Of a stretch of 64,000 nucleotides of DNA, positions 1 to 64,000 are shown one piece after another. Made by a program: the position numbers and the translations under genes. The notes under the pieces were generated by a model that was given only the letters and a program-made list of their open reading frames with translations, was not told the DNA's origin and did no database searches. Every line of letters starts with the position of its first letter. Positions within the stretch are counted from its first letter, which is position 1. The DNA comes from Microbacterium imperiale. Lineage in GTDB: Bacteria; Actinomycetota; Actinomycetes; Actinomycetales; Microbacteriaceae. Location: contig NZ_JAGIOK010000001.1 of assembly GCF_017876655.1 (NCBI RefSeq), positions 2,790,001 to 2,854,000 on the forward strand, given 5' to 3'.

Positions 1-1
1 G

Positions 2-274
2 CGCAGCCCCGAGTACCAGCAGTGGCTGCTCGACACCCGTATCGCGGAGGTCGGCGAAGAGACGGCTCGCGCGTACGTCGCGACCCCCGAGCAGTCGCGG
101 CACGTCGACGGCGACGCCGTCGACATCGGTCCGGTCGACGCGCAGTACTGGCTGATCTCCTACGGCTCGGCCTACGGCATCTGCCAGACCTACGCCAACG
201 AGCCGTGGCACTTCGAGCTCGCGACCGAGCCCGGTCAGGACTGCCCCGACATGCGCACCGATGCCACCGGCTGA
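2..274 (+). CDS. D-alanyl-D-alanine carboxypeptidase (VanY/M15B type), 3' end only
   Basis: Only the last 90 residues are in the window; the 5' part lies upstream. They carry the peptidase M15B signature: SRHVDGDAVD at visible residues 32-41, where His34 and Asp41 are the expected zinc ligands, and NEPWHFEL at 66-73, where Glu67 is the expected catalytic residue and His70 the third ligand. The family trims the terminal D-Ala from peptidoglycan stem peptides outside the membrane; a signal peptide or membrane anchor would be in the missing N-terminus. It ends with TGA 59 bases before the next start. Family assignment is firm; whether it is VanY- or DacB-like cannot be told from this part. Confidence 0.88.
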   Translation, partial: RSPEYQQWLLDTRIAEVGEETARAYVATPEQSRHVDGDAVDIGPVDAQYWLISYGSAYGICQTYANEPWHFELATEPGQDCPDMRTDATG

Positions 275-332
275 GTCCGTCCGTCGCGTGCGCCTACGAT
301 CGAGGAACGCCCGTCCCGTCCGAGGAGTGCCC

Positions 333-1622
333 GTGTCGACCGTCACCGCCGCCGCCCGTGCCCACGCCGACGACCTCGCCGCGTTCGTCGCGGCGTCGCC
401 GTCGAGCTTCCACGCCGCCCAGGAGGTGGCCCGGCGGCTCACCGACGCCGGCTTCACCGCGCTCGACGAGCAGGAGGGCTGGCCGGCGCAGCCCGGCGGG
501 CGCTACCTCGTCGTCCGCGACGGTGCGGTGCTGGCGTGGGTCGTCCCGGCCTCGGCGACCCCGACGACCCCTGTGCGCGTCTTCGGCGCGCACAGCGACT
601 CGCCCGCGTTCAAGCTGAAGCCGCGTCCGACCACCGGGCGCCTGGGGTGGCTGCAGGCCGGTGTCGAGATCTACGGCGGCCCGCTGCTGAACTCGTGGCT
701 CGACCGCGAGCTGCGCCTCGCCGGACGCCTCGTGCTCGACGACGGCACCACGGTCCTCGCGGCGACGGGGTCGCTGCTGCGGCTTCCGCAGCTGGCGATC
801 CACCTCGATCGCGAGGCGAACGACCACCTCGCGCTCGACAAGCAGACGCAGACCCAGCCGGTCTGGGGACTGGGCTCGGCCGACTCCGCCGACCTGATGG
901 GCGAGCTCGCCGACGCCGCGGGAGTGGATGCCGCCCGCATCCGCGGCTACGACGTCGTGACGGCCGACGCCGCCCGCGGAGCCGTGTTCGGCTCGGGCGA
1001 CGTGTTCTTCGCATCGGGGCGGCTCGACGACCTCGCCTCGGTGCACGCGGGGGTCGTGGCGCTGGAGCGCGCCGCGGACGGATTCGACGCCGACCACATC
1101 GCGATGCTCGCCGTCTTCGACCACGAGGAGGTCGGCTCGGCGACTCGCTCGGGTGCGGCCGGTCCGTTCCTGGCCGAGGTGATCGAACGCGTCCAGCTCG
1201 CTCTGGGCGCCGACCGCTCCGAGCAGCTGCGGGGCCTCGCGGCATCCTGGTGCGTCTCGAGCGACGTCGGTCACTCGGTGCACCCGAACTACGCGCACAA
1301 GCACGACCCGGTCGTCCAGCCGGTGCTCGGCTCGGGGCCGATCCTGAAGATCAACGCGAACCAGCGCTACGCGACGGATGCCGTCGGCGCGGCGGCCTGG
1401 AACGGGTGGTGCGAGGCGGCCGGGGTACGCAGCCAGGAGTTCGTCTCGCACAATGGCGTCCCGTGCGGTTCGACGATCGGGCCGATCACCGCGACCCGCC
1501 TCGGCATCCGCACCGTCGACGTCGGCATCCCGATCCTCTCGATGCACTCGGCGCGCGAGCTCGCCGGGGTGAGCGACCTGCACGACCTCGCGCTCGTGGC
1601 CGAGGAACTGTTCCGCCGGTAG
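333..1622 (+). CDS. M18 family aminopeptidase
   Basis: A 429-residue zinc metalloaminopeptidase of the M18 (aspartyl aminopeptidase) family, a cytosolic enzyme that removes N-terminal, usually acidic, residues from peptides. Visible motifs are GAHSDSPAFKLKP near residue 87 (first metal His), DDLASVHAG near 232, DHEEVGS near 265 (catalytic Glu pair), the SSDVGHSVHPNYAHKHDP block near 315-325 and the C-terminal SMHSARE near 405 (last metal His). Length matches the family. I chose the GTG at 333 because GAGGAG lies about 6 bases upstream; an ATG at 261 is in frame but would overlap the preceding gene and adds an Arg-rich tail unlike the family. A TACGAT -10-like hexamer is at 295-300. Confidence 0.93.
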   Translation: MSTVTAAARAHADDLAAFVAASPSSFHAAQEVARRLTDAGFTALDEQEGWPAQPGGRYLVVRDGAVLAWVVPASATPTTPVRVFGAHSDSPAFKLKPRPTTGRLGWLQAGVEIYGGPLLNSWLDRELRLAGRLVLDDGTTVLAATGSLLRLPQLAIHLDREANDHLALDKQTQTQPVWGLGSADSADLMGELADAAGVDAARIRGYDVVTADAARGAVFGSGDVFFASGRLDDLASVHAGVVALERAADGFDADHIAMLAVFDHEEVGSATRSGAAGPFLAEVIERVQLALGADRSEQLRGLAASWCVSSDVGHSVHPNYAHKHDPVVQPVLGSGPILKINANQRYATDAVGAAAWNGWCEAAGVRSQEFVSHNGVPCGSTIGPITATRLGIRTVDVGIPILSMHSARELAGVSDLHDLALVAEELFRR

Positions 1623-1722
1623 AATGGCACGGTCCGCGGCACCGGCCCGGGCCAAGCGATGCAACTACCTGCTGATGGAGCAAGGCGGCACGTGATCACG
1701 AGCTGACCTCCCGGAGGCGCGC
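1620..1722 (+). promoter_or_regulatory. Promoter and ~90-nt leader of the MFS gene
   Basis: TAGAAT at 1620-1625 is a good -10 element and includes the TAG stop of the aminopeptidase gene. A start near 1632 would leave about 90 nt of untranslated leader, long for this window. The leader contains a GC-rich palindrome (GGCCCGGGCC), a 15-codon ATG ORF at 1659-1706 ending 16 nt before the MFS start, the perfect 10-bp palindrome CGTGATCACG at 1691-1700, and CCTCC facing the Shine-Dalgarno GGAGG (1713-1717). This resembles an attenuator or leader-peptide control region, but I recognise no known riboswitch class. Confidence 0.4.
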
Positions 1723-2997
1723 ATGACGACGAACGATCGTTCCCTCATCCACCACACCGGCTGGGGATTCTTCCCCATCGCCTTCGTCGCCCGCCTGCCC
1801 TTCGCCATGATGGTCGTCGGCGTGCTCACCCTCGTCGTCTCGGCGACCGGCTCGGTGGGTCTCGGCGGGCTCACCTCGGCCGCCGTCGGCATCGGCGTCG
1901 TGATCGCGGGCCCGGTCATCGGCGACGCCGTCGACCGCTTCGGCCAGCGCCGCGTGCTCGTGCCGCTGGGAATCGCCAACGGCATCCTGTTGGGGCTGTT
2001 CCCGGTCGTGGTCACCTCGGGCCTCGCCGACCCCGTGATCCTCGCGGCGGCGGCCGCGATCGGACTCAGCGCACCGCAGGCGGCGGCGATGTCGCGCAGT
2101 CGCCTGATGGGCATCATCCGCGTCCGCGTCGGCGCCGATCACCGCCCGCGCACCCTCTCGCGCGTCATGTCGTACGAGTCCGCCGCCGACGAGACAGCGT
2201 TCGTCATCGGGCCGTTCCTCGTGGGGATCCTCGCCGCGGTGATCGCCCCGTGGGCGCCCATCGCCATCGCGGCGGCGTTGAGCCTCGTGTTCGTCACCGC
2301 CTTCGCCCTGCACCCGAGCGGTCGCGTCGCCGCCGCGCTGCCGGCGGGTGAGGTCGACGAGCGCGCGCCGATGGCGGAGGTGCTGCGCGGCCGCATCCTC
2401 GTCCTCGTCGCCGCGACGTTCGGGGTCGGACTGTTCTTCGGCGCGACGCTGACGTCGCTGACGGCCTTCGCGCAGACGGCGGGGGAGGGCGTCGAGGCTG
2501 GCCTGCTGTACGGCCTCATGGGCATCGGCTCCGCCGCGCTCGCACTGGCGGTCGTGCTGCTGCCGACCCGGTTCGCCCTGCGGCACCGGTGGCTCGTGTT
2601 CGCCGCCGTGCTCGCCCTCTCGGCCGGCGGCTATGCCGCCGCGGATTCGCTCGGTCTCGTGGTGGTCATGCTGCTGCTCATGGGCCTGGGCGTCGGGCCG
2701 ACCCTCGTCACGCTCTTCAGCATCGCCGGTCATCGTTCGCCGGTCGGCCGCTCCGCGACCACGATGACGCTGCTCGGTTCGGCGCTGACCTTGGCGCAAG
2801 CCCTCGCCTCGGCCGTCACCGGGGCGATCGCCGAGGCGGGCGAGGTCCGCCTCGCGATGCTGCTGCCGACGATCGCGGGTGTGCTGGTGCTCGGGTTGGG
2901 TCTGGTCAATCTCGGCATCGAGCGGCGCGAGCGCTCCGCCCCAGCAGTCGACGCTGCGGTCGCGCCCGCACCGGCCGAGGCGCTCGCCGACCGCTGA
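1723..2997 (+). CDS. MFS transporter (putative efflux)
   Basis: A 424-residue membrane protein with about twelve hydrophobic segments and a large Ala/Val/Leu content, typical of the major facilitator superfamily. The loop after the second segment reads GDAVDRFGQRRVL, a recognisable variant of the MFS loop 2-3 motif. Substrate is not evident; drug or metabolite export is the usual role of single genes of this kind. ATG at 1723 follows GGAGG (1713-1717) at good spacing. The gene stands alone behind a leader region with palindromes and small ORFs, which suggests inducible expression. Confidence 0.85.
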   Translation: MTTNDRSLIHHTGWGFFPIAFVARLPFAMMVVGVLTLVVSATGSVGLGGLTSAAVGIGVVIAGPVIGDAVDRFGQRRVLVPLGIANGILLGLFPVVVTSGLADPVILAAAAAIGLSAPQAAAMSRSRLMGIIRVRVGADHRPRTLSRVMSYESAADETAFVIGPFLVGILAAVIAPWAPIAIAAALSLVFVTAFALHPSGRVAAALPAGEVDERAPMAEVLRGRILVLVAATFGVGLFFGATLTSLTAFAQTAGEGVEAGLLYGLMGIGSAALALAVVLLPTRFALRHRWLVFAAVLALSAGGYAAADSLGLVVVMLLLMGLGVGPTLVTLFSIAGHRSPVGRSATTMTLLGSALTLAQALASAVTGAIAEAGEVRLAMLLPTIAGVLVLGLGLVNLGIERRERSAPAVDAAVAPAPAEALADR

Positions 2998-3011
2998 GCT
3001 GACGCGGCCGG

Positions 3012-4223
3012 TCAGAGCCAGGACGACGCGGCGCCCGCGCCCGCCCCGAGCAGGACGACCGCCCAGGCCGGGCAGCGCCAGAGCGCGAGCAGCCCGAAGC
3101 AGACGAGAGCGAGCGCGAACTGGTCGACCCGGGTGACCGAGGTCGTGAAGACGGGGTCGTAGAGGGCGGCTCCGAGGATGCCGACCACGGCGGCGCTCGC
3201 GCCCCGCACCGCTCCTGTCGCGCGCGGCCGGCGGCGGATCGCGGCCCAGAGGGGCAGGGCGCCGAGCAGGAGCAGGAACCCGGGCAGAAAGATGCCCGCG
3301 AGCGCGATGGCCGCCCCCGCGACGCCCCCGGGCCCGACCTCGGAGAGAGCGCCCAGGTACGCGGCGAACGCGAACAGCGGTCCCGGCAGCGCCTGCGCGG
3401 CGCCGTACCCGGCCAGGAAGGTCTCGGCGTCGACCCACCCTGGCCCGACGACGGAACTGTCCAGAAGCGGCAGCACCACGTGACCCCCGCCGAAGACGAG
3501 AGCGCCCGAGCGGAGGAAGGCATCGAAGAGCGCAAGCGCCTCGCTGCCCGTGGTCGCCGCCACGATCGGGCTCGCGACGAGCAGAAGCGCGAGCACGACG
3601 AGCGCGCCGACCCCGACCCGCGTCCCGGCCGTCGGCAGAGCATCGGGCAGCGCCGTCGCGGATGCCGAGGTCGGAGCGTCCTCGCTCTGGTCGGCGTCGC
3701 GCAGCCAGATCGCTCCGGCGATCGCCGCGAGCGCGATGGCGAGGAGCTGCGCGTACGGTCCGCCCACCAGCAGGACGGCCACGGCCGCGGCGATCGCGAT
3801 CGAGCCCCGGGATCGGTCGGGTGCGAGGGAGCGCGCCATGCCCCAGACGGCGTGGGCGACCACGGCGACGGCGACGACCTTGAGTCCGTCGATGACGCCG
3901 CCAGCGAGCGGGCCCGACACGGCGTCGACGCTGGCCGCAGCCCAGACCATCAGGGCGGCCGAGGGAAGGGTGAACGCGGCGAAGGCCGCGAGCGCCCCGG
4001 CCAGGCCGGCGCGGCGCATTCCGATCGCGAAGCCGACCTGACTGGAGGCGGGACCGGGCAGGAACTGGCACAGCGCCACGAGCTCGCCGTATGCGCGGTC
4101 GCTCAGCCAGCGCCGACGGGTGACGAACTCGTCGCGGAAGTACCCGAGGTGTGCGATCGGGCCGCCGAACGAGGTCAGTCCCAGACGCAGGAACACCCCG
4201 GCGACGGCGGCGAGGTTCGGCAC
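3012..4223 (-). CDS. chrA: Chromate transporter ChrA
   Basis: A two-domain CHR family membrane transporter, which exports chromate by proton-coupled exchange or symport in characterised members. The N-terminal half shows the conserved block FLRLGLTSFGGPIAHLGYFR near residue 10-30 and CQFLPGPASSQVGFAIG near 60, and the second half repeats the fold (GGGHVVLPLL, YGAAQALPGPLFAFAAYLG). About 403 residues, the usual length of long-chain ChrA. I take the GTG at 4223 because family homology starts there; an in-frame GTG at 4280 would add 19 residues unlike the family and would place coding sequence over a pair of PHO-box repeats (4241-4262). Neither start has a clear ribosome binding site. It is convergent with the MFS gene and divergent from the phosphoesterase gene. 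Confidence 0.87.
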   Translation of the reverse strand: MPNLAAVAGVFLRLGLTSFGGPIAHLGYFRDEFVTRRRWLSDRAYGELVALCQFLPGPASSQVGFAIGMRRAGLAGALAAFAAFTLPSAALMVWAAASVDAVSGPLAGGVIDGLKVVAVAVVAHAVWGMARSLAPDRSRGSIAIAAAVAVLLVGGPYAQLLAIALAAIAGAIWLRDADQSEDAPTSASATALPDALPTAGTRVGVGALVVLALLLVASPIVAATTGSEALALFDAFLRSGALVFGGGHVVLPLLDSSVVGPGWVDAETFLAGYGAAQALPGPLFAFAAYLGALSEVGPGGVAGAAIALAGIFLPGFLLLLGALPLWAAIRRRPRATGAVRGASAAVVGILGAALYDPVFTTSVTRVDQFALALVCFGLLALWRCPAWAVVLLGAGAGAASSWL

Positions 4224-4240
4224 GATGTCAGCGCACCACC

Positions 4241-4262
4241 CGCGGGTGAACACGGGGTGAAC
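4241..4262 (-). promoter_or_regulatory. PHO-box direct repeat pair facing chrA
   Basis: On the minus strand two perfect 11-nt units follow each other: GTTCACCCCGT (4262-4252) and GTTCACCCGCG (4251-4241). This matches the actinobacterial PhoP direct repeat unit (consensus GTTCACC plus four bases, 11-nt period). It lies 18 bases upstream of the chrA start used here and about 137 bases upstream of the phosphoesterase start. Confidence 0.65.
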
Positions 4263-4297
4263 GCCGCGCGCGAATAGCACACCGAGGTGACCGACCG

Positions 4298-4363
4298 CGT
4301 CACCGGCCGGTCACCCGGACGCGCCCCCGCGTTCACCCTCCGCTGGTGCGCCGTGCCTAGCCT
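4298..4363 (+). promoter_or_regulatory. PHO-box array and promoter of the phosphoesterase gene
   Basis: Four 11-nt units in exact phase on the plus strand: CGTCACCGGCC (4298), GGTCACCCGGA (4309), a degenerate CGCGCCCCCGC (4320) and GTTCACCCTCC (4331). The last unit ends where a -35 element would sit, followed by a TAGCCT -10 at 4358-4363. In Streptomyces, PhoP binds such arrays overlapping -35 to activate phosphate-starvation genes. The downstream product is a secreted phosphoesterase, which fits. Confidence 0.68.
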
Positions 4364-4398
4364 CAGCGGCATCCCTCCCTGCACCGAAGGTGGTCGTC

Positions 4399-7300
4399 AT
4401 GCCCGCTGAGCGCCCGCGCGCCCGTTTTCTCACCGTCGTGTTGACGGCGACCTTGGCGACGGGAGTCGGTGCGGCCTTCGCTGCGCCCGCGCTCGCGGCA
4501 CCGGCATTCGCCGCGCCTTCGGCCGCCGACCGCGCGCTCGCGTCGCTCGTCGTGACCGAGATCGCGCCCGACAACGTCGGCGCCGACGACTACGAGTACT
4601 TCGAGGTGCACAACCCGACCGGCAGCGACATCGATCTCGCCGCCGACGGGTACTCGTTCGCGTACACCTACGTCGACAGCGCCGACCGCGAGCGCGATGT
4701 GGCTCTCACGGTCGCTGAGGCGACGGTCGTCCCCGCCGACGGCACCGTGGTGTTCTGGCTGAGCTACGCGACCGGCAGCGTCGACTCGTTCGCCCGCTCC
4801 GTCGACGACTTCCGCGCGCACTGGGGCGCGGCTGCCGACACGACGGTCGTCCGAGTGACGGGGCAGCCGGGCATGGCCAACAGTGCCCCGCGCGGCATCC
4901 GCGTCCTGCAGAACGACGCGATCGTCGGCTGGTCCACGTACGGCCGGACGGCGGCCGCCGCGGGACAGTCGGCGCACTTCGGCCTGCCCGCCGAGCGCAC
5001 CGACGGCGGCATGGACCTCCTCGCCGAGCCGGCGCCGGCGAGCCCGGGGGTCGTCGCGCCCGAGGCCGTCACCCCGCCCGCGGGCCAGCCCGGCGAGCCC
5101 GGCTTCGACCCGCAGCCCGATCCGGCTGTCGTGACGGCGCCGCTGCAGATCACCGAGCTGCTTCCCGACTCGGCGAACGTCTCGGGCTCGGACGGCTTCG
5201 AGTTCATCGAGATCTACAACGCCAGCAGCAGCCCGATCGACTTCTCGAACTACACGATCGACTACCTCTACCCCGTCGAGGGCACGTCCAGCACGTGGCC
5301 GGCGGCTCCGAGCGGCGTCGTGATCCCGGGCGGTGACACGCTCGTGTTCTGGATCAAGAACGGCGCCAACGACACGCTGACGGCAGCCGACTTCAACGCT
5401 CACTTCGCGACGAACCTCGTGCTGGGCGACGACCTCGTCGAGATCTCCTTTGCCGGCATGGCCAACGGCTCGCCGCGCGGCGTCGCGATCGAGACCAACA
5501 CCGGGCGGCACGTCAGCACCGCGATGTACAACCTCGACGGCGCGGACGACACGGTCGCCGATCAGGGCATCCGGTACACCGTCGGCGCCGACCTCGCCAC
5601 GCAGCGGATCGTCGATCTGGCGCCGGCGACGCCGGGCGCCGTGCAGGCCGATCAGGTGCCCGCCGGTCTCATGATCGTCGCGCCCGACACGCAGGCGCCG
5701 ACCATCGTCGATCGCACCGCCGGCGAGATCCAGCCCGGCGCCGACTTCACCATCACCGCGACGGTGACCGACGATGTGCTCGCGCGCACGGTCAGCCTGA
5801 CCCTGGCGAACGACGTCGACACCGTCAACTCGCCGGTGCGCGCCAACCTGCTCGACGCCGGCGACGGGACCGTGTCGTTCGTCGTGAACGCCGCCGACCT
5901 CATCGGCAAGAGCTGGTACGAGTACATCATCACCGCCAGCGACGGTACGAACCGCGTGTCGACCGAGCCTCGGCGCGTGCCGGTGGCCGGGGTCAACACC
6001 GACTCGGTGCGCCTGAACCTCGAGGACGGTCAGTTCGTCTCGGGCACGACGGGCGTCGTGGCCGCCGGCGACGCGTACCCGAGCCCGATCGACCTGACGA
6101 TCGACGGAGCGGCGATCGACACCGAGCCCGCACTCGAAGACGAGCCGCGGTTCGTGTTCGAGACGACCAACGTCAACTACTACTTCAAGAACGGCGTGCG
6201 CATCGGCGACGACGTCCTCAACATCTTCGAGATCGGCACGGAGGGGTGGGAGACGATCATCACCCCGATCCCGCTCGACTACGTCGTCCAGGGCGACGAG
6301 CTCGTCGTGAGTGTCTGGGCGGGCACGAAGAAGGCCCCCGAGATCGATCCCGACGAGAATAACGACGACTTCGAGATCCGCGGCCTGCGTCTCGTGCTGC
6401 CCGACGGGCGCACGCTCACCCCGACCGGCTACGACGATCCCGCCGCCGTCCTGCGCATGGGTGACAGCGTCAACGCCACCGGTGCGCCCTCGGGCAAGCT
6501 CGACTACTACGAGGCTCGGTTCCCGCTCCCCGACGACGCCTTCTCGGCGATCGCCGCCCAGTGGGACACGACCGAGCGCCCGGACGGCTCCGCGGTGGTC
6601 ACCGCCACCGACGGTGTCGCCGAGGTCTCGCGGACCGTCGTCGTCGACAACACCGCTCCCGTCGTGGCGTCGCAGATCATCGACGGCACCGCCTACCAGG
6701 GGCCGATCGTCATCGACGCCGAGGTCGTCGATGGCGGCTCCGGGGTCGCCGGCGTCGTGGCCCGCCTCGACGGTGCGGAGATCGCCCTGCCGCACGAGAC
6801 GTCGTCGGTCGACCTGGCGGCGGGGGAGCACAGCGTCGAGATCACCGCGACCGACCATGTCGGCAACGCCGAGACCTGGACGGCGACGTTCACCACGTAC
6901 GTCGAGCAGCCCAGCGCCGGCGCCCTCGCCCCCGCCGAGGGCGCGGAGGTTCCGGCCGGTGACGTGACGCTGCAGGCGAAGGTCGAAGACCCGACCCGCG
7001 ACGTGCTCGACGTGGCCTTCCTCGAGGGCCGCCGCCTTGACCTGTCGGACGGCGACGTCTCCGTGCAGTCCGGCACGACGCAGGACGCTCGCGCGGTCGA
7101 CCGTGCACCGGCCGAACCGCTGACCACCGACCAGCTGCGCACGCTGGCCGCGGTCGACGGCGTCGCCGAGCAGATCTCCAGCGACCGGGCCTTCCCCTAC
7201 CAGCTCTTCGACGTCGCGGTCACCGATGCCGACGCGGGCGCGGACGTGCGCTCGACGTGGTCGGGCCGCGCGAACACGGGGGCGACGGTCGTCCTCTACG

Positions 7301-8934
7301 CCCAGCGTGCCGACGGGTCGGGCTGGGACGAGGTCGACCGGCACGTGGCGGCATCCGACGACGAGGCGTTCTCACTCGACGCCGTCGTCGCGGTCGACGA
7401 TTACGCGTTCGCCGCGCCGGACGGCGAGGGGCGGGTCGTGCGGATGCTCGTGCAGCACTCCGAGGGCTTCGCCGGCGCCGACCTCAGCGACCGCACGACC
7501 CCGGTGGCGCCGCACAACGCCGCCGACGTGCCCCGCACCGACTACGACTTCACGTTCGCCTGGGAGTCCGATACGCAGTACTACAACGAGAACACGATGC
7601 CCGGCGAGCCGTACCGCCACCAGCAGGCGATCCACTCGTACCTGCTCGATCGGCGCGACGAGCTGAACCTGCAGTACCTCTTCCACACGGGCGACATCGT
7701 CGACGACTTCGACGTCATGGAGCAGTGGGAGCGGGCGGACCCGGAGTACCGGCGCCTCGATGTGGCCGGTCTTCCCTACGGCGTGCTCGCGGGCAACCAC
7801 GACGTGGGTCACCACCTCGAGGACTACACGAACTACGGCGCGTACTTCGGCGAGGAGCGTTATGCCGGCAACCCCTGGTACGGCGGCAGCTTCGAGGACA
7901 ACCGCGGCCACTACGACCTCATCTCGGCGGGCGGCATCGACTTCGTGATGCTCTACACCGGCTGGCTGCCCGGAGACGCGTCGATCGCCTGGATGAACGA
8001 GGTGCTCGCGCAGTACCCCGACCGCGTCGCGATCATCGCGCAGCACGAGTTCATCCTCACCACCGGCGGGCTCGGTGCGATCCCGCAGCGGGTCATGGAC
8101 GAGGTCGTCGCGGTCAACCCGAACGTCCGCATGGTGCTGTCGGGGCACTACCACGATGCCTTCCTGCGCGAGGACGGCTTCGACGACGACGGTGACGGCG
8201 TGGACGACCGGACGGTCTTCTCGATGCTGTTCGACTACCAGGGTCTGCCGGAGGGCGGCCTCGGGTTCCTGCGCCTCCTGCACTTCGACAACGAGGGCCG
8301 GCAGATGCTCGTGCGCACCTACTCGCCGTCGCTCGACGTCTACAACTCGGACGAGGCGAGCCTGCTCGGTCCGGGCGGCCCCGGCGACTACTCCCCGCAG
8401 GAGTTCTCGCTCACGTACGACCAGCTCCGCATCGACCCCGGCACCCGCAGCCTCGGCACCGACGCGTTCTCCGCCGAGATCCTCGGCGGCACCGAGATCG
8501 CCTCGTTCACCGACGTGGCGAGCGGCTCGATCCTGTCGGCCTCGTGGCCGCTGGCCGAGACGGGCGAGCGCGGCTGGTACGTGCGCACGAGCGACCCCTA
8601 CGGAGCCGTCGACTTCTCGCGCGTCTCGCTGTTCACGGTGGTGCCGGCAGTCGAGCCCGAGGTGCCGGGTGGATCCGACGGCGGTTCGGGCACGCCGGCG
8701 CCGCAGCCGGGTGGCGGCGGCGCCCCGGGCGCCGGGGGACCGGCGGCCGGACGACCGGATGCCGGAGCCGTCGGCGCCCCGGCCGGCGCGGCGCGTCCCG
8801 AAGGGCTCGCGGCCACCGGAGGAACGTCGGGCCTCACCGGTCTCGGTGCGCTCGCGGCGGCGGCGCTGATCCTCGCCGGCGGCGCGCTGACGGTCGCGCG
8901 TGGCCGGCGTCGCCGGGGGAGCACCACCGGCTGA
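4399..8934 (+). CDS. Secreted LAxTG-anchored lamin-tail metallophosphoesterase
   Basis: A 1511-residue exported protein. Order of parts: signal peptide (about 1-35, ending in Ala-rich APALAAPAFA); two lamin-tail-like beta domains (about 49-214 and 247-420); Ig-like and other beta domains up to about 1040; a calcineurin-like metallophosphoesterase at about 1050-1340 with DTQ near 1057, HTGDIVDDF near 1096, AGNHD near 1131, QHEF near 1214 and SGHYHD near 1248 (metal and catalytic residues); a Gly/Pro-rich stalk; LAATG near 1470, a membrane segment and an RRRR tail, that is a class E type sortase sorting signal. ATG at 4399 follows GAAGG at 4386-4390; a GTG nine bases earlier is less likely. It probably releases phosphate from nucleotides, nucleic acids or phosphodiesters at the cell surface under phosphate limitation. 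The exact substrate is unknown. Confidence 0.88.
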   Translation: MPAERPRARFLTVVLTATLATGVGAAFAAPALAAPAFAAPSAADRALASLVVTEIAPDNVGADDYEYFEVHNPTGSDIDLAADGYSFAYTYVDSADRERDVALTVAEATVVPADGTVVFWLSYATGSVDSFARSVDDFRAHWGAAADTTVVRVTGQPGMANSAPRGIRVLQNDAIVGWSTYGRTAAAAGQSAHFGLPAERTDGGMDLLAEPAPASPGVVAPEAVTPPAGQPGEPGFDPQPDPAVVTAPLQITELLPDSANVSGSDGFEFIEIYNASSSPIDFSNYTIDYLYPVEGTSSTWPAAPSGVVIPGGDTLVFWIKNGANDTLTAADFNAHFATNLVLGDDLVEISFAGMANGSPRGVAIETNTGRHVSTAMYNLDGADDTVADQGIRYTVGADLATQRIVDLAPATPGAVQADQVPAGLMIVAPDTQAPTIVDRTAGEIQPGADFTITATVTDDVLARTVSLTLANDVDTVNSPVRANLLDAGDGTVSFVVNAADLIGKSWYEYIITASDGTNRVSTEPRRVPVAGVNTDSVRLNLEDGQFVSGTTGVVAAGDAYPSPIDLTIDGAAIDTEPALEDEPRFVFETTNVNYYFKNGVRIGDDVLNIFEIGTEGWETIITPIPLDYVVQGDELVVSVWAGTKKAPEIDPDENNDDFEIRGLRLVLPDGRTLTPTGYDDPAAVLRMGDSVNATGAPSGKLDYYEARFPLPDDAFSAIAAQWDTTERPDGSAVVTATDGVAEVSRTVVVDNTAPVVASQIIDGTAYQGPIVIDAEVVDGGSGVAGVVARLDGAEIALPHETSSVDLAAGEHSVEITATDHVGNAETWTATFTTYVEQPSAGALAPAEGAEVPAGDVTLQAKVEDPTRDVLDVAFLEGRRLDLSDGDVSVQSGTTQDARAVDRAPAEPLTTDQLRTLAAVDGVAEQISSDRAFPYQLFDVAVTDADAGADVRSTWSGRANTGATVVLYAQRADGSGWDEVDRHVAASDDEAFSLDAVVAVDDYAFAAPDGEGRVVRMLVQHSEGFAGADLSDRTTPVAPHNAADVPRTDYDFTFAWESDTQYYNENTMPGEPYRHQQAIHSYLLDRRDELNLQYLFHTGDIVDDFDVMEQWERADPEYRRLDVAGLPYGVLAGNHDVGHHLEDYTNYGAYFGEERYAGNPWYGGSFEDNRGHYDLISAGGIDFVMLYTGWLPGDASIAWMNEVLAQYPDRVAIIAQHEFILTTGGLGAIPQRVMDEVVAVNPNVRMVLSGHYHDAFLREDGFDDDGDGVDDRTVFSMLFDYQGLPEGGLGFLRLLHFDNEGRQMLVRTYSPSLDVYNSDEASLLGPGGPGDYSPQEFSLTYDQLRIDPGTRSLGTDAFSAEILGGTEIASFTDVASGSILSASWPLAETGERGWYVRTSDPYGAVDFSRVSLFTVVPAVEPEVPGGSDGGSGTPAPQPGGGGAPGAGGPAAGRPDAGAVGAPAGAARPEGLAATGGTSGLTGLGALAAAALILAGGALTVARGRRRRGSTTG

Positions 8935-8953
8935 TCGCCGCGGGCGGTGGGCT

Positions 8954-9883
8954 TCACGCGGTCGAGCCGTCGTCGGAGCCCACCACCTGATGCCAGTCCG
9001 GCAGCGGGTCGGGCAGGGTCCGCCACCGGGCGGGCCCTGCCGCCAGCTCGCCGTCGTCGAGCACGGCCTCGTCGAGCACCTGACGGAGGCGGCCGGGGTT
9101 GAGATCGATGCCTGTCATCGCGAGATCCTGTCCGACGTCGTCGAGGCCGTGCCCCGCATCCAGCGGATCGATCCACATCGCCGACCCGGCCTGCTCCCAG
9201 CGGGCCGGTGTTCCCGCCCGTGTCGCGAGCCGGCAGACGCCCACCGAGCGAAGCAGGATGCCGCAGGCGCCGGAGTCGAGGATCTCGAGCGCCCGAACGA
9301 GCCGAGCGGGGTGGAAGGGCCGCAGCTGCTCGTACCGCAGCGTCGTGACGCGGCGGTCGGTGAGGAACGGCTCGTGCTCGCCGTTGAGTACACGCGTCCA
9401 CCCCGCGCGATCGTCGCGGGGCCCCACGGGGAGGGTCGTTCCGAAGCCCAGCGCCGCCAGGTCGTCGCGGACGCCGCGGCTTAGTCGCACGCGCGCGGTC
9501 GGCGCCAGGTGCGACGCGACGGCCATGAGGATCGACAGGTCGGCGGTGGGCAGGCGCTCCCAGTTGACGATGACGACGGCGCTCGCGCCCTCGATGAGCT
9601 GAGCCGCCAGCCGAGCGCGAGCGCCGACGTCGGCGCGGGCGTCGCCGTCGGGCACGGTGCGGCGCACGGGTGCGTCGTCGCGGAGGTCGTCGAGAGCGTG
9701 GCGGGCATCGACGACGCAGAGGGTGTCCATGCCGTGCAGGGTCGAATGGACCAGGAGGGGATCGGCGGCGCTCGGCAGATCGATGACGTGCAGTGAGCGG
9801 TGGCGTCCGGCTGCGGCGCCCAGCCGCGCGTAGCGACGGCGTTCGGCGCTGCAGACTCCGGTGATGGCGAGATGTGTGGTCAC
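8954..9883 (-). CDS. Degenerate COG0523 (CobW-like) protein
   Basis: A 309-residue protein matching the middle and C-terminal part of COG0523 metal-handling GTPases: a VDA strand (TLCVVDARHALDDL), a region equivalent to 'QIEFADVVLLNKTDL' that here reads QLIEGASAVVIVNWERL, and a CobW C-terminal domain with RPFHPARLVRALEIL and LRSVGVCRLATR. The Walker A P-loop (GxxGxGKTT) and the CxCC metal motif are absent, and the guanine-binding NKxD has become NWER, so GTP hydrolysis is probably lost. GTG at 9883 has GGAAAG about 6 bases upstream. Divergent from a zinc-free L36 gene across a Zur-type box, so a role in zinc starvation is likely. It could be a metal-binding scaffold rather than an enzyme. Confidence 0.75.
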   Translation of the reverse strand: MTTHLAITGVCSAERRRYARLGAAAGRHRSLHVIDLPSAADPLLVHSTLHGMDTLCVVDARHALDDLRDDAPVRRTVPDGDARADVGARARLAAQLIEGASAVVIVNWERLPTADLSILMAVASHLAPTARVRLSRGVRDDLAALGFGTTLPVGPRDDRAGWTRVLNGEHEPFLTDRRVTTLRYEQLRPFHPARLVRALEILDSGACGILLRSVGVCRLATRAGTPARWEQAGSAMWIDPLDAGHGLDDVGQDLAMTGIDLNPGRLRQVLDEAVLDDGELAAGPARWRTLPDPLPDWHQVVGSDDGSTA

Positions 9884-9931
9884 GGCGTGCTTTCCGACTT
9901 GTGATGCTTCGATGCCCACCGTACCTTGTTG

Positions 9932-9948
9932 TTGATAAGTATTCTCAA
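9932..9948. promoter_or_regulatory. Zur box between the COG0523-like gene and rpmJ
   Basis: TTGATAAGTATTCTCAA is an imperfect AT-rich palindrome in a very GC-rich setting. Its 15-bp core (9933-9947) matches the actinobacterial Zur consensus TGAAAATGATTTTCA at 11 of 15 positions. It lies just upstream of the AGGAGG of rpmJ, where zinc-bound Zur would block transcription. Confidence 0.65.
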
Positions 9949-9960
9949 TAGGAGGTCGGC

Positions 9961-10083
9961 ATGAAGGTTCGCGCATCGATCAAGTCGTTGAAGGAGCAGC
10001 CGGGCGCGCAGGTCGTGCGTCGTCGCGGCCGCGTGTACGTGATCAACAAGCTCAACCCGCGGTTCAAGGGTCGGCAGGGATGA
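9961..10083 (+). CDS. rpmJ: Zinc-independent 50S ribosomal protein L36 (C- paralogue)
   Basis: A 40-residue basic protein starting [21 protein letters not shown] and ending in the conserved [13 protein letters not shown]. It has no cysteine at all, so it is the C- form of L36 that replaces the zinc-ribbon C+ form and frees ribosomal zinc under starvation. ATG at 9961 follows a strong AGGAGG (9950-9955). The Zur-type box directly upstream and the divergent COG0523-like gene support zinc regulation. The gene is short but the family match is clear. Confidence 0.93.
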
Positions 10084-10161
10084 GCGCGACCGTCGCGCCC
10101 GCACATCGGTGACACGGCGGCGGCCGGGAGGCAAGCGCTCGTCGGTGTCGGCTCGGGCCGC

Positions 10162-10174
10162 TAGCGTGTGCGAC
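10162..10174 (+). promoter_or_regulatory. Leaderless promoter of the PEP-mutase family gene
   Basis: TAGCGT at 10162-10167 ends 7 bases before the ATG at 10175, the spacing expected when transcription starts on the start codon. Confidence 0.55.
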
Positions 10175-10954
10175 ATGAGCACCCCCGCTGAGCGCGCCCA
10201 GACCCTGTCCGAACTCCACGCCGCCCCCGAGATCCTGCGGGTGGTGAACGTGTGGGACGTCGTGTCGGCCGAGGCGATCCTCGCCCTGCCCGAGACCCGG
10301 GCCATCGCGACCGCCGGCCACTCGATCGCCGCCACCTTCGGGTACGAGGACGGCACCGACATCCCCCTCGACCTCGTCCTCGATATGGTCGGCCGCATCG
10401 TGTCGGTCGCCGGCGACATTCCCGTGACGGCCGACCTCGACGCCGGTTTCGGCGACCCGGGCGAGACCACCCGCCGCGCGATCGGTGTCGGCATCGTCGG
10501 TGCGAACGTCGAGGACCGCTTGCAGCCGCTCGCCGACTCGGTCGCCGCCGTCGAGGCGATCGTGCGCGCCGGCGAGGCCGAGGGCGTTCCGTTCGCCCTG
10601 AACGCCCGCACGGACGCCTTCGTCCGCGCCGGTGACCGCTCCACCGAGGAGTCGATCGCCGACGCCATCGAGCGCGGACGCGCGTACCTCGACGCCGGCG
10701 CCGACCTCGTGTTCGTCCCCGGAGTCCTCGACGCCGACATCACCCGCCGACTCGTCGACGGACTCGGTGAGCGCAAGCTGAGCGTCATCGGCCTGCCGGG
10801 TGCGCTGACGGCGAGCGAGTACGAAGACCTGGGCGTCGCCCGCATCTCGTACGGGCCCACGACGCAGCGGGTCGCGCTGACGGCGCTGCAGGATGTCGCC
10901 CAGCAGCTCTACGCGAACGGTGTCATCCCGCCGTCGACCCGCCCGCTGAACTGA
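10175..10954 (+). CDS. Isocitrate lyase/PEP mutase superfamily enzyme
   Basis: A 259-residue TIM-barrel protein of the ICL/PEPM superfamily, enzymes that make or break C-C or C-P bonds in 2-oxo acids. Visible are NVWDVVSAEAI near residue 28, ATAGHSIAATFGY near 46-58, VTADLDAGFGDP near 86-97 (metal-binding Asp pair), GANVEDR near 109-115 and NARTDAFV near 145. The 2-methylisocitrate lyase KKCGH-type catalytic loop is not seen, so it may be an oxaloacetate decarboxylase-like or phosphonopyruvate-type member; substrate cannot be fixed. ATG 10175 is chosen because a -10 TAGCGT lies 7 bases ahead. Single gene, convergent with the next one across a perfect hairpin. Confidence 0.85.
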   Translation: MSTPAERAQTLSELHAAPEILRVVNVWDVVSAEAILALPETRAIATAGHSIAATFGYEDGTDIPLDLVLDMVGRIVSVAGDIPVTADLDAGFGDPGETTRRAIGVGIVGANVEDRLQPLADSVAAVEAIVRAGEAEGVPFALNARTDAFVRAGDRSTEESIADAIERGRAYLDAGADLVFVPGVLDADITRRLVDGLGERKLSVIGLPGALTASEYEDLGVARISYGPTTQRVALTALQDVAQQLYANGVIPPSTRPLN

Positions 10955-10961
10955 CGCGGCG

Positions 10962-10996
10962 GGCGCGCCGCGGCATCCGAGCAGCCGCGGCGCGCC
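10962..10996. terminator. Bidirectional hairpin between convergent genes
   Basis: Perfect 13-bp stem GGCGCGCCGCGGC / GCCGCGGCGCGCC with a 9-nt loop, lying between the stops of two convergent genes. No U-tract follows, but such GC stems are the usual terminators in this kind of genome. Confidence 0.65.
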
Positions 10997-11006
10997 GTGC
11001 GTCATG

Positions 11007-11864
11007 TCAGGCCAGCGCCACGCGCAGTCCGTCGGCGAACCGGGTCGTCGGGCGCCCGATGAGGCCCGCGAGCGGGCTGTCGGAGACGTCGAGGACGCCC
11101 TCGCGGATGCCGGTGTCGATCCCGGCGACGAAGGCGGCCGTGCCCTCGTCGAGCCCGGCGCCCGTGAGCGCGGCGATGTGCTCGGCCGTGGTCAGTCGCG
11201 CGTACGCGACGTCGCGACCGACGACCTCGGATGCGGCCGCCGCGATGTCGTCGTAGGTGACCGGGGTGTCGCCGGCGAACTCGTAGACCTGTCCGATGTG
11301 TCCCTCCTCAAGGAGCACGACGGCCGCACCCTCGGCGAAGTCGGCGCGGGTCGCCGGCGAGATGCGCGCGTCACCCACGGACGCGGCGATGACGCCGGTG
11401 TCAGCGGACCGCTGCACGTCGGGGACGTAGTTCTCGACGTACCAGTTGTTGCGGACGATCACGGCGGGGATGCCGCTCGCGGCGATCGCCTGCTCGGTCG
11501 CGCGATGGTCGGCTCCGAGCGCCCAATCGAAGCTGCTCGCTTTCGGGGCGCTCGTGTACACGAGCTTGCTCACGCCCGCGGCCGCCGCGGCGTCGATGAC
11601 GTTCCGGTGTCCGTCGAGGCGAGCGCCCGGCTCGGACCCGGAGATCAGCAGCACCGACTCCACGTCCGCCAGGGCGGCTTCCAGCGACGCCGGGTCGTCG
11701 TAGTCGACGTGCGCCGTGCGTACGCCGCGATCGGCGAGATCGGCGACCCGCGACAGGTCGCGTGCGCCGGCGACGATGGTGCCGGGTGCCGCGCCGCGGG
11801 TGAGCAGCGCGTCGACGACGAGGTGGCCGAGCTGTCCGCTGGCGCCGGTGATGAGGATCGTCAT
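11007..11864 (-). CDS. NmrA/QorB-like NAD(P)H-binding reductase
   Basis: A 285-residue atypical short-chain dehydrogenase. The Rossmann motif TGASGQLGHLVVDALL is at residues 6-21, and the NmrA-like core follows (VLLISGSEPGARLDGHRNVI near 90-110, YTSAPKA near 122). It resembles E. coli QorB/YtfG, NADPH quinone reductases for electrophile stress. ATG at 11864 is preceded by GAAAGGAA. The divergent neighbour is an HxlR regulator, the same pairing as ytfG/ytfH, so the regulator probably controls this gene in response to quinones or aldehydes. Good family match; the substrate is inferred. Confidence 0.88.
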   Translation of the reverse strand: MTILITGASGQLGHLVVDALLTRGAAPGTIVAGARDLSRVADLADRGVRTAHVDYDDPASLEAALADVESVLLISGSEPGARLDGHRNVIDAAAAAGVSKLVYTSAPKASSFDWALGADHRATEQAIAASGIPAVIVRNNWYVENYVPDVQRSADTGVIAASVGDARISPATRADFAEGAAVVLLEEGHIGQVYEFAGDTPVTYDDIAAAASEVVGRDVAYARLTTAEHIAALTGAGLDEGTAAFVAGIDTGIREGVLDVSDSPLAGLIGRPTTRFADGLRVALA

Positions 11865-11931
11865 GGTGTTCCTTTCGGTCGGGTGATCCTCGGCGTCAAC
11901 CGCGCTCGCCGTCAGCGGCATTCCCGCCGTT

Positions 11932-11960
11932 GGGTACCCACTTTCCGGTAAGCTACCCAC
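11932..11960. promoter_or_regulatory. Putative HxlR operator with leaderless promoter
   Basis: GGGTACCCAC (11932-11941) and GCTACCCAC (11952-11960) share the direct repeat TACCCAC 19 bp apart, about two helical turns. Between them TAAGCT (11949-11954) is a -10 hexamer 6 bases before the GTG of the HxlR gene. A regulator bound here would cover its own promoter and the divergent reductase promoter. Confidence 0.5.
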
Positions 11961-12341
11961 GTGACGGTGAGTTTCGCGGAATTGCAGCAGCGCTCGGATC
12001 GGGCATTCACCGAGAGCTGCCCGACGCGCGTCGTGCTCGACCACGTGATGAGCAAATGGGGCGTGCTGGTGCTTCTCGCACTCACCGACGGCACGGCCCG
12101 ATGGGGCGAGCTGCGCCGGTCCGTCGCGGGCATCAGCGAGAAGATGCTCGCATCGACGCTGCGAACGCTCGAGGCGGACGGCATCGTCCGGCGCACGGCC
12201 TACCCCGAGGTCCCGCCCCGGGTCGAATACGCGCTGACCCCCCGCGGCGACGAGCTGATGGAGCGCATGATGCCCCTCATGGAGTGGGTCGCCGACAACG
12301 CCGACGAGATCGTCGAGCAGGGCGCCCGGCCGGTTGCCTGA
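11961..12341 (+). CDS. HxlR family transcriptional regulator
   Basis: A 126-residue winged helix-turn-helix protein of the HxlR family. Residues 15-35 carry the typical CPTRVVLDHVMSKWGVLVLL block including Cys20, a potential redox or electrophile sensor, followed by RWGELRRSVAGISEKMLASTL (recognition helix), GIVRRTAYPEVPPRVEYALT (wing) and a C-terminal dimer helix. It is transcribed divergently from the NmrA-type reductase, which it likely represses. GTG at 11961 sits 6 bases after a TAAGCT -10 element, so its mRNA is probably leaderless. Confidence 0.92.
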   Translation: MTVSFAELQQRSDRAFTESCPTRVVLDHVMSKWGVLVLLALTDGTARWGELRRSVAGISEKMLASTLRTLEADGIVRRTAYPEVPPRVEYALTPRGDELMERMMPLMEWVADNADEIVEQGARPVA

Positions 12342-12385
12342 ACACCGCCCGGGAATGCCGCGGCAGGGGTTCCGCCCGGCGCGTC

Positions 12386-12409
12386 AGCGATATATCGTCG
12401 AGTATCGCT
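12386..12409. promoter_or_regulatory. Putative PadR autoregulatory operator
   Basis: Inverted repeat AGCGATA (12386-12392) and TATCGCT (12403-12409), with the nested perfect palindrome CGATATATCG at the left side, in an AT-rich patch 28 bases before the PadR start. Size, symmetry and place fit a PadR dimer site controlling its own gene. Confidence 0.5.
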
Positions 12410-12436
12410 AACGCATCGACGACCCGGGAGGTCAGC

Positions 12437-13021
12437 ATGAGCGGAACATTCCCCAACGGCGGTTTCGGCGGCCGAGACAGCATCTTCGGCGGACGCGGCG
12501 GCTTCAACGTCTCCGACCTCGGAAACAACGTCTTCGAGGCGTTCGACCAGCTGCGTTCGACCTTCGAACAGAAGGTCAACACGCGCGTCGGCCGCGGCGA
12601 CGTCCGCGCTGCGGTGCTCGCGCTGCTCGCCGAGCAGCCGATGCACGGCTACCAGATCATCCACGAGATCGACCAGCGCAGCGGGGGCTCGTGGAAGCCC
12701 AGCGCCGGCTCGGTCTACCCCACCCTGCAGCTGCTCTCTGACGAGGGACTCATCAGCGCGCAGGAATCGAACGGTCGCAAGACCTACTCGCTGACCGAGG
12801 CCGGTCGCGCCGCGGCGACCGAGTCCGGCGAGAAGCCCGCCCCCTGGGAGGGCACGAGCCGCGACCACAGCCGCGTGACGGCGCTGCCGAAGGCCGGCGT
12901 CGAGCTGGCTCAGGCCGCCGCTCAGGTCGGTCGCAGCGGTTCGCCTGAGCAGGTGCAGCAGGCCGTCGAGATCCTCGACGACGCGCGCCGCAAGCTGTAC
13001 GCCCTGCTCGCGCAGGCTTGA
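12437..13021 (+). CDS. PadR family transcriptional regulator
   Basis: A 194-residue regulator. A Gly-rich N-terminal tail (about 1-45) precedes a PadR winged helix: VRAAVLALLAEQPMHGYQII near 56-75, SAGSVYPTLQLLSDEGLI near 95-112 and NGRKTYSLTEAGRA near 118-131, then a C-terminal region with a dimer helix. PadR proteins repress detoxification or membrane-stress genes and usually themselves. ATG at 12437 follows GGGAGG. A palindrome just upstream is the likely own operator. The next gene encodes a UbiB-like kinase and may be co-transcribed; its link to PadR is unclear. Confidence 0.9.
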   Translation: MSGTFPNGGFGGRDSIFGGRGGFNVSDLGNNVFEAFDQLRSTFEQKVNTRVGRGDVRAAVLALLAEQPMHGYQIIHEIDQRSGGSWKPSAGSVYPTLQLLSDEGLISAQESNGRKTYSLTEAGRAAATESGEKPAPWEGTSRDHSRVTALPKAGVELAQAAAQVGRSGSPEQVQQAVEILDDARRKLYALLAQA

Positions 13022-13092
13022 CCGGGGTGGCCTCGGCCCACCCGCATCCGTCCGCATCACCCGGCGCGCGACCCGCGCCGGGTGATGCGCGC

Positions 13093-14781
13093 ATGCGCGC
13101 CCGCTACCGTCGGATCCTGCGGTTCGCCGCGCGCGCACTCGTGCAGACGTGGTGGTTCGAGCTCGTGCTGCCGCGTTTCGGGCTGCAGCGGCTCGCCGAC
13201 CGCCGTCGCGCTGCGCGCATGCGCCGCCTGGCGCGACGGTTCCATGTGCTCGCGGTCGGGCTCGGCGGGCTGATGATCAAGGTCGGGCAGTTCATGTCCT
13301 CTCGGCTCGACGTGCTGCCGCCCGAGGTCACGTCGGAGCTCGCGGGACTGCAGGACGAGGTGCCCGCCGTACCGTTCGCGCAGATCCGAGCCGCGGCCGA
13401 GGCGGAGCTCGGGATGCCCCTGAACCGGGCCTTCGCCTCGTTCGACGAGACGCCCGTGGCGGCGGCATCCCTCGGTCAGGCCCACCGAGCCCGGCTGACG
13501 CCGGAGCTGGCGCAGGATGCCGGCTTCGCCGACGTGATCGTGAAGGTGCAGCGTCCGGGCATCCAGGCCATCGTCGACGTGGATCTGGCGGCGCTGCGCC
13601 GCGTCGCACGCTGGCTGCGCCGCATCCGCATCGTGGCCGAGCGCGCCGACATGCCCTCGCTCGTCGAGGAGTTCGCCGTCACGAGCCTCGAGGAGATCGA
13701 CTACCGGCACGAGGCGGCCAACGCCGAGCGTTTCCGCGCCGAGTTCGCCGACACCCGCCGCGTGACCGTGCCCGAGATCGCGTGGGAGCGTTCGACGGCG
13801 CGCGTGCTGACCCTCGCGGATGTCACCGCCATCAAGGTCACCGACGTCGAGGGCCTCCGTCGCGCCGGCATCGACCCGCGCGAGGTCGCATCGGCGTTCG
13901 CCTCGGTCATGTTCGACCAGTTCTTCGGATTCGGCTTCTTCCACGCCGATCCGCACCCCGGCAACGTGTTCGTCACCCTCGTGCCGCCGGATGAGCGGAG
14001 CGAGGGCGACCCGCCGTGGGTGCTGACCTTCATCGACTTCGGCATGATGGGCGAGATCCCGCCGAGCACGCGCGCGGCGCTGCGCACCGTGCTCGTCGCC
14101 GCGGCCGGCCGCGATGGACGGGGCCTGGTCGCGGGCATCGACCAGGTCGGGGCGCTGCTCCCATCGGCCGACGTGCGCGAGCTCGAGCGCGCGATGACGC
14201 AGCTGTTCGCCCGGTTCGGCGGCATGGGCTTCGCCGAGCTGAAGCAGGTCGACCCGCGCGAGTTCCGCGACTTCGCCGGCGAGTTCGGCGAGCTCGCTCG
14301 CGCCCTGCCGTTCCAGCTGCCCGAGAACTTCCTCCTCGTCATCCGTGCGGCCTCGCTGACGTCGGGGGTCTGCACCTCGATCGACCCCGCGTTCAACCTG
14401 TGGGACGCCGTCGAGCCCTACGCGACGCGGCTGCTGCGCGAGGAGCGCGGCGACCTCATGCGCGACGTGGCACAGCGGGCGATGACCCTCGCCGACGTCA
14501 CGATGCGACTGCCGCAGCGCCTGGACGGGCTCATCACCCACCTCGAGGACGGCAACCTCGACTTCGACAGCAGGCGCCTCGAACGCCGGATGTCGCGCCT
14601 CGAGCGCCTCGGCCGGCGGGCCGTGTCGGGCATTCTGTTCGCGGGCCTCCTCGTCGCGGGTGTCCTGCTGCGCTCCGATGACGAGGCATTCGGCACGGTG
14701 CTCATGGGTGCATCCGTACTGCCGCTCCTGCACGTGCTGTTCGCGGGTCTGTTCACCGGCGGCGGCGGGCGGCGCGAGTAG
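13093..14781 (+). CDS. ABC1/UbiB (AarF) family atypical kinase
   Basis: A 562-residue ABC1/ADCK/UbiB family protein, atypical kinase-fold ATPases linked to isoprenoid quinone and lipid metabolism. Motifs: the family-specific KVGQFMSS (KxGQ) near residue 62, AAASLGQAH near 122, VIVKVQRPG with the ATP-binding Lys near 150, HADPHPGN near 283 (catalytic loop) and FIDFGMMGEI near 313 (metal-binding DFG). Two hydrophobic segments close the protein (about 513-555), placing it at the membrane. ATG at 13093 is where homology starts; a TTG at 13018 overlapping the PadR stop and a GTG at 13027 are also in frame. The substrate is unknown; menaquinone maintenance is the likely context in this lineage. Confidence 0.88.
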   Translation: MRARYRRILRFAARALVQTWWFELVLPRFGLQRLADRRRAARMRRLARRFHVLAVGLGGLMIKVGQFMSSRLDVLPPEVTSELAGLQDEVPAVPFAQIRAAAEAELGMPLNRAFASFDETPVAAASLGQAHRARLTPELAQDAGFADVIVKVQRPGIQAIVDVDLAALRRVARWLRRIRIVAERADMPSLVEEFAVTSLEEIDYRHEAANAERFRAEFADTRRVTVPEIAWERSTARVLTLADVTAIKVTDVEGLRRAGIDPREVASAFASVMFDQFFGFGFFHADPHPGNVFVTLVPPDERSEGDPPWVLTFIDFGMMGEIPPSTRAALRTVLVAAAGRDGRGLVAGIDQVGALLPSADVRELERAMTQLFARFGGMGFAELKQVDPREFRDFAGEFGELARALPFQLPENFLLVIRAASLTSGVCTSIDPAFNLWDAVEPYATRLLREERGDLMRDVAQRAMTLADVTMRLPQRLDGLITHLEDGNLDFDSRRLERRMSRLERLGRRAVSGILFAGLLVAGVLLRSDDEAFGTVLMGASVLPLLHVLFAGLFTGGGGRRE

Positions 14782-14791
14782 CGTGGGCTCC
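14779..14791 (+). promoter_or_regulatory. Leaderless promoter of the Nudix gene, overlapping a stop codon
   Basis: TAGCGT at 14779-14784 ends 7 bases before the ATG at 14792. Its first three bases are the TAG stop of the upstream kinase gene. Confidence 0.55.
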
Positions 14792-15520
14792 ATGCCCCGC
14801 GATGCCTCGAGCCCCGCTGCGCGCGATCAGCTGCGAGCGCTCGTCGCTCGCGCGGCTCGCTCGGTCACCGGTGCCGGCTCGGGTGTCGCCGGCACGCCGG
14901 TCGGTTCGGCGGGCGCAGCGACGCCGCCCGGCACGCGCGCGGCCGCGGTCCTGGTGCTGTTCGGCGTGCTCGATGGCGCGCCGAGCGCTCACGCCCCCGA
15001 GGCGGCGGTGTCGCGCGATCTCGACGTGCTCCTGCTGGCGCGGGCCGCGACCCTGCGCTCGCATCCGGGGCAGGTGGCGCTGCCGGGCGGACGCATCGAT
15101 CCCAGCGACGCCGGCCCGGTCGCCGCGGCCCTGCGCGAGGCGCGCGAGGAGACCGGGCTCGACATCGCGGGCGTCGAGGTGCTCGGACAGCTCCCCGCGC
15201 TACCCCTGGAGTACTCGCGCCACCTCGTCACGCCGGTGCTCGCGTGGTGGCGCCGTCCCTCGCCGGTGCGGGTCGTCGACGTCGCCGAGTCGGCCGCGGT
15301 CTTCCGCGCGCCGGTCGCCGACCTGCTCTCGCCGGCCAACCGCGTCGTGACGGTGCTGAGCCGGGACGGCCAGGAATGGCGCGGACCGGGCTTCGTGGTG
15401 CACGACCCGGCCGGCGACCACCTCGTCTGGGGATTCACCGCCATGCTGCTGGACGGCGTCTTCGACGAGCTCGGCTGGACCGAGGACTGGGATCGCACCC
15501 GCGAGCTGCCGCTGCCCTGA
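14792..15520 (+). CDS. Nudix hydrolase, CoA pyrophosphatase type
   Basis: A 242-residue Nudix protein. The Nudix box runs GGRIDPSDAGPVAAALREAR then EETGLD (about 99-123), with the catalytic REAREE glutamates intact. Directly before it, LLLARAATLRSHPGQVALPG (about 80-99) is the UPF0035 signature that marks CoA diphosphatases (NUDT7/NUDT8/YeaB), enzymes that split CoA or acyl-CoA into phosphopantetheine and 3',5'-ADP. It has an Ala/Gly-rich N-terminal stretch of about 45 residues. ATG 14792 is supported by a -10 hexamer 7 bases ahead. Role: turnover or cleaning of CoA species in the cytosol. Confidence 0.9.
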   Translation: MPRDASSPAARDQLRALVARAARSVTGAGSGVAGTPVGSAGAATPPGTRAAAVLVLFGVLDGAPSAHAPEAAVSRDLDVLLLARAATLRSHPGQVALPGGRIDPSDAGPVAAALREAREETGLDIAGVEVLGQLPALPLEYSRHLVTPVLAWWRRPSPVRVVDVAESAAVFRAPVADLLSPANRVVTVLSRDGQEWRGPGFVVHDPAGDHLVWGFTAMLLDGVFDELGWTEDWDRTRELPLP

Positions 15521-15539
15521 CCGCGACACCGGCGACCGG

Positions 15540-16850
15540 TCAGAAGCGCCAGATGAGCGGCACGTAGAGCACGGCCGCGACCAGGAACAGCGCCGCCAAC
15601 GGCAGCCCGAGCCGCCAGTAGTCGCCGAATCGGTAGCCGCCCGGAGCCATCACCATGAGATTGGCGGGCGTCGCGACCGGAGTGAGGAAGGATGCCGCGC
15701 CCGCGACGGTCAGCGCCATGAGGAAGGGCAGGGCGCTGACCTCGAGCGTCGCGGCGATCGAGGCGGCGACCGGAGCGATGATCAGGACGGTGGCGACATT
15801 GGAGATGAACTGCCCCAGCACCACGACCGCGACGCAGACGACGAGGAGAGCCAGGTGAGGGTCGGCCTCGCCGACGACCGAGAGCAGCCCGGCGGCGACG
15901 ACGTCGGCCGCGCCCGTCTCGAGGAAAGCGACCGACAGCGGGATCATGCCGGCGATGAGCACGAGGGTCGTCCACGAGATGCCGTGGTACAGGTCGGGCA
16001 GTCGCACGACGCGCGTGGCGACGACCGCGGCGGCGGCGGCCAGGCCCGCCACCGCGGGCGGCGCGACGCCGGTTGCGAGCAGCACGACCATCGCCGCCGT
16101 GATGACGAGGGTGCGGCGCGATCCGCGGCCCAATCGCGTGTCCGTCACGGTGGTGACGGCGCCGGTCCGCACCGACTCGGGCAGCAGCGAAAGGGTCTCG
16201 GTCTCGCGTTCCGTGTGCGTGGCGGGCGCCGCGTCCGGACCATGGTGCGGCAGCAGCCGGGGGCCGAGGACGATGATGACGGCGATCGTGGCGGCCACCA
16301 GCGGTATGCCGACCAGCGCGAACTCGAAGAAGCCGAAGGGGCGGCCTGCCTCGGTCGCGGCGAGGTCTGATACGACGACGTTGACGGGGGTACCGGTCAG
16401 CGTCAGCAGAGATGCGGCCGAAGCGACGAAGGCGAGCGGGATCATGAGCTGGGACGTCGGCACCTTTGCCCGCCGGGCGATGACCGCGGCGACCGGGATG
16501 AGGGCCGCAACGGCCCCGTTGATGCTGATGAGCGCGGTGAGGACCGCGACGATGCCGCCGACCCAGAGCAGGATTCGGCCGCGCCGCGTGCCCGCCCGGG
16601 CGAGGATCACGCTGCCGACCCACCGGGTGACCCCACTGGTGTCGAGCGCGCTGGCCAGCACGAACAAGCTCGCGATGAACAGCACGGTCGGGTCGCCGAA
16701 TCCGGCGAGGGCTTCGGGTAGGGTCAGGACCCCCGTCGCCCACAGCGCCAGCGCGACTCCCACGGCCACGATCTCCAGAGGGACGCGGGCGGAGAGGAAC
16801 GCGACGATCGCGGCGGCGAGGATCAGGAATGTCGCGACGATCGGGTCCAC
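15540..16850 (-). CDS. SLC13/ArsB-type anion permease
   Basis: A 436-residue membrane protein of the ion transporter superfamily (SLC13/DASS or CitMHS-like). It has about 11 hydrophobic segments with duplicated re-entrant signatures: SINGAVAALIPVAAVIARR followed by LTLTGTPVNVVVSD in the first half, and SNVATVLIIAPVAASIA followed by LTPVATPANLMVMAPGGYRF in the second half. These N-x-(A/V) and TP-x-N motifs bind the carboxylate and cations in DASS proteins. The substrate may be a dicarboxylate, citrate or sulfate. It is short for DASS and lacks the TrkA_C insert of many bacterial members. GTG 16850 is supported by a -10 TAGCGT 7 bases ahead. Convergent with the Nudix gene. Confidence 0.85.
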   Translation of the reverse strand: MDPIVATFLILAAAIVAFLSARVPLEIVAVGVALALWATGVLTLPEALAGFGDPTVLFIASLFVLASALDTSGVTRWVGSVILARAGTRRGRILLWVGGIVAVLTALISINGAVAALIPVAAVIARRAKVPTSQLMIPLAFVASAASLLTLTGTPVNVVVSDLAATEAGRPFGFFEFALVGIPLVAATIAVIIVLGPRLLPHHGPDAAPATHTERETETLSLLPESVRTGAVTTVTDTRLGRGSRRTLVITAAMVVLLATGVAPPAVAGLAAAAAVVATRVVRLPDLYHGISWTTLVLIAGMIPLSVAFLETGAADVVAAGLLSVVGEADPHLALLVVCVAVVVLGQFISNVATVLIIAPVAASIAATLEVSALPFLMALTVAGAASFLTPVATPANLMVMAPGGYRFGDYWRLGLPLAALFLVAAVLYVPLIWRF

Positions 16851-16863
16851 GCGCTCCACGCTA
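16851..16863 (-). promoter_or_regulatory. Leaderless promoter of the SLC13-type permease
   Basis: On the minus strand TAGCGT (16863-16858) ends 7 bases before the GTG at 16850. Confidence 0.55.
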
Positions 16864-16949
16864 CTGGGGGCCTCCTCAGAATCCGCCGGGACGACGGGCT
16901 CCGCCGTGCGGGGGAGGCGCTGCGACGCCGGAGGCGGCAGGCTCGAAGC

Positions 16950-18332
16950 GTGACTGTCCCGCTGCGTCCTCCGCTCGTCCGCCGCCCCTCGACTCGCGTC
17001 GCCTCGGCCGCCGCGGCCGTCACCCTGGTCGCCACCGCGCTCGCCGCCTGCGCGCCCCCGGACGCCGCGACGGGACCGACGCCGCCCGCCGCCGTCGAGA
17101 TCCCGGACTCGCCCGCCGGCGCCCAGGCGCAGTGGGCGGTCGACGAGATCAACGCCGACGAGGACCCGAGCATCGACGAGATCGAGCGGCGCTTCGATCC
17201 CACGACCCTCGAGCAGCTTCCCGCCGCCGATCTGCAGACGGTGCTCGTGCAGCTGCAGGCCGCCGCACCGTGGACGCCCACCGGGTACGAGGGCGACGAA
17301 CAGCGGGCCCGCGTCACGATCGCCTCGGCCGAGGTGACGTACGACATGACGATCTCCGTGACCACCGACGAGCTCATCGACGGGCTTCTGTTCGCTCCGG
17401 CGGCGCCCGAGCGCGAACCGGCGCAATCCTGGGAGGAGCTGCGCGAGCAGGTCGAGTCGGCTCCGTTCGCCGCGACGGTGCAGGTCGCCGAGGTCGGCGG
17501 CGCGACGCTGCAGTCGTTCGGACGCCCAGGGGCCGCCCCGATCGGATCGATCTTCAAGCTGTGGGTGCTCGGGGCCGTCACCGATGCCGTCGACGGCGGG
17601 CGGCTGGCCTGGGAGGACGCGCTGGTGATCGATGCGCAGGTGCGCAGCCTGCCGAGCGGTGAGCTGCAGAACCTGCCGGACGGCGCGACGGTGACCGTCC
17701 GCGAGGCCGCCGAGAAGATGATCGCCATCAGCGACAACACCGCCACCGACGCCCTCATCCGCGCGGTGGGACGGGACGCCGTCGAACGCGCGATGGCGGC
17801 GATGGGGCATTCCGACCCGTCGCTGAACACCCCCTTCCCGACCACCCGCGAGCTCTTCTGGCTGCTGCTCGGCGACGGCGACCTCCGGACGCTGTGGGAC
17901 GGCGCGGCGGGCGACGCCGATGCTCGGCGTGCGGTGCTCGAGCGACTCCCGGCGGGCGTCCCGGACGCTGCGGCGTTGAGCGGAGCGCAGCCGGCCTGGC
18001 GCGACGGCGTCGACTGGTTCGCGACCGCCGACGACCTGACGGCGGCGCACGCGGCGCTGCAGGAGCGGGCGACCACGCCCGCCGGTGCGCCGCTGCGCGA
18101 CATCCTCTCGGCCAACCCCGGAGTCGAGTTCGGCGACCCGTGGCGCTATGTCGCCTTCAAGGGCGGCAGCTCGATCGGCGTGATGGCCGGCTCCTGGTAC
18201 CTCGAGCGCGAGGGCGCGGCGCCCGTCGTCGTGACGGTGCTCGCCCGCTCCGACGATCCGGCTGCGCTGGTCCACCCGAGCGTCGCTTTCGGCTGGGCGC
18301 AGGACGCTGCGGCGATCCTCGGCGCGCCGTAG
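16950..18332 (+). CDS. Beta-lactamase-related serine hydrolase lipoprotein
   Basis: A 460-residue exported lipoprotein: signal peptide with lipobox LAAC, lipidated Cys at 34. The N-terminal part (about 40-150) has no recognised function. The C-terminal half has the class A serine beta-lactamase/PBP fold: SIFK (nucleophile SxxK) near 200, SDN near 260 and KGG (KTG equivalent) near 404. The omega-loop motif ExxLN reads DPSLN near 290, so Glu166 is Asp, and the following NTPFPTTRELF is like actinobacterial LpqF-type proteins. True beta-lactamase activity is doubtful; a cell-wall hydrolase or esterase role is more likely. The GTG start has a CAGGCT -10-like hexamer 6 bases ahead. The next gene, also a lipoprotein, starts 9 bases downstream. 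Confidence 0.85.
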   Translation: MTVPLRPPLVRRPSTRVASAAAAVTLVATALAACAPPDAATGPTPPAAVEIPDSPAGAQAQWAVDEINADEDPSIDEIERRFDPTTLEQLPAADLQTVLVQLQAAAPWTPTGYEGDEQRARVTIASAEVTYDMTISVTTDELIDGLLFAPAAPEREPAQSWEELREQVESAPFAATVQVAEVGGATLQSFGRPGAAPIGSIFKLWVLGAVTDAVDGGRLAWEDALVIDAQVRSLPSGELQNLPDGATVTVREAAEKMIAISDNTATDALIRAVGRDAVERAMAAMGHSDPSLNTPFPTTRELFWLLLGDGDLRTLWDGAAGDADARRAVLERLPAGVPDAAALSGAQPAWRDGVDWFATADDLTAAHAALQERATTPAGAPLRDILSANPGVEFGDPWRYVAFKGGSSIGVMAGSWYLEREGAAPVVVTVLARSDDPAALVHPSVAFGWAQDAAAILGAP

Positions 18333-18341
18333 CCTGAAGCG
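18330..18341 (+). promoter_or_regulatory. Leaderless promoter of the sugar dehydrogenase, overlapping a stop codon
   Basis: TAGCCT at 18330-18335 ends 6 bases before the ATG at 18342; its TAG is the stop codon of the serine hydrolase gene. Confidence 0.55.
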
Positions 18342-19532
18342 ATGAAGCGCTTCGGTCCTCGCGGCATCCGTCGTCGGTCGGTCACGGTCCGGCCGGCGCT
18401 GGCGGCCTCGGCTCTCGTCTCGTCGGTCATGCTCCTCTCGGGGTGCGCGGCGCCGACCGAGCCCGTTCCGACGACGCCCCCGCCCACCCCGAGCCCCGTC
18501 GCAACGACGCCGGTCGCCGACGCCACGACGTGGCGGCCGTCGGGGCATCCGGTCGACATCGTGACGCAGCTCGAGGTGCCCTGGTCGGTCGTGGTGATGC
18601 CCGACGGCACGCAGCTGGTCAGCCAGCGCGACACCGGTGACGTGCTCGAGGTCGATCCGGGCGCCGCGCCCCGCGTCGTCGGCCGGGTCGACCTGACCGC
18701 CCCGGTCGGCGAGGGCGGCCTGCTCGGCATCGCCGTGCCCGACACGGCCGAGCCGGATGGGGACGAGGAAGCCTCGCTCTACGCGTACGTGACGACGGCC
18801 GACGACAACCGGGTCGTCCGGATGCCGCTCGAGGGCGAACGCGGCGATCGGCGCCTCGGCGACCCCGAGGTCGTCATCGACGGCATCCCGCGCGACCGCG
18901 TGCACAACGGCGGGCGTATCGCGTTCGGTCCCGACGGGCTGCTCTACGTCGCCACGGGGGACGCCGGCAACCCGGATGCCGCGCAGGACCTCGACTCGCT
19001 CGGCGGCAAGATCCTGCGTCTCACGCCCGACGGGGAACCCGCGCCGGGCAACCCGTTCGAGTCGCCGGTGTACTCGCTCGGTCATCGGAACGTGCAGGGC
19101 ATGGCGTGGACGCAGGACGGCACGCTGTGGGCGAGCGAATTCGGCCAGGACACGTTCGACGAGCTCAATCGCATCGAGGCCGGCGGCAACTACGGCTGGC
19201 CCGTGCACGAGGGCACCTCGGATGAGGCGGGCTACGTCTCGCCGGTCGTGACGTGGACACCCGATGAGGCAAGCCCCAGCGGCATCGCCGCCCGCGGCAA
19301 CACCGTCTTCGTCGCCGGCCTGCGCGGCGAGCGAGTGTGGCAGGTCGACGTCGCCGACTCCGGCGCGGTCGGCGCGCCGGTCGCGCTGTGGCAGGGCGAG
19401 CTCGGGCGCGTCCGCGACGCGGTCGTCGCCGGTGACGAGCTGTGGCTGCTCACCGGCAACACCGACGGTCGCGGCAACGCTGCGGCCGGCGACGACCGAC
19501 TCGTCCGCGTCGCCCTGACGCCCGGCGGGTGA
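18342..19532 (+). CDS. PQQ-type soluble aldose sugar dehydrogenase lipoprotein
   Basis: A 396-residue lipoprotein: basic N-terminus, hydrophobic stretch and lipobox LLSGC with Cys35, then a Pro/Thr linker. The body is a six-bladed propeller of the glucose/sorbosone dehydrogenase (GSDH) family: GEGGLLGIAVP, HNGGRIAFGPDGLLYVATGD near 187-206 (the conserved catalytic His), SLGGKILRLTPDG, SLGHRNVQGMAW near 246 and NYGWPVHEG near 287. Members oxidise aldoses to lactones using PQQ, or are cofactor-free relatives; no PQQ biosynthesis genes are seen nearby. Probably faces the outside of the membrane. The ATG sits 6 bases after a -10 element, and a perfect palindrome GAAGCGCTTC spans codons 1-4. Confidence 0.88.
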   Translation: MKRFGPRGIRRRSVTVRPALAASALVSSVMLLSGCAAPTEPVPTTPPPTPSPVATTPVADATTWRPSGHPVDIVTQLEVPWSVVVMPDGTQLVSQRDTGDVLEVDPGAAPRVVGRVDLTAPVGEGGLLGIAVPDTAEPDGDEEASLYAYVTTADDNRVVRMPLEGERGDRRLGDPEVVIDGIPRDRVHNGGRIAFGPDGLLYVATGDAGNPDAAQDLDSLGGKILRLTPDGEPAPGNPFESPVYSLGHRNVQGMAWTQDGTLWASEFGQDTFDELNRIEAGGNYGWPVHEGTSDEAGYVSPVVTWTPDEASPSGIAARGNTVFVAGLRGERVWQVDVADSGAVGAPVALWQGELGRVRDAVVAGDELWLLTGNTDGRGNAAAGDDRLVRVALTPGG

Positions 19533-19544
19533 GCGCGGAGTTGA

Positions 19545-19550
19545 TAGCGT
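19545..19550 (+). promoter_or_regulatory. -10 element upstream of the NYN gene
   Basis: TAGCGT at 19545-19550 would give a leader of about 25-30 nt containing AGGGGA before the GTG at 19582. Unlike many neighbours this gene has an untranslated leader. Confidence 0.4.
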
Positions 19551-19581
19551 TCGAGGACGACTTTTACGAACAGGGGACCCG

Positions 19582-20136
19582 GTGACCGAACGCGTGACGT
19601 GGCTGCTCGTCGACGGCGAGAACATCGACGCGACACTCGGACAGTCGATTCTGGGGCGGCGTCCCCTGCCCGACGAGCGTCCGCGGTGGGATCGACTGCT
19701 GCAGTTCGTCGACGACCAATGGCAGCAGCCGGCACGCGGCCTGTTCTTCCTCAACGCCAGCAACCACCTGCCGATGTCGTTCGTGCAGGCCCTGCTCGCG
19801 CTGGGCTACAAGCCGGTGCCGCTGTCGGGCGATGCGGACGAGAAGGTCGTCGACATCGCCATCCAGCGCACGCTCGCGGCGCTGAAGGATCGCGCGGACG
19901 ACGTCGTGCTCGTCAGCCACGACCGCGACTTCGTCGGTGAGGTCGCCGCGCTCACGGGCCCCGACCGTCGCGTCGGCGTCCTGGCGTTCGCGGAGTTCCG
20001 CAGCAGTGAGCTGACGGCGCTGCCGGGGGTGGAGTTCTTCGACCTCGAGTACGACGCGCACGCCTTCGACGCACCGCTGCCGCGCGTCCGCGTCATCCCG
20101 ATCGAGGCGTTCGACCCGTGGGAGTTCCTCGGCTGA
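19582..20136 (+). CDS. NYN domain protein (PIN-like ribonuclease)
   Basis: A 184-residue protein with a complete NYN (LabA/DUF88-like) nuclease core: LLVDGENID at residues 8-16 (Asp11), LSGDADEKVVDIAI at 81-94 (Asp91) and VSHDRDFVGEV at 111-121 (Asp114, Asp116). The four acidic residues bind the metal for RNA cleavage in this fold. No extra domain is present. NYN proteins are thought to process or degrade RNA. The next gene, in the same direction, encodes a baeRF (eRF1-like) protein, so both may act at ribosomes or on stalled mRNA. GTG start with AGGGGA upstream. Confidence 0.88.
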   Translation: MTERVTWLLVDGENIDATLGQSILGRRPLPDERPRWDRLLQFVDDQWQQPARGLFFLNASNHLPMSFVQALLALGYKPVPLSGDADEKVVDIAIQRTLAALKDRADDVVLVSHDRDFVGEVAALTGPDRRVGVLAFAEFRSSELTALPGVEFFDLEYDAHAFDAPLPRVRVIPIEAFDPWEFLG

Positions 20137-20210
20137 CACGTCGGCGGGGTCGCGTCTACCGGCATCACCGGACGCTCGCAACCCCTCGACGCGGCACGGG
20201 CGCCCCCGCG

Positions 20211-20222
20211 TAGCCTGTGGCG
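20211..20222 (+). promoter_or_regulatory. Leaderless promoter of the baeRF-type gene
   Basis: TAGCCT at 20211-20216 ends 6 bases before the ATG at 20223, which favours this ATG over a GTG at 20217. Confidence 0.55.
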
Positions 20223-21350
20223 ATGTTGGCATCAGATCTTCCCGATACCGCGACCCTTCTCGACCTCATCGATGCGCGGCATCCGGCGAGTGTGACGATC
20301 GTCGCGCCGTCGTCGCCGATTCCGTCCGACCGGCGCCTCGCCCAGCTGCAGCTGCGCGAGGGCATCGACGAAGCCGCGCGCCAGCTCGCCGATACCGACG
20401 TGCCGGCTGAGGAGCGCGACGGCGTGATCGCGTCGCTGCGCGCGCTCGTCGACGACGAGGAGTTCTGGCAGAGCCAGTCGCGCTCGATCGTGGTCTTCGC
20501 CGCGCCCGGCCGCATCGCCGCCTTCCGGCTGCCCAGTCGCCTCGACGCCCGCGCGGCCGTGGGCGACCGCTTCGACGCGGGTCCGCTGCTGCGGGCCGTG
20601 ACCTTCCCGCGCCGGGCGTTCATCGTCCGGCTGTCGCGTGACGGCGCACGCCTGAGCGAGATCGGCCCCGACCAGGGCCTGACCGAGCGCGCGATCGAGC
20701 TGCCCGACGACCTATGGGCCGCTCTCGAGCACACGACGACGGACGGTCAGCGCGATATGCCGCGGCCGCAGGGGACGACCGGCGACCGCATCGAGCGCGA
20801 GAAATTCAGTCGCATCGTGCAGGACGCGGTCGTCCGGGTCGTGCCGGCCGACGTGCCGCTGATCCTCGCCGCCTCGCAGGACCTCGAGCCCGCCTACCGC
20901 GCGGTCAACACGCACCGCGTGCTGCTCGAGCGCGGCATCCACGCTCACCCCGACTCGCTGTCGGACGCCGATCTCGAGCGGGCAGCCCGCGAGGTGCTCG
21001 ACGCGCACGAGCACGGCGAGCTCGCCGCGTGGCGCGAGCGCTTCGGGTCGCTGCGTGCCCAGGGGCTCGCCACGTCGTCGGTGCGCGAGACGGCCGTGGC
21101 CGCGAGTACGGCGGCCGTCGAGGAGCTGCTGTTCGACGTGGGGTTCGAGCAGGAAGGTGTCATCGACGACACGGGGCACATCACCCGCGCGCCGGACGCC
21201 GGCCCCGGCACCTACGCCGTCCTCGACGAGATCGCCGCGCGCGTGCTGCGCTCCGGCGGCCGGGTGCGTGCGGTGCGCAGCACCGACCTGCCCGACGGGG
21301 CACCGGTGGCGGCGGTGCTGCGCTTCCCGCTGCCGACCGACCTGGTCTGA
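20223..21350 (+). CDS. baeRF (bacterial eRF1-like) family protein
   Basis: A 375-residue protein that I assign to the bacterial/archaeal eRF1-related (baeRF) families by overall layout: an N-terminal part with VTIVAPSSPIPSDRRLAQLQ and SRSIVVFAAPGRIAAFRLPS, a middle part beginning RAFIVRLSRDGARLSEIG, and a C-terminal L7Ae-like part with LILAASQDLEPAYRAVNTHR near 218 and HAHPDSLSDADL near 241, ending in LRSGGRVRAVRSTDLPDGAP. These are predicted to act in ribosome release or hibernation. No GGQ tripeptide is seen, so classical peptide release is unlikely. The ATG sits 6 bases after a -10 element. It follows the NYN nuclease gene in the same direction. Confidence 0.75.
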   Translation: MLASDLPDTATLLDLIDARHPASVTIVAPSSPIPSDRRLAQLQLREGIDEAARQLADTDVPAEERDGVIASLRALVDDEEFWQSQSRSIVVFAAPGRIAAFRLPSRLDARAAVGDRFDAGPLLRAVTFPRRAFIVRLSRDGARLSEIGPDQGLTERAIELPDDLWAALEHTTTDGQRDMPRPQGTTGDRIEREKFSRIVQDAVVRVVPADVPLILAASQDLEPAYRAVNTHRVLLERGIHAHPDSLSDADLERAAREVLDAHEHGELAAWRERFGSLRAQGLATSSVRETAVAASTAAVEELLFDVGFEQEGVIDDTGHITRAPDAGPGTYAVLDEIAARVLRSGGRVRAVRSTDLPDGAPVAAVLRFPLPTDLV

Positions 21351-21353
21351 CCC

Positions 21354-21438
21354 GATACGTTCGCCGGACCGACGGGGCCGGTGTCGTCGCGACCCGACGT
21401 CGAGGCGACACCGGCCCCGCGCCTCCGACGGACGTATC
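21354..21438. terminator. Nested inverted repeat between convergent genes
   Basis: A perfect 13-bp stem GGGGCCGGTGTCG (21374-21386) / CGACACCGGCCCC (21406-21418) is nested within outer arms GATACGT (21354-21360) / ACGTATC (21432-21438). It fills most of the 122-base gap between two convergent genes and most likely works as a bidirectional terminator. Confidence 0.6.
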
Positions 21439-21472
21439 GTCAGACGGAGGCACGGCCGGTCCGGCCGCGGGC

Positions 21473-23236
21473 TCAGAGGCTCCGGATGTGCTTGATGTTC
21501 GACTTCGCGGTGTCGATGACGGCCCCGACGCCGCCGGAGTCCTTCGCGCCGAGCACCATCTTCGCCATCGACATCCCGAACCCGGCCACCTGCTCCGCCG
21601 TGATCGATGCCGGCATCGACAGTGCGTCGGGATCGGTGACGATGTCGACCAGCGACGGCCCGCGGTGGCTCAGGGCGGCCGCGACGGCGGCATCCAGATC
21701 CGCCGGGTCGGTCACGCGCCGGGCATGGAAGCCCAGGGCGGTGCCGACCGCGGCGAAGTCGACCATCGGCACATCGACGCCGAAGTCGGGGAAGCCGGCG
21801 ACGAGCATCTCGGCCTTGACCATGCCCAGCGTCGAGTTGTTGAACACGAACACGTTGAGCGCCAGGTCATAGGCGGCGACCGTGATCAGCTCGCCCAGCA
21901 GCATCGACAGCCCGCCGTCGCCCGCGATCGCGATGACCTGGCGGTCGGGGTAGGCCAGCTGCGCGCCGAACGCGTGGGGGAGCGCGTTGGCCATCGAGCC
22001 GTGCCGCCACGAGGCGAGCAGGCGGCGCTGCGGCGTGGGCGTGACGTAGCGCGCCTGCCAGACGTTGCCCATGCCCGTGTCGGCGGTGAAGATCGCGTCA
22101 TGCGCGGCGGCGCGATCGATCGCGGTCATGGCGCGCTCGGGATGGATCGGCCGCGCGTCCGAGTCGGTGTAGGTCGCGACGGAGTCCTTCATCGCCTTCC
22201 GGTAGCGCGTGCGCGTGTGCTCGAGGAAGCGATCGTCGGTCTTGGCGGAGGTCCGGGCGCGCAGAGCGGCCAGGGTGAGGCCGACGTCGCCGTGGACGGG
22301 GTGGGTCACAGAGGCCCGGCGGCCGAGGCGGCGGGCGTCGACGTCGATCTGAGCGATGGTCGTCTTCGCGCCGTCCGGCAGGAACTGGTCGTAGGGGAAA
22401 TCGGTTCCCACCAGCACCAGCAGATCGGCCTCGTGCATCGCGTGATCGATCGCCCCGTAGCCGAGCAGGCCAGACATGCCGACGTCGTAGGGGTTGTCGT
22501 ACTGGATCCACTGCTTGCCGCGCAGGGAGTGGCCCATCGGCGCCTGAAGGTGCTCCGCGAACGCGATGACCTCGTCGCGCGCGTCGCGCGCCCCCTCGCC
22601 GACGAACAGCGCGATCTTCTCGGCGCCGTCGATGGCGGCTGCCAGCTCGGCGACCGTACGGGCGTCGGGAGCGACACGGCCCGGCCGCGCGGGAACGAAG
22701 GGCGCGGCGTTTCCGCGAGCGTGGTGTTCGGCGAGGTCGCCGGGTAGCACGATGACCGACACCGCCGACCCGGCCGTCGCGTGGCGGATGGCGGACCCGA
22801 CGACGCGCGGCGACTGCTCGGGCGTCAGGATCATCTCGCAGTAGTCGCTGCACTCGGTGAACAGCCGCTCCGGGTGGGTCTCCTGGAAGTAGCCCGATCC
22901 GATCTGGACACTGGGGATGTGGCTGGCGATCGCGAGCACGGGGACGCCCGACCGCTGCGCGTCGTAGAGGCCGTTGATGAGGTGCAGGTTGCCGGGACCG
23001 CAGCTGCCGGCGCAGACGGCGAGCTCGCCGGTCAGCTCGGCGTCGGCCGCGGCGGCGAACGCCGCTGCCTCTTCGTGCCGGACATGGATCCAGTCGATGC
23101 CGCCCTCGGCCGAACCGCCCGTTCGTCGCACCGCGTCGACGATGGGGTTGAGCGAGTCGCCGACGATGCCGTAGATGCGCTTCACCCCCGCATCCACCAG
23201 TTGGGCGACGATCTGTTCGGCGACGTTCTGCGGCAC
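21473..23236 (-). CDS. poxB: Pyruvate dehydrogenase (quinone)/pyruvate oxidase PoxB
   Basis: A 587-residue thiamine diphosphate enzyme. The N-terminal Pyr domain has IYGIVGDSLNPIVDAVR and HVRHEEAAAFAA (the catalytic Glu activating TPP), the central FAD-binding domain follows, and the C-terminal PP domain has GDGGLSMLLGELITV near 437 (GDG...N metal-TPP motif, ending FNN) and TADTGMGNVWQARYV. It decarboxylates pyruvate to acetate and CO2 and passes electrons to menaquinone at the membrane. GTG 23236 is preceded by GAAGGAG at good spacing. The acyl-CoA synthetase gene lies directly upstream on the same strand. Length fits PoxB. Confidence 0.92.
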   Translation of the reverse strand: MPQNVAEQIVAQLVDAGVKRIYGIVGDSLNPIVDAVRRTGGSAEGGIDWIHVRHEEAAAFAAAADAELTGELAVCAGSCGPGNLHLINGLYDAQRSGVPVLAIASHIPSVQIGSGYFQETHPERLFTECSDYCEMILTPEQSPRVVGSAIRHATAGSAVSVIVLPGDLAEHHARGNAAPFVPARPGRVAPDARTVAELAAAIDGAEKIALFVGEGARDARDEVIAFAEHLQAPMGHSLRGKQWIQYDNPYDVGMSGLLGYGAIDHAMHEADLLVLVGTDFPYDQFLPDGAKTTIAQIDVDARRLGRRASVTHPVHGDVGLTLAALRARTSAKTDDRFLEHTRTRYRKAMKDSVATYTDSDARPIHPERAMTAIDRAAAHDAIFTADTGMGNVWQARYVTPTPQRRLLASWRHGSMANALPHAFGAQLAYPDRQVIAIAGDGGLSMLLGELITVAAYDLALNVFVFNNSTLGMVKAEMLVAGFPDFGVDVPMVDFAAVGTALGFHARRVTDPADLDAAVAAALSHRGPSLVDIVTDPDALSMPASITAEQVAGFGMSMAKMVLGAKDSGGVGAVIDTAKSNIKHIRSL

Positions 23237-23316
23237 GGAAGCTCCTTCGGCTGAGGCTGACGGGATGCCTCCAGTCTCAGCCCGCTCGCTGTGCGTCAGC
23301 CAGGGGTTGCGTGAGG

Positions 23317-25026
23317 TCAGCCTTTGAGATCGGGGAAGTCGCTCTCGCGCCACTCGGTCTCGATGCGCTCGTCGGTCGCGGCGATCTCGCGATCGCGCAG
23401 CTCGACACGGCGGATCTTGCCCGAGATCGTCTTCGGCAGCTCGAAGAACTCGATGCGGCGCACGCGCATGTACGGCGCCATGTGCTCGCGCGCGTGGGCG
23501 AGGATCGCGCGGGCCGTCTCGGGCGAGGGCTCCCACGACGCCGCGAGCGCGACGTAGGCCTTGACGACGTTCAGCCGCACCGCGTCCGGAGCTCCCACCA
23601 CGGCCGCCTCGGCAACGGCCGGGTGGGTCAGCAGGACGGACTCGACCTCGAACGGCGAGACCTTGTAGTCGCTCGCCTTGAACACGTCGTCGGTGCGCCC
23701 GACGAAGGTCAGCTGGCCGTCGGCATCCCGGGTCGCGACGTCGCTCGTGTGGTAGTAGCCGTCGTGATCGACGCGCGCCGTGCGCTCGGGTTCGCCGAGG
23801 TAGCCGGGGGTCAGGTTCAGCGGGCGCGTCGGGGCCGTCGGCAGGCAGATCTCACCCTCGTCGCCGATGCGTCCGGTCAACGGATCGATGAGTACGACAT
23901 CGTTGCCCGGCAGCGGCCGGCCCATCGCTCCTGGCTTCAGCGCAACGCCCGGCGTGTTGCCGACGACGGCGGTCAGCTCGGTCTGGCCGTAGCCGTCGCG
24001 GATGGGCAGGCCCCACCAGCGGTCGATCGTCGCGATGACCTCGGGATTGAGCGGCTCGCCGGCCGACAGCAGCTCGCGCAGGGCGCGCGGACGATTCTCG
24101 AGGTCGGCCTGGATCAGCATGCGCCACACGGTCGGCGGCGCGCAGAACGTCGTGACCGCGTTGCGATCGAGCTGGTCGACGAGCGCCGCCGCGTCGAAGC
24201 GTGCGTAGTTGTAGACGAAGATCGTCGCCTCGGCGATCCACGGCGCGAAGAACAGGCTCCAGGCGTGCTTGCCCCAGCCGGGTGCGCTGATGGTCATGTG
24301 CACGTCACCGGGGCGTACGCCGATCCAGTAAGTCGTCGACAGATGCCCGACCGGGTAGCTGACGTGCGTGTGCACGACCATCTTCGGCCGCGAGGTCGTG
24401 CCCGAGGTGAAGTAGATCAGCGCGGGGTCATCGGAGTCGACGACGATGCCCGGGGCAGCGTCCGAGGCCGCCGCCGCGGCCGCGAAGCCCTGCCAGCCGG
24501 GCCGCTCGCCGCCCACCACGACGCGTCCGAAGTCGCCCGGGATGCCGTCGAACTTCGCGGCATCCGTCTCGTCGGCCAGGACGGCCCGGATGCCCGCGCG
24601 CTCGACCCGCTCGGCGAGGTCCTCGGTGCCGAGAACGACGGACGTGGGCAGGATGATCGCGCCGATCTTGAGGATCGCCAGCATCGCCTCCCACAGCTCG
24701 ACCCGGTTGCCGAGCATGAGCATCACGGCATCACCGCGCCCGACGCCCAGCTGCGTCAGCCAGTTGGCGACGCGGTTGGAGCGCGAGCGCATCCGGTCGT
24801 ACGTGACCCGTGACTCGGTGCCGTCCTCGTCGACGACGTGCAGCGCGATGCGGTCATTGCCCGCGGCGACGGCGTCGAACCAGTCGACGGCCCAGTTGAA
24901 GTGAGCGCCGACCTCGGGCCAGGCGAACCCGGCGTGGGCGGCCTGCGGGTCGTGGGCGTGGTCGAGCAGGGAGTCCCGTGCGGCGCGGAAAGCGGCGGTG
25001 GGCGTCGGGGCGGCGGAAGAAGACAT
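23317..25026 (-). CDS. AMP-dependent acyl-CoA synthetase
   Basis: A 569-residue adenylate-forming enzyme of the ANL family that activates a carboxylate to acyl-AMP and then acyl-CoA. Signatures: YFTSGTTSRPKMVVHTH near 202 (P-loop), SAPGWGKHAWSLFFAPW, DGYGQTELT near 345, YHTSDVATRDADGQLTFVGR near 425 (hinge Asp) and KTISGKIRRVEL near 535 (catalytic Lys). The SAPGWGKHAW block is typical of medium-chain (ACSM-like) members. ATG at 25026 follows CGAGG; homology starts soon after. It lies upstream of poxB on the same strand with an 80-base gap and may supply or remove acetate- or fatty-acid-derived acyl groups. Confidence 0.9.
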   Translation of the reverse strand: MSSSAAPTPTAAFRAARDSLLDHAHDPQAAHAGFAWPEVGAHFNWAVDWFDAVAAGNDRIALHVVDEDGTESRVTYDRMRSRSNRVANWLTQLGVGRGDAVMLMLGNRVELWEAMLAILKIGAIILPTSVVLGTEDLAERVERAGIRAVLADETDAAKFDGIPGDFGRVVVGGERPGWQGFAAAAAASDAAPGIVVDSDDPALIYFTSGTTSRPKMVVHTHVSYPVGHLSTTYWIGVRPGDVHMTISAPGWGKHAWSLFFAPWIAEATIFVYNYARFDAAALVDQLDRNAVTTFCAPPTVWRMLIQADLENRPRALRELLSAGEPLNPEVIATIDRWWGLPIRDGYGQTELTAVVGNTPGVALKPGAMGRPLPGNDVVLIDPLTGRIGDEGEICLPTAPTRPLNLTPGYLGEPERTARVDHDGYYHTSDVATRDADGQLTFVGRTDDVFKASDYKVSPFEVESVLLTHPAVAEAAVVGAPDAVRLNVVKAYVALAASWEPSPETARAILAHAREHMAPYMRVRRIEFFELPKTISGKIRRVELRDREIAATDERIETEWRESDFPDLKG

Positions 25027-25150
25027 GGGCCTCGGATCTGTCGGCGCGTCCGGCGCACGGCGCGAGGGACGCCCTCCCGAGTCTAAGAACGACCGGATGC
25101 CGCGGGCCACATGCACCCCGCTCTCGGCCACGGCCGGAGAGGATGGGGGC

Positions 25151-25534
25151 ATGGTCCTCGCCCTCTTGCTCGATGTCGTCCTCGTCGTCGCCTTCGCCGC
25201 CGCGGGGCGAGCCAGCCACGACTCCGATGTCCTCGCGGGCCTGTGGCAGACCTCGTGGCCCTTCCTGGTCGCCCTCCTCGTCGGGTGGCTCGTCGTGCGG
25301 GGCTGGCGCGCACCGGCGGCACCGGTGCGGACCGGGCTCGGCCTCGCCGCGGTGACGGTCGCGGGCGGGATGCTGCTGCGCGCGGCATCCGGTCAGGGCA
25401 CGGCCCTGCCGTTCGTCGTCGTCGCGACCCTCACCCTGTTCGCCGTGCTGGTGGGCTGGCGTGTCGTCGCCCGCGCGATCGGGGCGCTGCGGGCTCGGCG
25501 CTCTCTCAGCCGCGGGGCGGGCTCCCGCGCGTAG
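25151..25534 (+). CDS. DUF3054-like small membrane protein
   Basis: A 127-residue protein with four hydrophobic segments (about 2-18, 32-50, 60-80 and 87-108). The pattern DVVLVVAFAAAGRASHDSDVLAGLWQTSWPFLVALLVGWL matches what I know of DUF3054, with no known function. ATG 25151 follows GAGAGG. It is divergent from the acyl-CoA synthetase gene and its TAG stop is part of the promoter of the next gene. Confidence 0.78.
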   Translation: MVLALLLDVVLVVAFAAAGRASHDSDVLAGLWQTSWPFLVALLVGWLVVRGWRAPAAPVRTGLGLAAVTVAGGMLLRAASGQGTALPFVVVATLTLFAVLVGWRVVARAIGALRARRSLSRGAGSRA

Positions 25535-25543
25535 CGTGGTCGC
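25532..25543 (+). promoter_or_regulatory. Leaderless promoter of the DUF427 gene, overlapping a stop codon
   Basis: TAGCGT at 25532-25537 ends 6 bases before the ATG at 25544, and its TAG is the stop of the preceding gene. Confidence 0.55.
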
Positions 25544-26041
25544 ATGCGTCGCCCCGTTCCCGACCCCGTCGGCCCCGGTCAGGAGTCCGTCTGGGACTAT
25601 CCGCGCCCGCCGCGTCTCGAGCGCATCTCCGCGCGCGTGACGATCGACTTCGCCGCGGTGACGATCGTCGACACCGACGACGTCGTGCGCGTACTCGAGA
25701 CCAGCCACCCGCCGGTGTACTACCTGCCGGCCGCGGCTTTCGTGCCGGGCTCGCTCGTGCCGACGGCGGGCTCGTCGTTCTGCGAGTTCAAGGGGGCGGC
25801 CGAGTACTTCGACGTCGTGCGCGGCACCGCCGTGGCGGCACGCGCGGCGTGGGGCTACCCCGACCCGGCGCCCGGCTACCAGGAGCTCGTCGGACACGTC
25901 GCGGTGTACGCGGGAGAAATGGACCGCTGCACAGTGGACGGCGAGGTCGTCACCCCGCAGCCGGGCGGCTTCTACGGCGGCTGGGTCACCGCGAACCTCG
26001 CGGGACCGTTCAAGGGCGTGCCCGGCTCGATGGGCTGGTGA
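25544..26041 (+). CDS. DUF427 domain protein
   Basis: A 165-residue soluble protein with one DUF427 domain: SVWDYPRPPRLE near 15-26, VRVLETSHPPVYYLP near 47-61, SSFCEFKGAAEYFDV near 77-91 and the closing FYGGWVTANLAGPFKG. The beta-tent fold of this family has a conserved pocket, but the biochemical role is not established to my knowledge. It is transcribed from its own leaderless promoter and is convergent with the next gene. Confidence 0.88.
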   Translation: MRRPVPDPVGPGQESVWDYPRPPRLERISARVTIDFAAVTIVDTDDVVRVLETSHPPVYYLPAAAFVPGSLVPTAGSSFCEFKGAAEYFDVVRGTAVAARAAWGYPDPAPGYQELVGHVAVYAGEMDRCTVDGEVVTPQPGGFYGGWVTANLAGPFKGVPGSMGW

Positions 26042-26093
26042 GGGCCGGCGCCGTCGAGCCGGGCACGGGGATGCCGCGCCTAGCGGCGAGGCA

Positions 26094-26729
26094 TCAGCGC
26101 TCCGCGCGCGCCAGGTTGGCCCGGAGCTCGTCGGCGTCCTGTCGCACGACGTAGGCGGGCTGGTCGCGCTCGACGCGCCAGCTCTCGGCGAGTGAGCCGA
26201 TGTCGACGGTGTCGAAGCCGAACTCGTCGTAGAGCGCGGTCACGTGCGCCACGGCGTCGGGGTGGTCGCTCGCGGTGGCGAGGGCCCGGCGGCCGGGCGT
26301 GCCGGCGGGGGAGCCGTCGGTGGTGATGTCGGCGGCCGGGATGTGGTTGAACGCCTTGACGACCTTCGCGTCGGCGAAGTGGCGCTGCGCCATCTCGGAC
26401 GTCGTCGTCAGCTTGTCGTCGAGTTCGGCGATGCGGCCGTCGCGCTCCCAGTAGTAGTTGTTCGTGTCGAGCACGATCTTGCCGGCCAGGGGCTCGGCCG
26501 GGATGTCGCCGAGCGCCTTGAGCGGTACCGTCACGACCGCCCAGTCCGCGGCCTCCGCGGCTTCGCGGGCGCTCGCCGCGCGAGCGTGCGCACCCAGCCG
26601 ATCCACGAGGTCCGCGAGCGTCTCGGGCCCGCGGGAGTTCGCGATCACGACGTCGTAGCCGCGTGCGACGAGACCCTCCGCGAGAGCGCTGCCGATGTGT
26701 CCTGCTCCGATGATTCCCACTGTCGTCAT
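26094..26729 (-). CDS. NADPH-binding reductase, F420-dependent NADP oxidoreductase family
   Basis: A 211-residue protein with an N-terminal Rossmann fold: VGIIGAGHIGSALAEGL at 4-20, then ANSRGPETL near 30-38, where the Arg suits the NADPH 2'-phosphate, and TVPLKAL and VLDTNNYYWERDG further on. This is the NAD(P)-binding F420 reductase/FNO-like family. True F420 use is uncertain because many relatives are NADPH-binding proteins of unknown substrate. It is the last of three minus-strand genes (lactonase, siderophore-interacting protein, this one) with short gaps. The ATG start has no strong ribosome binding site. Confidence 0.85.
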   Translation of the reverse strand: MTTVGIIGAGHIGSALAEGLVARGYDVVIANSRGPETLADLVDRLGAHARAASAREAAEAADWAVVTVPLKALGDIPAEPLAGKIVLDTNNYYWERDGRIAELDDKLTTTSEMAQRHFADAKVVKAFNHIPAADITTDGSPAGTPGRRALATASDHPDAVAHVTALYDEFGFDTVDIGSLAESWRVERDQPAYVVRQDADELRANLARAER

Positions 26730-26786
26730 GGCGGGCTCAACCGGACAGGTCGCGCGGGCATTCCCCGTCGAGAGGGACGGGCGCGA

Positions 26787-27563
26787 TCAGATGATCTGCC
26801 CGATGGGCTCGCGCTTCTCGGCCTGGAACCGGTCCTCGGTGCGCCCGCGCGCCCAGTAGCCCGACAGCGACACCCCCGCGCGGTCCAGTCCGCGCTCGTC
26901 GAAGAGCACGCGCCGCAGCGCCTTCATCGACTCGCGCTCGCCGTGGGCGAAGACCTGGACGTCGCCCGTGCGCCAGTCGCACTGGCGCACCACCGCTGCG
27001 AGCGCCTCGGGGTCATGCGTCGCGTCGACGACCCATTCGACCTCGACGCCCGCCGGGGCGGTCAGCGGCAGGATCGCGTCATCGGAGTCCACCTCGATGA
27101 ACGCGCGGCCCACCGCGTCCGCGGGCAGCGCCTCGAGGGTCGCCGCGATCGCGGGCAGTGCCGAGAGGTCTCCCGCGAGCAGGTGCCAGTCGGCGGCGGC
27201 ATCCGGCGTGTAGCCTCCGCCCGGCCCCAGAAGCGCGATCGTGTCGCCGACTTGCGCACGTGCCGCCCAGGGGCCTGCGAGCCCCTCGTCGCCGTGGACG
27301 ACGAAGTCGATGTCGAGTGTGCCGGCCACAGGGTCGACGCGGCGCACGGTGTACGTGCGGGTCACGGGGGCCGATTCCGGCGCCGGCGTGGTGAACTTCA
27401 GCTTGACGTACTTGTCGGTCTCGGGCCGGTTCTCGAACGCCGCCATCCCGGGCCCGCCCAGCGTCACCCGGACCAGGTCGGCCGAGAGCCGTTCGGTCGC
27501 GACGACCTCGAGGTCGATGCTCGGACGAGGGACGCGGGGAGCCGTGCGGGAAGAAAGGGTCAC
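26787..27563 (-). CDS. Siderophore-interacting protein (ferric-siderophore reductase)
   Basis: A 258-residue SIP/ViuB-type flavoprotein. FAD-binding signature TRTYTVRRVDP near 67-77, then LDIDFVVHGDEGLAGPWAARA near 85-105 (characteristic H-G-x-x-G-x-A), LLAGDLSALPAIAATLEALP near 130-148, FAHGERESMKALRRVL near 200-215 and the C-terminal LSGYWARGRTED. It reduces iron in imported ferric siderophores in the cytosol. The GTG start lies 7 bases after a TACCGT -10, and an IdeR/DtxR-like box spans the start, consistent with iron repression. No siderophore biosynthesis genes are in the window. Confidence 0.91.
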   Translation of the reverse strand: MTLSSRTAPRVPRPSIDLEVVATERLSADLVRVTLGGPGMAAFENRPETDKYVKLKFTTPAPESAPVTRTYTVRRVDPVAGTLDIDFVVHGDEGLAGPWAARAQVGDTIALLGPGGGYTPDAAADWHLLAGDLSALPAIAATLEALPADAVGRAFIEVDSDDAILPLTAPAGVEVEWVVDATHDPEALAAVVRQCDWRTGDVQVFAHGERESMKALRRVLFDERGLDRAGVSLSGYWARGRTEDRFQAEKREPIGQII

Positions 27564-27576
27564 CTTACCTACGGTA
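27554..27576 (-). promoter_or_regulatory. Leaderless promoter with IdeR/DtxR-like box
   Basis: On the minus strand TACCGT (27576-27571) is a -10 hexamer 7 bases before the GTG at 27563. The 19 bases from 27572 to 27554, GTAGGTAAGGTGACCCTTT, match the IdeR/DtxR iron-box consensus TTAGGTTAGGCTAACCTAA at 12 of 19 positions and cover the start site. Confidence 0.45.
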
Positions 27577-27599
27577 CCCGCGTCGGCCGCGGGGCGGGT

Positions 27600-28622
27600 T
27601 CAGACGAACCGCACCCAGTTCGCTCCCGCGCCGGTCTCGGCCTGCTGCAGCAGCGTCAGCTCGGCGCCGTCGACGGCATACAGCGAGATCGTCGTCGACC
27701 GCTCTCCGGCGGCGACGAGCCGGTCGCCGCTCGGCGAGACGGCGAACCCGCGCGGCTGGGGCTCGGTGGGGATGAACGTCTCGACGGGGCGGACCGTCCC
27801 GTCGCCGGTCACGGGGACCGCACCGAGCGAGCTGGTCGAGCGCTCGGAGGTCCAGAGATGCCGCTCGCCGGCGCCGAGGTGGATGTCGGCGCCCCACACC
27901 GCGTGGTGGGCGACGGGGTCGGCTCCGATCTCGCCACGGACGAGCCCGGCCGCCGGGTCGACGGCAGCGGCCTGCGAGCGCAGCTCGAGGGCACCGGTCT
28001 CGCGGTCGCGGCCGTAGTGGAGGACCTCGCCGGAGTACTCGGTCATGACGTAGACGGCGTCCTGGGCTTCGGTCAGCACGAGGTGACGCGGACCGCTGCC
28101 GGCGGGCGCGGCGACGGTGCCGACGGGAGTGAGCATCAGGTCGTCGCCGAGGGCGTACGAGGCGATGAGGTCATCGCCCAGCGACACGAAGTAGACGAAC
28201 CGGCCGTCGGACGAGGGAAGCACGGAATGCAGCTTCGAGAACTCCACGCGGCCGGTCGGCTCACCCACGACGCCGTCGACGATCGGCGCGACGATGCCGT
28301 AGTCGCCGCCGTACGAGGCGGCGAGCAGCGCCGAGCCGTCGCGGGTCAGGGCGATGTAGCTGACCGACCCGCCGGGCAGCGCGAAGCGCGAGCGCGGGGT
28401 GAGGGTTCCCGTCTCGCGGTCGAGCGCAAGCGTGACGATCGCCGCGGGGTCGCCCTTCACACCCGCGTAGACGAGGTCACGTGCGGTGTCGACGGCGAAG
28501 GTGCCCGTTCCCGGGAGGTCTGCCGTGACGGCGAGGCGCTCGAGCGACTCAGCCGCGAGGCGGAACACGCTGATGCTGTTGTCGCCCGCGTTGGCGACCA
28601 GGACGAGAGAGGAGTCAGTCAC
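27600..28622 (-). CDS. Lactonase family beta-propeller protein
   Basis: A 340-residue protein with the repeating pattern of a seven-bladed propeller of the YbhE/6-phosphogluconolactonase-like family: LVANAGDNSISVFRL near 7-21, FAVDTARDLVYAGV, IALTRDGSALLAASYGGD near 90, SGPRHLVLTEAQDAVYVMTE near 173 and PRGFAVSPSGDRLVAAGE near 294. The family hydrolyses gluconolactone phosphate in E. coli; relatives may act on other lactones. There is no signal peptide, so it is cytosolic. GTG 28622 is supported by a -10 hexamer 6 bases ahead. It is first in a minus-strand run with the siderophore-interacting protein. Confidence 0.85.
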   Translation of the reverse strand: MTDSSLVLVANAGDNSISVFRLAAESLERLAVTADLPGTGTFAVDTARDLVYAGVKGDPAAIVTLALDRETGTLTPRSRFALPGGSVSYIALTRDGSALLAASYGGDYGIVAPIVDGVVGEPTGRVEFSKLHSVLPSSDGRFVYFVSLGDDLIASYALGDDLMLTPVGTVAAPAGSGPRHLVLTEAQDAVYVMTEYSGEVLHYGRDRETGALELRSQAAAVDPAAGLVRGEIGADPVAHHAVWGADIHLGAGERHLWTSERSTSSLGAVPVTGDGTVRPVETFIPTEPQPRGFAVSPSGDRLVAAGERSTTISLYAVDGAELTLLQQAETGAGANWVRFV

Positions 28623-28634
28623 ACAGCGAGCCTA
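28623..28634 (-). promoter_or_regulatory. Leaderless promoter of the lactonase gene
   Basis: On the minus strand TAGGCT (28634-28629) ends 6 bases before the GTG at 28622. Confidence 0.55.
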
Positions 28635-28696
28635 GTCCGGGGGTGCCGACGGTCCCGCGGCGGGAACGCACCGCCGGGACTGGTAAACTCGCGGAC

Positions 28697-28785
28697 GGAA
28701 GTGTGTCCGAGCGGCCTAAGGAGCATGGCTGGAATCCATGTAGGCGGGGTAACTCGCCTCGCAGGTTCAAATCCTGTCACTTCCG
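28697..28785 (+). tRNA. tRNA-Ser (anticodon GGA)
   Basis: Complete class II cloverleaf: acceptor GGAAGTG pairs with CACTTCC, the anticodon stem CATGG/CCATG encloses the loop CTGGAAT with anticodon GGA, there is a long variable arm with a GGCG/CGCC stem, and a T arm GCAGG-TTCAAAT-CCTGT. Discriminator is G at 28785 and the next three bases read CCA. A TAAACT -10 lies at 28684-28689. Reads UCC and UCU. Confidence 0.96.
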
Positions 28786-28795
28786 CCACGAACAG

Positions 28796-28827
28796 CAGAG
28801 CGCCACTCCCTCGGGGGTGGCGCTCTG
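28796..28827. terminator. Hairpin terminator after tRNA-Ser
   Basis: Perfect 11-bp stem CAGAGCGCCAC / GTGGCGCTCTG with a 10-nt loop, 8 bases after the tRNA CCA and before the convergent HD gene. Likely serves both directions. Confidence 0.7.
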
Positions 28828-28848
28828 TCGCGTCAGGCGGGCGCTCGC

Positions 28849-29478
28849 TCAGTCGCCGGCACCGCTGGGCCCATCGAGGATGCCCGCCCACACCTCGCCG
28901 CCCGACACGATGCGCTGCGACGCGTCGAGGCGGGCGGCGGCGGTCGTCGGCTTACGGGTGGCCTGCGCGTGGATGCATCCGGCGAACTCTGCGGTGAAGC
29001 CCTGCCGCGGATGCCGCGCCGTGACGGCCCGCAGCACGTCGCCGTCCCACAGCTCGGGCGCGACGCCCGACACATCGAGGCTCGTCGCGACCTCGAGCAG
29101 GTGCCCCTCAGCATCCTGGTCGGGGTCGACGCTCAGCCACATGTGGCGCTCGATGACCTCGCGCACCCGTTCGCGGCGCTCGGATGACCAGCCGGCCCCG
29201 GCCGCGAACGCCCAGGCTGCCGCACCGCCGGCGGACTCGAACGCGACCTCGTGGGCGTCGAAGGACGGCGTCACGCCGAGGTCATGCAGCATCGCCGCGA
29301 CGAAGAGCAGCTCGGCGTCGTACGGCAGCGACAGCGCGTCGGCGCGCAGCCGGGCCCAGGCCCACGACCGGAGGCCGTGGGCCACGAGGGCCGGCGAAGA
29401 CCAGCGCTGCAGCGTCTCGAGGGCGGCCGCGGCGGTCGGGGTCGGGGGAGCGAGGAGCTCGTCGAGATCGAGGGTCAC
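28849..29478 (-). CDS. HD domain phosphohydrolase
   Basis: A 209-residue HD superfamily metal-dependent phosphohydrolase. The HD signature appears as HGLRSWAWARL near 34-44, AMLHDLGVTPSF near 61-72 (His-Asp pair), then SSERRERVREVIERHMWLSV and DPDQDAEGHLLEVATSLDVSG. It resembles small HD proteins related to cyanamide hydratase or nucleotide phosphohydrolases; the substrate is unknown. GTG 29478 is the only good start. It diverges from the dicarboxylate symporter gene across a 198-base region with a perfect palindrome, so both may share regulation. Confidence 0.82.
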   Translation of the reverse strand: MTLDLDELLAPPTPTAAAALETLQRWSSPALVAHGLRSWAWARLRADALSLPYDAELLFVAAMLHDLGVTPSFDAHEVAFESAGGAAAWAFAAGAGWSSERRERVREVIERHMWLSVDPDQDAEGHLLEVATSLDVSGVAPELWDGDVLRAVTARHPRQGFTAEFAGCIHAQATRKPTTAAARLDASQRIVSGGEVWAGILDGPSGAGD

Positions 29479-29592
29479 CCGGTCATCATCGGCCCTGCGG
29501 GGCCGGATGCCGGTCCCCGCCGGCCGGTCCGGCAGGGATCAGCGCGACGGAGTCGCGAATGCGACGATGGGGAGCGTTTCGAGGCGTCACGA

Positions 29593-29669
29593 AGGGTCAT
29601 ATGACCCTCACCACCCCGCGAAGGGTTTAGCGTCGGTGGGTCGCCATCGCGACGACATCCCCTCAGGAG
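29593..29669 (+). promoter_or_regulatory. Operator palindrome and promoter of the dicarboxylate symporter gene
   Basis: AGGGTCATATGACCCT at 29593-29608 is a perfect 16-bp palindrome. GAAGGGT from its left edge is repeated at 29620-29626. TAGCGT at 29628-29633 is the likely -10, giving a leader of about 37 nt with AGGAG at 29665-29669. The palindrome sits upstream of the -35 zone, a position suited to an activator. The regulator is not in the window. Confidence 0.55.
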
Positions 29670-29676
29670 CATCACC

Positions 29677-31071
29677 ATGAGTTCTGCCACCTCGAAGAGT
29701 CCGGCCCCCGCCAAGCGGAAGAAGCCGTTCTACCGTTCGTTCGGCTTCCAGATCACCATCGCCCTCATCGCCGGCGTGCTGCTCGGCCTGCTCGCACGCC
29801 AGCTCGGGCCCGACGCCGAAGGCAACCCGAACGGGCTCGCCGCCACGCTCTCGACGATCGGCAGCGGCTACGTCACGCTGCTGCGCACGGCGGTCGTGCC
29901 GCTGATCTTCCTCGCGATCGTCGCCTCGATCACGCAGCTGCGAAACGTCACCAACGCCGCGCGGCTGGCCGGGCAGACCCTGCTGTGGTTCGCCATCACC
30001 GCCCTCATCGCCGTGACGATCGGCATCGTGCTCGGTGTCACCATCCAGCCGGGCGCGCGCGTCGACGCCGGCCAGCTCACCCCCGACACGCCCTCGAACG
30101 TCGGTTCGTGGTGGAGCTTCCTCACGGGCCTCATCCCGCAGAACTTCCTCGGGCTCACGGTCTCGACCTCGATCGACCCCGACACCGGCGCCGCATCGTC
30201 GAGCGTCGGCTACAACGTCCTGCAGATCATCGTGATCTCGGCCGCGATCGGCATCGCCGCGCTCAAGCTCGGCGCCCGGGCCGAGGCGTTCGTGTCGTTC
30301 ACCGAGTCGGCGCTCAAGGTCGTCCAGCGCGTGCTGTGGTGGATCATCCGCATCGCCCCGATCGGAACGCTCGGCCTCATCGGCTCGGCCGTCGTGACCT
30401 ACGGGTGGGAGAAGCTGACGACGCTGCTGTGGTTCGCCGTGGCGATCTACGTCGGCCTCGCCCTCGTGCTGTTCGTCGTGTATCCCGTGCTGCTGAAGAC
30501 TCACGGCCTGTCGATCCGTCAGTACTTCTCGGGTGTGTGGCCCGCGGTGCAGCTCGCGTTCGTGTCGCGGTCGTCGATCGGCACCCTTCCGCTGACGCAG
30601 CGCGTGACCGAGCGCAACCTCGGTGTGCCGCGCGAGTACGCCTCGTTCGCGGTGCCCTTCGGTGCCACGACCAAGATGGACGGCTGCGCCGCGATCTACC
30701 CCGCGATCGCCGCGATCTTCGTCGCCCAGTTCTTCGGCCTCGAGCTGTCGTTCGTGCAGTACCTGCTGATCGTCGTCGTGTCGGTCGTGGGCTCGGCCGC
30801 CACCGCGGGCACGACCGGCGCGACGGTCATGCTCACCCTGACGCTCACGACGCTGGGACTGCCGCTCGAGGGCGTCGGCCTGCTGCTGGCGATCGACCCC
30901 ATCCTCGACATGGGCCGCACCGCCGTCAACGTCGCCGGTCAGGCGCTCGTGCCGACGATCGTCGCCAAGCGCGAGGGCATCCTCGACGGCGAGCTGTACG
31001 ACGCCGAGCGTTCGGGCGACCCGTTCGCCGACGACAGCGCCGACGAGCTCGAGCAGACCGCGCGCGCCTGA
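29677..31071 (+). CDS. Dicarboxylate/amino acid:cation symporter (DAACS/SDF)
   Basis: A 464-residue sodium or proton symporter of the glutamate/dicarboxylate family (GltP/DctA). It has eight helices plus two hairpin loops: RTAVVPLIFLAIVASI near 69-84, SRSSIGTLPLTQR near 298-310 (HP1 serine motif), PFGATTKMDGCAAIY near 325-339 (NMDGT-like), TAGTTGATVMLTLTL (HP2) and AIDPILDMGRTAVNVAGQ near 406-423 (conserved Asp and Asn that bind cation and substrate). It lacks the Arg/Thr pattern needed to separate aspartate from C4-dicarboxylate with certainty. ATG 29677 follows AGGAG. A perfect operator palindrome upstream points to substrate- or growth-phase-dependent control. Confidence 0.91.
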   Translation: MSSATSKSPAPAKRKKPFYRSFGFQITIALIAGVLLGLLARQLGPDAEGNPNGLAATLSTIGSGYVTLLRTAVVPLIFLAIVASITQLRNVTNAARLAGQTLLWFAITALIAVTIGIVLGVTIQPGARVDAGQLTPDTPSNVGSWWSFLTGLIPQNFLGLTVSTSIDPDTGAASSSVGYNVLQIIVISAAIGIAALKLGARAEAFVSFTESALKVVQRVLWWIIRIAPIGTLGLIGSAVVTYGWEKLTTLLWFAVAIYVGLALVLFVVYPVLLKTHGLSIRQYFSGVWPAVQLAFVSRSSIGTLPLTQRVTERNLGVPREYASFAVPFGATTKMDGCAAIYPAIAAIFVAQFFGLELSFVQYLLIVVVSVVGSAATAGTTGATVMLTLTLTTLGLPLEGVGLLLAIDPILDMGRTAVNVAGQALVPTIVAKREGILDGELYDAERSGDPFADDSADELEQTARA

Positions 31072-31088
31072 TCGCCGCTGCGCCTGAA

Positions 31089-31121
31089 ACGGGCCGGTCC
31101 GGATTCTCCGGGCCGGCCCGT
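31089..31121. terminator. Hairpin terminator between convergent genes
   Basis: ACGGGCCGG (31089-31097) pairs with CCGGCCCGT (31113-31121) and the loop contains a further TCCGG/CCGGG pairing. It lies between the symporter stop and the convergent transglutaminase gene. Confidence 0.65.
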
Positions 31122-31155
31122 CTCGCGTGAGAGCCTCCCTTGCGCGGTGGCGCGG

Positions 31156-33441
31156 TCAGGCGCGGACGAGGGTCCGCGGCAGCAGGATCGCCGTCAGGCG
31201 CCGCGGGGTCGACACCGAGGCGAGAAGTCCCCGACGCACCTCGGCCGCATCGGCCGCGGCCGCGCCGCCCGCCGAGATGTCCATGCCGTCGCCGGGACGG
31301 CCGAAGCCGGCGCGCTCGACGGCATCGACCAGCGCGGCGACGCGCTCGGCGGGCACCGCAGGCAGGGCCGACAACCGCGTCCCCAGCGCGCGGGGGCTCT
31401 CGGCGTCCGAGAGCGGCAGTCCGACGTCTCGGGCACTGTCGCGGACGAGCTGCCAGGCCGCCAGGATGTTCCCGCCGCGGGCGGCGGAGAGCTGGCGGTG
31501 GCGGCGCACTGCGGCCAGCAGTGCCGGGAGGAGCAGCAGGGCGACGGCGCCGAGGACGACTCCGGCGTACGGCAGCGCCACGGCGACGGACGGCGTCGGC
31601 GACGTCGTCCCGGGAGCCGCGGTGGTCGCCGGGCTCGGCGCAGCCGCATCGCTGGGCGCGGCCGACGCCGTGGGCTGGGGCGCCGGATCGGGCGTGACGT
31701 CCTCGCCGCCGTCGTCGGGGACCGGCTGCGTCGAGCGCTGATACGTCGGCGGCGCGCCCAGGCTGTTCGTCGGCTCGAACGGGACCCAGCCGATGCCCGC
31801 GAAATACACCTCGGGCCACGAGTGCAGCTGCGAGCTCATGACGGACGCGACGCTCTCGCCGTCGACCGATCGCCCCGTGAGGCTGCCCGGCAGGTAGCCC
31901 ACGACGATGCGCGAGGGCATCCCCAGCGTGCGCGCCATGACGGCGAAGGCCGAGGCGTAGTGCACGCAGTAGCCGCTGCGCACCTCGAGGAAGTCGGCGA
32001 TCGCGTCGACGCCCGAGCCGTCGAAGCCGTCGGCCACGGGCGCGTCGAGCGAGTAGCGGAAGTCCGATCCGCGGAACCACCGCTGCAGCGCGGCGAGCTG
32101 GTCGTATGCGGTGACCTCGCCCGCGGTGATCTCACGCGCGGTGCGCTCGATCGACGGCGGCATGGCCTCGGGAAGCTGCGTGACGGACTCGGACAGCCCC
32201 TCGGCGGTCGTGCCGGCTGCCTGGATCTGCTCGAGCGTCGGGCGCACGACGTGCGTCGTGGTGACGTACTCCTGGCCCTGCGTGTCGGCGCCGTCGCCGA
32301 TGACCGTCCGGTTGCTCGGCATCGCCGCCCACGAGCCGGCGAGATCGTCGACGCGCACGGCCGGCGACGGGATCGGCAGCCACGTCGACGACAGCTGGGT
32401 GATCGCCACCGTCGTCCGGTACTCGGTGATCCGGATGTCGGGATCGGCGACGACGGGCCCGAGGGCCTCGGGCGTGAGCGGCGCGGTCTCGTCGCGGTCG
32501 GGCTCCCAGACGCGGCCGTCGAAGCGAGAGAGCGTCGTCGCGCGCAGGTACGGCGCCGAGGGTGCATTGGTGCGCGTCGTGAGCACCTCGACCTCGGTGG
32601 GGCGCCGCAGGTCGTCGCCCAGCTCGAGATTGGGGTTGATGGTCGTCGCCGGTCCGGTGCCGATGCCCACACGGGGCGCAGGCCGCGGCAGCTCGGGGAC
32701 GACGGCGACCGTCGCGACGATCGCGGCGACCGCGAGGCCCGCGGCCAACGCCGACCCGGTCCGCGACGAGCGTCCGGACGTCGCGGATGCGGCCGCCCCG
32801 GATGGTGTTCGCGACGCCGCCGCGGCCACCAGTGCCCGCTCGCGCGTACGCGTCTCGGTGCGGAGGAGCAGCAGCAGGGATGCCGCGAAGGCGACGAACG
32901 TCGCGATATCGAGGGGTGCCGGCACCGACAGAGCCGGGATCAGCCAGACCGCGACGAGGGCGACGGCTGCTAGCAGCGGCATCCGTGCGGTGATGACCGT
33001 GTGGTCGAGCAGGACGGTCAGCGCGGCCAGCGCGGACACGGTGACGACCGCCAGCGCTCGGCCGACCTCGAGCGGCGCGACGCCCGTGATGATCTGGTCG
33101 GCCGCGCCCGCGGCGATCGCGGGCAGCTCGGCAATCGTGCCGGGGGAGGGGATGACCAGCAGCAGCGCGGTGCCCCCGAAGTAGATCGCGGTCACGAGCG
33201 CCCCGGCCAGCAGCAGCTCGGCGAGCGTCACGAGCACCGCCGGTGTCCGCAGCCGCCGCAGCGCCGCGCCGGTCCCGAGGATCGCGACCACGACCGCGGC
33301 CGCCGCGGCGAGCCAGGGGCCGGCTGCGACGACGCGCAGCAGCGGAAGGACCGCCGCCGCGATCGCGACGAGGAGGGCCAGGGCCAGACGCACGTGGCCG
33401 CTGCGGCGAACCTCGGGCCGCCGCACCTCAGAACGCCGCAC
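31156..33441 (-). CDS. Transglutaminase-like membrane protein (TgpA/DUF3488 type)
   Basis: A 761-residue protein: about six N-terminal membrane helices (to about residue 255), an extracytoplasmic transglutaminase-like domain and a C-terminal helix with a cytoplasmic DUF4129-like tail. The catalytic Cys is in RSGYCVHYASAF near 490, the His in SQLHSWPEVYF near 535, and the third residue is in WVPFEPTNS, an Glu in place of the more common Asp. It is third in the operon MoxR ATPase - DUF58 - this gene; the start overlaps the DUF58 stop by 14 bases. The trio is widespread in actinobacteria and is thought to serve cell-envelope protein maturation. GTG 33441 is used; other GTG codons follow closely. 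Confidence 0.88.
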   Translation of the reverse strand: MRRSEVRRPEVRRSGHVRLALALLVAIAAAVLPLLRVVAAGPWLAAAAAVVVAILGTGAALRRLRTPAVLVTLAELLLAGALVTAIYFGGTALLLVIPSPGTIAELPAIAAGAADQIITGVAPLEVGRALAVVTVSALAALTVLLDHTVITARMPLLAAVALVAVWLIPALSVPAPLDIATFVAFAASLLLLLRTETRTRERALVAAAASRTPSGAAASATSGRSSRTGSALAAGLAVAAIVATVAVVPELPRPAPRVGIGTGPATTINPNLELGDDLRRPTEVEVLTTRTNAPSAPYLRATTLSRFDGRVWEPDRDETAPLTPEALGPVVADPDIRITEYRTTVAITQLSSTWLPIPSPAVRVDDLAGSWAAMPSNRTVIGDGADTQGQEYVTTTHVVRPTLEQIQAAGTTAEGLSESVTQLPEAMPPSIERTAREITAGEVTAYDQLAALQRWFRGSDFRYSLDAPVADGFDGSGVDAIADFLEVRSGYCVHYASAFAVMARTLGMPSRIVVGYLPGSLTGRSVDGESVASVMSSQLHSWPEVYFAGIGWVPFEPTNSLGAPPTYQRSTQPVPDDGGEDVTPDPAPQPTASAAPSDAAAPSPATTAAPGTTSPTPSVAVALPYAGVVLGAVALLLLPALLAAVRRHRQLSAARGGNILAAWQLVRDSARDVGLPLSDAESPRALGTRLSALPAVPAERVAALVDAVERAGFGRPGDGMDISAGGAAAADAAEVRRGLLASVSTPRRLTAILLPRTLVRA

Positions 33442-34714
33442 GAGTCGTCCCCCGCTCGGTGGCGAGCTGCCAGGTATCGGCGAGGTCGCGGTCGGGGCTC
33501 AGGGGCGCCGCCCGCCAACCGGCGTCGCGTGCGCGCGCGAACACGTCGGCGGTGGTGTCGGCCGCCCACAGCACGGGGAGCGCGCTGTGGCCGACGAGGG
33601 GCGACAGCGCGGTGACGTCGCCAGGGGTCACCCGTGCGGTGACGATGACGACCGGTCCTGCCACGGTCGCGGCGAAGAACCGCGGAACGAGCGGGAGGCG
33701 GTCCTCGCCGCCGGCGACGACCGTCGCGAGGTCGAGGCTCAGCTGCTCGACCGCGACCGTGTCGCCGGCCGGAACCGGGGCGCCCAGCAGCGCTCCCTCG
33801 GTGTCGAGCACGGTCACGTCGTAGCCCTCGCGCGCGAGCCGGGCGCTCGCCGAGACCGCCGCTGACACGGCCGCCTCGAACGCCGCGTCGACGCCGGGCC
33901 GCGACGCGTCGGCCGACCACCGCGCCGCGGCGCGGTCGAGCACGACGGTGGCCTCGGGAGTCGACTCCTGCTCTTCCTGGCGCACCATGAGCTCGTCATG
34001 GTGAGCGCTCGCCCGCCAGTTGATGCGTCGCATCGAGTCGCCGGGCTCGTAGGCGCGGGGGATGAGGTTGTCGGCGCCCTCGCCGAGCTGGTGGGTCGCC
34101 GTGTGCAGGCTGCCGCCGGCCTCACCGGGGTATTCGGCGAGGGGCGGCAAGGCGACGACCGCCGGTGTGACGGTCACCGGTTCGGTGCTCCCGAGTCGCA
34201 GGCGACGGCGCGCGAAACCGAACGGATCGGTGATCGTCAGGTGGAACGGGCCGATCTCCCGGATGCCGCGCTGCGCCGGCCGGAGGCGGTAGGTCAGCCG
34301 CATCCGTCCCGCCGACCCCGCCGGGACGACACCGGTGGCGTCGCCGTCGATGCCCTCGGGCAGGATGTCGCTCCACCGCGCGAGCGCGCCCGGCAGCCCG
34401 GCGCGCGCCGACACGTGAACCGTGACGACGCTCTCTCGTCCGACGGCCGCGACATCGGGGGCGAACGAGCGCGAGACCTCGCCGTATCGATGGACGAACC
34501 ACAGTGAGACCCACGCCAGCACGACGGTCACCAGCAGCAGCACGCCGACGTAGACGAGCTCGGCGACGTCGACGGCATGAGCGAGGACGATCGCGCCCGT
34601 CCCCAGGACGACGGCCCCGCCACCGCGCAGCGTCAGCGGCCACCCGCGGCGCAGCGGCGCCAGGAGACGCGCAGGCCCCGTCGAGGTCGCGGGGCGGGTC
34701 GGCCTGCCGGACAT
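33428..34714 (-). CDS. DUF58 domain protein
   Basis: A 428-residue membrane protein: two N-terminal hydrophobic helices (about 30-70), a beta-rich stretch and the DUF58 domain with YEPGDSMRRINWRASAHHDE near 222-242 followed by a von Willebrand A-like region. In MoxR operons the DUF58 protein is thought to be the partner on which the ATPase acts. The ATG overlaps the last base of the upstream ATPase stop codon (TGATG), and its own stop overlaps the next gene, so the three are translationally coupled. Confidence 0.9.
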   Translation of the reverse strand: MSGRPTRPATSTGPARLLAPLRRGWPLTLRGGGAVVLGTGAIVLAHAVDVAELVYVGVLLLVTVVLAWVSLWFVHRYGEVSRSFAPDVAAVGRESVVTVHVSARAGLPGALARWSDILPEGIDGDATGVVPAGSAGRMRLTYRLRPAQRGIREIGPFHLTITDPFGFARRRLRLGSTEPVTVTPAVVALPPLAEYPGEAGGSLHTATHQLGEGADNLIPRAYEPGDSMRRINWRASAHHDELMVRQEEQESTPEATVVLDRAAARWSADASRPGVDAAFEAAVSAAVSASARLAREGYDVTVLDTEGALLGAPVPAGDTVAVEQLSLDLATVVAGGEDRLPLVPRFFAATVAGPVVIVTARVTPGDVTALSPLVGHSALPVLWAADTTADVFARARDAGWRAAPLSPDRDLADTWQLATERGTTRAAF

Positions 34715-35706
34715 CACCGCACCGGCAGCGGCACCGGGACGTCGGCCGCGATGGCCGCGAGAGCCGCGTCGACGACCTCGGCGCCGCTGCGGCCGCGCGC
34801 GGCACCGCTGCTGCGGGCCGGGATGAGGCGGTGGGCGAACACGGGCTGCAGCAGTGCGATGAGGTCGTCGGGGATGACGAACGGCCGGCCGTCGAGCGCC
34901 GCCCACACCTTCGCGGCGCGCACGAGCTGAAGCGTGGCACGCGGACTCGCGCCCAGACGCAGGTCGGGGTGGTCGCGGGTCGCCCGGGCGATCGCGACCG
35001 CGTACTCCTCGATGGCGGGCGAGACGTGCAGGCGACGCGCCCACGCGATGAGGTCCTGCACGTCGGCGGCCGAGACGACCGGCGACAGGGATGAGAGCGG
35101 GTTGACGCTGTCGCGATCACGGAGCATGCGCGCCTCGGATGCCGCATCCGGGTAGCCCATCGAGATGCGCATCATGAACCGGTCGCGCTGGGCCTCGGGC
35201 AGGGCGTAGGTGCCGTCCATCTCGAGGGGGTTCTGCGTGGCGACGACCAGGAACGGGGCGGGGAGGAGGTGCGTGCGCCCGTCGACGGTCACCTGGCGCT
35301 CCTCCATCGCCTCGAGCAGCGCCGACTGCGTCTTGGGGGAGGAGCGGTTGATCTCGTCCGCGATGACGATGTTGGCGAAGATCGCGCCCTGCTTGAACTC
35401 GAACTCGCGATCGGCCTGGTTGAAGACGCTGACGCCGGTGACGTCGCCGGGCAGCAGATCCGGAGTGAACTGGATGCGGCGCACCGACGCGTCGACGGTC
35501 GCGGCGAGGGCTCGCGCCAGCATCGTCTTGCCGACGCCGGGCACGTCCTCGATCAGCAGATGCCCCTCGGCGAGCAGGCACACCAGCGCCGATCGCACGG
35601 CCTCCGGCTTGCCGTCGATGACCCGGGCGATGCTGGCGGCGATCGCGTCGGTGGTGGCGGCGAACCGATCGGCGCCGAAAGCCGCCCGCGTGCCGTCGTT
35701 CGTCAT
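34714..35706 (-). CDS. MoxR family AAA+ ATPase
   Basis: A 330-residue AAA+ chaperone ATPase. Walker A is EDVPGVGKT at 53-61, Walker B IVIADEIN at 113-120, sensor 1 VVATQNPLE and the arginine-finger region EAQRDRFMMRIS follow, then the helical lid with SPRATLQLVRAAK. MoxR proteins assist maturation of metal-containing or membrane complexes together with DUF58/VWA partners, which here are the next two genes. ATG 35706 follows GAGGGGAT at good spacing. It is first gene of the operon. Confidence 0.94.
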   Translation of the reverse strand: MTNDGTRAAFGADRFAATTDAIAASIARVIDGKPEAVRSALVCLLAEGHLLIEDVPGVGKTMLARALAATVDASVRRIQFTPDLLPGDVTGVSVFNQADREFEFKQGAIFANIVIADEINRSSPKTQSALLEAMEERQVTVDGRTHLLPAPFLVVATQNPLEMDGTYALPEAQRDRFMMRISMGYPDAASEARMLRDRDSVNPLSSLSPVVSAADVQDLIAWARRLHVSPAIEEYAVAIARATRDHPDLRLGASPRATLQLVRAAKVWAALDGRPFVIPDDLIALLQPVFAHRLIPARSSGAARGRSGAEVVDAALAAIAADVPVPLPVR

Positions 35707-35798
35707 GCGATCCCCTCGTTCCCCGCGCCACGCCGCGTCGCGCGCGTCTGCGGCAGAGCCTAACCGGCTCCGGTGACGGGAGGACTCAGCTTCCGGGT

Positions 35799-35810
35799 TA
35801 GACTGGTGAC
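35799..35810 (+). promoter_or_regulatory. Promoter -10 of ffs
   Basis: TAGACT at 35799-35804 followed by six bases before the predicted 5' end of the SRP RNA. Confidence 0.5.
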
Positions 35811-35898
35811 AGCTCTCCGCGAGGCGGCATCCAGGCCAACTCCCCCAGGACGGAAACGTAGCAAGGGTAACCAGGCTCTGCCGGGTTCGCGGAGAGTC
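35811..35898 (+). ncRNA. ffs: Signal recognition particle RNA, small bacterial type (4.5S)
   Basis: The 5' arm GCTCTCCGCGA pairs with the 3' arm TCGCGGAGAGT, giving one long hairpin. The apical part has the conserved Ffh-binding domain: CCCCCAGGACGGAAACG with the GGAA tetraloop, then AGCAAGGG, and the matching CCAGGCTCTGCC side. About 88 nt, the usual small SRP RNA. It binds Ffh to target membrane proteins. A T-rich stretch (AATTTTCCCC) follows. Exact ends are estimates. Confidence 0.93.
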
Positions 35899-35913
35899 TT
35901 AATTTTCCCCACC

Positions 35914-35943
35914 GTCGTGGCCTGCGGCATTCGCCGCCACGAC
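35914..35943. terminator. Hairpin downstream of ffs
   Basis: GTCGTGGC (35914-35921) pairs with GCCACGAC (35936-35943) with an inner GCGGC/GCCGC pairing, between ffs and the pta promoter. Probable ffs terminator. Confidence 0.45.
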
Positions 35944-35983
35944 CCGGGGGGATTTTCCCGGCTCGTGGTCAGGCCTCTCCTCT

Positions 35984-35995
35984 TAGGCTGAACCC
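35984..35995 (+). promoter_or_regulatory. Leaderless promoter of pta
   Basis: TAGGCT at 35984-35989 ends 6 bases before the GTG at 35996. Confidence 0.55.
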
Positions 35996-38113
35996 GTGGC
36001 TCAGAGCATCTACATCACGTCCGCAGAAGGCCATTCCGCGAAGTCGATCATCGCGCTGGGGGTGCTCGAGGCCTTCAGTCGCGTCGCACCGCGCGTCGGC
36101 GTCTTCCGCCCGATCGCGCGCTCGACCGACGAACGCGACTACGTGCTCGAGATGCTGCTCGACCACGACGGCGTCGATCTCGACTACGACGACTGCATCG
36201 GCGTCACGTACGACGACATGCGCAGCGACCCGGATGCCGCCCTCTCGCGCATCGTCGAGCGCTACAAGGCCGTCGAGGCGCAGTGCGACGCCGTCGTCAT
36301 CATGGGCAGCGACTACACCGATGTCGGCTCGCCGGCCGAGCTGGGCTACAACGGCCGCATCGCCGTGAACCTCGGCGCGCCGGTGCTGCTGGTGCTCGGC
36401 GGCCGCGCGGGACAGGGCGGGGGCGAGAAGCTCGGTTCCTCGGCTGCCCGTACTCCCGACGAGATGGGGCAGATCGCCTCGCTCGCCGTCGCCGAGCTGC
36501 GCGGCGACCGGGCGGAGCTGTTCGCCGTCGTGGCCAACCGCGCGGACGGCGACCGTCTCGACGAGATCATCGGCGCCGTCCGTGGTGCCGTGCCGAAGGA
36601 CGTCCCGGTCTGGGCCGTGCCCGAGGACCGCTTCCTCGTGTCGCCGTCGGTGCGCGGCGTGCTCGAGGCGGTGCAGGGCACCCTCGTCAAGGGCGACGCC
36701 GAGCTGCTCGGACGCGAGGTGCTCGGAGTCGTCATCGGAGCGATGTCGATGGTGAACGTGCTGCCGCGCCTGAGCGAGCGCTCCGTCGTCGTCATCCCGG
36801 CCGACCGCGCCGAGGTGCTGCTCGCGACGCTGCTCGCGCACGCGTCGGGCACCTTCCCGACGCTGTCGGCGATCGTCATCAACGGCGGGTTCCCGCTGCC
36901 CGAGTCGGTCGACCGGCTCATCGACGGCGTCGGCGCAACCCTCCCCATCATCGCGACCGATCTCGACACGTACGAGACGGCGGCGCGCATCATGAGCACG
37001 CGCGGACGCCTCGCGGCGGACTCGCGCCGGCACTACGACGCAGCCCTGGCGCTGTTCGAGCGTCACATCGACACGTCCGAGCTCACGCAGGCCCTCGGCC
37101 TGGCACGGTCCACCGTCGTGACGCCCCTCATGTTCGCGTACGGACTCGTCGAGCGGGCGCGCACCGACCGGCGCCGCATCGTGCTGCCCGAGGCCGACGA
37201 CGACCGCGTGCTGCACGCGGCATCCATCGTCCTCTCGCGCGGCATCGCCGACATCACCCTGCTCGGCGAAGAGGTCGAGGTGCGCTCGCGCGCGCTCGAG
37301 CTCGGCCTCGACCTGCGCGACGCGGAGATCCTCTCGCCGTTCGACGCGGTGCACGTCGACAAGTTCGCCCGCGAGTACGAGCGCCTGCGCGCCCACAAGG
37401 GCATGACGTACGGGCAGGCCGCGGACGCCGTGACCGACGTGTCGTACTTCGGCACGCTCATGGTGCACCTGGGGCTCGCCGACGGCATGGTCTCGGGCGC
37501 GGCCCACACGACGGCGCACACGATCCGTCCGGCGTTCGAGATCATCAAGACCAAGCCCGGCGTCTCGGTCGTCTCGAGTGTCTTCCTCATGGCGCTGGCC
37601 GACCGCGTGCTCGTCTACGGCGACTGCGCGGTCATCCCCGACCCCACGAGCGAGCAGCTCGCCGACATCGCCGTGTCGTCGGCCGAGACCGCGCGCCAGT
37701 TCGGCATCGACCCGCGCGTCGCGATGCTTTCGTACTCGACCGGAGAGTCGGGCTCGGGTGCCGACGTCGACAAGGTCCGGGCGGCGACGGCACTCGTGCG
37801 CGAGCGCGCGCCGGAACTGCTCGTCGAGGGCCCGATCCAGTACGACGCGGCCACCGACGCCGCGGTCGCCGCCAAGAAGATGCCAGGCTCGTCGGTCGCG
37901 GGCAAGGCGACGGTGTTCGTCTTCCCCGACCTGAACACGGGCAACAACACCTATAAGGCCGTGCAGCGCTCGGCCGGTGCGATCGCGATCGGTCCCGTGC
38001 TGCAGGGCCTGAACAAGCCGATCAACGACCTCTCGCGCGGAGCGCTGGTCGAAGACATCGTCAACACGATCGCCATCACCGCGATCCAGGCCCAGGGAGG
38101 GGCATCCGCATGA
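35996..38113 (+). CDS. pta: Phosphate acetyltransferase (long, DRTGG type)
   Basis: A 705-residue Pta. N-terminal P-loop-like/dethiobiotin synthetase-fold domain (about 1-210, SAEGHSAKSIIALGVLEAFSR), central DRTGG domain (about 215-325) and C-terminal catalytic PTA_PTB domain (about 375-700) with RRIVLPEADDDRVLHAA, DGMVSGAAHTTAHTIRPAFE and SYSTGESGSG. It interconverts acetyl-CoA and acetyl phosphate in the cytosol. The GTG start is leaderless and the stop overlaps the ackA start (ATGA), so the pair makes acetate and ATP, or activates acetate. The long form is common in actinobacteria and carries the allosteric N-terminal part. Confidence 0.95.
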   Translation: MAQSIYITSAEGHSAKSIIALGVLEAFSRVAPRVGVFRPIARSTDERDYVLEMLLDHDGVDLDYDDCIGVTYDDMRSDPDAALSRIVERYKAVEAQCDAVVIMGSDYTDVGSPAELGYNGRIAVNLGAPVLLVLGGRAGQGGGEKLGSSAARTPDEMGQIASLAVAELRGDRAELFAVVANRADGDRLDEIIGAVRGAVPKDVPVWAVPEDRFLVSPSVRGVLEAVQGTLVKGDAELLGREVLGVVIGAMSMVNVLPRLSERSVVVIPADRAEVLLATLLAHASGTFPTLSAIVINGGFPLPESVDRLIDGVGATLPIIATDLDTYETAARIMSTRGRLAADSRRHYDAALALFERHIDTSELTQALGLARSTVVTPLMFAYGLVERARTDRRRIVLPEADDDRVLHAASIVLSRGIADITLLGEEVEVRSRALELGLDLRDAEILSPFDAVHVDKFAREYERLRAHKGMTYGQAADAVTDVSYFGTLMVHLGLADGMVSGAAHTTAHTIRPAFEIIKTKPGVSVVSSVFLMALADRVLVYGDCAVIPDPTSEQLADIAVSSAETARQFGIDPRVAMLSYSTGESGSGADVDKVRAATALVRERAPELLVEGPIQYDAATDAAVAAKKMPGSSVAGKATVFVFPDLNTGNNTYKAVQRSAGAIAIGPVLQGLNKPINDLSRGALVEDIVNTIAITAIQAQGGASA

Positions 38114-39345
38114 GCATCGTGCTCGTCATCAACAGCGGCTCGTCGTCGTTCAAGTACCAGCTGATCGACGCCGCGACCGGATCCCCGCACGCCTCCGGCC
38201 TGGTCGAGCGGATCGGCCAGGAGCAGGGCCGCGTCAAGCACACCGTCTTCTTCTCGGGTACCGAGGCGACCGGGACGGATGCCGCCGTCGCGGCGACCGA
38301 CGCGACATACGAGCGCGAGCTGCCGATCGCCGATCACACGGCCGGGTTCCAGCTGATGCTCGACGCCTTCGCCGAGAACGGGCCGTCGCTCGAACGCCTC
38401 GCGCCCGTCGCCGTCGGACACCGTGTCGTCCACGGCGGTGCCCGCTTCTTCGAGCCGACGCTCATCACCCCGCTGGTGGAGATCAACATCGACGAGCTGT
38501 CGGTGCTCGCCCCGCTGCACAACCCGGGTGCGCTGCAGGGCATCCGCGCCGCGAAGGCCGCCTTCGGCGACCTGCCGCACGTCGCGGTCTTCGACACCGC
38601 CTTCCACCAGACGATGCCGCCGGCGGCCTACACGTACGCGATCGACGCCGAGCTCGCCGAAGCGCACCGCGTGCGCCGCTACGGCTTCCACGGCACCTCG
38701 CACAAGTTCGTCTCCGAGGCGGCGGCCGCCCACCTCGGGCGGCCCCTCGCCGACCTGCGTCAGATCGTCTTCCACCTCGGCAACGGTGCGTCGGTCACGG
38801 CGATCGACGGCGGGCGCTCGGTCGACACGTCGATGGGCCTGACCCCCCTCGAGGGACTGGTCATGGGCACGCGCTCGGGCGACCTCGACCCCGCCGTGAT
38901 CTTCCACCTGGCGCGCCGCGCCGAGATGAGCATTCCCGAGCTCGACGACCTGCTCAACAAGCGCAGCGGCGTGCTCGGCCTCGCCGGCGTCTCGGACATG
39001 CGCGACATCGAAGACGGTGTCGAGCGCGGCGACGAGAAGGCGACGCTGGCGTTCGAGGTTTACGCTCACCGGCTGCGGGCCTACGCCGGCGCCTACCTCG
39101 CTCAGCTCGGCGGCGTCGACGTGATCTCGTTCACCGCGGGTGTGGGGGAGAACTCGCCGCTCGTGCGGGCGAGCGCGCTCGCCACGCTGGGCTTCGCCGG
39201 CGTCGAGATCGATCCGGCGCGCAACGAGCAGCGCGGTCGCGGCATCCGTCGCATCTCCACGGATGCGTCGGCCGTGACGGTGCTCGTCGTGCCCACGAAT
39301 GAAGAGCTCGAGATCGCACGCCAGACCCTCGAGGTGACCGCCTGA
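38110..39345 (+). CDS. ackA: Acetate kinase
   Basis: A 411-residue ASKHA-fold kinase transferring phosphate from acetyl phosphate to ADP. Family signatures: VLVINSGSSSFKYQLID at 4-20, VGHRVVHGGARF near 101-112 (Arg for acetate), AVFDTAFHQTMP near 160 (catalytic Asp), RYGFHGTSHKFV near 190-201, HLGNGASVTAIDGG near 219 and FTAGVGENSPLVR near 344. Length is typical. The ATG overlaps the pta stop by four bases (ATGA), a strong sign of translational coupling. The start of the next gene is 54 bases away behind its own promoter. Confidence 0.97.
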   Translation: MSIVLVINSGSSSFKYQLIDAATGSPHASGLVERIGQEQGRVKHTVFFSGTEATGTDAAVAATDATYERELPIADHTAGFQLMLDAFAENGPSLERLAPVAVGHRVVHGGARFFEPTLITPLVEINIDELSVLAPLHNPGALQGIRAAKAAFGDLPHVAVFDTAFHQTMPPAAYTYAIDAELAEAHRVRRYGFHGTSHKFVSEAAAAHLGRPLADLRQIVFHLGNGASVTAIDGGRSVDTSMGLTPLEGLVMGTRSGDLDPAVIFHLARRAEMSIPELDDLLNKRSGVLGLAGVSDMRDIEDGVERGDEKATLAFEVYAHRLRAYAGAYLAQLGGVDVISFTAGVGENSPLVRASALATLGFAGVEIDPARNEQRGRGIRRISTDASAVTVLVVPTNEELEIARQTLEVTA

Positions 39346-39387
39346 CATCTTCCGGCCGCGTGGCGCGTCGAGCGGGCCGGGGATGAT

Positions 39388-39399
39388 TACGCTGGGTCT
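39388..39399 (+). promoter_or_regulatory. Leaderless promoter of pgmB
   Basis: TACGCT at 39388-39393 ends 6 bases before the GTG at 39400. Confidence 0.52.
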
Positions 39400-40128
39400 G
39401 TGACCGCGGCTCAGCTTCCCGACCTGACCACCTACGACGGCGTGCTCTTCGACCTCGACGGGGTTCTCACCCCCACCGCCGAGGTGCACATGCACGCGTG
39501 GCAGGCGATGTTCACCGAGCTCTTCACGGCGTGGGGGATCACCCCGCCCTACACCGCGGACGACTACTTCCGTCATCTCGACGGCAAGAAGCGCTACGAC
39601 GGCGTCGCGAGCCTGCTGCGCTCGCGCGACGTCGAGGTGCCGTGGGGCGACCCGGCCGACGACCCGTCCGCCGACACGATCTGCGGCATCGGCAACCGGA
39701 AGAACGCCGTCTTCGAGCGCGTGCTGCGCGCCGACGGCATCGCGCCCTACCCGGGTTCGCTGGCCCTCGTCGAGAAGCTGCAGGCGGCCGGCACCCCCAT
39801 CGCGGTCGTCTCGAGCTCGAAGAACGCCCGCGAGGTGCTCGAGGTCGCCGGACTGCTCGAGCGCTTCCCGGTCGTGATGGACGGCGTGGTCGCCGAAGAG
39901 CGCCACCTGCCGTCGAAGCCGGCCCCCGACGTCTTCGCCGAAGGGGCGCGCATGCTGGGCGTCGACCCCGCCCGCTCGGTCGCGATCGAGGATGCCCATT
40001 CCGGCGTCGAGTCGGCCGTCGCGGCAGGCTACGCTCTCGTGGTCGGTGTCGATCGCGGTGCCGGCGCCGACACGCTCCGCGCCCTCGGAGCGCACGTCGT
40101 CGTCGACGACCTCGACGCCTTCGTCTGA
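39400..40128 (+). CDS. pgmB: Beta-phosphoglucomutase-type HAD hydrolase
   Basis: A 242-residue HAD subfamily IA protein. The catalytic pair is Asp18 and Asp20 in VLFDLDGVLT, the cap domain follows with HAWQAMFTELF and DDYFRHLDGKKRYDG, motif II is AVVSSSKNAREVLE, and motif III/IV is KPAPDVFAEGA plus IEDAHSGVESAVAAGYA. Beta-phosphoglucomutase turns beta-glucose-1-phosphate into glucose-6-phosphate. The next gene is a GH65 disaccharide phosphorylase, which makes beta-glucose-1-phosphate from maltose, trehalose or similar sugars, so the assignment is supported by context. GTG start, leaderless. Confidence 0.9.
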   Translation: MTAAQLPDLTTYDGVLFDLDGVLTPTAEVHMHAWQAMFTELFTAWGITPPYTADDYFRHLDGKKRYDGVASLLRSRDVEVPWGDPADDPSADTICGIGNRKNAVFERVLRADGIAPYPGSLALVEKLQAAGTPIAVVSSSKNAREVLEVAGLLERFPVVMDGVVAEERHLPSKPAPDVFAEGARMLGVDPARSVAIEDAHSGVESAVAAGYALVVGVDRGAGADTLRALGAHVVVDDLDAFV

Positions 40129-40148
40129 ACCCGAATCACCCGAACGCG

Positions 40149-40169
40149 CCGGCCGCCTCCAGCGGCCGG
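40149..40169. repeat. Hairpin between pgmB and the GH65 gene
   Basis: CCGGCCGC (40149-40156) and GCGGCCGG (40162-40169) form an 8-bp stem with a 5-nt loop in the 64-base gap. It may reduce read-through or stabilise the upstream mRNA. Confidence 0.45.
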
Positions 40170-40192
40170 TCCCCGCCCTTTGGAAGGCCGTC

Positions 40193-42775
40193 ATGATCGA
40201 TCGCGATCGCTTCCCCGTCGACCCGTGGCGACTCGTCGAGAAGAGCTTCTCAGTCGACGACATCGGCGTCACCGAGACTCTCTTCGCGGTCGGCAACGGA
40301 TACCTGGGCCTGCGAGGCAATCACCCCGAGGGGCGCAACGCGCAGGAGCACGGCACCTTCATCAACGGGTTCCACGAGATCTTCCCGATCCGTCACGCCG
40401 AGCAGGCCTACGGGTTCGCCGAGGTCGGCCAGACGATCATCAACGCGCCCGACGCCAAGGTGATGCGGGTCTACGTCGACGACGAGCCGCTGACCCTCGA
40501 CATCGCCGACGTGCGCGACTACGAGCGCGTGCTCGACATGCGCACGGGCGTGCTCACACGCAAGCTGCTGTGGATGACCCCGAGCGGCAAGGAGGTGCAG
40601 GTCGACTTCGAGCGCCTCGTCTCGTTCGAAGAGAAGCACCTCGCGATCATGCGGCTGACCGTGACGGTGCTCAACGCCGACGCTCCCGTGACCGTCAGCT
40701 GCCAGATCGTCAACCGCCAGGACGGCGAGGACGTGTACGGCGGATCCGCGCCCAACCTGCCGAAGGCCGGCTTCGACCCGCGCAAGACCGAGAAGATCGA
40801 CGAGCGGGTCCTGCAGCCGCAGGAGTACTGGCAGGACGAGGACGGCCGGGCGGTGCTGTCGTACAAGGCGACGAACTCGGGCATGACCGTCGCCGTCGTG
40901 GCCGATCACATCGTCGAGACCGAGAACGAGCACTCCGCCCGTCGCCTGGTCGAGCCCGACATCGCCAAGAACGTCTTCCGGGTCCACGCCAAGCGCGGGG
41001 TTCCCGTCACGGTGACCAAGCTCGTGAGCTACCACACCTCCCGCGGCGTCCCAGCGCGCGAGCTCGTCGACCGCGGGCGCCGCATGCTCGACCGCGTGCG
41101 CGACGAGGGCGTCGATGCGCAGTTCGAGCGACAGGCGGCATGGTGCGCGGACTTCTGGCGCCGCTCCGACGTCCGCATCGGCGGGCACGACGATCTGCAG
41201 CAGGCCACGCGCTGGTGCCTGTTCCAGCTCGCGCAGGCCGCCGCGCGCGCCGACGGCCAGGGCGTGCCCGCGAAGGGCGTGTCGGGCTCGGGGTACAGCG
41301 GCCACTACTTCTGGGACACCGAGGTCTACGTCCTGCCCTTCCTCGCCTACACGACCCCGCTGTGGGCTCGCAACGCGCTGCGCATGCGCTACCTCATGCT
41401 GCCCGCCGCGCGGCGCCGCGCCCGGCAGCTCAACGAGGCCGGCGCGCTCTTCCCGTGGCGCACCATCAACGGCGAGGAAGCGTCGGCGTACTACGCCGCC
41501 GGCACCGCGCAGTACCACATCAACGCCGACGTCAGCTTCGCGCTGGCCAAGTACGTCCGCGCGACCGGCGACACCGACTTCCTCTACCGCGAGGGCGTCG
41601 ACATCGCCGTCGAGACGGCGCGGCTGTGGTCGACGCTCGGGTTCTGGCGCTCCGGCGACACCGGCGACGACGAGTCGTTCCACATCCACGGCGTCACCGG
41701 CCCCGACGAGTACACGACCGTCGTCAACGACAACCTCTTCACCAACGTGATGGCCCGCTTCAACCTGCGCTTCGCGGCGCGCACGGTGCGCGACATGGCC
41801 GACGAAGCGCCGGAGGCCTACCGCGCACTCGTGGACCGGCTCGAGCTCGACCCGGGCGAGGCCGATGCGTGGGAGCGCGCGGCCGAGGCCATGCGCATCC
41901 CGTTCAGCGACTCGCTCGGCATCCACCCCCAGGACGCGGTCTTCCTCGATCGTGAGGTGTGGGACCTCGAGAACACCCCCGAGAGCCAGCGGCCGCTGCT
42001 GCTGCACTTCCACCCGCTCGTGATCTACCGGTACCAGGTGCTCAAGCAGGCGGACGTCGTGCTGGCGCTCTTCCTGCAGGGCAACCACTTCACCGACGAG
42101 GAGAAGCTGGCCGACTTCGAGTACTACGACCCGCTGACCACGGGCGATTCGACGCTGTCGGGCGTCGTGCAGTCGATCCTCGCCGCCGAGGTGGGGTACC
42201 AGGAGCTGGCGCTGGAGTACTTCCTCGAGTCGATCTACGTCGACCTGGGCGATCTGCACAGCAACGCCGCCGATGGCGTCCACGTCGCATCCGCCGGTGG
42301 CGTGTGGACGGCGCTGGTGTCGGGATTCGGCGGGATGCGCGATCACTACGGCGCGCTGAGCTTCGATCCGCGTCTGCCGCGGGACTGGCCGTCGCTGGAG
42401 TTCACGCTGCACTGGCAGGGCACCCGGCTCGACGTCACCGTCACCGCCGATGCGCTCACGGTGGCAGCGGGCGCGGGCGAAGCCGTCGACTTCTCGGTGC
42501 GCGGACGCGATGTCCGGGTGGCCGGCGGCGAATCGGTGACCGTCCCGCTCGCGGGGCAGGGCCCACTGCTGGCGGGACGGCCGTCGCTGCGCCAGGTCGC
42601 CGAGTCGCGCCGCGAGGACGGGTCGCTGCTGGGCGCGTCCGTTCCGGTCGCCACCATCACCACATCGATCCCGACGGTGAGCAACGAGGTCCCGACGATC
42701 ACGGGCGAGATCCCGGTCGTGCCCGACTACGAGCAGACCTTCAGCGAGCAGGTGCGCACCGGTCTCGACGCCTGA
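40193..42775 (+). CDS. GH65 disaccharide phosphorylase (maltose/trehalose/kojibiose type)
   Basis: An 860-residue glycoside hydrolase family 65 protein: N-terminal beta-sandwich (about 1-270, with LFAVGNGYLGLRGNHPEG), linker, (alpha/alpha)6 barrel (about 320-690) and a small C-terminal domain. The general acid Glu506 lies in HGVTGPDEYTT; GVSGSGYSGHYFWDTEVY and FPWRTINGEEASAYYAAGT line the site. Inverting phosphorolysis yields beta-glucose-1-phosphate, used by the adjacent beta-phosphoglucomutase; which disaccharide is cut cannot be told. The last 45 residues after the domain contain repeated (I/V)PT(V/I) and EIPVV units, absent from the enzymes I know. ATG 40193 follows GGAAGG. A cytosolic, energy-saving route for sugar use. 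Confidence 0.92.
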   Translation: MIDRDRFPVDPWRLVEKSFSVDDIGVTETLFAVGNGYLGLRGNHPEGRNAQEHGTFINGFHEIFPIRHAEQAYGFAEVGQTIINAPDAKVMRVYVDDEPLTLDIADVRDYERVLDMRTGVLTRKLLWMTPSGKEVQVDFERLVSFEEKHLAIMRLTVTVLNADAPVTVSCQIVNRQDGEDVYGGSAPNLPKAGFDPRKTEKIDERVLQPQEYWQDEDGRAVLSYKATNSGMTVAVVADHIVETENEHSARRLVEPDIAKNVFRVHAKRGVPVTVTKLVSYHTSRGVPARELVDRGRRMLDRVRDEGVDAQFERQAAWCADFWRRSDVRIGGHDDLQQATRWCLFQLAQAAARADGQGVPAKGVSGSGYSGHYFWDTEVYVLPFLAYTTPLWARNALRMRYLMLPAARRRARQLNEAGALFPWRTINGEEASAYYAAGTAQYHINADVSFALAKYVRATGDTDFLYREGVDIAVETARLWSTLGFWRSGDTGDDESFHIHGVTGPDEYTTVVNDNLFTNVMARFNLRFAARTVRDMADEAPEAYRALVDRLELDPGEADAWERAAEAMRIPFSDSLGIHPQDAVFLDREVWDLENTPESQRPLLLHFHPLVIYRYQVLKQADVVLALFLQGNHFTDEEKLADFEYYDPLTTGDSTLSGVVQSILAAEVGYQELALEYFLESIYVDLGDLHSNAADGVHVASAGGVWTALVSGFGGMRDHYGALSFDPRLPRDWPSLEFTLHWQGTRLDVTVTADALTVAAGAGEAVDFSVRGRDVRVAGGESVTVPLAGQGPLLAGRPSLRQVAESRREDGSLLGASVPVATITTSIPTVSNEVPTITGEIPVVPDYEQTFSEQVRTGLDA

Positions 42776-42797
42776 GCGGCGCCGGGGTCGTGCGCCC

Positions 42798-43901
42798 TCA
42801 CCGCGGCGCGGACGCGCCGGCCGGCGCGAGGTCGGCCATGATCGCGCGCACGGCGTCGCGGCCCGCGCGGTTGGCGCCGACGGTGGACTGCGACGGGCCG
42901 TACCCGATGAGGAAGAGGCGCGGCTCGTCGATCGACCGACCGTTCGCGACGCGGACGCCGCCGGCCGGCGTCCGCAGGCCGAGGGGCGCGAGATGGGGGA
43001 TGTCGGCTCGGAAGCCGGTCGCCCACAGGATCGCGTCGGCGCGTTGGAACGACCCGTCCGGCATGCGGATGCCGTCGGGCTCGATCCGCTCGAACATCGG
43101 ATGCCGCACGAGCACGCCCCGCGCCTGCGCCGACTCGGCCCAGCGGTTCCAGTGCAAGCCCGTCACCGAGATGACGCTGCCGGGCGGCAGGCCCCGCCGC
43201 ACCCGCTCCTCGACCCCGGCGATCGCGGCGATGCGGGCCGCGGTGTCGAAGTCACCGGCATCCCACCGCAGCTCCTCGCGCGTCACCCAGAACGTGTCGG
43301 CGACGTGCGAGATCTCATCGAGCAGCTGGATGGCCGAGATTCCGGCACCGACGATGACGACCCGCTGGCCGGCGAAGCGGTCGGCCGCGACGTAGTCGTG
43401 CACGTGCAGCTGACGCCCGCGGAAGCTGTCTGCGCCCGGATACCGCGGCCAGAACGGGCGCCGCCAGGTCCCGGTCGCGTTGACGACCCACCGCGCCGAC
43501 CAGTCGCCGTCGTCGGTGGTCACGCGCAGCCGGCCGCGGGGGTCGTCGTCCTCGCGCTCGACCCGCCGTACCTCGACGGGGCGGTGCACCCGCAGGTCGA
43601 ACCGCCGCTCGTACTCGTCGAAATAGGCCGGCAGCACGGAGCGCGCCGACGCCCGCGGGTCGGCCGGCGGGACGGCGAACCCGGGGAGCTCGTGGATGCC
43701 GTTGACCGTCTCCATGCGCAGCGACTCCCAGCGGTGCTGCCACGCGCCGCCGGGCGCGGCCTCGGCATCGAGGACGACGAAGGTCCGCTCGGCGGCCCCG
43801 GAGCCGACGGGCCCGAAGCCGCGGCGCCGCAGGTGGTAGGCGGCCGACAGCCCGGCCTGCCCCGCTCCGATGACGACGACATCGACGGGCACGGCATCCA
43901 T
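42798..43901 (-). CDS. Flavin-containing monooxygenase-like oxidoreductase
   Basis: A 367-residue two-dinucleotide-binding protein. The FAD motif is VVVIGAGQAGLSAAYHLRRR at 8-27 and the NADPH motif is VIVGAGISAIQLLDEI near 178-193; between them NATGTWRRPFWPRYPG corresponds to the FMO-specific region, and WATGFRADIPHL near 316 is the ATG motif typical of FMO, CzcO and Baeyer-Villiger groups. It likely oxygenates a small nucleophilic or ketone substrate with NADPH and O2; none is evident. ATG 43901 is taken; a GTG at 43892 has better spacing from GGAG. Divergent from dnaX. Confidence 0.86.
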   Translation of the reverse strand: MDAVPVDVVVIGAGQAGLSAAYHLRRRGFGPVGSGAAERTFVVLDAEAAPGGAWQHRWESLRMETVNGIHELPGFAVPPADPRASARSVLPAYFDEYERRFDLRVHRPVEVRRVEREDDDPRGRLRVTTDDGDWSARWVVNATGTWRRPFWPRYPGADSFRGRQLHVHDYVAADRFAGQRVVIVGAGISAIQLLDEISHVADTFWVTREELRWDAGDFDTAARIAAIAGVEERVRRGLPPGSVISVTGLHWNRWAESAQARGVLVRHPMFERIEPDGIRMPDGSFQRADAILWATGFRADIPHLAPLGLRTPAGGVRVANGRSIDEPRLFLIGYGPSQSTVGANRAGRDAVRAIMADLAPAGASAPR

Positions 43902-43989
43902 GCTCCGTGCAACCGTTGCGCTCGCCGCGCTGTTCCCGCCCGGCGCCGGAGGGGTGGATGCCGGCAGGACCCATGTCGGCGGTTCGCCG

Positions 43990-44001
43990 TAGTCTGTTCG
44001 G
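43990..44001 (+). promoter_or_regulatory. Leaderless promoter of dnaX
   Basis: TAGTCT at 43990-43995 ends 6 bases before the GTG at 44002. Confidence 0.55.
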
Positions 44002-46296
44002 GTGACCACCGCCCTCTACCGCCGCTACCGTCCCGAAGCGTTCGGCGAGATGATCGGCCAGTCGCAGGTGACCGAACCCCTGATGACGGCGCTGCGCTCC
44101 GACCGCGTCGGGCATGCCTATCTGTTCTCCGGACCGCGCGGGTGCGGCAAGACCACCTCGGCGCGCATCCTCGCCCGCTGCCTCAACTGCGCACAGGGGC
44201 CCACCGACACCCCGTGCGGCACGTGCGACAGCTGCGTCGAGCTCAGCCGCGGCGGCGGGGGATCGCTCGACGTCGTCGAGATCGACGCGGCATCCCACAA
44301 CGGTGTCGACGACGCGCGCGACCTGCGCGAGCGCGCCGTGTTCGCGCCGGCCCGCGACCGGTTCAAGATCTTCATCCTCGACGAGGCGCACATGGTGACG
44401 GCGCAGGGCTTCAACGCCCTGCTGAAGCTCGTCGAAGAGCCGCCCGCGCACGTGAAGTTCATCTTCGCCACGACCGAGCCCGAGAAGGTCATCGGCACGA
44501 TCCGCTCGCGCACCCACCACTACCCGTTCCGGCTCGTCGCACCCGCCGCGATGCTCGAGTACGTCGAGCAGCTCTGCGCCCAGGAGGGCGTGCAGGTCGA
44601 AGCCGGCGTGCTGCCGCTCGTCGTGCGCGCCGGGGGAGGGTCGCCGCGAGACACGCTGTCCCTGCTCGATCAGCTGATCGCCGGCTCCGACGACGGGGCC
44701 GTCGCCTACGAGCGCGCCGTCGCACTGCTCGGCTACACCCACGCCGAGCTGCTCGACGAGGTCGTCGGCGCCTTCGGTGCGATCGACGCCGCGGCAGCCT
44801 TCGCCGCGGTCGACCGCGTCATCCAGACCGGGCAGGATCCGCGGCGCTTCGTCGACGATCTGCTCGAACGGCTGCGCGACCTCATCATCGTCTCGGCCAC
44901 CGGTCAGGGAGCCTCTGCCGTGCTGCGCGGCGTGTCGGCCGAAGAGCTCGAGCGCATGGATCGTCAGGCGGCGCTGTTCGGCACCGACCGGCTCTCGCGC
45001 ACCGCCGACCTCGTCGTCTCCGCTCTCGACGAGATGTCGGGGGCCACCTCGCCGCGTCTGCAGCTCGAGCTGCTCGTCGCGCGTGTGCTGGCCGCTGCCC
45101 AGCACGCGGTACCGGCGACGAGCGGCGCCCCGGTCGCGGCAGCCCCGGCCTCGTCGGCGGCATCGGCGCCCGCCGCGTCTTCGTCGCCGGCCGCGCCGCC
45201 GCGCATCGTCACGCCCGCCTCGCCCGCACCGACGACCGCAGCGCCGTCCGCCCCGGCCTCGGCGGCCACGCCTACCCCCGCCACGCCGGCCCAGACCGCC
45301 CCGGGCGCCCCGTCGCCGTCCAGCGGGTCGGATGCTGCGCCCGCCGAGCCCCGCGACCCGTCGTCGGTCACGCTCGGACAGATGCGCGACGCGTGGCCCG
45401 AGGTGCTGCAGCGGCTCGAGTCCGTCAGTCGCACGTCGTGGATGATCGCCTCGGTCGCCTCGCCCGTCGCGTTCTCTGAGACGGGTGTGCTGACGCTGTC
45501 GTTCCAGAGCCACTCCGACGTCCTGCAGTTCAAGAAGCTCAACGCCGGAAAGGGGCCGAGCGAAGACCTGCGCGGTGCCATCCTCAGTGTCCTCGGCGTG
45601 CGCGTGAAGTACGTCGCCCGGCACGACTCCGACCCCGGCGGCGGCCCGGCCCCCGGCGGTCCGGCCCCGACCGCTCCCGGTGGTGAACCCGGCGGCGACG
45701 CTCGTCCGCAGCCCGAGGGGCGCCCGGCGCCATCCGCTCCGCCCGCGCGGGGAGCGTCGGAAACGTCGGGGCAGCCCGCCGCCCGGACGACGGTCCCCGC
45801 GGCCGCGGCGGCACCGGGAGGACGAGCGGGCGGGGCGCCCGCACGTGGCGCTGCCTACGCCGCGCCCGTGACCGAGTGGGCGGTGGCTCCCATCCCGCAG
45901 GGCGAACCGGTCGCGCAGCTCGCCGTCGACGACGAGCCCGAGGATGCCGTCGTCGCACCGCGTCGCACGCTGACGGCACCCCACGACGGCGACATCGACC
46001 GGTATCCCGATCCGCTGCCGCCGATCGACGAAGAAGATCGCGACGACCCGCCGCCCCCGATCGACGACGAGGCTCCGCTGCCGCCGCGCGCGCCGGCCGC
46101 CGTCGAGCGGCCCGCACCCGAGCGTGCGTCGCCCGCGTCGTCCGCAGCGCCCGCACCGACCGCGGCGGCGGCGCCCGAGCGGTCCGCGCCACGGCGCGGC
46201 GGCATCGAGCGCTACGGCGAGGCCGTCGTCCGCCAGATGCTCGGCGCCACCTTCGTCCGCGAAGAGCCCTTCACCTCACCCACGAGATTCGGATAA
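44002..46296 (+). CDS. dnaX: DNA polymerase III subunit gamma/tau
   Basis: A 764-residue clamp-loader ATPase. N-terminal AAA+ core with LYRRYRPEAFGEMIGQ at 5-20, Walker A GPRGCGKTT at 44-52, a zinc module with Cys60, Cys72, Cys75 and Cys78, Walker B ILDEAHMV near 128-135 and sensor 1 FATTEPEKV. From about residue 370 a long Ala/Pro-rich linker leads to a tau-like domain (about 455-535), a second disordered stretch and a conserved C-terminal tail GGIERYGEAVVRQMLGA. No A-rich frameshift site is obvious. It loads the sliding clamp and couples the polymerases. recR starts three bases after the stop. Confidence 0.96.
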   Translation: MTTALYRRYRPEAFGEMIGQSQVTEPLMTALRSDRVGHAYLFSGPRGCGKTTSARILARCLNCAQGPTDTPCGTCDSCVELSRGGGGSLDVVEIDAASHNGVDDARDLRERAVFAPARDRFKIFILDEAHMVTAQGFNALLKLVEEPPAHVKFIFATTEPEKVIGTIRSRTHHYPFRLVAPAAMLEYVEQLCAQEGVQVEAGVLPLVVRAGGGSPRDTLSLLDQLIAGSDDGAVAYERAVALLGYTHAELLDEVVGAFGAIDAAAAFAAVDRVIQTGQDPRRFVDDLLERLRDLIIVSATGQGASAVLRGVSAEELERMDRQAALFGTDRLSRTADLVVSALDEMSGATSPRLQLELLVARVLAAAQHAVPATSGAPVAAAPASSAASAPAASSSPAAPPRIVTPASPAPTTAAPSAPASAATPTPATPAQTAPGAPSPSSGSDAAPAEPRDPSSVTLGQMRDAWPEVLQRLESVSRTSWMIASVASPVAFSETGVLTLSFQSHSDVLQFKKLNAGKGPSEDLRGAILSVLGVRVKYVARHDSDPGGGPAPGGPAPTAPGGEPGGDARPQPEGRPAPSAPPARGASETSGQPAARTTVPAAAAAPGGRAGGAPARGAAYAAPVTEWAVAPIPQGEPVAQLAVDDEPEDAVVAPRRTLTAPHDGDIDRYPDPLPPIDEEDRDDPPPPIDDEAPLPPRAPAAVERPAPERASPASSAAPAPTAAAAPERSAPRRGGIERYGEAVVRQMLGATFVREEPFTSPTRFG

Positions 46297-46299
46297 GCC

Positions 46300-46893
46300 A
46301 TGTACGACGGCATCGTCCAGGACCTCATCGACGAGTTCGGCCGCCTGCCCGGCATCGGGCCGAAGTCGGCGCAGCGCATCGCGTTCCACATCCTCCAGAC
46401 GCCCACCTTCGACGTCTCGAAGCTCTCGCACCTGCTGGGCGAGCTGCGCGAGCGGGTGCGCTTCTGCGAGCTGTGCGGCAACGTCTCCGAGCAGGAGCGC
46501 TGCGCCATCTGCCGTGACCCTCGTCGCGACGGGTCCTTCATCTGCGTGGTCGAAGACGCGAAGGACGTCGCCGCCATCGAGCGCACCCGCGAGTTCCGCG
46601 GGCTGTACCACGTGCTCGGCGGCGCGATCAGTCCCATCGGCGGCGTCGGCCCCGACGATCTGCGCATCGCGCAGCTCATGCAGCGCCTCGCCGACGGCAC
46701 GGTGCAAGAGGTCATCCTCGCCACCAACCCGAACCTCGAGGGCGAGGCGACGGCGACCTACCTCAGCCGGCTGCTGACGACCCTCGAGATCCGCGTCACG
46801 CGTCTCGCGTCGGGGCTGCCCGTCGGCGGCGACCTCGAGTACGCCGACGAGGTGACCCTCGGACGCGCCTTCGAGGGCCGCCGCCAGCTCTGA
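46300..46893 (+). CDS. recR: Recombination mediator RecR
   Basis: A 197-residue RecR. N-terminal helix-hairpin-helix [20 protein letters not shown] at 9-28, a zinc finger with Cys56, Cys59, Cys68 and Cys71, a Toprim domain with [16 protein letters not shown] near 84-99 and a C-terminal Walker B-like [12 protein letters not shown] near 140. RecR with RecO and RecF helps load RecA at gaps. It follows dnaX after three bases, a classical dnaX-recR arrangement, and both are surely co-transcribed. Confidence 0.97.
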
Positions 46894-46913
46894 CGACGAC
46901 CCTCGAAGCGGCC

Positions 46914-49058
46914 TCAGCCCTCGGCCGGGGCGTCCGCGAGCCCGACCACGTCGAGAAGCCAGGCCAGCTCGAAGGCCCGCTCGCGCCAGGAGTTGTAGCG
47001 CCCGCTGACGCCGCCGTGGCCGGCTGACATCTCGCACTTGAGCAGCGCGTCGGCGCCGACCTCGCGCAGGCGAGCGACCCACTTCGCCGGCTCGACGTAC
47101 AGCACGCGCGTGTCGTTGAGCGAGGTCACGGCCAGGATCCGCGGGTAGGTCGCGCCCTCGCGGACGTTCTCGTACGGCGAGTACGACTTCATGTAGGCGT
47201 ACACCTCGGCGTCGTGCAGCGGGTCGCCCCATTCGTCCCACTCGATGACCGTCAGCGGCAACGACGGGTCGAGGATCGTCGTGAGCGCGTCGACGAAGGG
47301 CACCGCCGCCAGGATGCCGGCGAACAGCTCGGGGGCGAGGTTGGCCACGGCGCCCATGAGCAGTCCGCCCGCCGAGCCGCCCTCGGCCACGAGTCGATCG
47401 GGTGAGGTGTAGCCGGTGTCGACGAGGTGGCGGGCCACGGTGACGAAGTCGGTGAAGGTGTTGCGCTTGTGCAGCAGCTTGCCCTCCTCGTACCACTGGC
47501 GGCCCATCTCACCGCCGCCGCGAACGTGCGCGACGGCGAAGACGACGCCGCGGTCGAGCAGCGACAGCCGTGCCACCGACATCGCCGGGTCGATGGAGTG
47601 CTCGTACGAGCCGTAGCCGTAGAGGTGCAGCGCGCGCGGACCGGCATCCGTCGCGGTGGGGTCGCCGAATGAGCGCTTCCACACCACCGAGACCGGGATG
47701 CGGGTGCCGTCGTCGGCGACGGCCCACACGCGCCGCTGCTCGTAGTCCTCCGGCTCATAGCCGCCCAGCACCGGCTGGCGCTTGCGCAGCAGCAGCTCGC
47801 CGGTCTCGACGACGTAGTCGTAGACGGCGGCGGGCGTCACGAACGAGCCGTACCCGAGCCGGATCACCGGCGGGGCCCATTCGGGGTTCCCGCCCGAACC
47901 GACCGTGTACAGCGGCTCGGGGAAGGCGAGCTCGTCGACCGACCCGCTCGCGTAGTCGAAGACGCCGAGTCGTTGCAGCCCCTCGCGGCGGTACCCGAGC
48001 AGCGCCCAGTCCCGGAACGTCGACAGCCCCTCCAGTCGGCGTCCGGGCTCGTGCGCGAGCACGACCTCGCGTGCACCGGTCGGGTCGGCGGCGGCGACGC
48101 GGACGAGCTCGAAGTCCAGCGCGCCGTCGTTGTGCAGGATGTACAGCACGTCCTCGCCGCCGACGACCGCATGCGACAGCGAGTACTCGACTCCCTCGCG
48201 CCGCGGCCACACCGACCGGGGCTCGGCCCGCAGATCGTCGGCCGGCACGAGGAACTCCTCGCTCGTGATCGACGAGCCGACCTCGATCACGAGGTAGCGG
48301 TCGCTGCGGGTGAAGCCCGCACCCACCCAGTAGCGCTCGTCCGGCTCGTGGAAGAGGCGCTGATCGGATGCCGGCTCGGTGCCGATCTCGTGCAGCCACA
48401 CCGTGTCGGGGCGCCAGGCGTCATCGACGGTCGAGTACACGACGAAGCGGCCGTCGGGAGACAGCGAAGCGCCGGCGAAGGTACCGGGGATCTCGTCGGG
48501 CAGCGTGCGGCCGGTCGCGATGTCACGGATGCGCAGGGTGTACCGCTCGTCGCCCTCGGTGTCGATGCCGTACAGCAGCAGCGAGCCGTCGTTCGACACC
48601 TCGAAGCTGCCGAGCGAGAAGAACTCGGCGCCCTCGGCCTCGGCGTTGCCGTCGAGCAGCACCTGCTCGCCGGGCACGTCGACGCCGGGCTCGAGCAGCG
48701 GGGGCGTCCAGTCGTCGGCGGACGCGAGGGGAGCACGGCAGTGGATGCCGTACTGGCTGCCCTCCACGGTCCGGCTGTAGTACCACCAGTCGCCACGACG
48801 CGAGGGCACGGACAGGTCGGTCTCGAGCGTGCGGCCCTTGATCTCGTCGAAGATGCGATCGCGCAGGCCGGCGAGGTGGGCGGTGCGGGCGTCGGTGTAC
48901 GCGTTCTCGGCTTCGAGATGAGCCAGGACCTCCGCGTCGTCCTTCGCGCGGAACCACTCGTACCGGTCGACGAACTCGTCGCCGTGATGCCGGCGTCGGT
49001 GCTCGCGGACGGGGGCGATCGGGGCGGGCAGCGGTGCGGTGTCGCGGGAATCGGTCAC
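46914..49058 (-). CDS. ptrB: Prolyl oligopeptidase family serine peptidase (oligopeptidase B)
   Basis: A 714-residue S9A peptidase: N-terminal seven-bladed propeller (about 75-430, with DEFVDRYEWFRAKDDAEV before it) and a C-terminal alpha/beta hydrolase. The nucleophile lies in GGSAGGLLMG near 559; the His is in SAGHGGVSGRYNS near 690, with the Asp between them near 645. The acidic residues that give oligopeptidase B its preference for cleavage after Arg/Lys seem present, but this is not certain. It is cytosolic and trims peptides under about 30 residues. GTG 49058 lies 6 bases after a -10 TAGCGT on the minus strand. Convergent with recR. Confidence 0.93.
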   Translation of the reverse strand: MTDSRDTAPLPAPIAPVREHRRRHHGDEFVDRYEWFRAKDDAEVLAHLEAENAYTDARTAHLAGLRDRIFDEIKGRTLETDLSVPSRRGDWWYYSRTVEGSQYGIHCRAPLASADDWTPPLLEPGVDVPGEQVLLDGNAEAEGAEFFSLGSFEVSNDGSLLLYGIDTEGDERYTLRIRDIATGRTLPDEIPGTFAGASLSPDGRFVVYSTVDDAWRPDTVWLHEIGTEPASDQRLFHEPDERYWVGAGFTRSDRYLVIEVGSSITSEEFLVPADDLRAEPRSVWPRREGVEYSLSHAVVGGEDVLYILHNDGALDFELVRVAAADPTGAREVVLAHEPGRRLEGLSTFRDWALLGYRREGLQRLGVFDYASGSVDELAFPEPLYTVGSGGNPEWAPPVIRLGYGSFVTPAAVYDYVVETGELLLRKRQPVLGGYEPEDYEQRRVWAVADDGTRIPVSVVWKRSFGDPTATDAGPRALHLYGYGSYEHSIDPAMSVARLSLLDRGVVFAVAHVRGGGEMGRQWYEEGKLLHKRNTFTDFVTVARHLVDTGYTSPDRLVAEGGSAGGLLMGAVANLAPELFAGILAAVPFVDALTTILDPSLPLTVIEWDEWGDPLHDAEVYAYMKSYSPYENVREGATYPRILAVTSLNDTRVLYVEPAKWVARLREVGADALLKCEMSAGHGGVSGRYNSWRERAFELAWLLDVVGLADAPAEG

Positions 49059-49070
49059 CGTTCCACGCTA
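49059..49070 (-). promoter_or_regulatory. Leaderless promoter of the oligopeptidase gene
   Basis: On the minus strand TAGCGT (49070-49065) ends 6 bases before the GTG at 49058. Confidence 0.55.
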
Positions 49071-49148
49071 GTGCCGCGTCCGCGGTGCCCGGCCGGACGA
49101 TTGCCGGTCGCCCGCGTCGATGTGGCAGGATTCGATGGTCCGGTTGCC

Positions 49149-49170
49149 GGACCCTGAACAGACGGTGAAC
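49149..49170 (-). promoter_or_regulatory. PHO-box-like repeat upstream of the PiT gene
   Basis: On the minus strand GTTCACCGTCT (49170-49160) is followed in phase by GTTCAGGGTCC (49159-49149). The first unit has a perfect PhoP heptamer, the second only GTTCA. It lies about 90 bases before a phosphate transporter gene, which fits PhoP control, though with weaker evidence than the array at 4298. Confidence 0.45.
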
Positions 49171-49258
49171 TCTTCGTTCGCGCCCGCCGCGGCCGCGGCA
49201 TCCCGATCCGTCCTGCCGGACCCGCGTTCGCGGGGCCGCACGTCACAGAGAGCGCGCA

Positions 49259-50494
49259 GTGGAAACCGCTGTACTCATCCTTCTGCTGGTCATCGCACTG
49301 GCACTCTTCTTCGATTTCACCAACGGCTTCCACGACACGGCCAACGCCATGGCGACGCCGATCGCGACCGGGGCGCTCAAGCCGAAGGTCGCCGTGCTGC
49401 TGGCCGCCGGCCTCAACCTCGTCGGAGCCTTCCTGTCGACCGAGGTGGCCAAGACCGTCTCGCACGGCATCATCCATGAGGACCAGCTCGCTGCGACGGC
49501 CCTGCTGCCGCTGATCTTCGCCGGACTCATCGGCGCGATCACCTGGAACATGCTGACGTGGCTGCTGGGGCTGCCTTCGAGCTCGTCGCACGCGCTGTTC
49601 GGCGGCCTCATCGGAGCGACCCTCGTCGGCGTCGGCGCCATGGCGATCGACTTCGGGGTCGTGCTGAGCAAGATCATCCTGCCGGCGCTCATCGCCCCCG
49701 TGACCGCGGGCGTCATCGCCTTCACCGTGACGAAGGTCGCGTACGCCGTCACCCGCCGTTACGACGGCAAGCCGGACGGGCGCGACGGATTCCGCTGGGG
49801 TCAGATCTTCACCTCGTCGCTCGTCGCGCTCGCGCACGGCACCAACGATGCGCAGAAGACGATGGGCGTCATCACTCTGGCGCTCATCGCCGCGGGATGG
49901 CAGAGCGCCGAGCACGCCGAGCCGCAGCTGTGGGTCATCGTCGCGTGCGCCGTCACGATCGCCCTGGGCACCTACATGGGCGGCTGGCGCATCATCCGCA
50001 CGCTCGGCAAGGGGCTCACCGACGTCAAGCCCGCGCAGGGCTTCTCGGCCGAGGCGTCCACCGCGTCGACGATCCTCGCCTCGAGCGCCCTGGGCTTCGC
50101 GCTGTCGACGACGCAGGTGGCGTCGGGCTCGGTCATCGGCTCGGGGCTCGGGCGGCGCGGCTCGACCGTGCGGTGGCGCACCGCGGGCCGCATCGCGATC
50201 GGCTGGCTGCTCACCCTGCCGGCCTCGGGTGCCGTCGGCGCGCTCGCCGCGCTGCTGGTGGTGTGGTTCGGCGCGGTCGGCATCATCGTCGACGCGGTGC
50301 TCGCCGTCGCGATCGTCCTGGTGCTGTTCCTGCGGTCGCGTCGCGACGAGGTCCACGCCGGGAACGCGATGAGCGAGGTCGCCGACTCGGGTCTGGCCGT
50401 CGACGTGCCGTCCGATCCGCCGCCCACGCGCCGCCAGCGCCGTGAGAAGGCCGCTGCCGCCGCGCACACCCCGACGCGGGAGGAGGACCGATGA
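49259..50494 (+). CDS. Inorganic phosphate transporter, PiT family
   Basis: A 411-residue low-affinity phosphate:cation symporter with about ten helices. Both PiT signature repeats are seen: FDFTNGFHDTANAMATPIATG near 18-38 and ALAHGTNDAQKTMGVITLAL near 191-210, plus GLPSSSSHALFGGLIGA near 103-119. These loops bind phosphate with metal or protons. The GTG start has only AGAGAG upstream. The stop overlaps a small membrane protein gene (ATGA). A PHO-box-like repeat upstream suggests phosphate control like that of pitH2 in Streptomyces. Confidence 0.94.
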   Translation: METAVLILLLVIALALFFDFTNGFHDTANAMATPIATGALKPKVAVLLAAGLNLVGAFLSTEVAKTVSHGIIHEDQLAATALLPLIFAGLIGAITWNMLTWLLGLPSSSSHALFGGLIGATLVGVGAMAIDFGVVLSKIILPALIAPVTAGVIAFTVTKVAYAVTRRYDGKPDGRDGFRWGQIFTSSLVALAHGTNDAQKTMGVITLALIAAGWQSAEHAEPQLWVIVACAVTIALGTYMGGWRIIRTLGKGLTDVKPAQGFSAEASTASTILASSALGFALSTTQVASGSVIGSGLGRRGSTVRWRTAGRIAIGWLLTLPASGAVGALAALLVVWFGAVGIIVDAVLAVAIVLVLFLRSRRDEVHAGNAMSEVADSGLAVDVPSDPPPTRRQRREKAAAAAHTPTREEDR

Positions 50495-50826
50495 ACGTCT
50501 CGATCGACTGGCTCGCCTTCGTCCAGGTTTTCGCGGCCGCCATCTGCGGCGCCGTGCTCGTCGTCGGCTTCTACGCGCTGGGACTGCGCCTGCTCGTGCG
50601 GGCGGGCCGGGTGCCGGTGGTCGCCCCCGCGGAGTTCACCGACGCGATCGCCGTGATCAGCGAGAAGCAGGCCCGCCGCCGCGCGAAGGCCGCCGCCAAG
50701 GCCGCGAAGAAGAGCCCGCTCACCGCGGGACAGAAGCGCGTCGCATACATCGGCGCCGTCGGGGCGTTCGCTCTGTGCGGCCTCGCCGTGCTGGGCGGCA
50801 TCGTCCTCATCGTCGCGGGACGGTAG
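50491..50826 (+). CDS. Small membrane protein coupled to the PiT gene
   Basis: A 111-residue protein with helices near 9-32 and 86-108 flanking a basic, Lys/Ala-rich cytosolic loop (EKQARRRAKAAAKAAKKS). I recognise no named domain. The ATG overlaps the PiT stop by four bases (ATGA), so it is made together with the transporter and may be an accessory subunit or regulator; a TrkH/PhoU-type domain is absent. The mRNA likely ends before the next gene, which has its own promoter. Confidence 0.8.
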   Translation: MNVSIDWLAFVQVFAAAICGAVLVVGFYALGLRLLVRAGRVPVVAPAEFTDAIAVISEKQARRRAKAAAKAAKKSPLTAGQKRVAYIGAVGAFALCGLAVLGGIVLIVAGR

Positions 50827-50837
50827 GAGGCCCGTCC

Positions 50838-50849
50838 TAGGCTGACGGT
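50838..50849 (+). promoter_or_regulatory. Leaderless promoter of the CpdA-like gene
   Basis: TAGGCT at 50838-50843 ends 6 bases before the ATG at 50850. Confidence 0.55.
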
Positions 50850-51782
50850 ATGACCTCCCGCGAACCGTCCGACGCCCGCGTGCAATTCGGTCGCCACGCC
50901 CCGGCCGAGCACGTGATCGTCCACCTCAGCGACACGCACCTGCTCGCCGGCGGCGCCGCGCTCGGCGGCCGGTACGACGTCGAGGCGAACCTCGCGGCCA
51001 CGCTCGCCGCGGTCGAGCGCACCGGCGTGCGCCCCGACGCCCTCGTGTTCACCGGTGACCTCACCGACCTCGGTGAGCCCGACGCCTACCGACGGCTGCG
51101 CGATGCGGTCGAGCCGGTCGCCGAGCGGCTCGGCGCCCCGGTCGTGTGGGTGGCCGGCAACCACGATGAGCGTCCCGCGATGCGCGCGGGACTGATGGAT
51201 GCCGCGGCGCCGGGCGATCGTGACGACGCGCCGTTGACGGGTGTCTGGGACCTGCGCGGACTCCGGCTCGTCGCGCTCGATTCGACGGTGCCGGGATGGC
51301 ATCACGGGCAGATCGACGCCGATCAGCTCGCGTGGCTCGCGGAGGTTCTCGCCGAGCCGGCGCCCCACGGCACGATCCTCGCGCTGCACCACCCGCCGCT
51401 TCCGAGCCACATACCGTTCTTCGACATCCTCGAGCTGCGCGAGCAGGACGCCTTCGCCGACGTCATCCGCGGCACCGACGTGCGCGGCATCCTCGCCGGT
51501 CATCTGCATTACTCGACCTCGGGCACGTTCGCCGGTGTTCCCGTGAGCGTCGCGTCGGCGACCTGCTACACGATGAACCTGCAGCGCCCCGCCGCCGCGG
51601 TCAACGGCATGGATGCCGGCCAGGCCTTCCAGCTCGTGCACGTGTACGACGACGTGATCACCCACGCCGTCGTGCCCGTCGTCGAGGCCCCGACGGGCGA
51701 CTACTTCTCGGCCGAGTGGACCGCTCGCATGGCGGCCCTCACGCCGCAGGAGCGGCTCGAGGCTTTTTCGCGCAAGCGCTGA
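50850..51782 (+). CDS. cpdA: Metallophosphoesterase, cyclic nucleotide phosphodiesterase CpdA-like
   Basis: A 310-residue calcineurin-fold phosphoesterase of class III. All metal-site motifs are visible: VHLSDTHLL at 24-32, FTGDLTDLG near 67-75, WVAGNHDERP near 103-112, LALHHPPLPS near 178-187 and ILAGHLHYS near 215-223. It resembles mycobacterial Rv0805 and CpdA, which cleave 3',5'-cAMP or related nucleotides; 2',3'-cyclic nucleotides or phospholipid headgroups are alternatives. No signal peptide, so it is cytosolic. The ATG is leaderless. It follows the phosphate transporter unit and may help recycle phosphate. Confidence 0.88.
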   Translation: MTSREPSDARVQFGRHAPAEHVIVHLSDTHLLAGGAALGGRYDVEANLAATLAAVERTGVRPDALVFTGDLTDLGEPDAYRRLRDAVEPVAERLGAPVVWVAGNHDERPAMRAGLMDAAAPGDRDDAPLTGVWDLRGLRLVALDSTVPGWHHGQIDADQLAWLAEVLAEPAPHGTILALHHPPLPSHIPFFDILELREQDAFADVIRGTDVRGILAGHLHYSTSGTFAGVPVSVASATCYTMNLQRPAAAVNGMDAGQAFQLVHVYDDVITHAVVPVVEAPTGDYFSAEWTARMAALTPQERLEAFSRKR

Positions 51783-51783
51783 G

Positions 51784-51789
51784 TAGGCT
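51784..51789 (+). promoter_or_regulatory. -10 element of aspA
   Basis: TAGGCT at 51784-51789 gives a leader of about 38 nt that carries AAGGA before the ATG at 51834. Confidence 0.48.
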
Positions 51790-51833
51790 GGGAGCGTCCC
51801 TCCCATCGCCGTGAGACCCACAAGGACCCGTGC

Positions 51834-53297
51834 ATGAGCATGCCCACTGCCGCCACCCGCACCGAGACCGATTCGCTCGGATCGCTCGAGATCCCCGCCG
51901 ACGCGTACTGGGGGGTGCACACGGCGCGAGCCCTCGAGAACTTCCCGGTCTCGCAGCGCCCGATCTCGGTGTATCGCGACCTCGTGCGCGGGCTGGCGAT
52001 GGTGAAGCAGGCCTCGGCTCGCGCTAACCGCGACATCGGCGCCCTCGACCCGGAACGGGCCGACCTCATCGACCGCGCCTCGCAGCGGGTCATCGACGGC
52101 GAGTTCCACGACCAGTTCGTCGTCGGCGTGGTCCAGGGCGGCGCCGGCACGTCGACCAACATGAACGCCAACGAGGTCATCACCAACGTCGCGCTCGAGA
52201 TGGCCGGCCGCGAGAAGGGCGACTACGCGTACCTGTCGCCGATCGACCACACCAATCGCAGCCAGTCCACGAACGATGTCTACCCGACCGCCATCAAGGT
52301 GGGGCTCGGGCTCGATCTGCAGACCCTGCTCGACGAGCTGGGGCTGCTGCGCGCGTCGTTCCTGGCCAAGGCTGTGGAGTTCCACGACGTGCTCAAGGTC
52401 GGCCGGACGCAGCTGCAGGATGCCGTTCCGATGACACTCGGGCAGGAGTTCCACGGCTTCGCCACCACCCTGGGCGAGGATCTCGAGCGCCTGGGCGAGA
52501 ACGCCTCGCTGCTGTACGAGATCAACATGGGCGCCACCGCGATCGGCACGGGGATCACGACGCACCCCGACTACCGCCCCAGCGTCGTGCGGCACCTGCG
52601 CGAGATCACCGGTCTCGACCTGTCGAGCGCCGTCGACCTCGTCGAGTCGACGAGCGACACCGGCGCGTTCATGTCGTTCTCGTCCTCGCTCAAGCGCAAC
52701 GCCATCAAGCTGTCGAAGATCAGCAACGACCTCCGGCTGCTCTCGAGCGGGCCGCAGGCGGGCTTCGGCGAGATCAACCTGCCGCCCCGGCAGGCGGGAT
52801 CGAGCATCATGCCCGGCAAGGTCAACCCCGTCATCCCCGAGGTCGTCAATCAGGTCGCCTTCGCCGTCGCCGGCGCCGACCTCACGGTGACGATGGCGGT
52901 CGAGGGAGGGCAGCTGCAGCTGAACGCCTTCGAGCCGATCATCGCGCACTCGATCTTCCAGTCGATCACCTGGATGCGGCGTGCCATGCGCACCCTGCGC
53001 GTGAACTGCGTCGACGGCATCACGGCCAACCACGAGCGGCTCGGCGCCATGGTCGGATCGTCGGTGGGCGTCGTCACCGCCCTGACCCCGTTCATCGGAT
53101 ACGCGGCGGCCGCAGCTTTGGCCAAGACGGCGCTGCTGACCCACCGCAACGTGGGCGACCTCGTCGTCGAGGCGGGGCTGATGTCGCGCGAAGAGGTCGA
53201 CAAGCAGCTCTCGCCGGCGCGCCTGTCGGGCCTGCAGGCGGTCACGGCGGCGATCCCGATCGTGCGTGCCGACATCGACGAGGATGTCGCGGGCTGA
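51834..53297 (+). CDS. aspA: Aspartate ammonia-lyase
   Basis: A 487-residue fumarase/aspartase superfamily enzyme. The N-terminal DSLGSLEIPADAYWGVHTAR, then QGGAGTSTNMNANEVITN near 101-118, HTNRSQSTNDVYPTA near 142-156 and the mobile loop GSSIMPGKVNPV near 322-333 with the catalytic Ser identify it. It splits L-aspartate into fumarate and ammonia in the cytosol. The AYWGVHT and the SSIMPGKVNP loop favour aspartase over class II fumarase. ATG 51834 follows AAGGA; another ATG is two codons on. Confidence 0.94.
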   Translation: MSMPTAATRTETDSLGSLEIPADAYWGVHTARALENFPVSQRPISVYRDLVRGLAMVKQASARANRDIGALDPERADLIDRASQRVIDGEFHDQFVVGVVQGGAGTSTNMNANEVITNVALEMAGREKGDYAYLSPIDHTNRSQSTNDVYPTAIKVGLGLDLQTLLDELGLLRASFLAKAVEFHDVLKVGRTQLQDAVPMTLGQEFHGFATTLGEDLERLGENASLLYEINMGATAIGTGITTHPDYRPSVVRHLREITGLDLSSAVDLVESTSDTGAFMSFSSSLKRNAIKLSKISNDLRLLSSGPQAGFGEINLPPRQAGSSIMPGKVNPVIPEVVNQVAFAVAGADLTVTMAVEGGQLQLNAFEPIIAHSIFQSITWMRRAMRTLRVNCVDGITANHERLGAMVGSSVGVVTALTPFIGYAAAAALAKTALLTHRNVGDLVVEAGLMSREEVDKQLSPARLSGLQAVTAAIPIVRADIDEDVAG

Positions 53298-53374
53298 CAA
53301 GCCTTTGTGCGGCGGTGACCGCTGTCGCTAACGTCGGTGGTGTTCATCGCTTCTCGACCGACCCGGGGGACCCC

Positions 53375-53779
53375 ATGACCGACCCGAACAACCCGTCCGC
53401 GCCGCAGCCTCCGGCCTACCAGCCGCCGGCTTACCCGACCTCGTCCTCCGACACCTCGTACGGCAACCCCAACGCGCCCGTGCCCGGCAAGACGCTCGGC
53501 ATCGTCGCGTTCATCCTGTCGTTCTTCGCTCAGCTCGTCGCACTGGTGCTGGGCATCGTCGCGCTGGTGCAGAGCAAGAAGGCGGGGCACAAGAACGGTT
53601 TCGCTCTCGCGGCGATCATCATCAGCGCCGTCCTCATGGTGATCGGCATCATCGTGGCGATCGTGCTGTTCACGATCTTCGGCAACGTGGCCAACGACGT
53701 CTACCAGGCGTGCGTCGTCGAAGGCGCCGACACGGTGACGGTGTGGGGCCAGACCCAGTCCTGCGCCGACATGCGCTGA
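53375..53779 (+). CDS. DUF4190-like small membrane protein
   Basis: A 134-residue protein with a Pro-rich, Tyr-containing N-terminus (PPAYQPPAYPTSSSDTSYGN), then GKTLGIVAFILSFFAQLVALV and GFALAAIIISAVLMVIGIIV as two helices with the KKAGHKNG turn, typical of DUF4190. A short extracytoplasmic tail has two cysteines near 115 and 130. Function is unknown; such proteins are common in actinobacteria. ATG 53375 follows GGGGGA, and TAACGT at 53329-53334 is the likely -10. A strong terminator follows. Confidence 0.8.
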   Translation: MTDPNNPSAPQPPAYQPPAYPTSSSDTSYGNPNAPVPGKTLGIVAFILSFFAQLVALVLGIVALVQSKKAGHKNGFALAAIIISAVLMVIGIIVAIVLFTIFGNVANDVYQACVVEGADTVTVWGQTQSCADMR

Positions 53780-53803
53780 CGCCGTCAGCACGACGACGAC
53801 CCG

Positions 53804-53833
53804 AAAGCCCCCGCGGATGACCGCGGGGGCTTT
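53804..53833 (+). terminator. Rho-independent terminator
   Basis: AAAGCCCCCGCGG (53804-53816) pairs perfectly with CCGCGGGGGCTTT (53821-53833) around an ATGA loop, followed by CTCTT. The classical A-stem-T shape works in both directions. Confidence 0.9.
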
Positions 53834-53890
53834 CTCTTGAGGGCCATCGCTGCGCGGTTCCCGGTTCGTCATCGCTCGGTTGCGCGATGA

Positions 53891-53939
53891 CGATCAAAGC
53901 GCTTAAACTCACACCTGCGCGGTTTAAGCGCTTTGATCG
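53891..53939. promoter_or_regulatory. Twin LacI-type operator of the sugar ABC cluster
   Basis: Two identical 18-bp arms in inverted order, CGATCAAAGCGCTTAAAC (53891-53908) and GTTTAAGCGCTTTGATCG (53922-53939), separated by 13 bp. Each holds the 8-bp palindrome AAGCGCTT, the usual core of LacI-family sites, with centres 29 bp apart. TAAACT at 53904-53909 with TTGCGC at 53879-53884 may be the promoter. The LacI gene at 59015 is the likely regulator. Confidence 0.85.
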
Positions 53940-53971
53940 CGCCGCGTGACCCGCGATTCAAGGAGGAAGAC

Positions 53972-55237
53972 GTGAAGTTCAAGACAGTGGCCGGCGGCGT
54001 GGCGACTCTGACCGCATTCGCCCTGGTGCTGACCGGATGCGGTCGCGCCGATGACACCGCCTCGGGGCCGGCCGAGGTCACCTCGATCGATGACAGCCCC
54101 GCCACCGGCACGCTCAGCGTCTGGGCCATGGGCGCCGAGGGCGAGGCTCTGCCGGAGTTCGTGGCCGAGTTCGAGAAGGCCAACCCCGACGTGAAGATCG
54201 ACGTCACCGCCATTCCGTGGGATGCCGCGCACAACAAGATCCAGACCGCGATCGCGGGCGGCAACACCCCCGACGTCGCCATGATGGGCTCGACCTGGAT
54301 GGCCGACTTCGGCGACGCCTTCGCGACTGTCCCCACCGAGATCCCCACCGACGGCTTCTTCCCCGGTGCGCTCAGCACGACGGAGTTCGACGACCGCGCG
54401 GCCGGAGTGCCCTGGTACGTCGACACCCGCGTGCTGTACTACCGCACCGACCTGGCACAGCAGGCCGGGTGGACGGAGGCGCCCACCGACTGGGACGAGC
54501 TGCAGCAGCTCGCCGCCGACATGAAGGAGAAGGCGGGGGCCGACTTCGGCATCCGGATGCCGGGCGGCAACGACTCGTTCCAGGGCGCCATGTGGATGCC
54601 GTGGTCCGCCGGCGCCGAGCTGATCGACGGTGACTCCTGGACGCTCGACACCCCCGAGATGGCGGCGGGGCTGTCGTACTACCAGAGCTTCTTCGACGAG
54701 GGCCTCGCCGACGCCGACGCCGACGTCTCGGCCGGCGCCACCGAGGCGGAGTTCGTCGCCGGCACCACCCCGATGGTCGTCGAGGGGCCGTTCCTGCGGG
54801 GACAGCTCGAGCTCGTGGGCGGCGAAGACTTCGCGTCGAAGTACGCGACCGCCGTGCTGCCGGCTGCCGAGGAGTCGGTGTCGTTCAGCGGCGGTGCCAA
54901 CCTCGTCGTCTTCGAGAACAGTGCCAACGCCGAGTCGGCGTGGAAGCTCGTGCGCTGGCTGAGCGAGCCCGAGACGCAGGTCGCCTTCTACGAGGAGACC
55001 GGTGACCTCCCGGCGCTGGAGTCGGCGTGGGACGACCCCGCGCTCGCGGACGATGCGAGCCTGACGACCTTCGGCGAGCAGCTGCGGACCGCGAAGGCTC
55101 CGCCCGTCACGACCAGCTGGGTTCAGGTCGCCGCCAAGGGCGACCAGGCGCTCGAGCAGCTGCGCCGCGGCGGCGCCGACGTCGCCTCGGTGCTGCAGAA
55201 GCTGCAGGCCGACGCCGACGCCATCGGCGTGAAGTGA
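53972..55237 (+). CDS. Sugar ABC transporter substrate-binding lipoprotein
   Basis: A 421-residue family 1 (SBP_bac_1) binding protein. Signal peptide with lipobox VLTGC, Cys23 lipidated, then TLSVWAMGAEGEALPEFVAE, DVTAIPWDAAHNKIQTAIAG and PDVAMMGSTWMADF, all typical of the sugar-binding family, and WYVDTRVLYYRTDLAQQAG further on. It captures an oligosaccharide or glycoside outside the membrane and hands it to the two permeases encoded next. GTG 53972 follows AAGGAGG. It is the first gene after a twin LacI operator. No ATPase subunit is in the cluster, so a shared MsiK-like ATPase is probably used. Confidence 0.94.
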   Translation: MKFKTVAGGVATLTAFALVLTGCGRADDTASGPAEVTSIDDSPATGTLSVWAMGAEGEALPEFVAEFEKANPDVKIDVTAIPWDAAHNKIQTAIAGGNTPDVAMMGSTWMADFGDAFATVPTEIPTDGFFPGALSTTEFDDRAAGVPWYVDTRVLYYRTDLAQQAGWTEAPTDWDELQQLAADMKEKAGADFGIRMPGGNDSFQGAMWMPWSAGAELIDGDSWTLDTPEMAAGLSYYQSFFDEGLADADADVSAGATEAEFVAGTTPMVVEGPFLRGQLELVGGEDFASKYATAVLPAAEESVSFSGGANLVVFENSANAESAWKLVRWLSEPETQVAFYEETGDLPALESAWDDPALADDASLTTFGEQLRTAKAPPVTTSWVQVAAKGDQALEQLRRGGADVASVLQKLQADADAIGVK

Positions 55238-55242
55238 CGTCG

Positions 55243-56199
55243 ATGTCCACCTCCACCCTCCCCGCGGCCGGAGCCGTCACCGACTCCGGCCGCGGGGCCT
55301 CCCGCCCCGGCGGCCTGCACGCGCGCCAGCGCAAGCGCCAGGCCCTCATCGCGTGGGCGTTCTGCCTCCCCTTCGTCGCGGTGTTCGCGGTCTTCATGCT
55401 CTTCCCGATCGTCGGGTCGTTCGCGATGTCGTTCACCGACTTCACCGCTCGCGACATCACCTCGCCGTTCGCGGTGAACTTCGTCTGGCTCGACCAGTTC
55501 GCGACCCTCTTCCGCGATCCCCGCTTCCTCACCTCGCTCGGAGTCACGGCGGTCTTCGTCGTCGTCGGCATCCCGGTGACGATGGTGCTGGCGCTCGCTC
55601 TCGCTCTCGCGCTCAACAGCGGGGGAGGACGCATCGTCGCGTTCTTCCGCGTCGGGTTCTACGCCCCCGTGGTCACGAGCATCGTCGCGGTGGCGGTCGT
55701 CTGGCGCTACATCCTGCAGCCCGAGGGCCTGCTGAACTCCGCTCTCGCGGTCGTCGGCATCGACGGGCCCAACTGGCTGAACGATCCCGCGTTCGCGTTG
55801 CCTTCGCTCATCATGATGGCTGTGTGGCGCAATGTCGGCACGTTGATGGTGATCTTCCTCGCCGGTCTCCAGGCGGTGCCGCAGGACGTCAACGAGGCGG
55901 CCACGATGGACGGGGCGTCCTCCTGGCGGCGCCTCATCTCGGTGACCCTGCCCCTGCTGCGTCCGACGATCCTGCTCGGAGCCGTCCTCATCTCGGTGGG
56001 CTACCTGCAGTTCTTCGAGGAGGCGTTCGTCATGACCAAGGGCGGGCCGCTCGATTCGACCCTGTCGGTCGCGTACTACACCTTCCAGCAGTTCGGCTTC
56101 GGTGAGTACGGCCTCGCATCGGCCGCCAGCTACGTCCTGTTCCTCGCCATCGCCCTGCTGAGCCTGCTGCAGTTCCGCCTGCTCCGTTCGAAGGACTGA
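55243..56199 (+). CDS. Sugar ABC transporter permease (MalF/UgpA type)
   Basis: A 318-residue inner-membrane permease with six helices after a charged N-terminus. The EAA loop that contacts the ATPase is seen as EAATMDGASSWRRLISVTLP near 216-235. It starts five bases after the binding-protein stop and ends four bases before the second permease, so these are one operon. Confidence 0.94.
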   Translation: MSTSTLPAAGAVTDSGRGASRPGGLHARQRKRQALIAWAFCLPFVAVFAVFMLFPIVGSFAMSFTDFTARDITSPFAVNFVWLDQFATLFRDPRFLTSLGVTAVFVVVGIPVTMVLALALALALNSGGGRIVAFFRVGFYAPVVTSIVAVAVVWRYILQPEGLLNSALAVVGIDGPNWLNDPAFALPSLIMMAVWRNVGTLMVIFLAGLQAVPQDVNEAATMDGASSWRRLISVTLPLLRPTILLGAVLISVGYLQFFEEAFVMTKGGPLDSTLSVAYYTFQQFGFGEYGLASAASYVLFLAIALLSLLQFRLLRSKD

Positions 56200-56203
56200 T
56201 CCG

Positions 56204-57088
56204 ATGACCACGATCCCCGCCCCCGTGGTGGACACCGTCACGCCGCCACCCGCCCCGCGGCGCCGCCGCCGTCGGTTCGGTCCGCGTGCGATCACCTACA
56301 CCGTCCTGACCGTCGGCCTCGCGCTGTGGCTGATCCCGTTCGTCTGGATGCTGCTCGGCTCGGTCAAGACGCAGGGCGAGATCCTGCAGCGGCCGCCGAC
56401 ATGGCTGCCCGAGAACCCGACGGGCGAGAACTTTGCGCAGTGGTTCGGACCGCTCGACTTCGGGCACTTCTTCGTCAACAGCCTCGTCGTGGCCGTCGTC
56501 ACGGTGCTCGGCAACATCGTGTTCTGCTCGATGGTCGGCTACGCGCTGGCGAAGATGGAGTTTCCCGGCAAGCGCGTGCTGTTCGTCCTCGTGATGGTGA
56601 CGCTCATGGTGCCCGGCGTCGTGACATTCGTGCCGTTGTTCGTCATGGTGTCGTCGCTCGGGCTGGTCAACACCTACCCGGCGCTCATCCTGCCCTTCAT
56701 CACCGCCCCCATCGGCGTCTTCCTCATGCGCCAGTTCATCCAGGGCATCCCCGACGCCCTGCTCGAGGCGGCACGGCTCGACGGGGCGGGGGAGTGGCGC
56801 ATCTTCTCCCGCATCGTGATGCCGCTGTGCGGTCCGCCGCTCGCGACGCTCGGAATCCTCACGTTCCTGGCGTCGTGGAACAACTTCCTCTGGCCGCTCG
56901 TGTCGGCCCAGACCGAGGACATGTACACGCTTCCGGTGGCGCTGTCGCTCTACTCGACGGGGCAGAACGCCACCAACTACGGGCTGCTGCTCGCCGGCTC
57001 GGTCCTGGTCATCGCCCCGATCATCGTGCTGTTCATCTTCCTGCAGCGCTGGTTCATCCGCGGCGTGGCCACGACCGGCCTCAAGTGA
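56204..57088 (+). CDS. Sugar ABC transporter permease (MalG/UgpE type)
   Basis: A 294-residue permease with six helices and the EAA loop EAARLDGAGEWRIFSRIVMP near 188-207. It has the short proline-rich N-terminus usual for MalG-like subunits and the conserved VKTQGEILQRPPTWLPENPT region. It forms the channel with the upstream permease. Followed after 44 bases by the GH3 gene. Confidence 0.94.
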   Translation: MTTIPAPVVDTVTPPPAPRRRRRRFGPRAITYTVLTVGLALWLIPFVWMLLGSVKTQGEILQRPPTWLPENPTGENFAQWFGPLDFGHFFVNSLVVAVVTVLGNIVFCSMVGYALAKMEFPGKRVLFVLVMVTLMVPGVVTFVPLFVMVSSLGLVNTYPALILPFITAPIGVFLMRQFIQGIPDALLEAARLDGAGEWRIFSRIVMPLCGPPLATLGILTFLASWNNFLWPLVSAQTEDMYTLPVALSLYSTGQNATNYGLLLAGSVLVIAPIIVLFIFLQRWFIRGVATTGLK

Positions 57089-57132
57089 CCGGCGCGCCGC
57101 GGCATCCGTCCCCCCACGAACGAAAGCTCCCC

Positions 57133-58977
57133 ATGCGACCCGACTTCCAGACCGCACCCGACGGCACGCGCTTCCGCGACCTCAACGGCAACGGGGTGCT
57201 CGACCCGTACGAGGACCCCCGCCTGAGCCCTGAGGAGCGCACCGACGACCTGCTGGCGCGGATGTCGCCGGCCGAGAAGATCGGGCTGATGTTCCAGACC
57301 GTCATCGAGATCGGTCCCGAAGGCGAACTGCTCGAGACCCCCGGGGCGATCTCGAAGTCGCCGACCTCGGATGTCGTCGTGGGCAAGAACATGAGCCACT
57401 TCAACGTCCACGCGATCCGCACCGCGCGCGAGGGCGCCCGCTGGAACAACCACCTGCAGCGTCTGGCCGAGAGCACGCCGCACGGCATCCCGGTCACGAT
57501 CAGCACCGATCCGCGGCACGCCTTCGTCGAGAACACCGGCGTGGCGTTCTCGGCCGGTCCGTTCTCGCAGTGGCCCGAGCCGCTGGGCCTCGCCGCCCTC
57601 GATGACCTCGACGTCATCGAGCGGTTCGCCGACGTCGCGCGGCGCGAGTACTGCGCCGTCGGCATCCGCGCGGCGCTGCATCCGCAGATCGATCTGCCGA
57701 CCGAGGCCCGGTGGGGTCGGCAGGCGCAGACCTTCGGGTTCGACGCCGAGCGGGTCTCGCAGATCACCGCGGCGTACCTGCGCGGGTTCCAGGGCGAGCA
57801 GCTCGGCGCCGAGAGCGTCGCGTGCACGACCAAGCACTTCCCCGGCGGCGGCCCGCAGCTCGACGGCGAGGACGCCCACTTCCCTTACGGGCGCGAGCAG
57901 GCGTACCCGGGCGGGATGTTCGACTACCACCTCGAGCCGTTCCGCGAGGCGATCCGGCGCGGCACCGCCGGCATGATGCCCTACTACGGCATGCCCGTCG
58001 GGCTGGAGCGGAACGGAGTGCCGATCGCCGAGGTCGGGTTCGCCTACAACCGGCAGATCATCACCGACCTGCTGCGCGACGAGCTGGGCTATGACGGCGT
58101 GGTCGTCACCGACTGGGAGCTCGTCAACGACAACCACGTCGGCGACCAGGTCCTGCCCGCCCGCGCCTGGGGGGTTGAAGAGCTCGACCCGACCGAGCGC
58201 ATGCTGCGCCTGCTCGACGCCGGTGTGGACCAGTTCGGCGGCGAGGAGTGCACGGAGCTGCTGGTCGACCTCGTCGAGCGCGGGGTCGTGCCGATCGAAC
58301 GCGTCGACGCCTCGGCCCGCCGCATCCTGCTCGTGAAGTTCCGCCTCGGCCTGTTCGACGACCCGTACGTCGACGAGGACGAGGCCGAGCGCATCGTCGG
58401 CAACGCCGACTTCCGCGCCCTCGGCGAGCGGGCGCAGGCCGAGTCGCTGACCGTGCTGCAGAACCGCGACGGCGTGCTGCCGTTCGCGGCGATGTCGCGC
58501 CCCCGGATCTACGCCGAGAACATCGGCGACGAGGCGCTCGCCGCCGTCGGCGAGCGAGTGCAGCGACCCGAGGATGCCGACGTCGCGGTGGTCCGCGTCG
58601 GGGCGCCCTTCGAGCCGCGCGACGACCTCTTCCTCGAGAAGTGGTTCCACCAGGGGTCGCTCGAGTTCGGACCGGGGCTCGTCGCCCGGCTGGCCCGAGT
58701 CGCGGCGCACGCCCCGCTCGTGCTGGTCGTCGGGCTCGATCGACCCGCGATCGTGACGCCGCTCGTACCGGTGGCGTCGGCGATCGTCGCCGACTACGGC
58801 AGCTCGGATGCCGCGGTCCTGGCGGCCCTGACCGGTGCCGTGCCGCCACGCGGGCACCTGCCCGTCGAGATCCCGCGCTCGATGGAGCAGGTCCGACGCT
58901 CGCGCACCGACGTGCCGGGCGACACGGTCGACCCGATCTTCCCGCGCGGCACCGGTCTGTCGATCGTGACGGCATGA
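57133..58977 (+). CDS. Glycoside hydrolase family 3 beta-glycosidase
   Basis: A 614-residue GH3 enzyme: barrel domain (about 40-390) and sandwich domain (about 400-614). The nucleophile is the Asp in VVVTDWE near 327; KHFPGGGPQ near 233 and the GMMPYYGMP stretch line the subsite. It lacks a signal peptide, so it works in the cytosol on the glycoside brought in by the ABC permeases. The N-terminus has DLNGNGVLDPYEDPRL, an EF-hand-like Asp/Asn-rich loop. The C-terminal fibronectin-like domain of many GH3 enzymes is missing. Substrate is probably a beta-glucoside or xyloside. It sits between the permeases and the LacI regulator. Confidence 0.9.
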   Translation: MRPDFQTAPDGTRFRDLNGNGVLDPYEDPRLSPEERTDDLLARMSPAEKIGLMFQTVIEIGPEGELLETPGAISKSPTSDVVVGKNMSHFNVHAIRTAREGARWNNHLQRLAESTPHGIPVTISTDPRHAFVENTGVAFSAGPFSQWPEPLGLAALDDLDVIERFADVARREYCAVGIRAALHPQIDLPTEARWGRQAQTFGFDAERVSQITAAYLRGFQGEQLGAESVACTTKHFPGGGPQLDGEDAHFPYGREQAYPGGMFDYHLEPFREAIRRGTAGMMPYYGMPVGLERNGVPIAEVGFAYNRQIITDLLRDELGYDGVVVTDWELVNDNHVGDQVLPARAWGVEELDPTERMLRLLDAGVDQFGGEECTELLVDLVERGVVPIERVDASARRILLVKFRLGLFDDPYVDEDEAERIVGNADFRALGERAQAESLTVLQNRDGVLPFAAMSRPRIYAENIGDEALAAVGERVQRPEDADVAVVRVGAPFEPRDDLFLEKWFHQGSLEFGPGLVARLARVAAHAPLVLVVGLDRPAIVTPLVPVASAIVADYGSSDAAVLAALTGAVPPRGHLPVEIPRSMEQVRRSRTDVPGDTVDPIFPRGTGLSIVTA

Positions 58978-58987
58978 GGGCGCTGGG

Positions 58988-58993
58988 TAGACT
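58988..58993 (+). promoter_or_regulatory. -10 element of the LacI gene
   Basis: TAGACT at 58988-58993 lies in the short gap after the GH3 stop and would give a leader of about 15 nt with GAGG before the ATG at 59015. Confidence 0.42.
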
Positions 58994-59014
58994 CCCCGAG
59001 GAATCGAGGTAGCC

Positions 59015-60169
59015 ATGGCGATCGGGCGTCCCACCGTCTATGACGTCGCGGAACGGGCCGGGGTGTCGATCGCGACGGTGTCGTTCGCGTTCCGGCGGCC
59101 CGACAAGGTGCGCAGCGAGACCCGCGAGGTGGTGCTGCGTGTCGCGCGCGAGCTCGGCTACGTCCCGAGCGGTTCGGCCCGCAACCTCGCGCGCGGTCGC
59201 ACCGGGGTGCTGGGACTGCACCTGTTCGACCTGCTGGTCGAATCGGCGACCCCGCTCGAGCTCGATCCCGCTCGGCCCGTGCCGCCCGAGCGGGGCCGAC
59301 TCACCGACCTCGCCGATCTCGACCTCGACGGGGGCCTGCTCGCCTGGGACTCGGATGAGGACAGCCGTCGGAGCGAGCCGCGCACGTTCCCGCTCTACGT
59401 CGACGAGATCCAGCGCGGCTTCGTTCTCGAATGCAAACGCAACGGGTCGGCGGTGCTGCTGAGCACCGGCGGCCTGGGCGCCTCCGAGATCGCCGACACG
59501 GCCGGCCAGGTCGACGGCCTCGCGATCCTGCCGGGTGCGACCGTCAACGCCTCGCTCGGCTCGGTCGCCTCGACCCTGCCGGTGGTCGTGCTGAGCTCGC
59601 CGATCGGCCACGCGCATCACGTCCTCGCCGACAACGTCGGCGGCGAGCGGATGCTCGTCGACCACTTCGTGCGGACGCACGGCGCACGATCGTTCGGATG
59701 GATCGATGCGCCCGCGGGCTTCGACACCGACGAACGGCGGACCGCGTTCTTCGATGCCGTCGCGGCGCACCCGGGAGCCTCCGCCGAGGTGCTCGACGTC
59801 GTCGACCTCGAGCGCGCGCCGTCGTTTCCCGAACTCACCGGCCGCATCCGCGCCGGCGCGCTGCCGGACGCACTGCTGTGCGCCACCGACCAGCTGGCTC
59901 TCGCGACGCTCGACGTGCTCCATGCCCACGGCGTCGACGTGCCGCGTCAGGTCGGATTGGCCGGGTTCGACGGCATCCAGGCGGCACGGATGTCGACGCC
60001 GCCGCTGACGACTGTGCGTCAGCCCATGGAGCTGATGGGACGGCTCGCGGCGCATCTGCTGCTGAACGATCCCGCGGACGGCACGCTCGACCGGCGCAGC
60101 GTCCGCGTCGAGGTCGAGCTGCGCGTCGGGGGCAGCTGCGGCTGCGAGGCCGGCGCCGTCAGTCGATGA
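59015..60169 (+). CDS. LacI family transcriptional regulator
   Basis: A 384-residue repressor. The N-terminal helix-turn-helix is PTVYDVAERAGVSIATVSFA at 6-25 with the hinge helix SGSARNLARGRTGVLGLHLF near 53-72. The sugar-binding domain follows, with LPDALLCATDQLALATLDVL near 286-305 and DVPRQVGLAGFDGI near 310-323. An insertion of about 50 acidic residues (about 75-125) lies between the hinge and the usual first strand. It probably represses the ABC-GH3 unit at the twin operator 5 kb upstream and is released by an imported sugar. The stop overlaps the convergent FAH gene by 11 bases. Confidence 0.92.
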   Translation: MAIGRPTVYDVAERAGVSIATVSFAFRRPDKVRSETREVVLRVARELGYVPSGSARNLARGRTGVLGLHLFDLLVESATPLELDPARPVPPERGRLTDLADLDLDGGLLAWDSDEDSRRSEPRTFPLYVDEIQRGFVLECKRNGSAVLLSTGGLGASEIADTAGQVDGLAILPGATVNASLGSVASTLPVVVLSSPIGHAHHVLADNVGGERMLVDHFVRTHGARSFGWIDAPAGFDTDERRTAFFDAVAAHPGASAEVLDVVDLERAPSFPELTGRIRAGALPDALLCATDQLALATLDVLHAHGVDVPRQVGLAGFDGIQAARMSTPPLTTVRQPMELMGRLAAHLLLNDPADGTLDRRSVRVEVELRVGGSCGCEAGAVSR

Positions 60170-61028
60170 TGCGGCAGTGGGTGCGCAGCTCGCCGATGCC
60201 GTCGATGCCCACCGTGACGACCGAGCGGTCGCGCAGGAAGATCTGCGGGTCGCGCGAGTAGCCGGCGCCGCCGGGGCTGCCGGTCGAGATGAGCGTTCCC
60301 GGCAGCAGCGTCGCAGCCGTCGACAGGTGGGCGACGAGCGTCGCGACCGACCGGATCATCTGGCCCGTCGAGGCATCCTGCACCGTCTGCCCGTCCACGA
60401 CGGCCCAGATGTGCAGGTTCTGCGGGTCGGGGATCTCGTCGGCGGTCACGACGACGGGTCCGGTGGGGGTGAAGCCGTCGAACGACTTGCAGCGCGACCA
60501 CTGCGCCTCGGAGAACTGGATGTCGCGGGCGGTGATGTCGTTGACGACGGTGTAGCCCCAGACGTGGTCGAGGGCGGTGTCGGCGGCGACGTTCTTCGCC
60601 GGACGGCCGATGATGACGCCGAGCTCGGACTCGTAGTCGACCGACTCGCTGAGGCTGCGCGGCCACGAGGTCGTCGCCTCGTGGGCGGTGAGCGAGTTCG
60701 GCCACAGCGTGAACACGGTCGGTGCGCTGTCGGCCTTGAGTCCCAGCTCGCTGGAGTGGGCGGCGTAGTTCAGCCCGACGGCGAGCACGATCGGGGGGTT
60801 GAGCACGGCCGACGCGTAGGTGACTCCGTCGAGCTCGTGCCAAGCGACCGCGTCTGCCGCTGCGGCCTCGGCGACACGGGCCAGACCCTCGTCGCCGAGC
60901 TCGACCAGCTGCTGCAACCGCTCGGGTGCGCCGTCGAACAGGTCGCCGACGAATGTGGCCCGGTCGTCATCGACGAGCACGAGACGGGGTTCGTCGGCCC
61001 CCGCGGTCATCACGTGGGCAAAGCGCAT
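60159..61028 (-). CDS. Fumarylacetoacetate hydrolase family protein
   Basis: A 289-residue FAH-fold enzyme. The catalytic core reads VGLNYAAHSSELGL near 84-97, SVDYESELGVIIGR near 128-141 (two metal Glu), GYTVVNDITARDIQ near 155-168 (metal Asp), KSFDGFTPTGPVV and ISTGSPGGAGYSRDP near 250-264. These enzymes hydrolyse or decarboxylate 2,4-dioxo acids from sugar acids or aromatics. A short N-terminal domain is present. Its leaderless start follows directly after the MHS permease stop, so both are likely one catabolic unit for a carboxylated substrate. Confidence 0.9.
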   Translation of the reverse strand: MRFAHVMTAGADEPRLVLVDDDRATFVGDLFDGAPERLQQLVELGDEGLARVAEAAAADAVAWHELDGVTYASAVLNPPIVLAVGLNYAAHSSELGLKADSAPTVFTLWPNSLTAHEATTSWPRSLSESVDYESELGVIIGRPAKNVAADTALDHVWGYTVVNDITARDIQFSEAQWSRCKSFDGFTPTGPVVVTADEIPDPQNLHIWAVVDGQTVQDASTGQMIRSVATLVAHLSTAATLLPGTLISTGSPGGAGYSRDPQIFLRDRSVVTVGIDGIGELRTHCRIID

Positions 61029-61040
61029 GATCCCAGGCTA
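61029..61040 (-). promoter_or_regulatory. Leaderless promoter of the FAH gene, overlapping a stop codon
   Basis: On the minus strand TAGCCT (61040-61035) ends 6 bases before the ATG at 61028, and its TAG is the stop of the upstream MHS permease gene. Confidence 0.55.
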
Positions 61041-62420
61041 CCGGGCGCCGGACGCGGATGATCCCGCGCGTGCATCCGCCGCGGCCCGCTCGCGGGGCGC
61101 CGCCGGGTGCTTGTCGGTGTCGAGCCAGTTCGTCTGGTCGGTCTTGAGGAACTTCGCGTAGACCACGAGCGAGACCGCGATGACGACGGTGACGTAGGCG
61201 ATGAACAGCGGCACCTGCGAGCTGGCGTTCGCCGCGGTGAACAGCAGCGGCGCCGTCCCTCCGAAGATCGAGTTGGCCATGGCGTACCCGAATCCGACGC
61301 CGAGGGCGCGGACGTAGGTCGGGAAGAGCTCCGCCTTCACGATCGCGTTGATCGAGGTGTAACCCGTGAGGATCACGAACGCGCCGATGAGCAGGGCGAA
61401 GGCGATGACCGGATCGGTCTGCTGCGGCAGGTAGGTCAGGAAGAACCAGGTGTAGAGCACTCCGCCGATGCCGAAGAACACCAGCAGCGCGCGGCGTCCG
61501 ACGCGGTCGGAGATCCAGCCGCCGAGCGGCTGCAGCAGCATGAGCACGGTCAACGCGATGAGGTTGATCACCGTTCCGGCGACGACGTCGCCGTCCGCGA
61601 ACGCGTTCTTGACGATGTTGGGCCCGGTCACCGAGTACGTGTAGAACGCCACGGTGCCGCCCATCGTGACGAGGAAGCACAGCAGGAGAGGCCGCCACTG
61701 CACCACGAGGAGATCGCGCATCGACCCCGCGCGGGTGAACTGCCCGGTGCGCACCGCGTCGAGCGTCTCCTGGCTGAGCGACTCGTCCATGGTGCGGCGC
61801 AGCCAGAACACCACGATCGCGGCGAGGCCGCCGATGCCGAACGCGACGCGCCAACCCCAGTCGCTGATCTGCTCGGAGCTCAGCGTCAGCACCATCACCA
61901 GCAGGGTCGTCTGCGCCAGCACGTGCCCGCCGACGAGGGTCACGTAGTGGAACGACGAGAGGAAGCCTCGATGGCCGGGGACCGCCGCCTCGGACATGTA
62001 GGTCGCGCTGGCCCCGTACTCGCCGCCCGTCGCGAAGCCCTGCGCCAGTCGGGCGATCAGCAGGATCACCGCCGCACCGCCGCCGATCATCGCGGCCGTC
62101 GGCGCCAGCGCGATGAGGGCGGAGCACGCCGCCATGACGGTGACCGAGACGGTGAGGGCGAACCGTCGTCCGCGGCGGTCGGCGAGACGGCCGAAGTACC
62201 AGGAGCCGAGGGGACGCATGAGGAACGTGACCGCGAAGATCGCCCACGCGTACAGCGTCGAGTTCTGGTCGTCGGCGCTGAAGAACTGCGACTCGAAGTA
62301 CGTCAGGAACACCGAGTAGACGTAGACGTCGTACCACTCGACGAGGTTGCCCGCCGAGCCCTTCAACGTGTTCAGGACGGAGCGCTTGACGCTGCGGGGC
62401 CGATCTGTCGTCGTCGACAT
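61038..62420 (-). CDS. MHS family metabolite:proton symporter (MFS)
   Basis: A 460-residue major facilitator of the metabolite:H+ symporter subfamily (KgtP/ShiA/ProP-like) with twelve helices. Signatures: GNLVEWYDVYVYSVFLTYF near 24-42, RPLGSWYFGRLADRRGRRFA near 69-88 and ARLAQGFATGGEYGASATYM near 123-142. It imports an organic acid with protons. ATG 62420 follows GAGAGGA. Located just upstream of the FAH-family gene, so the substrate may be the precursor of a dioxo acid. Divergent from the response regulator. Confidence 0.92.
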   Translation of the reverse strand: MSTTTDRPRSVKRSVLNTLKGSAGNLVEWYDVYVYSVFLTYFESQFFSADDQNSTLYAWAIFAVTFLMRPLGSWYFGRLADRRGRRFALTVSVTVMAACSALIALAPTAAMIGGGAAVILLIARLAQGFATGGEYGASATYMSEAAVPGHRGFLSSFHYVTLVGGHVLAQTTLLVMVLTLSSEQISDWGWRVAFGIGGLAAIVVFWLRRTMDESLSQETLDAVRTGQFTRAGSMRDLLVVQWRPLLLCFLVTMGGTVAFYTYSVTGPNIVKNAFADGDVVAGTVINLIALTVLMLLQPLGGWISDRVGRRALLVFFGIGGVLYTWFFLTYLPQQTDPVIAFALLIGAFVILTGYTSINAIVKAELFPTYVRALGVGFGYAMANSIFGGTAPLLFTAANASSQVPLFIAYVTVVIAVSLVVYAKFLKTDQTNWLDTDKHPAAPRERAAADARAGSSASGAR

Positions 62421-62512
62421 GAGCGAATCCTCTCTCTGCGGCGGGCGCTTCGGTGCGTCCGTCGGACTCTTCCACGCCCAGGATCCCCGCCTCATCGCAT
62501 CGTCGCCGCGAT

Positions 62513-62529
62513 CTTTACGTCGCCTTTAC
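62513..62529. promoter_or_regulatory. 11-bp direct repeat upstream of the response regulator
   Basis: CTTTAC occurs at 62513-62518 and again at 62524-62529, exactly 11 bp apart in an AT-rich patch. Tandem half-sites at one helical turn are typical of OmpR/PhoB-type regulators, so this may be an autoregulatory site. Confidence 0.45.
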
Positions 62530-62558
62530 AGCGCGATCGGTCGGCGTCCGATCCGTCG

Positions 62559-62569
62559 TACCCTGCAGT
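62559..62569 (+). promoter_or_regulatory. Leaderless promoter of the response regulator gene
   Basis: TACCCT at 62559-62564 ends 5 bases before the ATG at 62570. Confidence 0.48.
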
Positions 62570-63226
62570 ATGCGTTTGCTCATCGTCGAGGACGACGACT
62601 CGGTCGCCGCCGCGCTCGTCGCGGGCCTGCGGCGATCGCCGCACTCGGCCACCCGCGTCGCGCGGGCGAGCGATCTGCTGCTCCAGCACCACGACCACGA
62701 CGTCGTGCTCCTCGATCTCGGGCTGCCCGATCTCGACGGCATCGAGGCGCTGCGTCGCCTGCGTCGCACCACCGAGGTTCCGCTCATCGTCGTCACCGCC
62801 CGCGGCGACGAGGAGTCGACGGTGCGCGCGCTGCGGGCAGGAGCGGACGACTACGTCGTCAAGCCGGTGCGCATCCCGGAGCTGCTCGCGCGCGTCGAAG
62901 CCGTCGCCCGCCGTCGGGGCGAAGCGCCCCGCGTCGACCGGGTGAGCATCGGCGACCTCGCGATCGACCTCGCGGCGCGGCGAGTGATGATGCGCACCGA
63001 CGAGGTGCACCTGACCGCCACGGAGTTCGAGATGCTCGCCGAACTCGCCCGCTCGGCGGGGCGTGCGGTCAGCCGCCATCGCCTGCTCGATGCGGTGTGG
63101 GGTGATGCGTACGCCGCCTCGTCGCGGTCGTTCGACGTGCACCTGACGGCACTGCGTCAGAAGCTGCCCGGCGCGACGATCACCACGATCCGCGGCTACG
63201 GCTATCGCCTCGAGACGGAGACATGA
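62570..63226 (+). CDS. Two-component response regulator, OmpR/PhoB family
   Basis: A 218-residue regulator. Receiver domain (about 1-115) with the acidic pocket VEDDD at 6-10, phosphoacceptor Asp49 in VVLLDLGLPD, the Thr in IVVTARGDEES and the Lys in VVKPVRIPEL near 98. The winged helix (about 125-215) has LTATEFEMLAELARSAGRAV, RSFDVHLTALRQKL and TIRGYGYRLE. The stop overlaps the sensor kinase start (ATGA). The pair does not look like PhoP/PhoR by sequence; the stimulus is unknown. Confidence 0.94.
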   Translation: MRLLIVEDDDSVAAALVAGLRRSPHSATRVARASDLLLQHHDHDVVLLDLGLPDLDGIEALRRLRRTTEVPLIVVTARGDEESTVRALRAGADDYVVKPVRIPELLARVEAVARRRGEAPRVDRVSIGDLAIDLAARRVMMRTDEVHLTATEFEMLAELARSAGRAVSRHRLLDAVWGDAYAASSRSFDVHLTALRQKLPGATITTIRGYGYRLETET

Positions 63227-64000
63227 AGGCGCGGATGCTGCTGGGGCTGCTCCTGCTCGGAGGTATCAGCCTCGTCGCCGTGCTCGTGCCGCTGCTCGGC
63301 GCGCTCGCGTCGGCGCGGACCCAGTCGCTCGTCCTGCAGCGGGGAGCCGCGCTGACCGAGATCGTCGAGCTCGCCGCGACGACCGGCGAGCGCGACCCGG
63401 TGTCGCTGCAGCGCTATCTCGACCGGTTCTTCGAGGTCCACGGCGAGTCGGTGCGGGTGGTCGACGGCACCGGGCGGACGATCGCCGCCGTGGGCGAGCT
63501 GCCGGATACCGAGCGTGCGGACCGGATGCTGCTGTCCGCGCGCCGCAACCTGCCGCAGTACGACCTCCCCGTGGTGCTGCCCTGGTCGTCCGAGACCGCG
63601 CTGATCGCCGCGCCCGTGCGCCGTGCGTCGGAGGTGGCGCGCGGTGCGGCGATGCTCGTCGTAGACGTCGGCGAGGCCCGGGCCGACGTTGCGCGATCGT
63701 GGGCGATCGCCGTCGGTGTGGCGGTGGTGCTGCTCGGCGCCCTGATCGTGTTCTCGCTCCGGTTCGCCGAGTGGGTGCTGCGCCCCGTGCGCATCCTCGA
63801 TGCCGCGGCCACCGACGGGGCGATCGGCGCGGGCGGGGTCGATGCCGTCCCGATCGGCCCGCCCGAGATCCAGCACCTGTCGGAATCGGTGGCGCGGATG
63901 ACGCGCGCTCGCGAAGAGGCGCTCCAGCGTCAGCGGGGGCTCGTCGCCGACGTCTCGCATCAGCTGCGCAACCCGCTCAGCGCCATGCGCTATCGCGTCG
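63223..64000 (+). CDS. Sensor histidine kinase, 5' part
   Basis: The first 259 residues of a membrane sensor kinase that runs out of the window. A helix near 4-27, an extracytoplasmic sensor region (about 28-160), a second helix near 160-183, a HAMP-like linker with LRPVRILDAA and the dimerisation box VADVSHQLRNPLSAMR with the phosphorylatable His246. The ATPase domain lies beyond 64000. The ATG overlaps the regulator stop (ATGA), so the two proteins are made together. The ligand is unknown. Confidence 0.93.
   Translation, partial: MKARMLLGLLLLGGISLVAVLVPLLGALASARTQSLVLQRGAALTEIVELAATTGERDPVSLQRYLDRFFEVHGESVRVVDGTGRTIAAVGELPDTERADRMLLSARRNLPQYDLPVVLPWSSETALIAAPVRRASEVARGAAMLVVDVGEARADVARSWAIAVGVAVVLLGALIVFSLRFAEWVLRPVRILDAAATDGAIGAGGVDAVPIGPPEIQHLSESVARMTRAREEALQRQRGLVADVSHQLRNPLSAMRYRV

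Follow-up and report, generated by a model that had tools for sequence, protein, structure and literature searches.

The stretch of Microbacterium imperiale DNA analysed here, positions 2790001-2854000 of contig 1 (64,000 nucleotides, hereafter the window), carries two genes that diverge from a gap of 175 bp: chrA on the minus strand (3012..4223), encoding a long-chain CHR transporter, and a phosphoesterase gene on the plus strand (4399..8934). The predicted phosphoesterase combines lamin-tail matches (PF00932, 67.2 bits in two stretches, cut-off 34.3) with a calcineurin-like domain (PF00149, 36.9 bits, cut-off 21.5). Its start, ATG 4399 after GAAGGTGG (4386-4393), and its leader were read by eye only, as was the LAATG-type C-terminal tail of the translation, LAxTG being a sortase signal. 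Identity to M. thalli amounts to 92% over the phosphoesterase, and the phosphoesterase domain has no PDB relative by sequence at E up to 0.01. The chrA product scores above the cut-offs of TIGR00937 (317.8 bits, cut-off 171.7) and PF02417 (236.4 bits, cut-off 28.6), as do ChrA/CHR chromate-efflux transporters, and belongs to the CHR superfamily; for the short ChrA/ChrB equivalogs of NCBIfam, NF053760 and NF053759, it reaches 57.8 and 84.9 bits, below the cut-off of 250 bits, and a sequence search of the PDB at E up to 1 finds no relative for it. Unlike the known chromate-efflux transporters, this putative transporter, assigned by sequence, has a PHO-type promoter, and neither of the two genes that flank it is a regulator. 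As the start of chrA we take GTG 4223-4221, a leaderless start predicted from comparative geometry; GTG 4280, given in a mechanical list of open reading frames, was set aside for it, since in relatives the start codon is found at the corresponding position, 39 nt downstream of where the box described below begins. Beyond the phosphoesterase gene, at 8954-9976 on the minus strand, lies the gene of a 340-aa protein with a CobW C-terminal domain, which directly precedes chrA at two other Microbacterium loci (L112 and L113).

On the minus strand of the gap, direct reading yields GTTCACCCCGT at 4262-4252 followed by GTTCACCCGCG at 4251-4241, two perfect units that make up GTTCACC-N4-GTTCACC (4262-4245) and start 39 and 28 nt upstream of the start predicted for chrA. 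The predicted -10 of chrA, TGCGCT (4230..4235, minus strand), is weak and was placed by the spacing common to relatives and to both pstS promoters of this genome, at a distance of 16 nt from where the second unit begins. On the plus strand, CGTCACCGGCC, GGTCACCCGGA, CGCGCCCCCGC and GTTCACCCTCC follow one another in 11-bp phase at 4298, 4309, 4320 and 4331, with the cores CGTCACC, GGTCACC and GTTCACC at 4298, 4309 and 4331, respectively. Downstream of them stands TAGCCT (4358..4363), a -10 hexamer picked by eye 27 nt from the start of the last unit, with transcription of the phosphoesterase gene predicted to start at about 4370. The first-pass annotation had counted six units in 11-bp phase, two on the minus and four on the plus strand. 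In an alignment of 12 Microbacterium promoters on a -10 picked by eye (the window and 11 further loci, some of them near-copies; L071 is cut off), the mean matches to GTTCACC are 5.0, 5.0 and 6.2 of 7 at positions -72, -61 and -39, that is, at the distal pair (4298..4319), also seen by direct reading, and at the proximal unit (4331..4341), and 1.6 of 7 at -50, where the 4320 unit falls. As the latter value is background, the unit at 4320, which had been called degenerate, is ruled out as a real PHO unit, and five of the six stand; 4320..4330 is an 11-bp spacer that is not conserved. Judged from the aligned promoters, the phosphoesterase array consists of two distal units and a single proximal one, separated by a turn that is left empty.

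How does this arrangement compare with known PHO boxes? The PHO box is described as two 11-nt units, with the core GTTCACC in Streptomyces coelicolor (PMC4415409, excerpt), in agreement with the earlier identification of the 11-nt GTTCACC unit as the Streptomyces PhoP site. With the Streptomyces-type PhoP/RegX3 boxes, as the excerpted text presents them, the Microbacterium boxes share the 7-nt core, the 11-nt period and the presence of two or more head-to-tail units, which are conserved here at -72, -61 and -39 on one side of the gap and at -39 and -28 on the other. They differ from them in that the position of the Microbacterium chrA pair is constant, 39 nt upstream of the start codon, and in that the phosphoesterase array is divided into a pair, a spacer and a single unit. 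Among four phosphoesterase homologues of other actinobacteria, two have upstream pairs, in Tessaracoccus (L073, 13/14) and Propionibacterium (L088, 14/14), and at neither of these loci was chrA found in the examined stretch; before the homologues of Leucobacter (L075) and Serinibacter (L077), there is no pair of at least 11/14. Together with the footprint in the 12 Microbacterium promoters and the motif at both pstS genes, the pairs of these two homologues uphold the assignment of PHO boxes to the phosphoesterase. Bacillus-type PhoP boxes (TT[ACT]A[CT]A, three units) were sought at 20 loci, 19 of Firmicutes and one of Microbacterium (L086), with five further Firmicute loci omitted; they are not evident before the Firmicute homologues, where match starts may differ from the true gene starts, and 2 of the 20 loci (L090, L092) exceed all 40 resampled sequences.

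The genome of M. imperiale itself provides a reference for the motif. A scan of its 3.17 Mb with the pair pattern GTTCACCNNNNGTTCACC, using the reversed pattern as control, returns only two perfect copies, the pair at 4262-4245 and one before a second pstS-like gene, and only one copy with a single mismatch, before pstS; at up to two mismatches, there are 31 sites versus 3 for the control. The first pstS lies above the TIGR02136 cut-off and is followed by a permease gene; the second pstS-like gene lies below this cut-off (71.2 bits, E 8.2e-20), but has genes for an ABC permease and an ATPase downstream of it. By eye, a hexamer resembling a -10 starts 16 nt downstream of where the second unit begins, in both pstS promoters. 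The motif is hence found before pst genes of its own genome, which also holds the PhoU-PhoR-PhoP set as adjacent genes for PhoU (above its NCBIfam cut-off), a PhoR-type kinase and a RegX3-type response regulator. Kinase and regulator fall below every NCBIfam cut-off listed, with regulator scores of 252.1 for YycF, 245.5 for MtrA and 225.7 for PhoB; the best PDB match of the regulator is RegX3 (2oqr, E 2.7e-99).

The chrA gene is present in 95 of 366 Microbacterium genomes, and our comparison covers 102 chrA loci, a set that takes in the window itself, near-copies and one gene represented by two pieces (L058, L063) and leaves out six loci of other families (L054-L056, L059-L061), L172, which has no N-terminal match, and chrA fragments (G341, G332 C33, G327 C69, and G106 C7 and C16). 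A PHO-type pair of at least 10/14 stands exactly 39 nt before an in-frame start codon in 51 of the 102 loci, a count that, like the other chrA counts, refers to chosen genomes, related sequences and near-copies and not to independent events. At 33 other offsets from 28 to 61 nt, such a pair occurs in 0-3 loci at 31 offsets, in 8 loci at offset 50, which is a shift by one unit, and in 12 at offset 57. Within the 150 bp that precede the first aligned codon, the top-scoring pair reaches at least 11/14 in 52/102 loci, a level attained by 0.49% of dinucleotide-resampled sequences and by 3/561 segments further upstream. At the 39-nt place, 49 of the 102 loci score below 9, and two loci counted as lacking the box (L051, L173) have box-like pairs one nt off this place. 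A common form of the element, RTTCACC-N4-GTTTCCC, an nAGGAT-like -10 whose first base lies 16 nt past that of the second unit, 6 nt and ATG or GTG, is a predicted leaderless promoter of the same build as that in the window, and its -10 spacing is the same as in both pstS promoters.

On the chrA tree, the box (here labelled at 9/14 or more) is present in 38/38 rows of a supported clade and in 13/16 rows of a second group, while 46 of the other 48 rows are without it, the remaining two scoring 13 (L139) and 9 (L154). The label changes 4 times on the tree, versus 33.5 times when shuffled; as the two groups with the box are united by a weak branch, a single origin of the chrA box is unsupported. 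L139 (G343) lies in the box-poor part of the tree with a 13/14 pair at the 39-nt place, and its box is perhaps an independent gain.

A narrower pattern, RTTCACCNNNNGTTYNCC (RTTCACCN4GTTYNCC), was scanned through eight genomes picked for a boxed chrA. Its 15 matches comprise eight at pstS (one per genome), six at chrA and one other, with none for the reversed control, and in the two remaining genomes, G009 and G127, the final base keeps the chrA box from matching; as the genomes were picked for this box, the chrA matches are not independent evidence, the pstS matches are. In eight genomes picked for an unboxed chrA copy, 12 matches were obtained, seven at pstS, none at chrA and five elsewhere (one at an arsenate-reductase-like gene, two at a non-specific endonuclease gene and two without assigned gene), again with none for the control. 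Seven of these eight genomes have the pstS box, and G230 has none; thus, the pstS box mostly stays where the chrA box is missing. The proposal of the first-pass annotation that chrA is under phosphate control thereby gains support from sequence comparison well beyond the locus, and the comparison with control sequence that it had called for speaks against chance repeats both in the genome, where the reversed pattern served, and at the chrA loci, where resampled sequence did.

Could the minus-strand pair be only an extra operator of the phosphoesterase promoter, with chrA not controlled by phosphate at all? Complex PhoP operators exist in Streptomyces according to the excerpted text (PMC4415409), and by our estimate the predicted start of phosphoesterase transcription lies some 110-130 bp downstream of the pair. 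At six named Microbacterium loci where chrA stands opposite the phosphoesterase gene, the minus pair is kept in 6/6 at 13 or 14 of 14. However, five Microbacterium loci with the phosphoesterase and without chrA in the examined stretch have no minus-strand pair of at least 12/14, two of them (L072, L074) showing an 11/14 pair at another place, and only 7 of the 51 boxed chrA loci have the phosphoesterase in the examined stretch, as against 44 that are boxed without it. The latter include L112 and L113, where the phosphoesterase is absent from an otherwise conserved gene order, chrA follows directly on the CobW_C gene, located past the phosphoesterase in the window, and pairs of 13/14 and 14/14 are found 39 nt before the chrA start. 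Since the pair is kept at these two loci and not seen at 12/14 or better at the five Microbacterium loci without chrA, it goes with chrA and not with the enzyme, and the direct contact between the CobW_C gene and chrA indicates that the phosphoesterase gene was gained or lost as one unit. The pair in the window also has the 39-nt spacing of the other chrA boxes, and we hold a role confined to the phosphoesterase promoter to be highly improbable.

The other alternatives concern the protein that reads the box, its effect, and the reality of the repeats. Most second units in the largest chrA clade read GTTTCCC. This departure from the pstS boxes is conserved and could mean weaker binding of PhoP or another regulator; it is the feature that would be accounted for if an OmpR/PhoB-family protein with a similar direct repeat bound the chrA box. 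In the window, however, both units are GTTCACC and the spacing to the -10 equals that of pstS, and 14/15 matches to the shared pattern in the eight genomes with boxed chrA fall on pstS or chrA; such a regulator seems quite unlikely. Repression by PhoP, which would shut off the transporter at low phosphate, draws on a hexamer upstream of the pair, TATTCG at 4276-4271, that looks better than the poor chrA -10 of the window, TGCGCT; its use would put the pair just downstream of a chrA start site. A GCTANTC form of this element is found in 6/7 boxed chrA loci with the phosphoesterase, but in 0/44 without it, and it is therefore no general part of the chrA promoter; as the box also has the geometry of the pstS promoters, for which activation is presumed, we consider repression very unlikely. 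Chance repeats, for which it may be said in general that GGTCACC-like words are common at a G+C-rich composition, are ruled out by the genome-wide counts (31 versus 3 sites at up to two mismatches, and two perfect ones) and by the conservation and fixed spacing of the pair, and we assign them practically no weight.

We therefore favor, with a probability of roughly 0.8, a divergent Pho-regulon control region from which PhoP would activate both a leaderless chrA and the phosphoesterase gene at low phosphate, with ChrA exporting oxyanions. The parts of this reading differ in strength: judged from the promoter comparison, chrA is very probably a Pho-regulon gene and its regulation by PhoP very likely; activation, the direction that we infer, is likely, and chrA is perhaps read leaderlessly from GTG 4223. 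At low phosphate, the PhoR-type kinase would phosphorylate the RegX3-type PhoP, which would then bind the 11-bp GTTCACC units in head-to-tail order. At chrA, the pair at -39/-28 would straddle the -35 region and activate a leaderless message from GTG 4223, and on the phosphoesterase side, the -39 unit and the distal pair at -72/-61 would activate a surface phosphoesterase that may free phosphate outside the cell. ChrA, in turn, might export oxyanions that get in once high-affinity uptake has been derepressed, or help in some other way to keep anions balanced in starvation. Leakage of chromate through Pst is not an obvious reason for such export, because chromate is an analogue of sulfate, and arsenate that of phosphate (PMC10119275, excerpt).

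A link between chrA and phosphate was not known to the first-pass annotation from the literature. For actinobacteria, no paper on phosphate control of chrA was found among the matches listed from the open-licence literature, but for cyanobacteria such a link is in print. In Prochlorococcus, chrA is reportedly among the phosphate genes listed by Martiny in 2006. Excerpted reports tie cyanobacterial chrA to phosphate limitation in Prochlorococcus and Synechococcus, with enrichment in low-P waters (PMC7522525, PMC3686209, PMC10119275), and the CHR transporter A1320 of Synechococcus PCC 7002 is described as being up on phosphate deprivation, a condition under which the knockout grows at 63.99% of the wild-type rate. 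Common to these reports and our findings is a CHR transporter linked to phosphate shortage, there by expression and knockout, here by a cis element; different are the phylum and the box, as the excerpts describe no PHO box at cyanobacterial chrA. Two papers on chromate in Microbacterium treat chrA as a chromate gene, and phosphate control is unmentioned in the excerpted text (PMC4647564, PMC7350417). Outside Microbacterium, a pair of at least 10/14 stands 38-40 nt before chrA at 4 of 24 sampled loci of other genera of the order (L054, L190, L195, L200; 59/396 genomes matched), and at the level of the phylum, a PHO-type box precedes chrA in 0/29 loci, drawn from 129 matching genomes.

What could this mean for the purpose of CHR transporters, which are usually read as chromate-resistance genes? 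If phosphate starvation switches a large set of the CHR genes in Microbacterium, what these proteins do day to day probably has to do with phosphate, and naming them for chromate resistance would mislead; together with the cyanobacterial reports, this makes for a testable general claim. A tentative form of it, which we find conceivable rather than probable, is that the phosphate-starvation response has repeatedly and convergently recruited CHR transporters as one of its arms, independently in cyanobacteria and in much of the Microbacterium chrA family, either because derepressed uptake lets in look-alike oxyanions that then have to be exported or because CHR moves a phosphate-related anion and not chromate. 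In one further genome, a perfect GTTCACCCGGCGTTCACC stands 48 nt upstream of a gene that encodes an LMWPc domain (L268, G174:C1:1942970-1942987; PF01451), for which the best NCBIfam models are arsenate reductases, all below cut-off, and whose host has chrA copies without a good box. This gene is possibly a second oxyanion gene in the Pho regulon, and its pair fits the look-alike form of the convergent recruitment.

Several other sites deserve mention. The loci L040, L044, L057, L062, L118, L125, L141-L143, L186 and L187 include unboxed chrA copies that follow a PadR-like or an arsenate-reductase-like gene, the PadR-like regulator being seen at L040 (PF03551) and, by eye, at L044, and the arsenate-reductase-like gene before some copies by eye, with no Pfam match for a 60-aa piece. 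PHO-type pairs 50 nt before a DNA/RNA non-specific endonuclease gene (PF01223; 149.0 and 154.4 bits, cut-off 23) were found at L272 (G152) and L274 (G269), and a role of this endonuclease as a phosphate scavenger is plausible. In the window, a 12/14 GTTCACC pair on the minus strand at 49153-49170 lies 112 nt before a 468-aa open reading frame and lacks the promoter spacing of the other sites. Elsewhere in the M. imperiale genome, a 12/14 pair (L024, G000:C1:2701185-2701202) stands 53 nt before the gene of a haloacid-dehalogenase-like hydrolase (PF00702, 31.8 bits, cut-off 26.4), and another 12/14 pair (L027, G000:C1:2865611-2865628) lies 40 nt ahead of the GTG of a gene for a protein with a VTT/DedA domain (PF09335, 65.7 bits); the latter pair, whose second unit begins 16 nt before TAGGCA, marks a further candidate for the Pho regulon in this genome.
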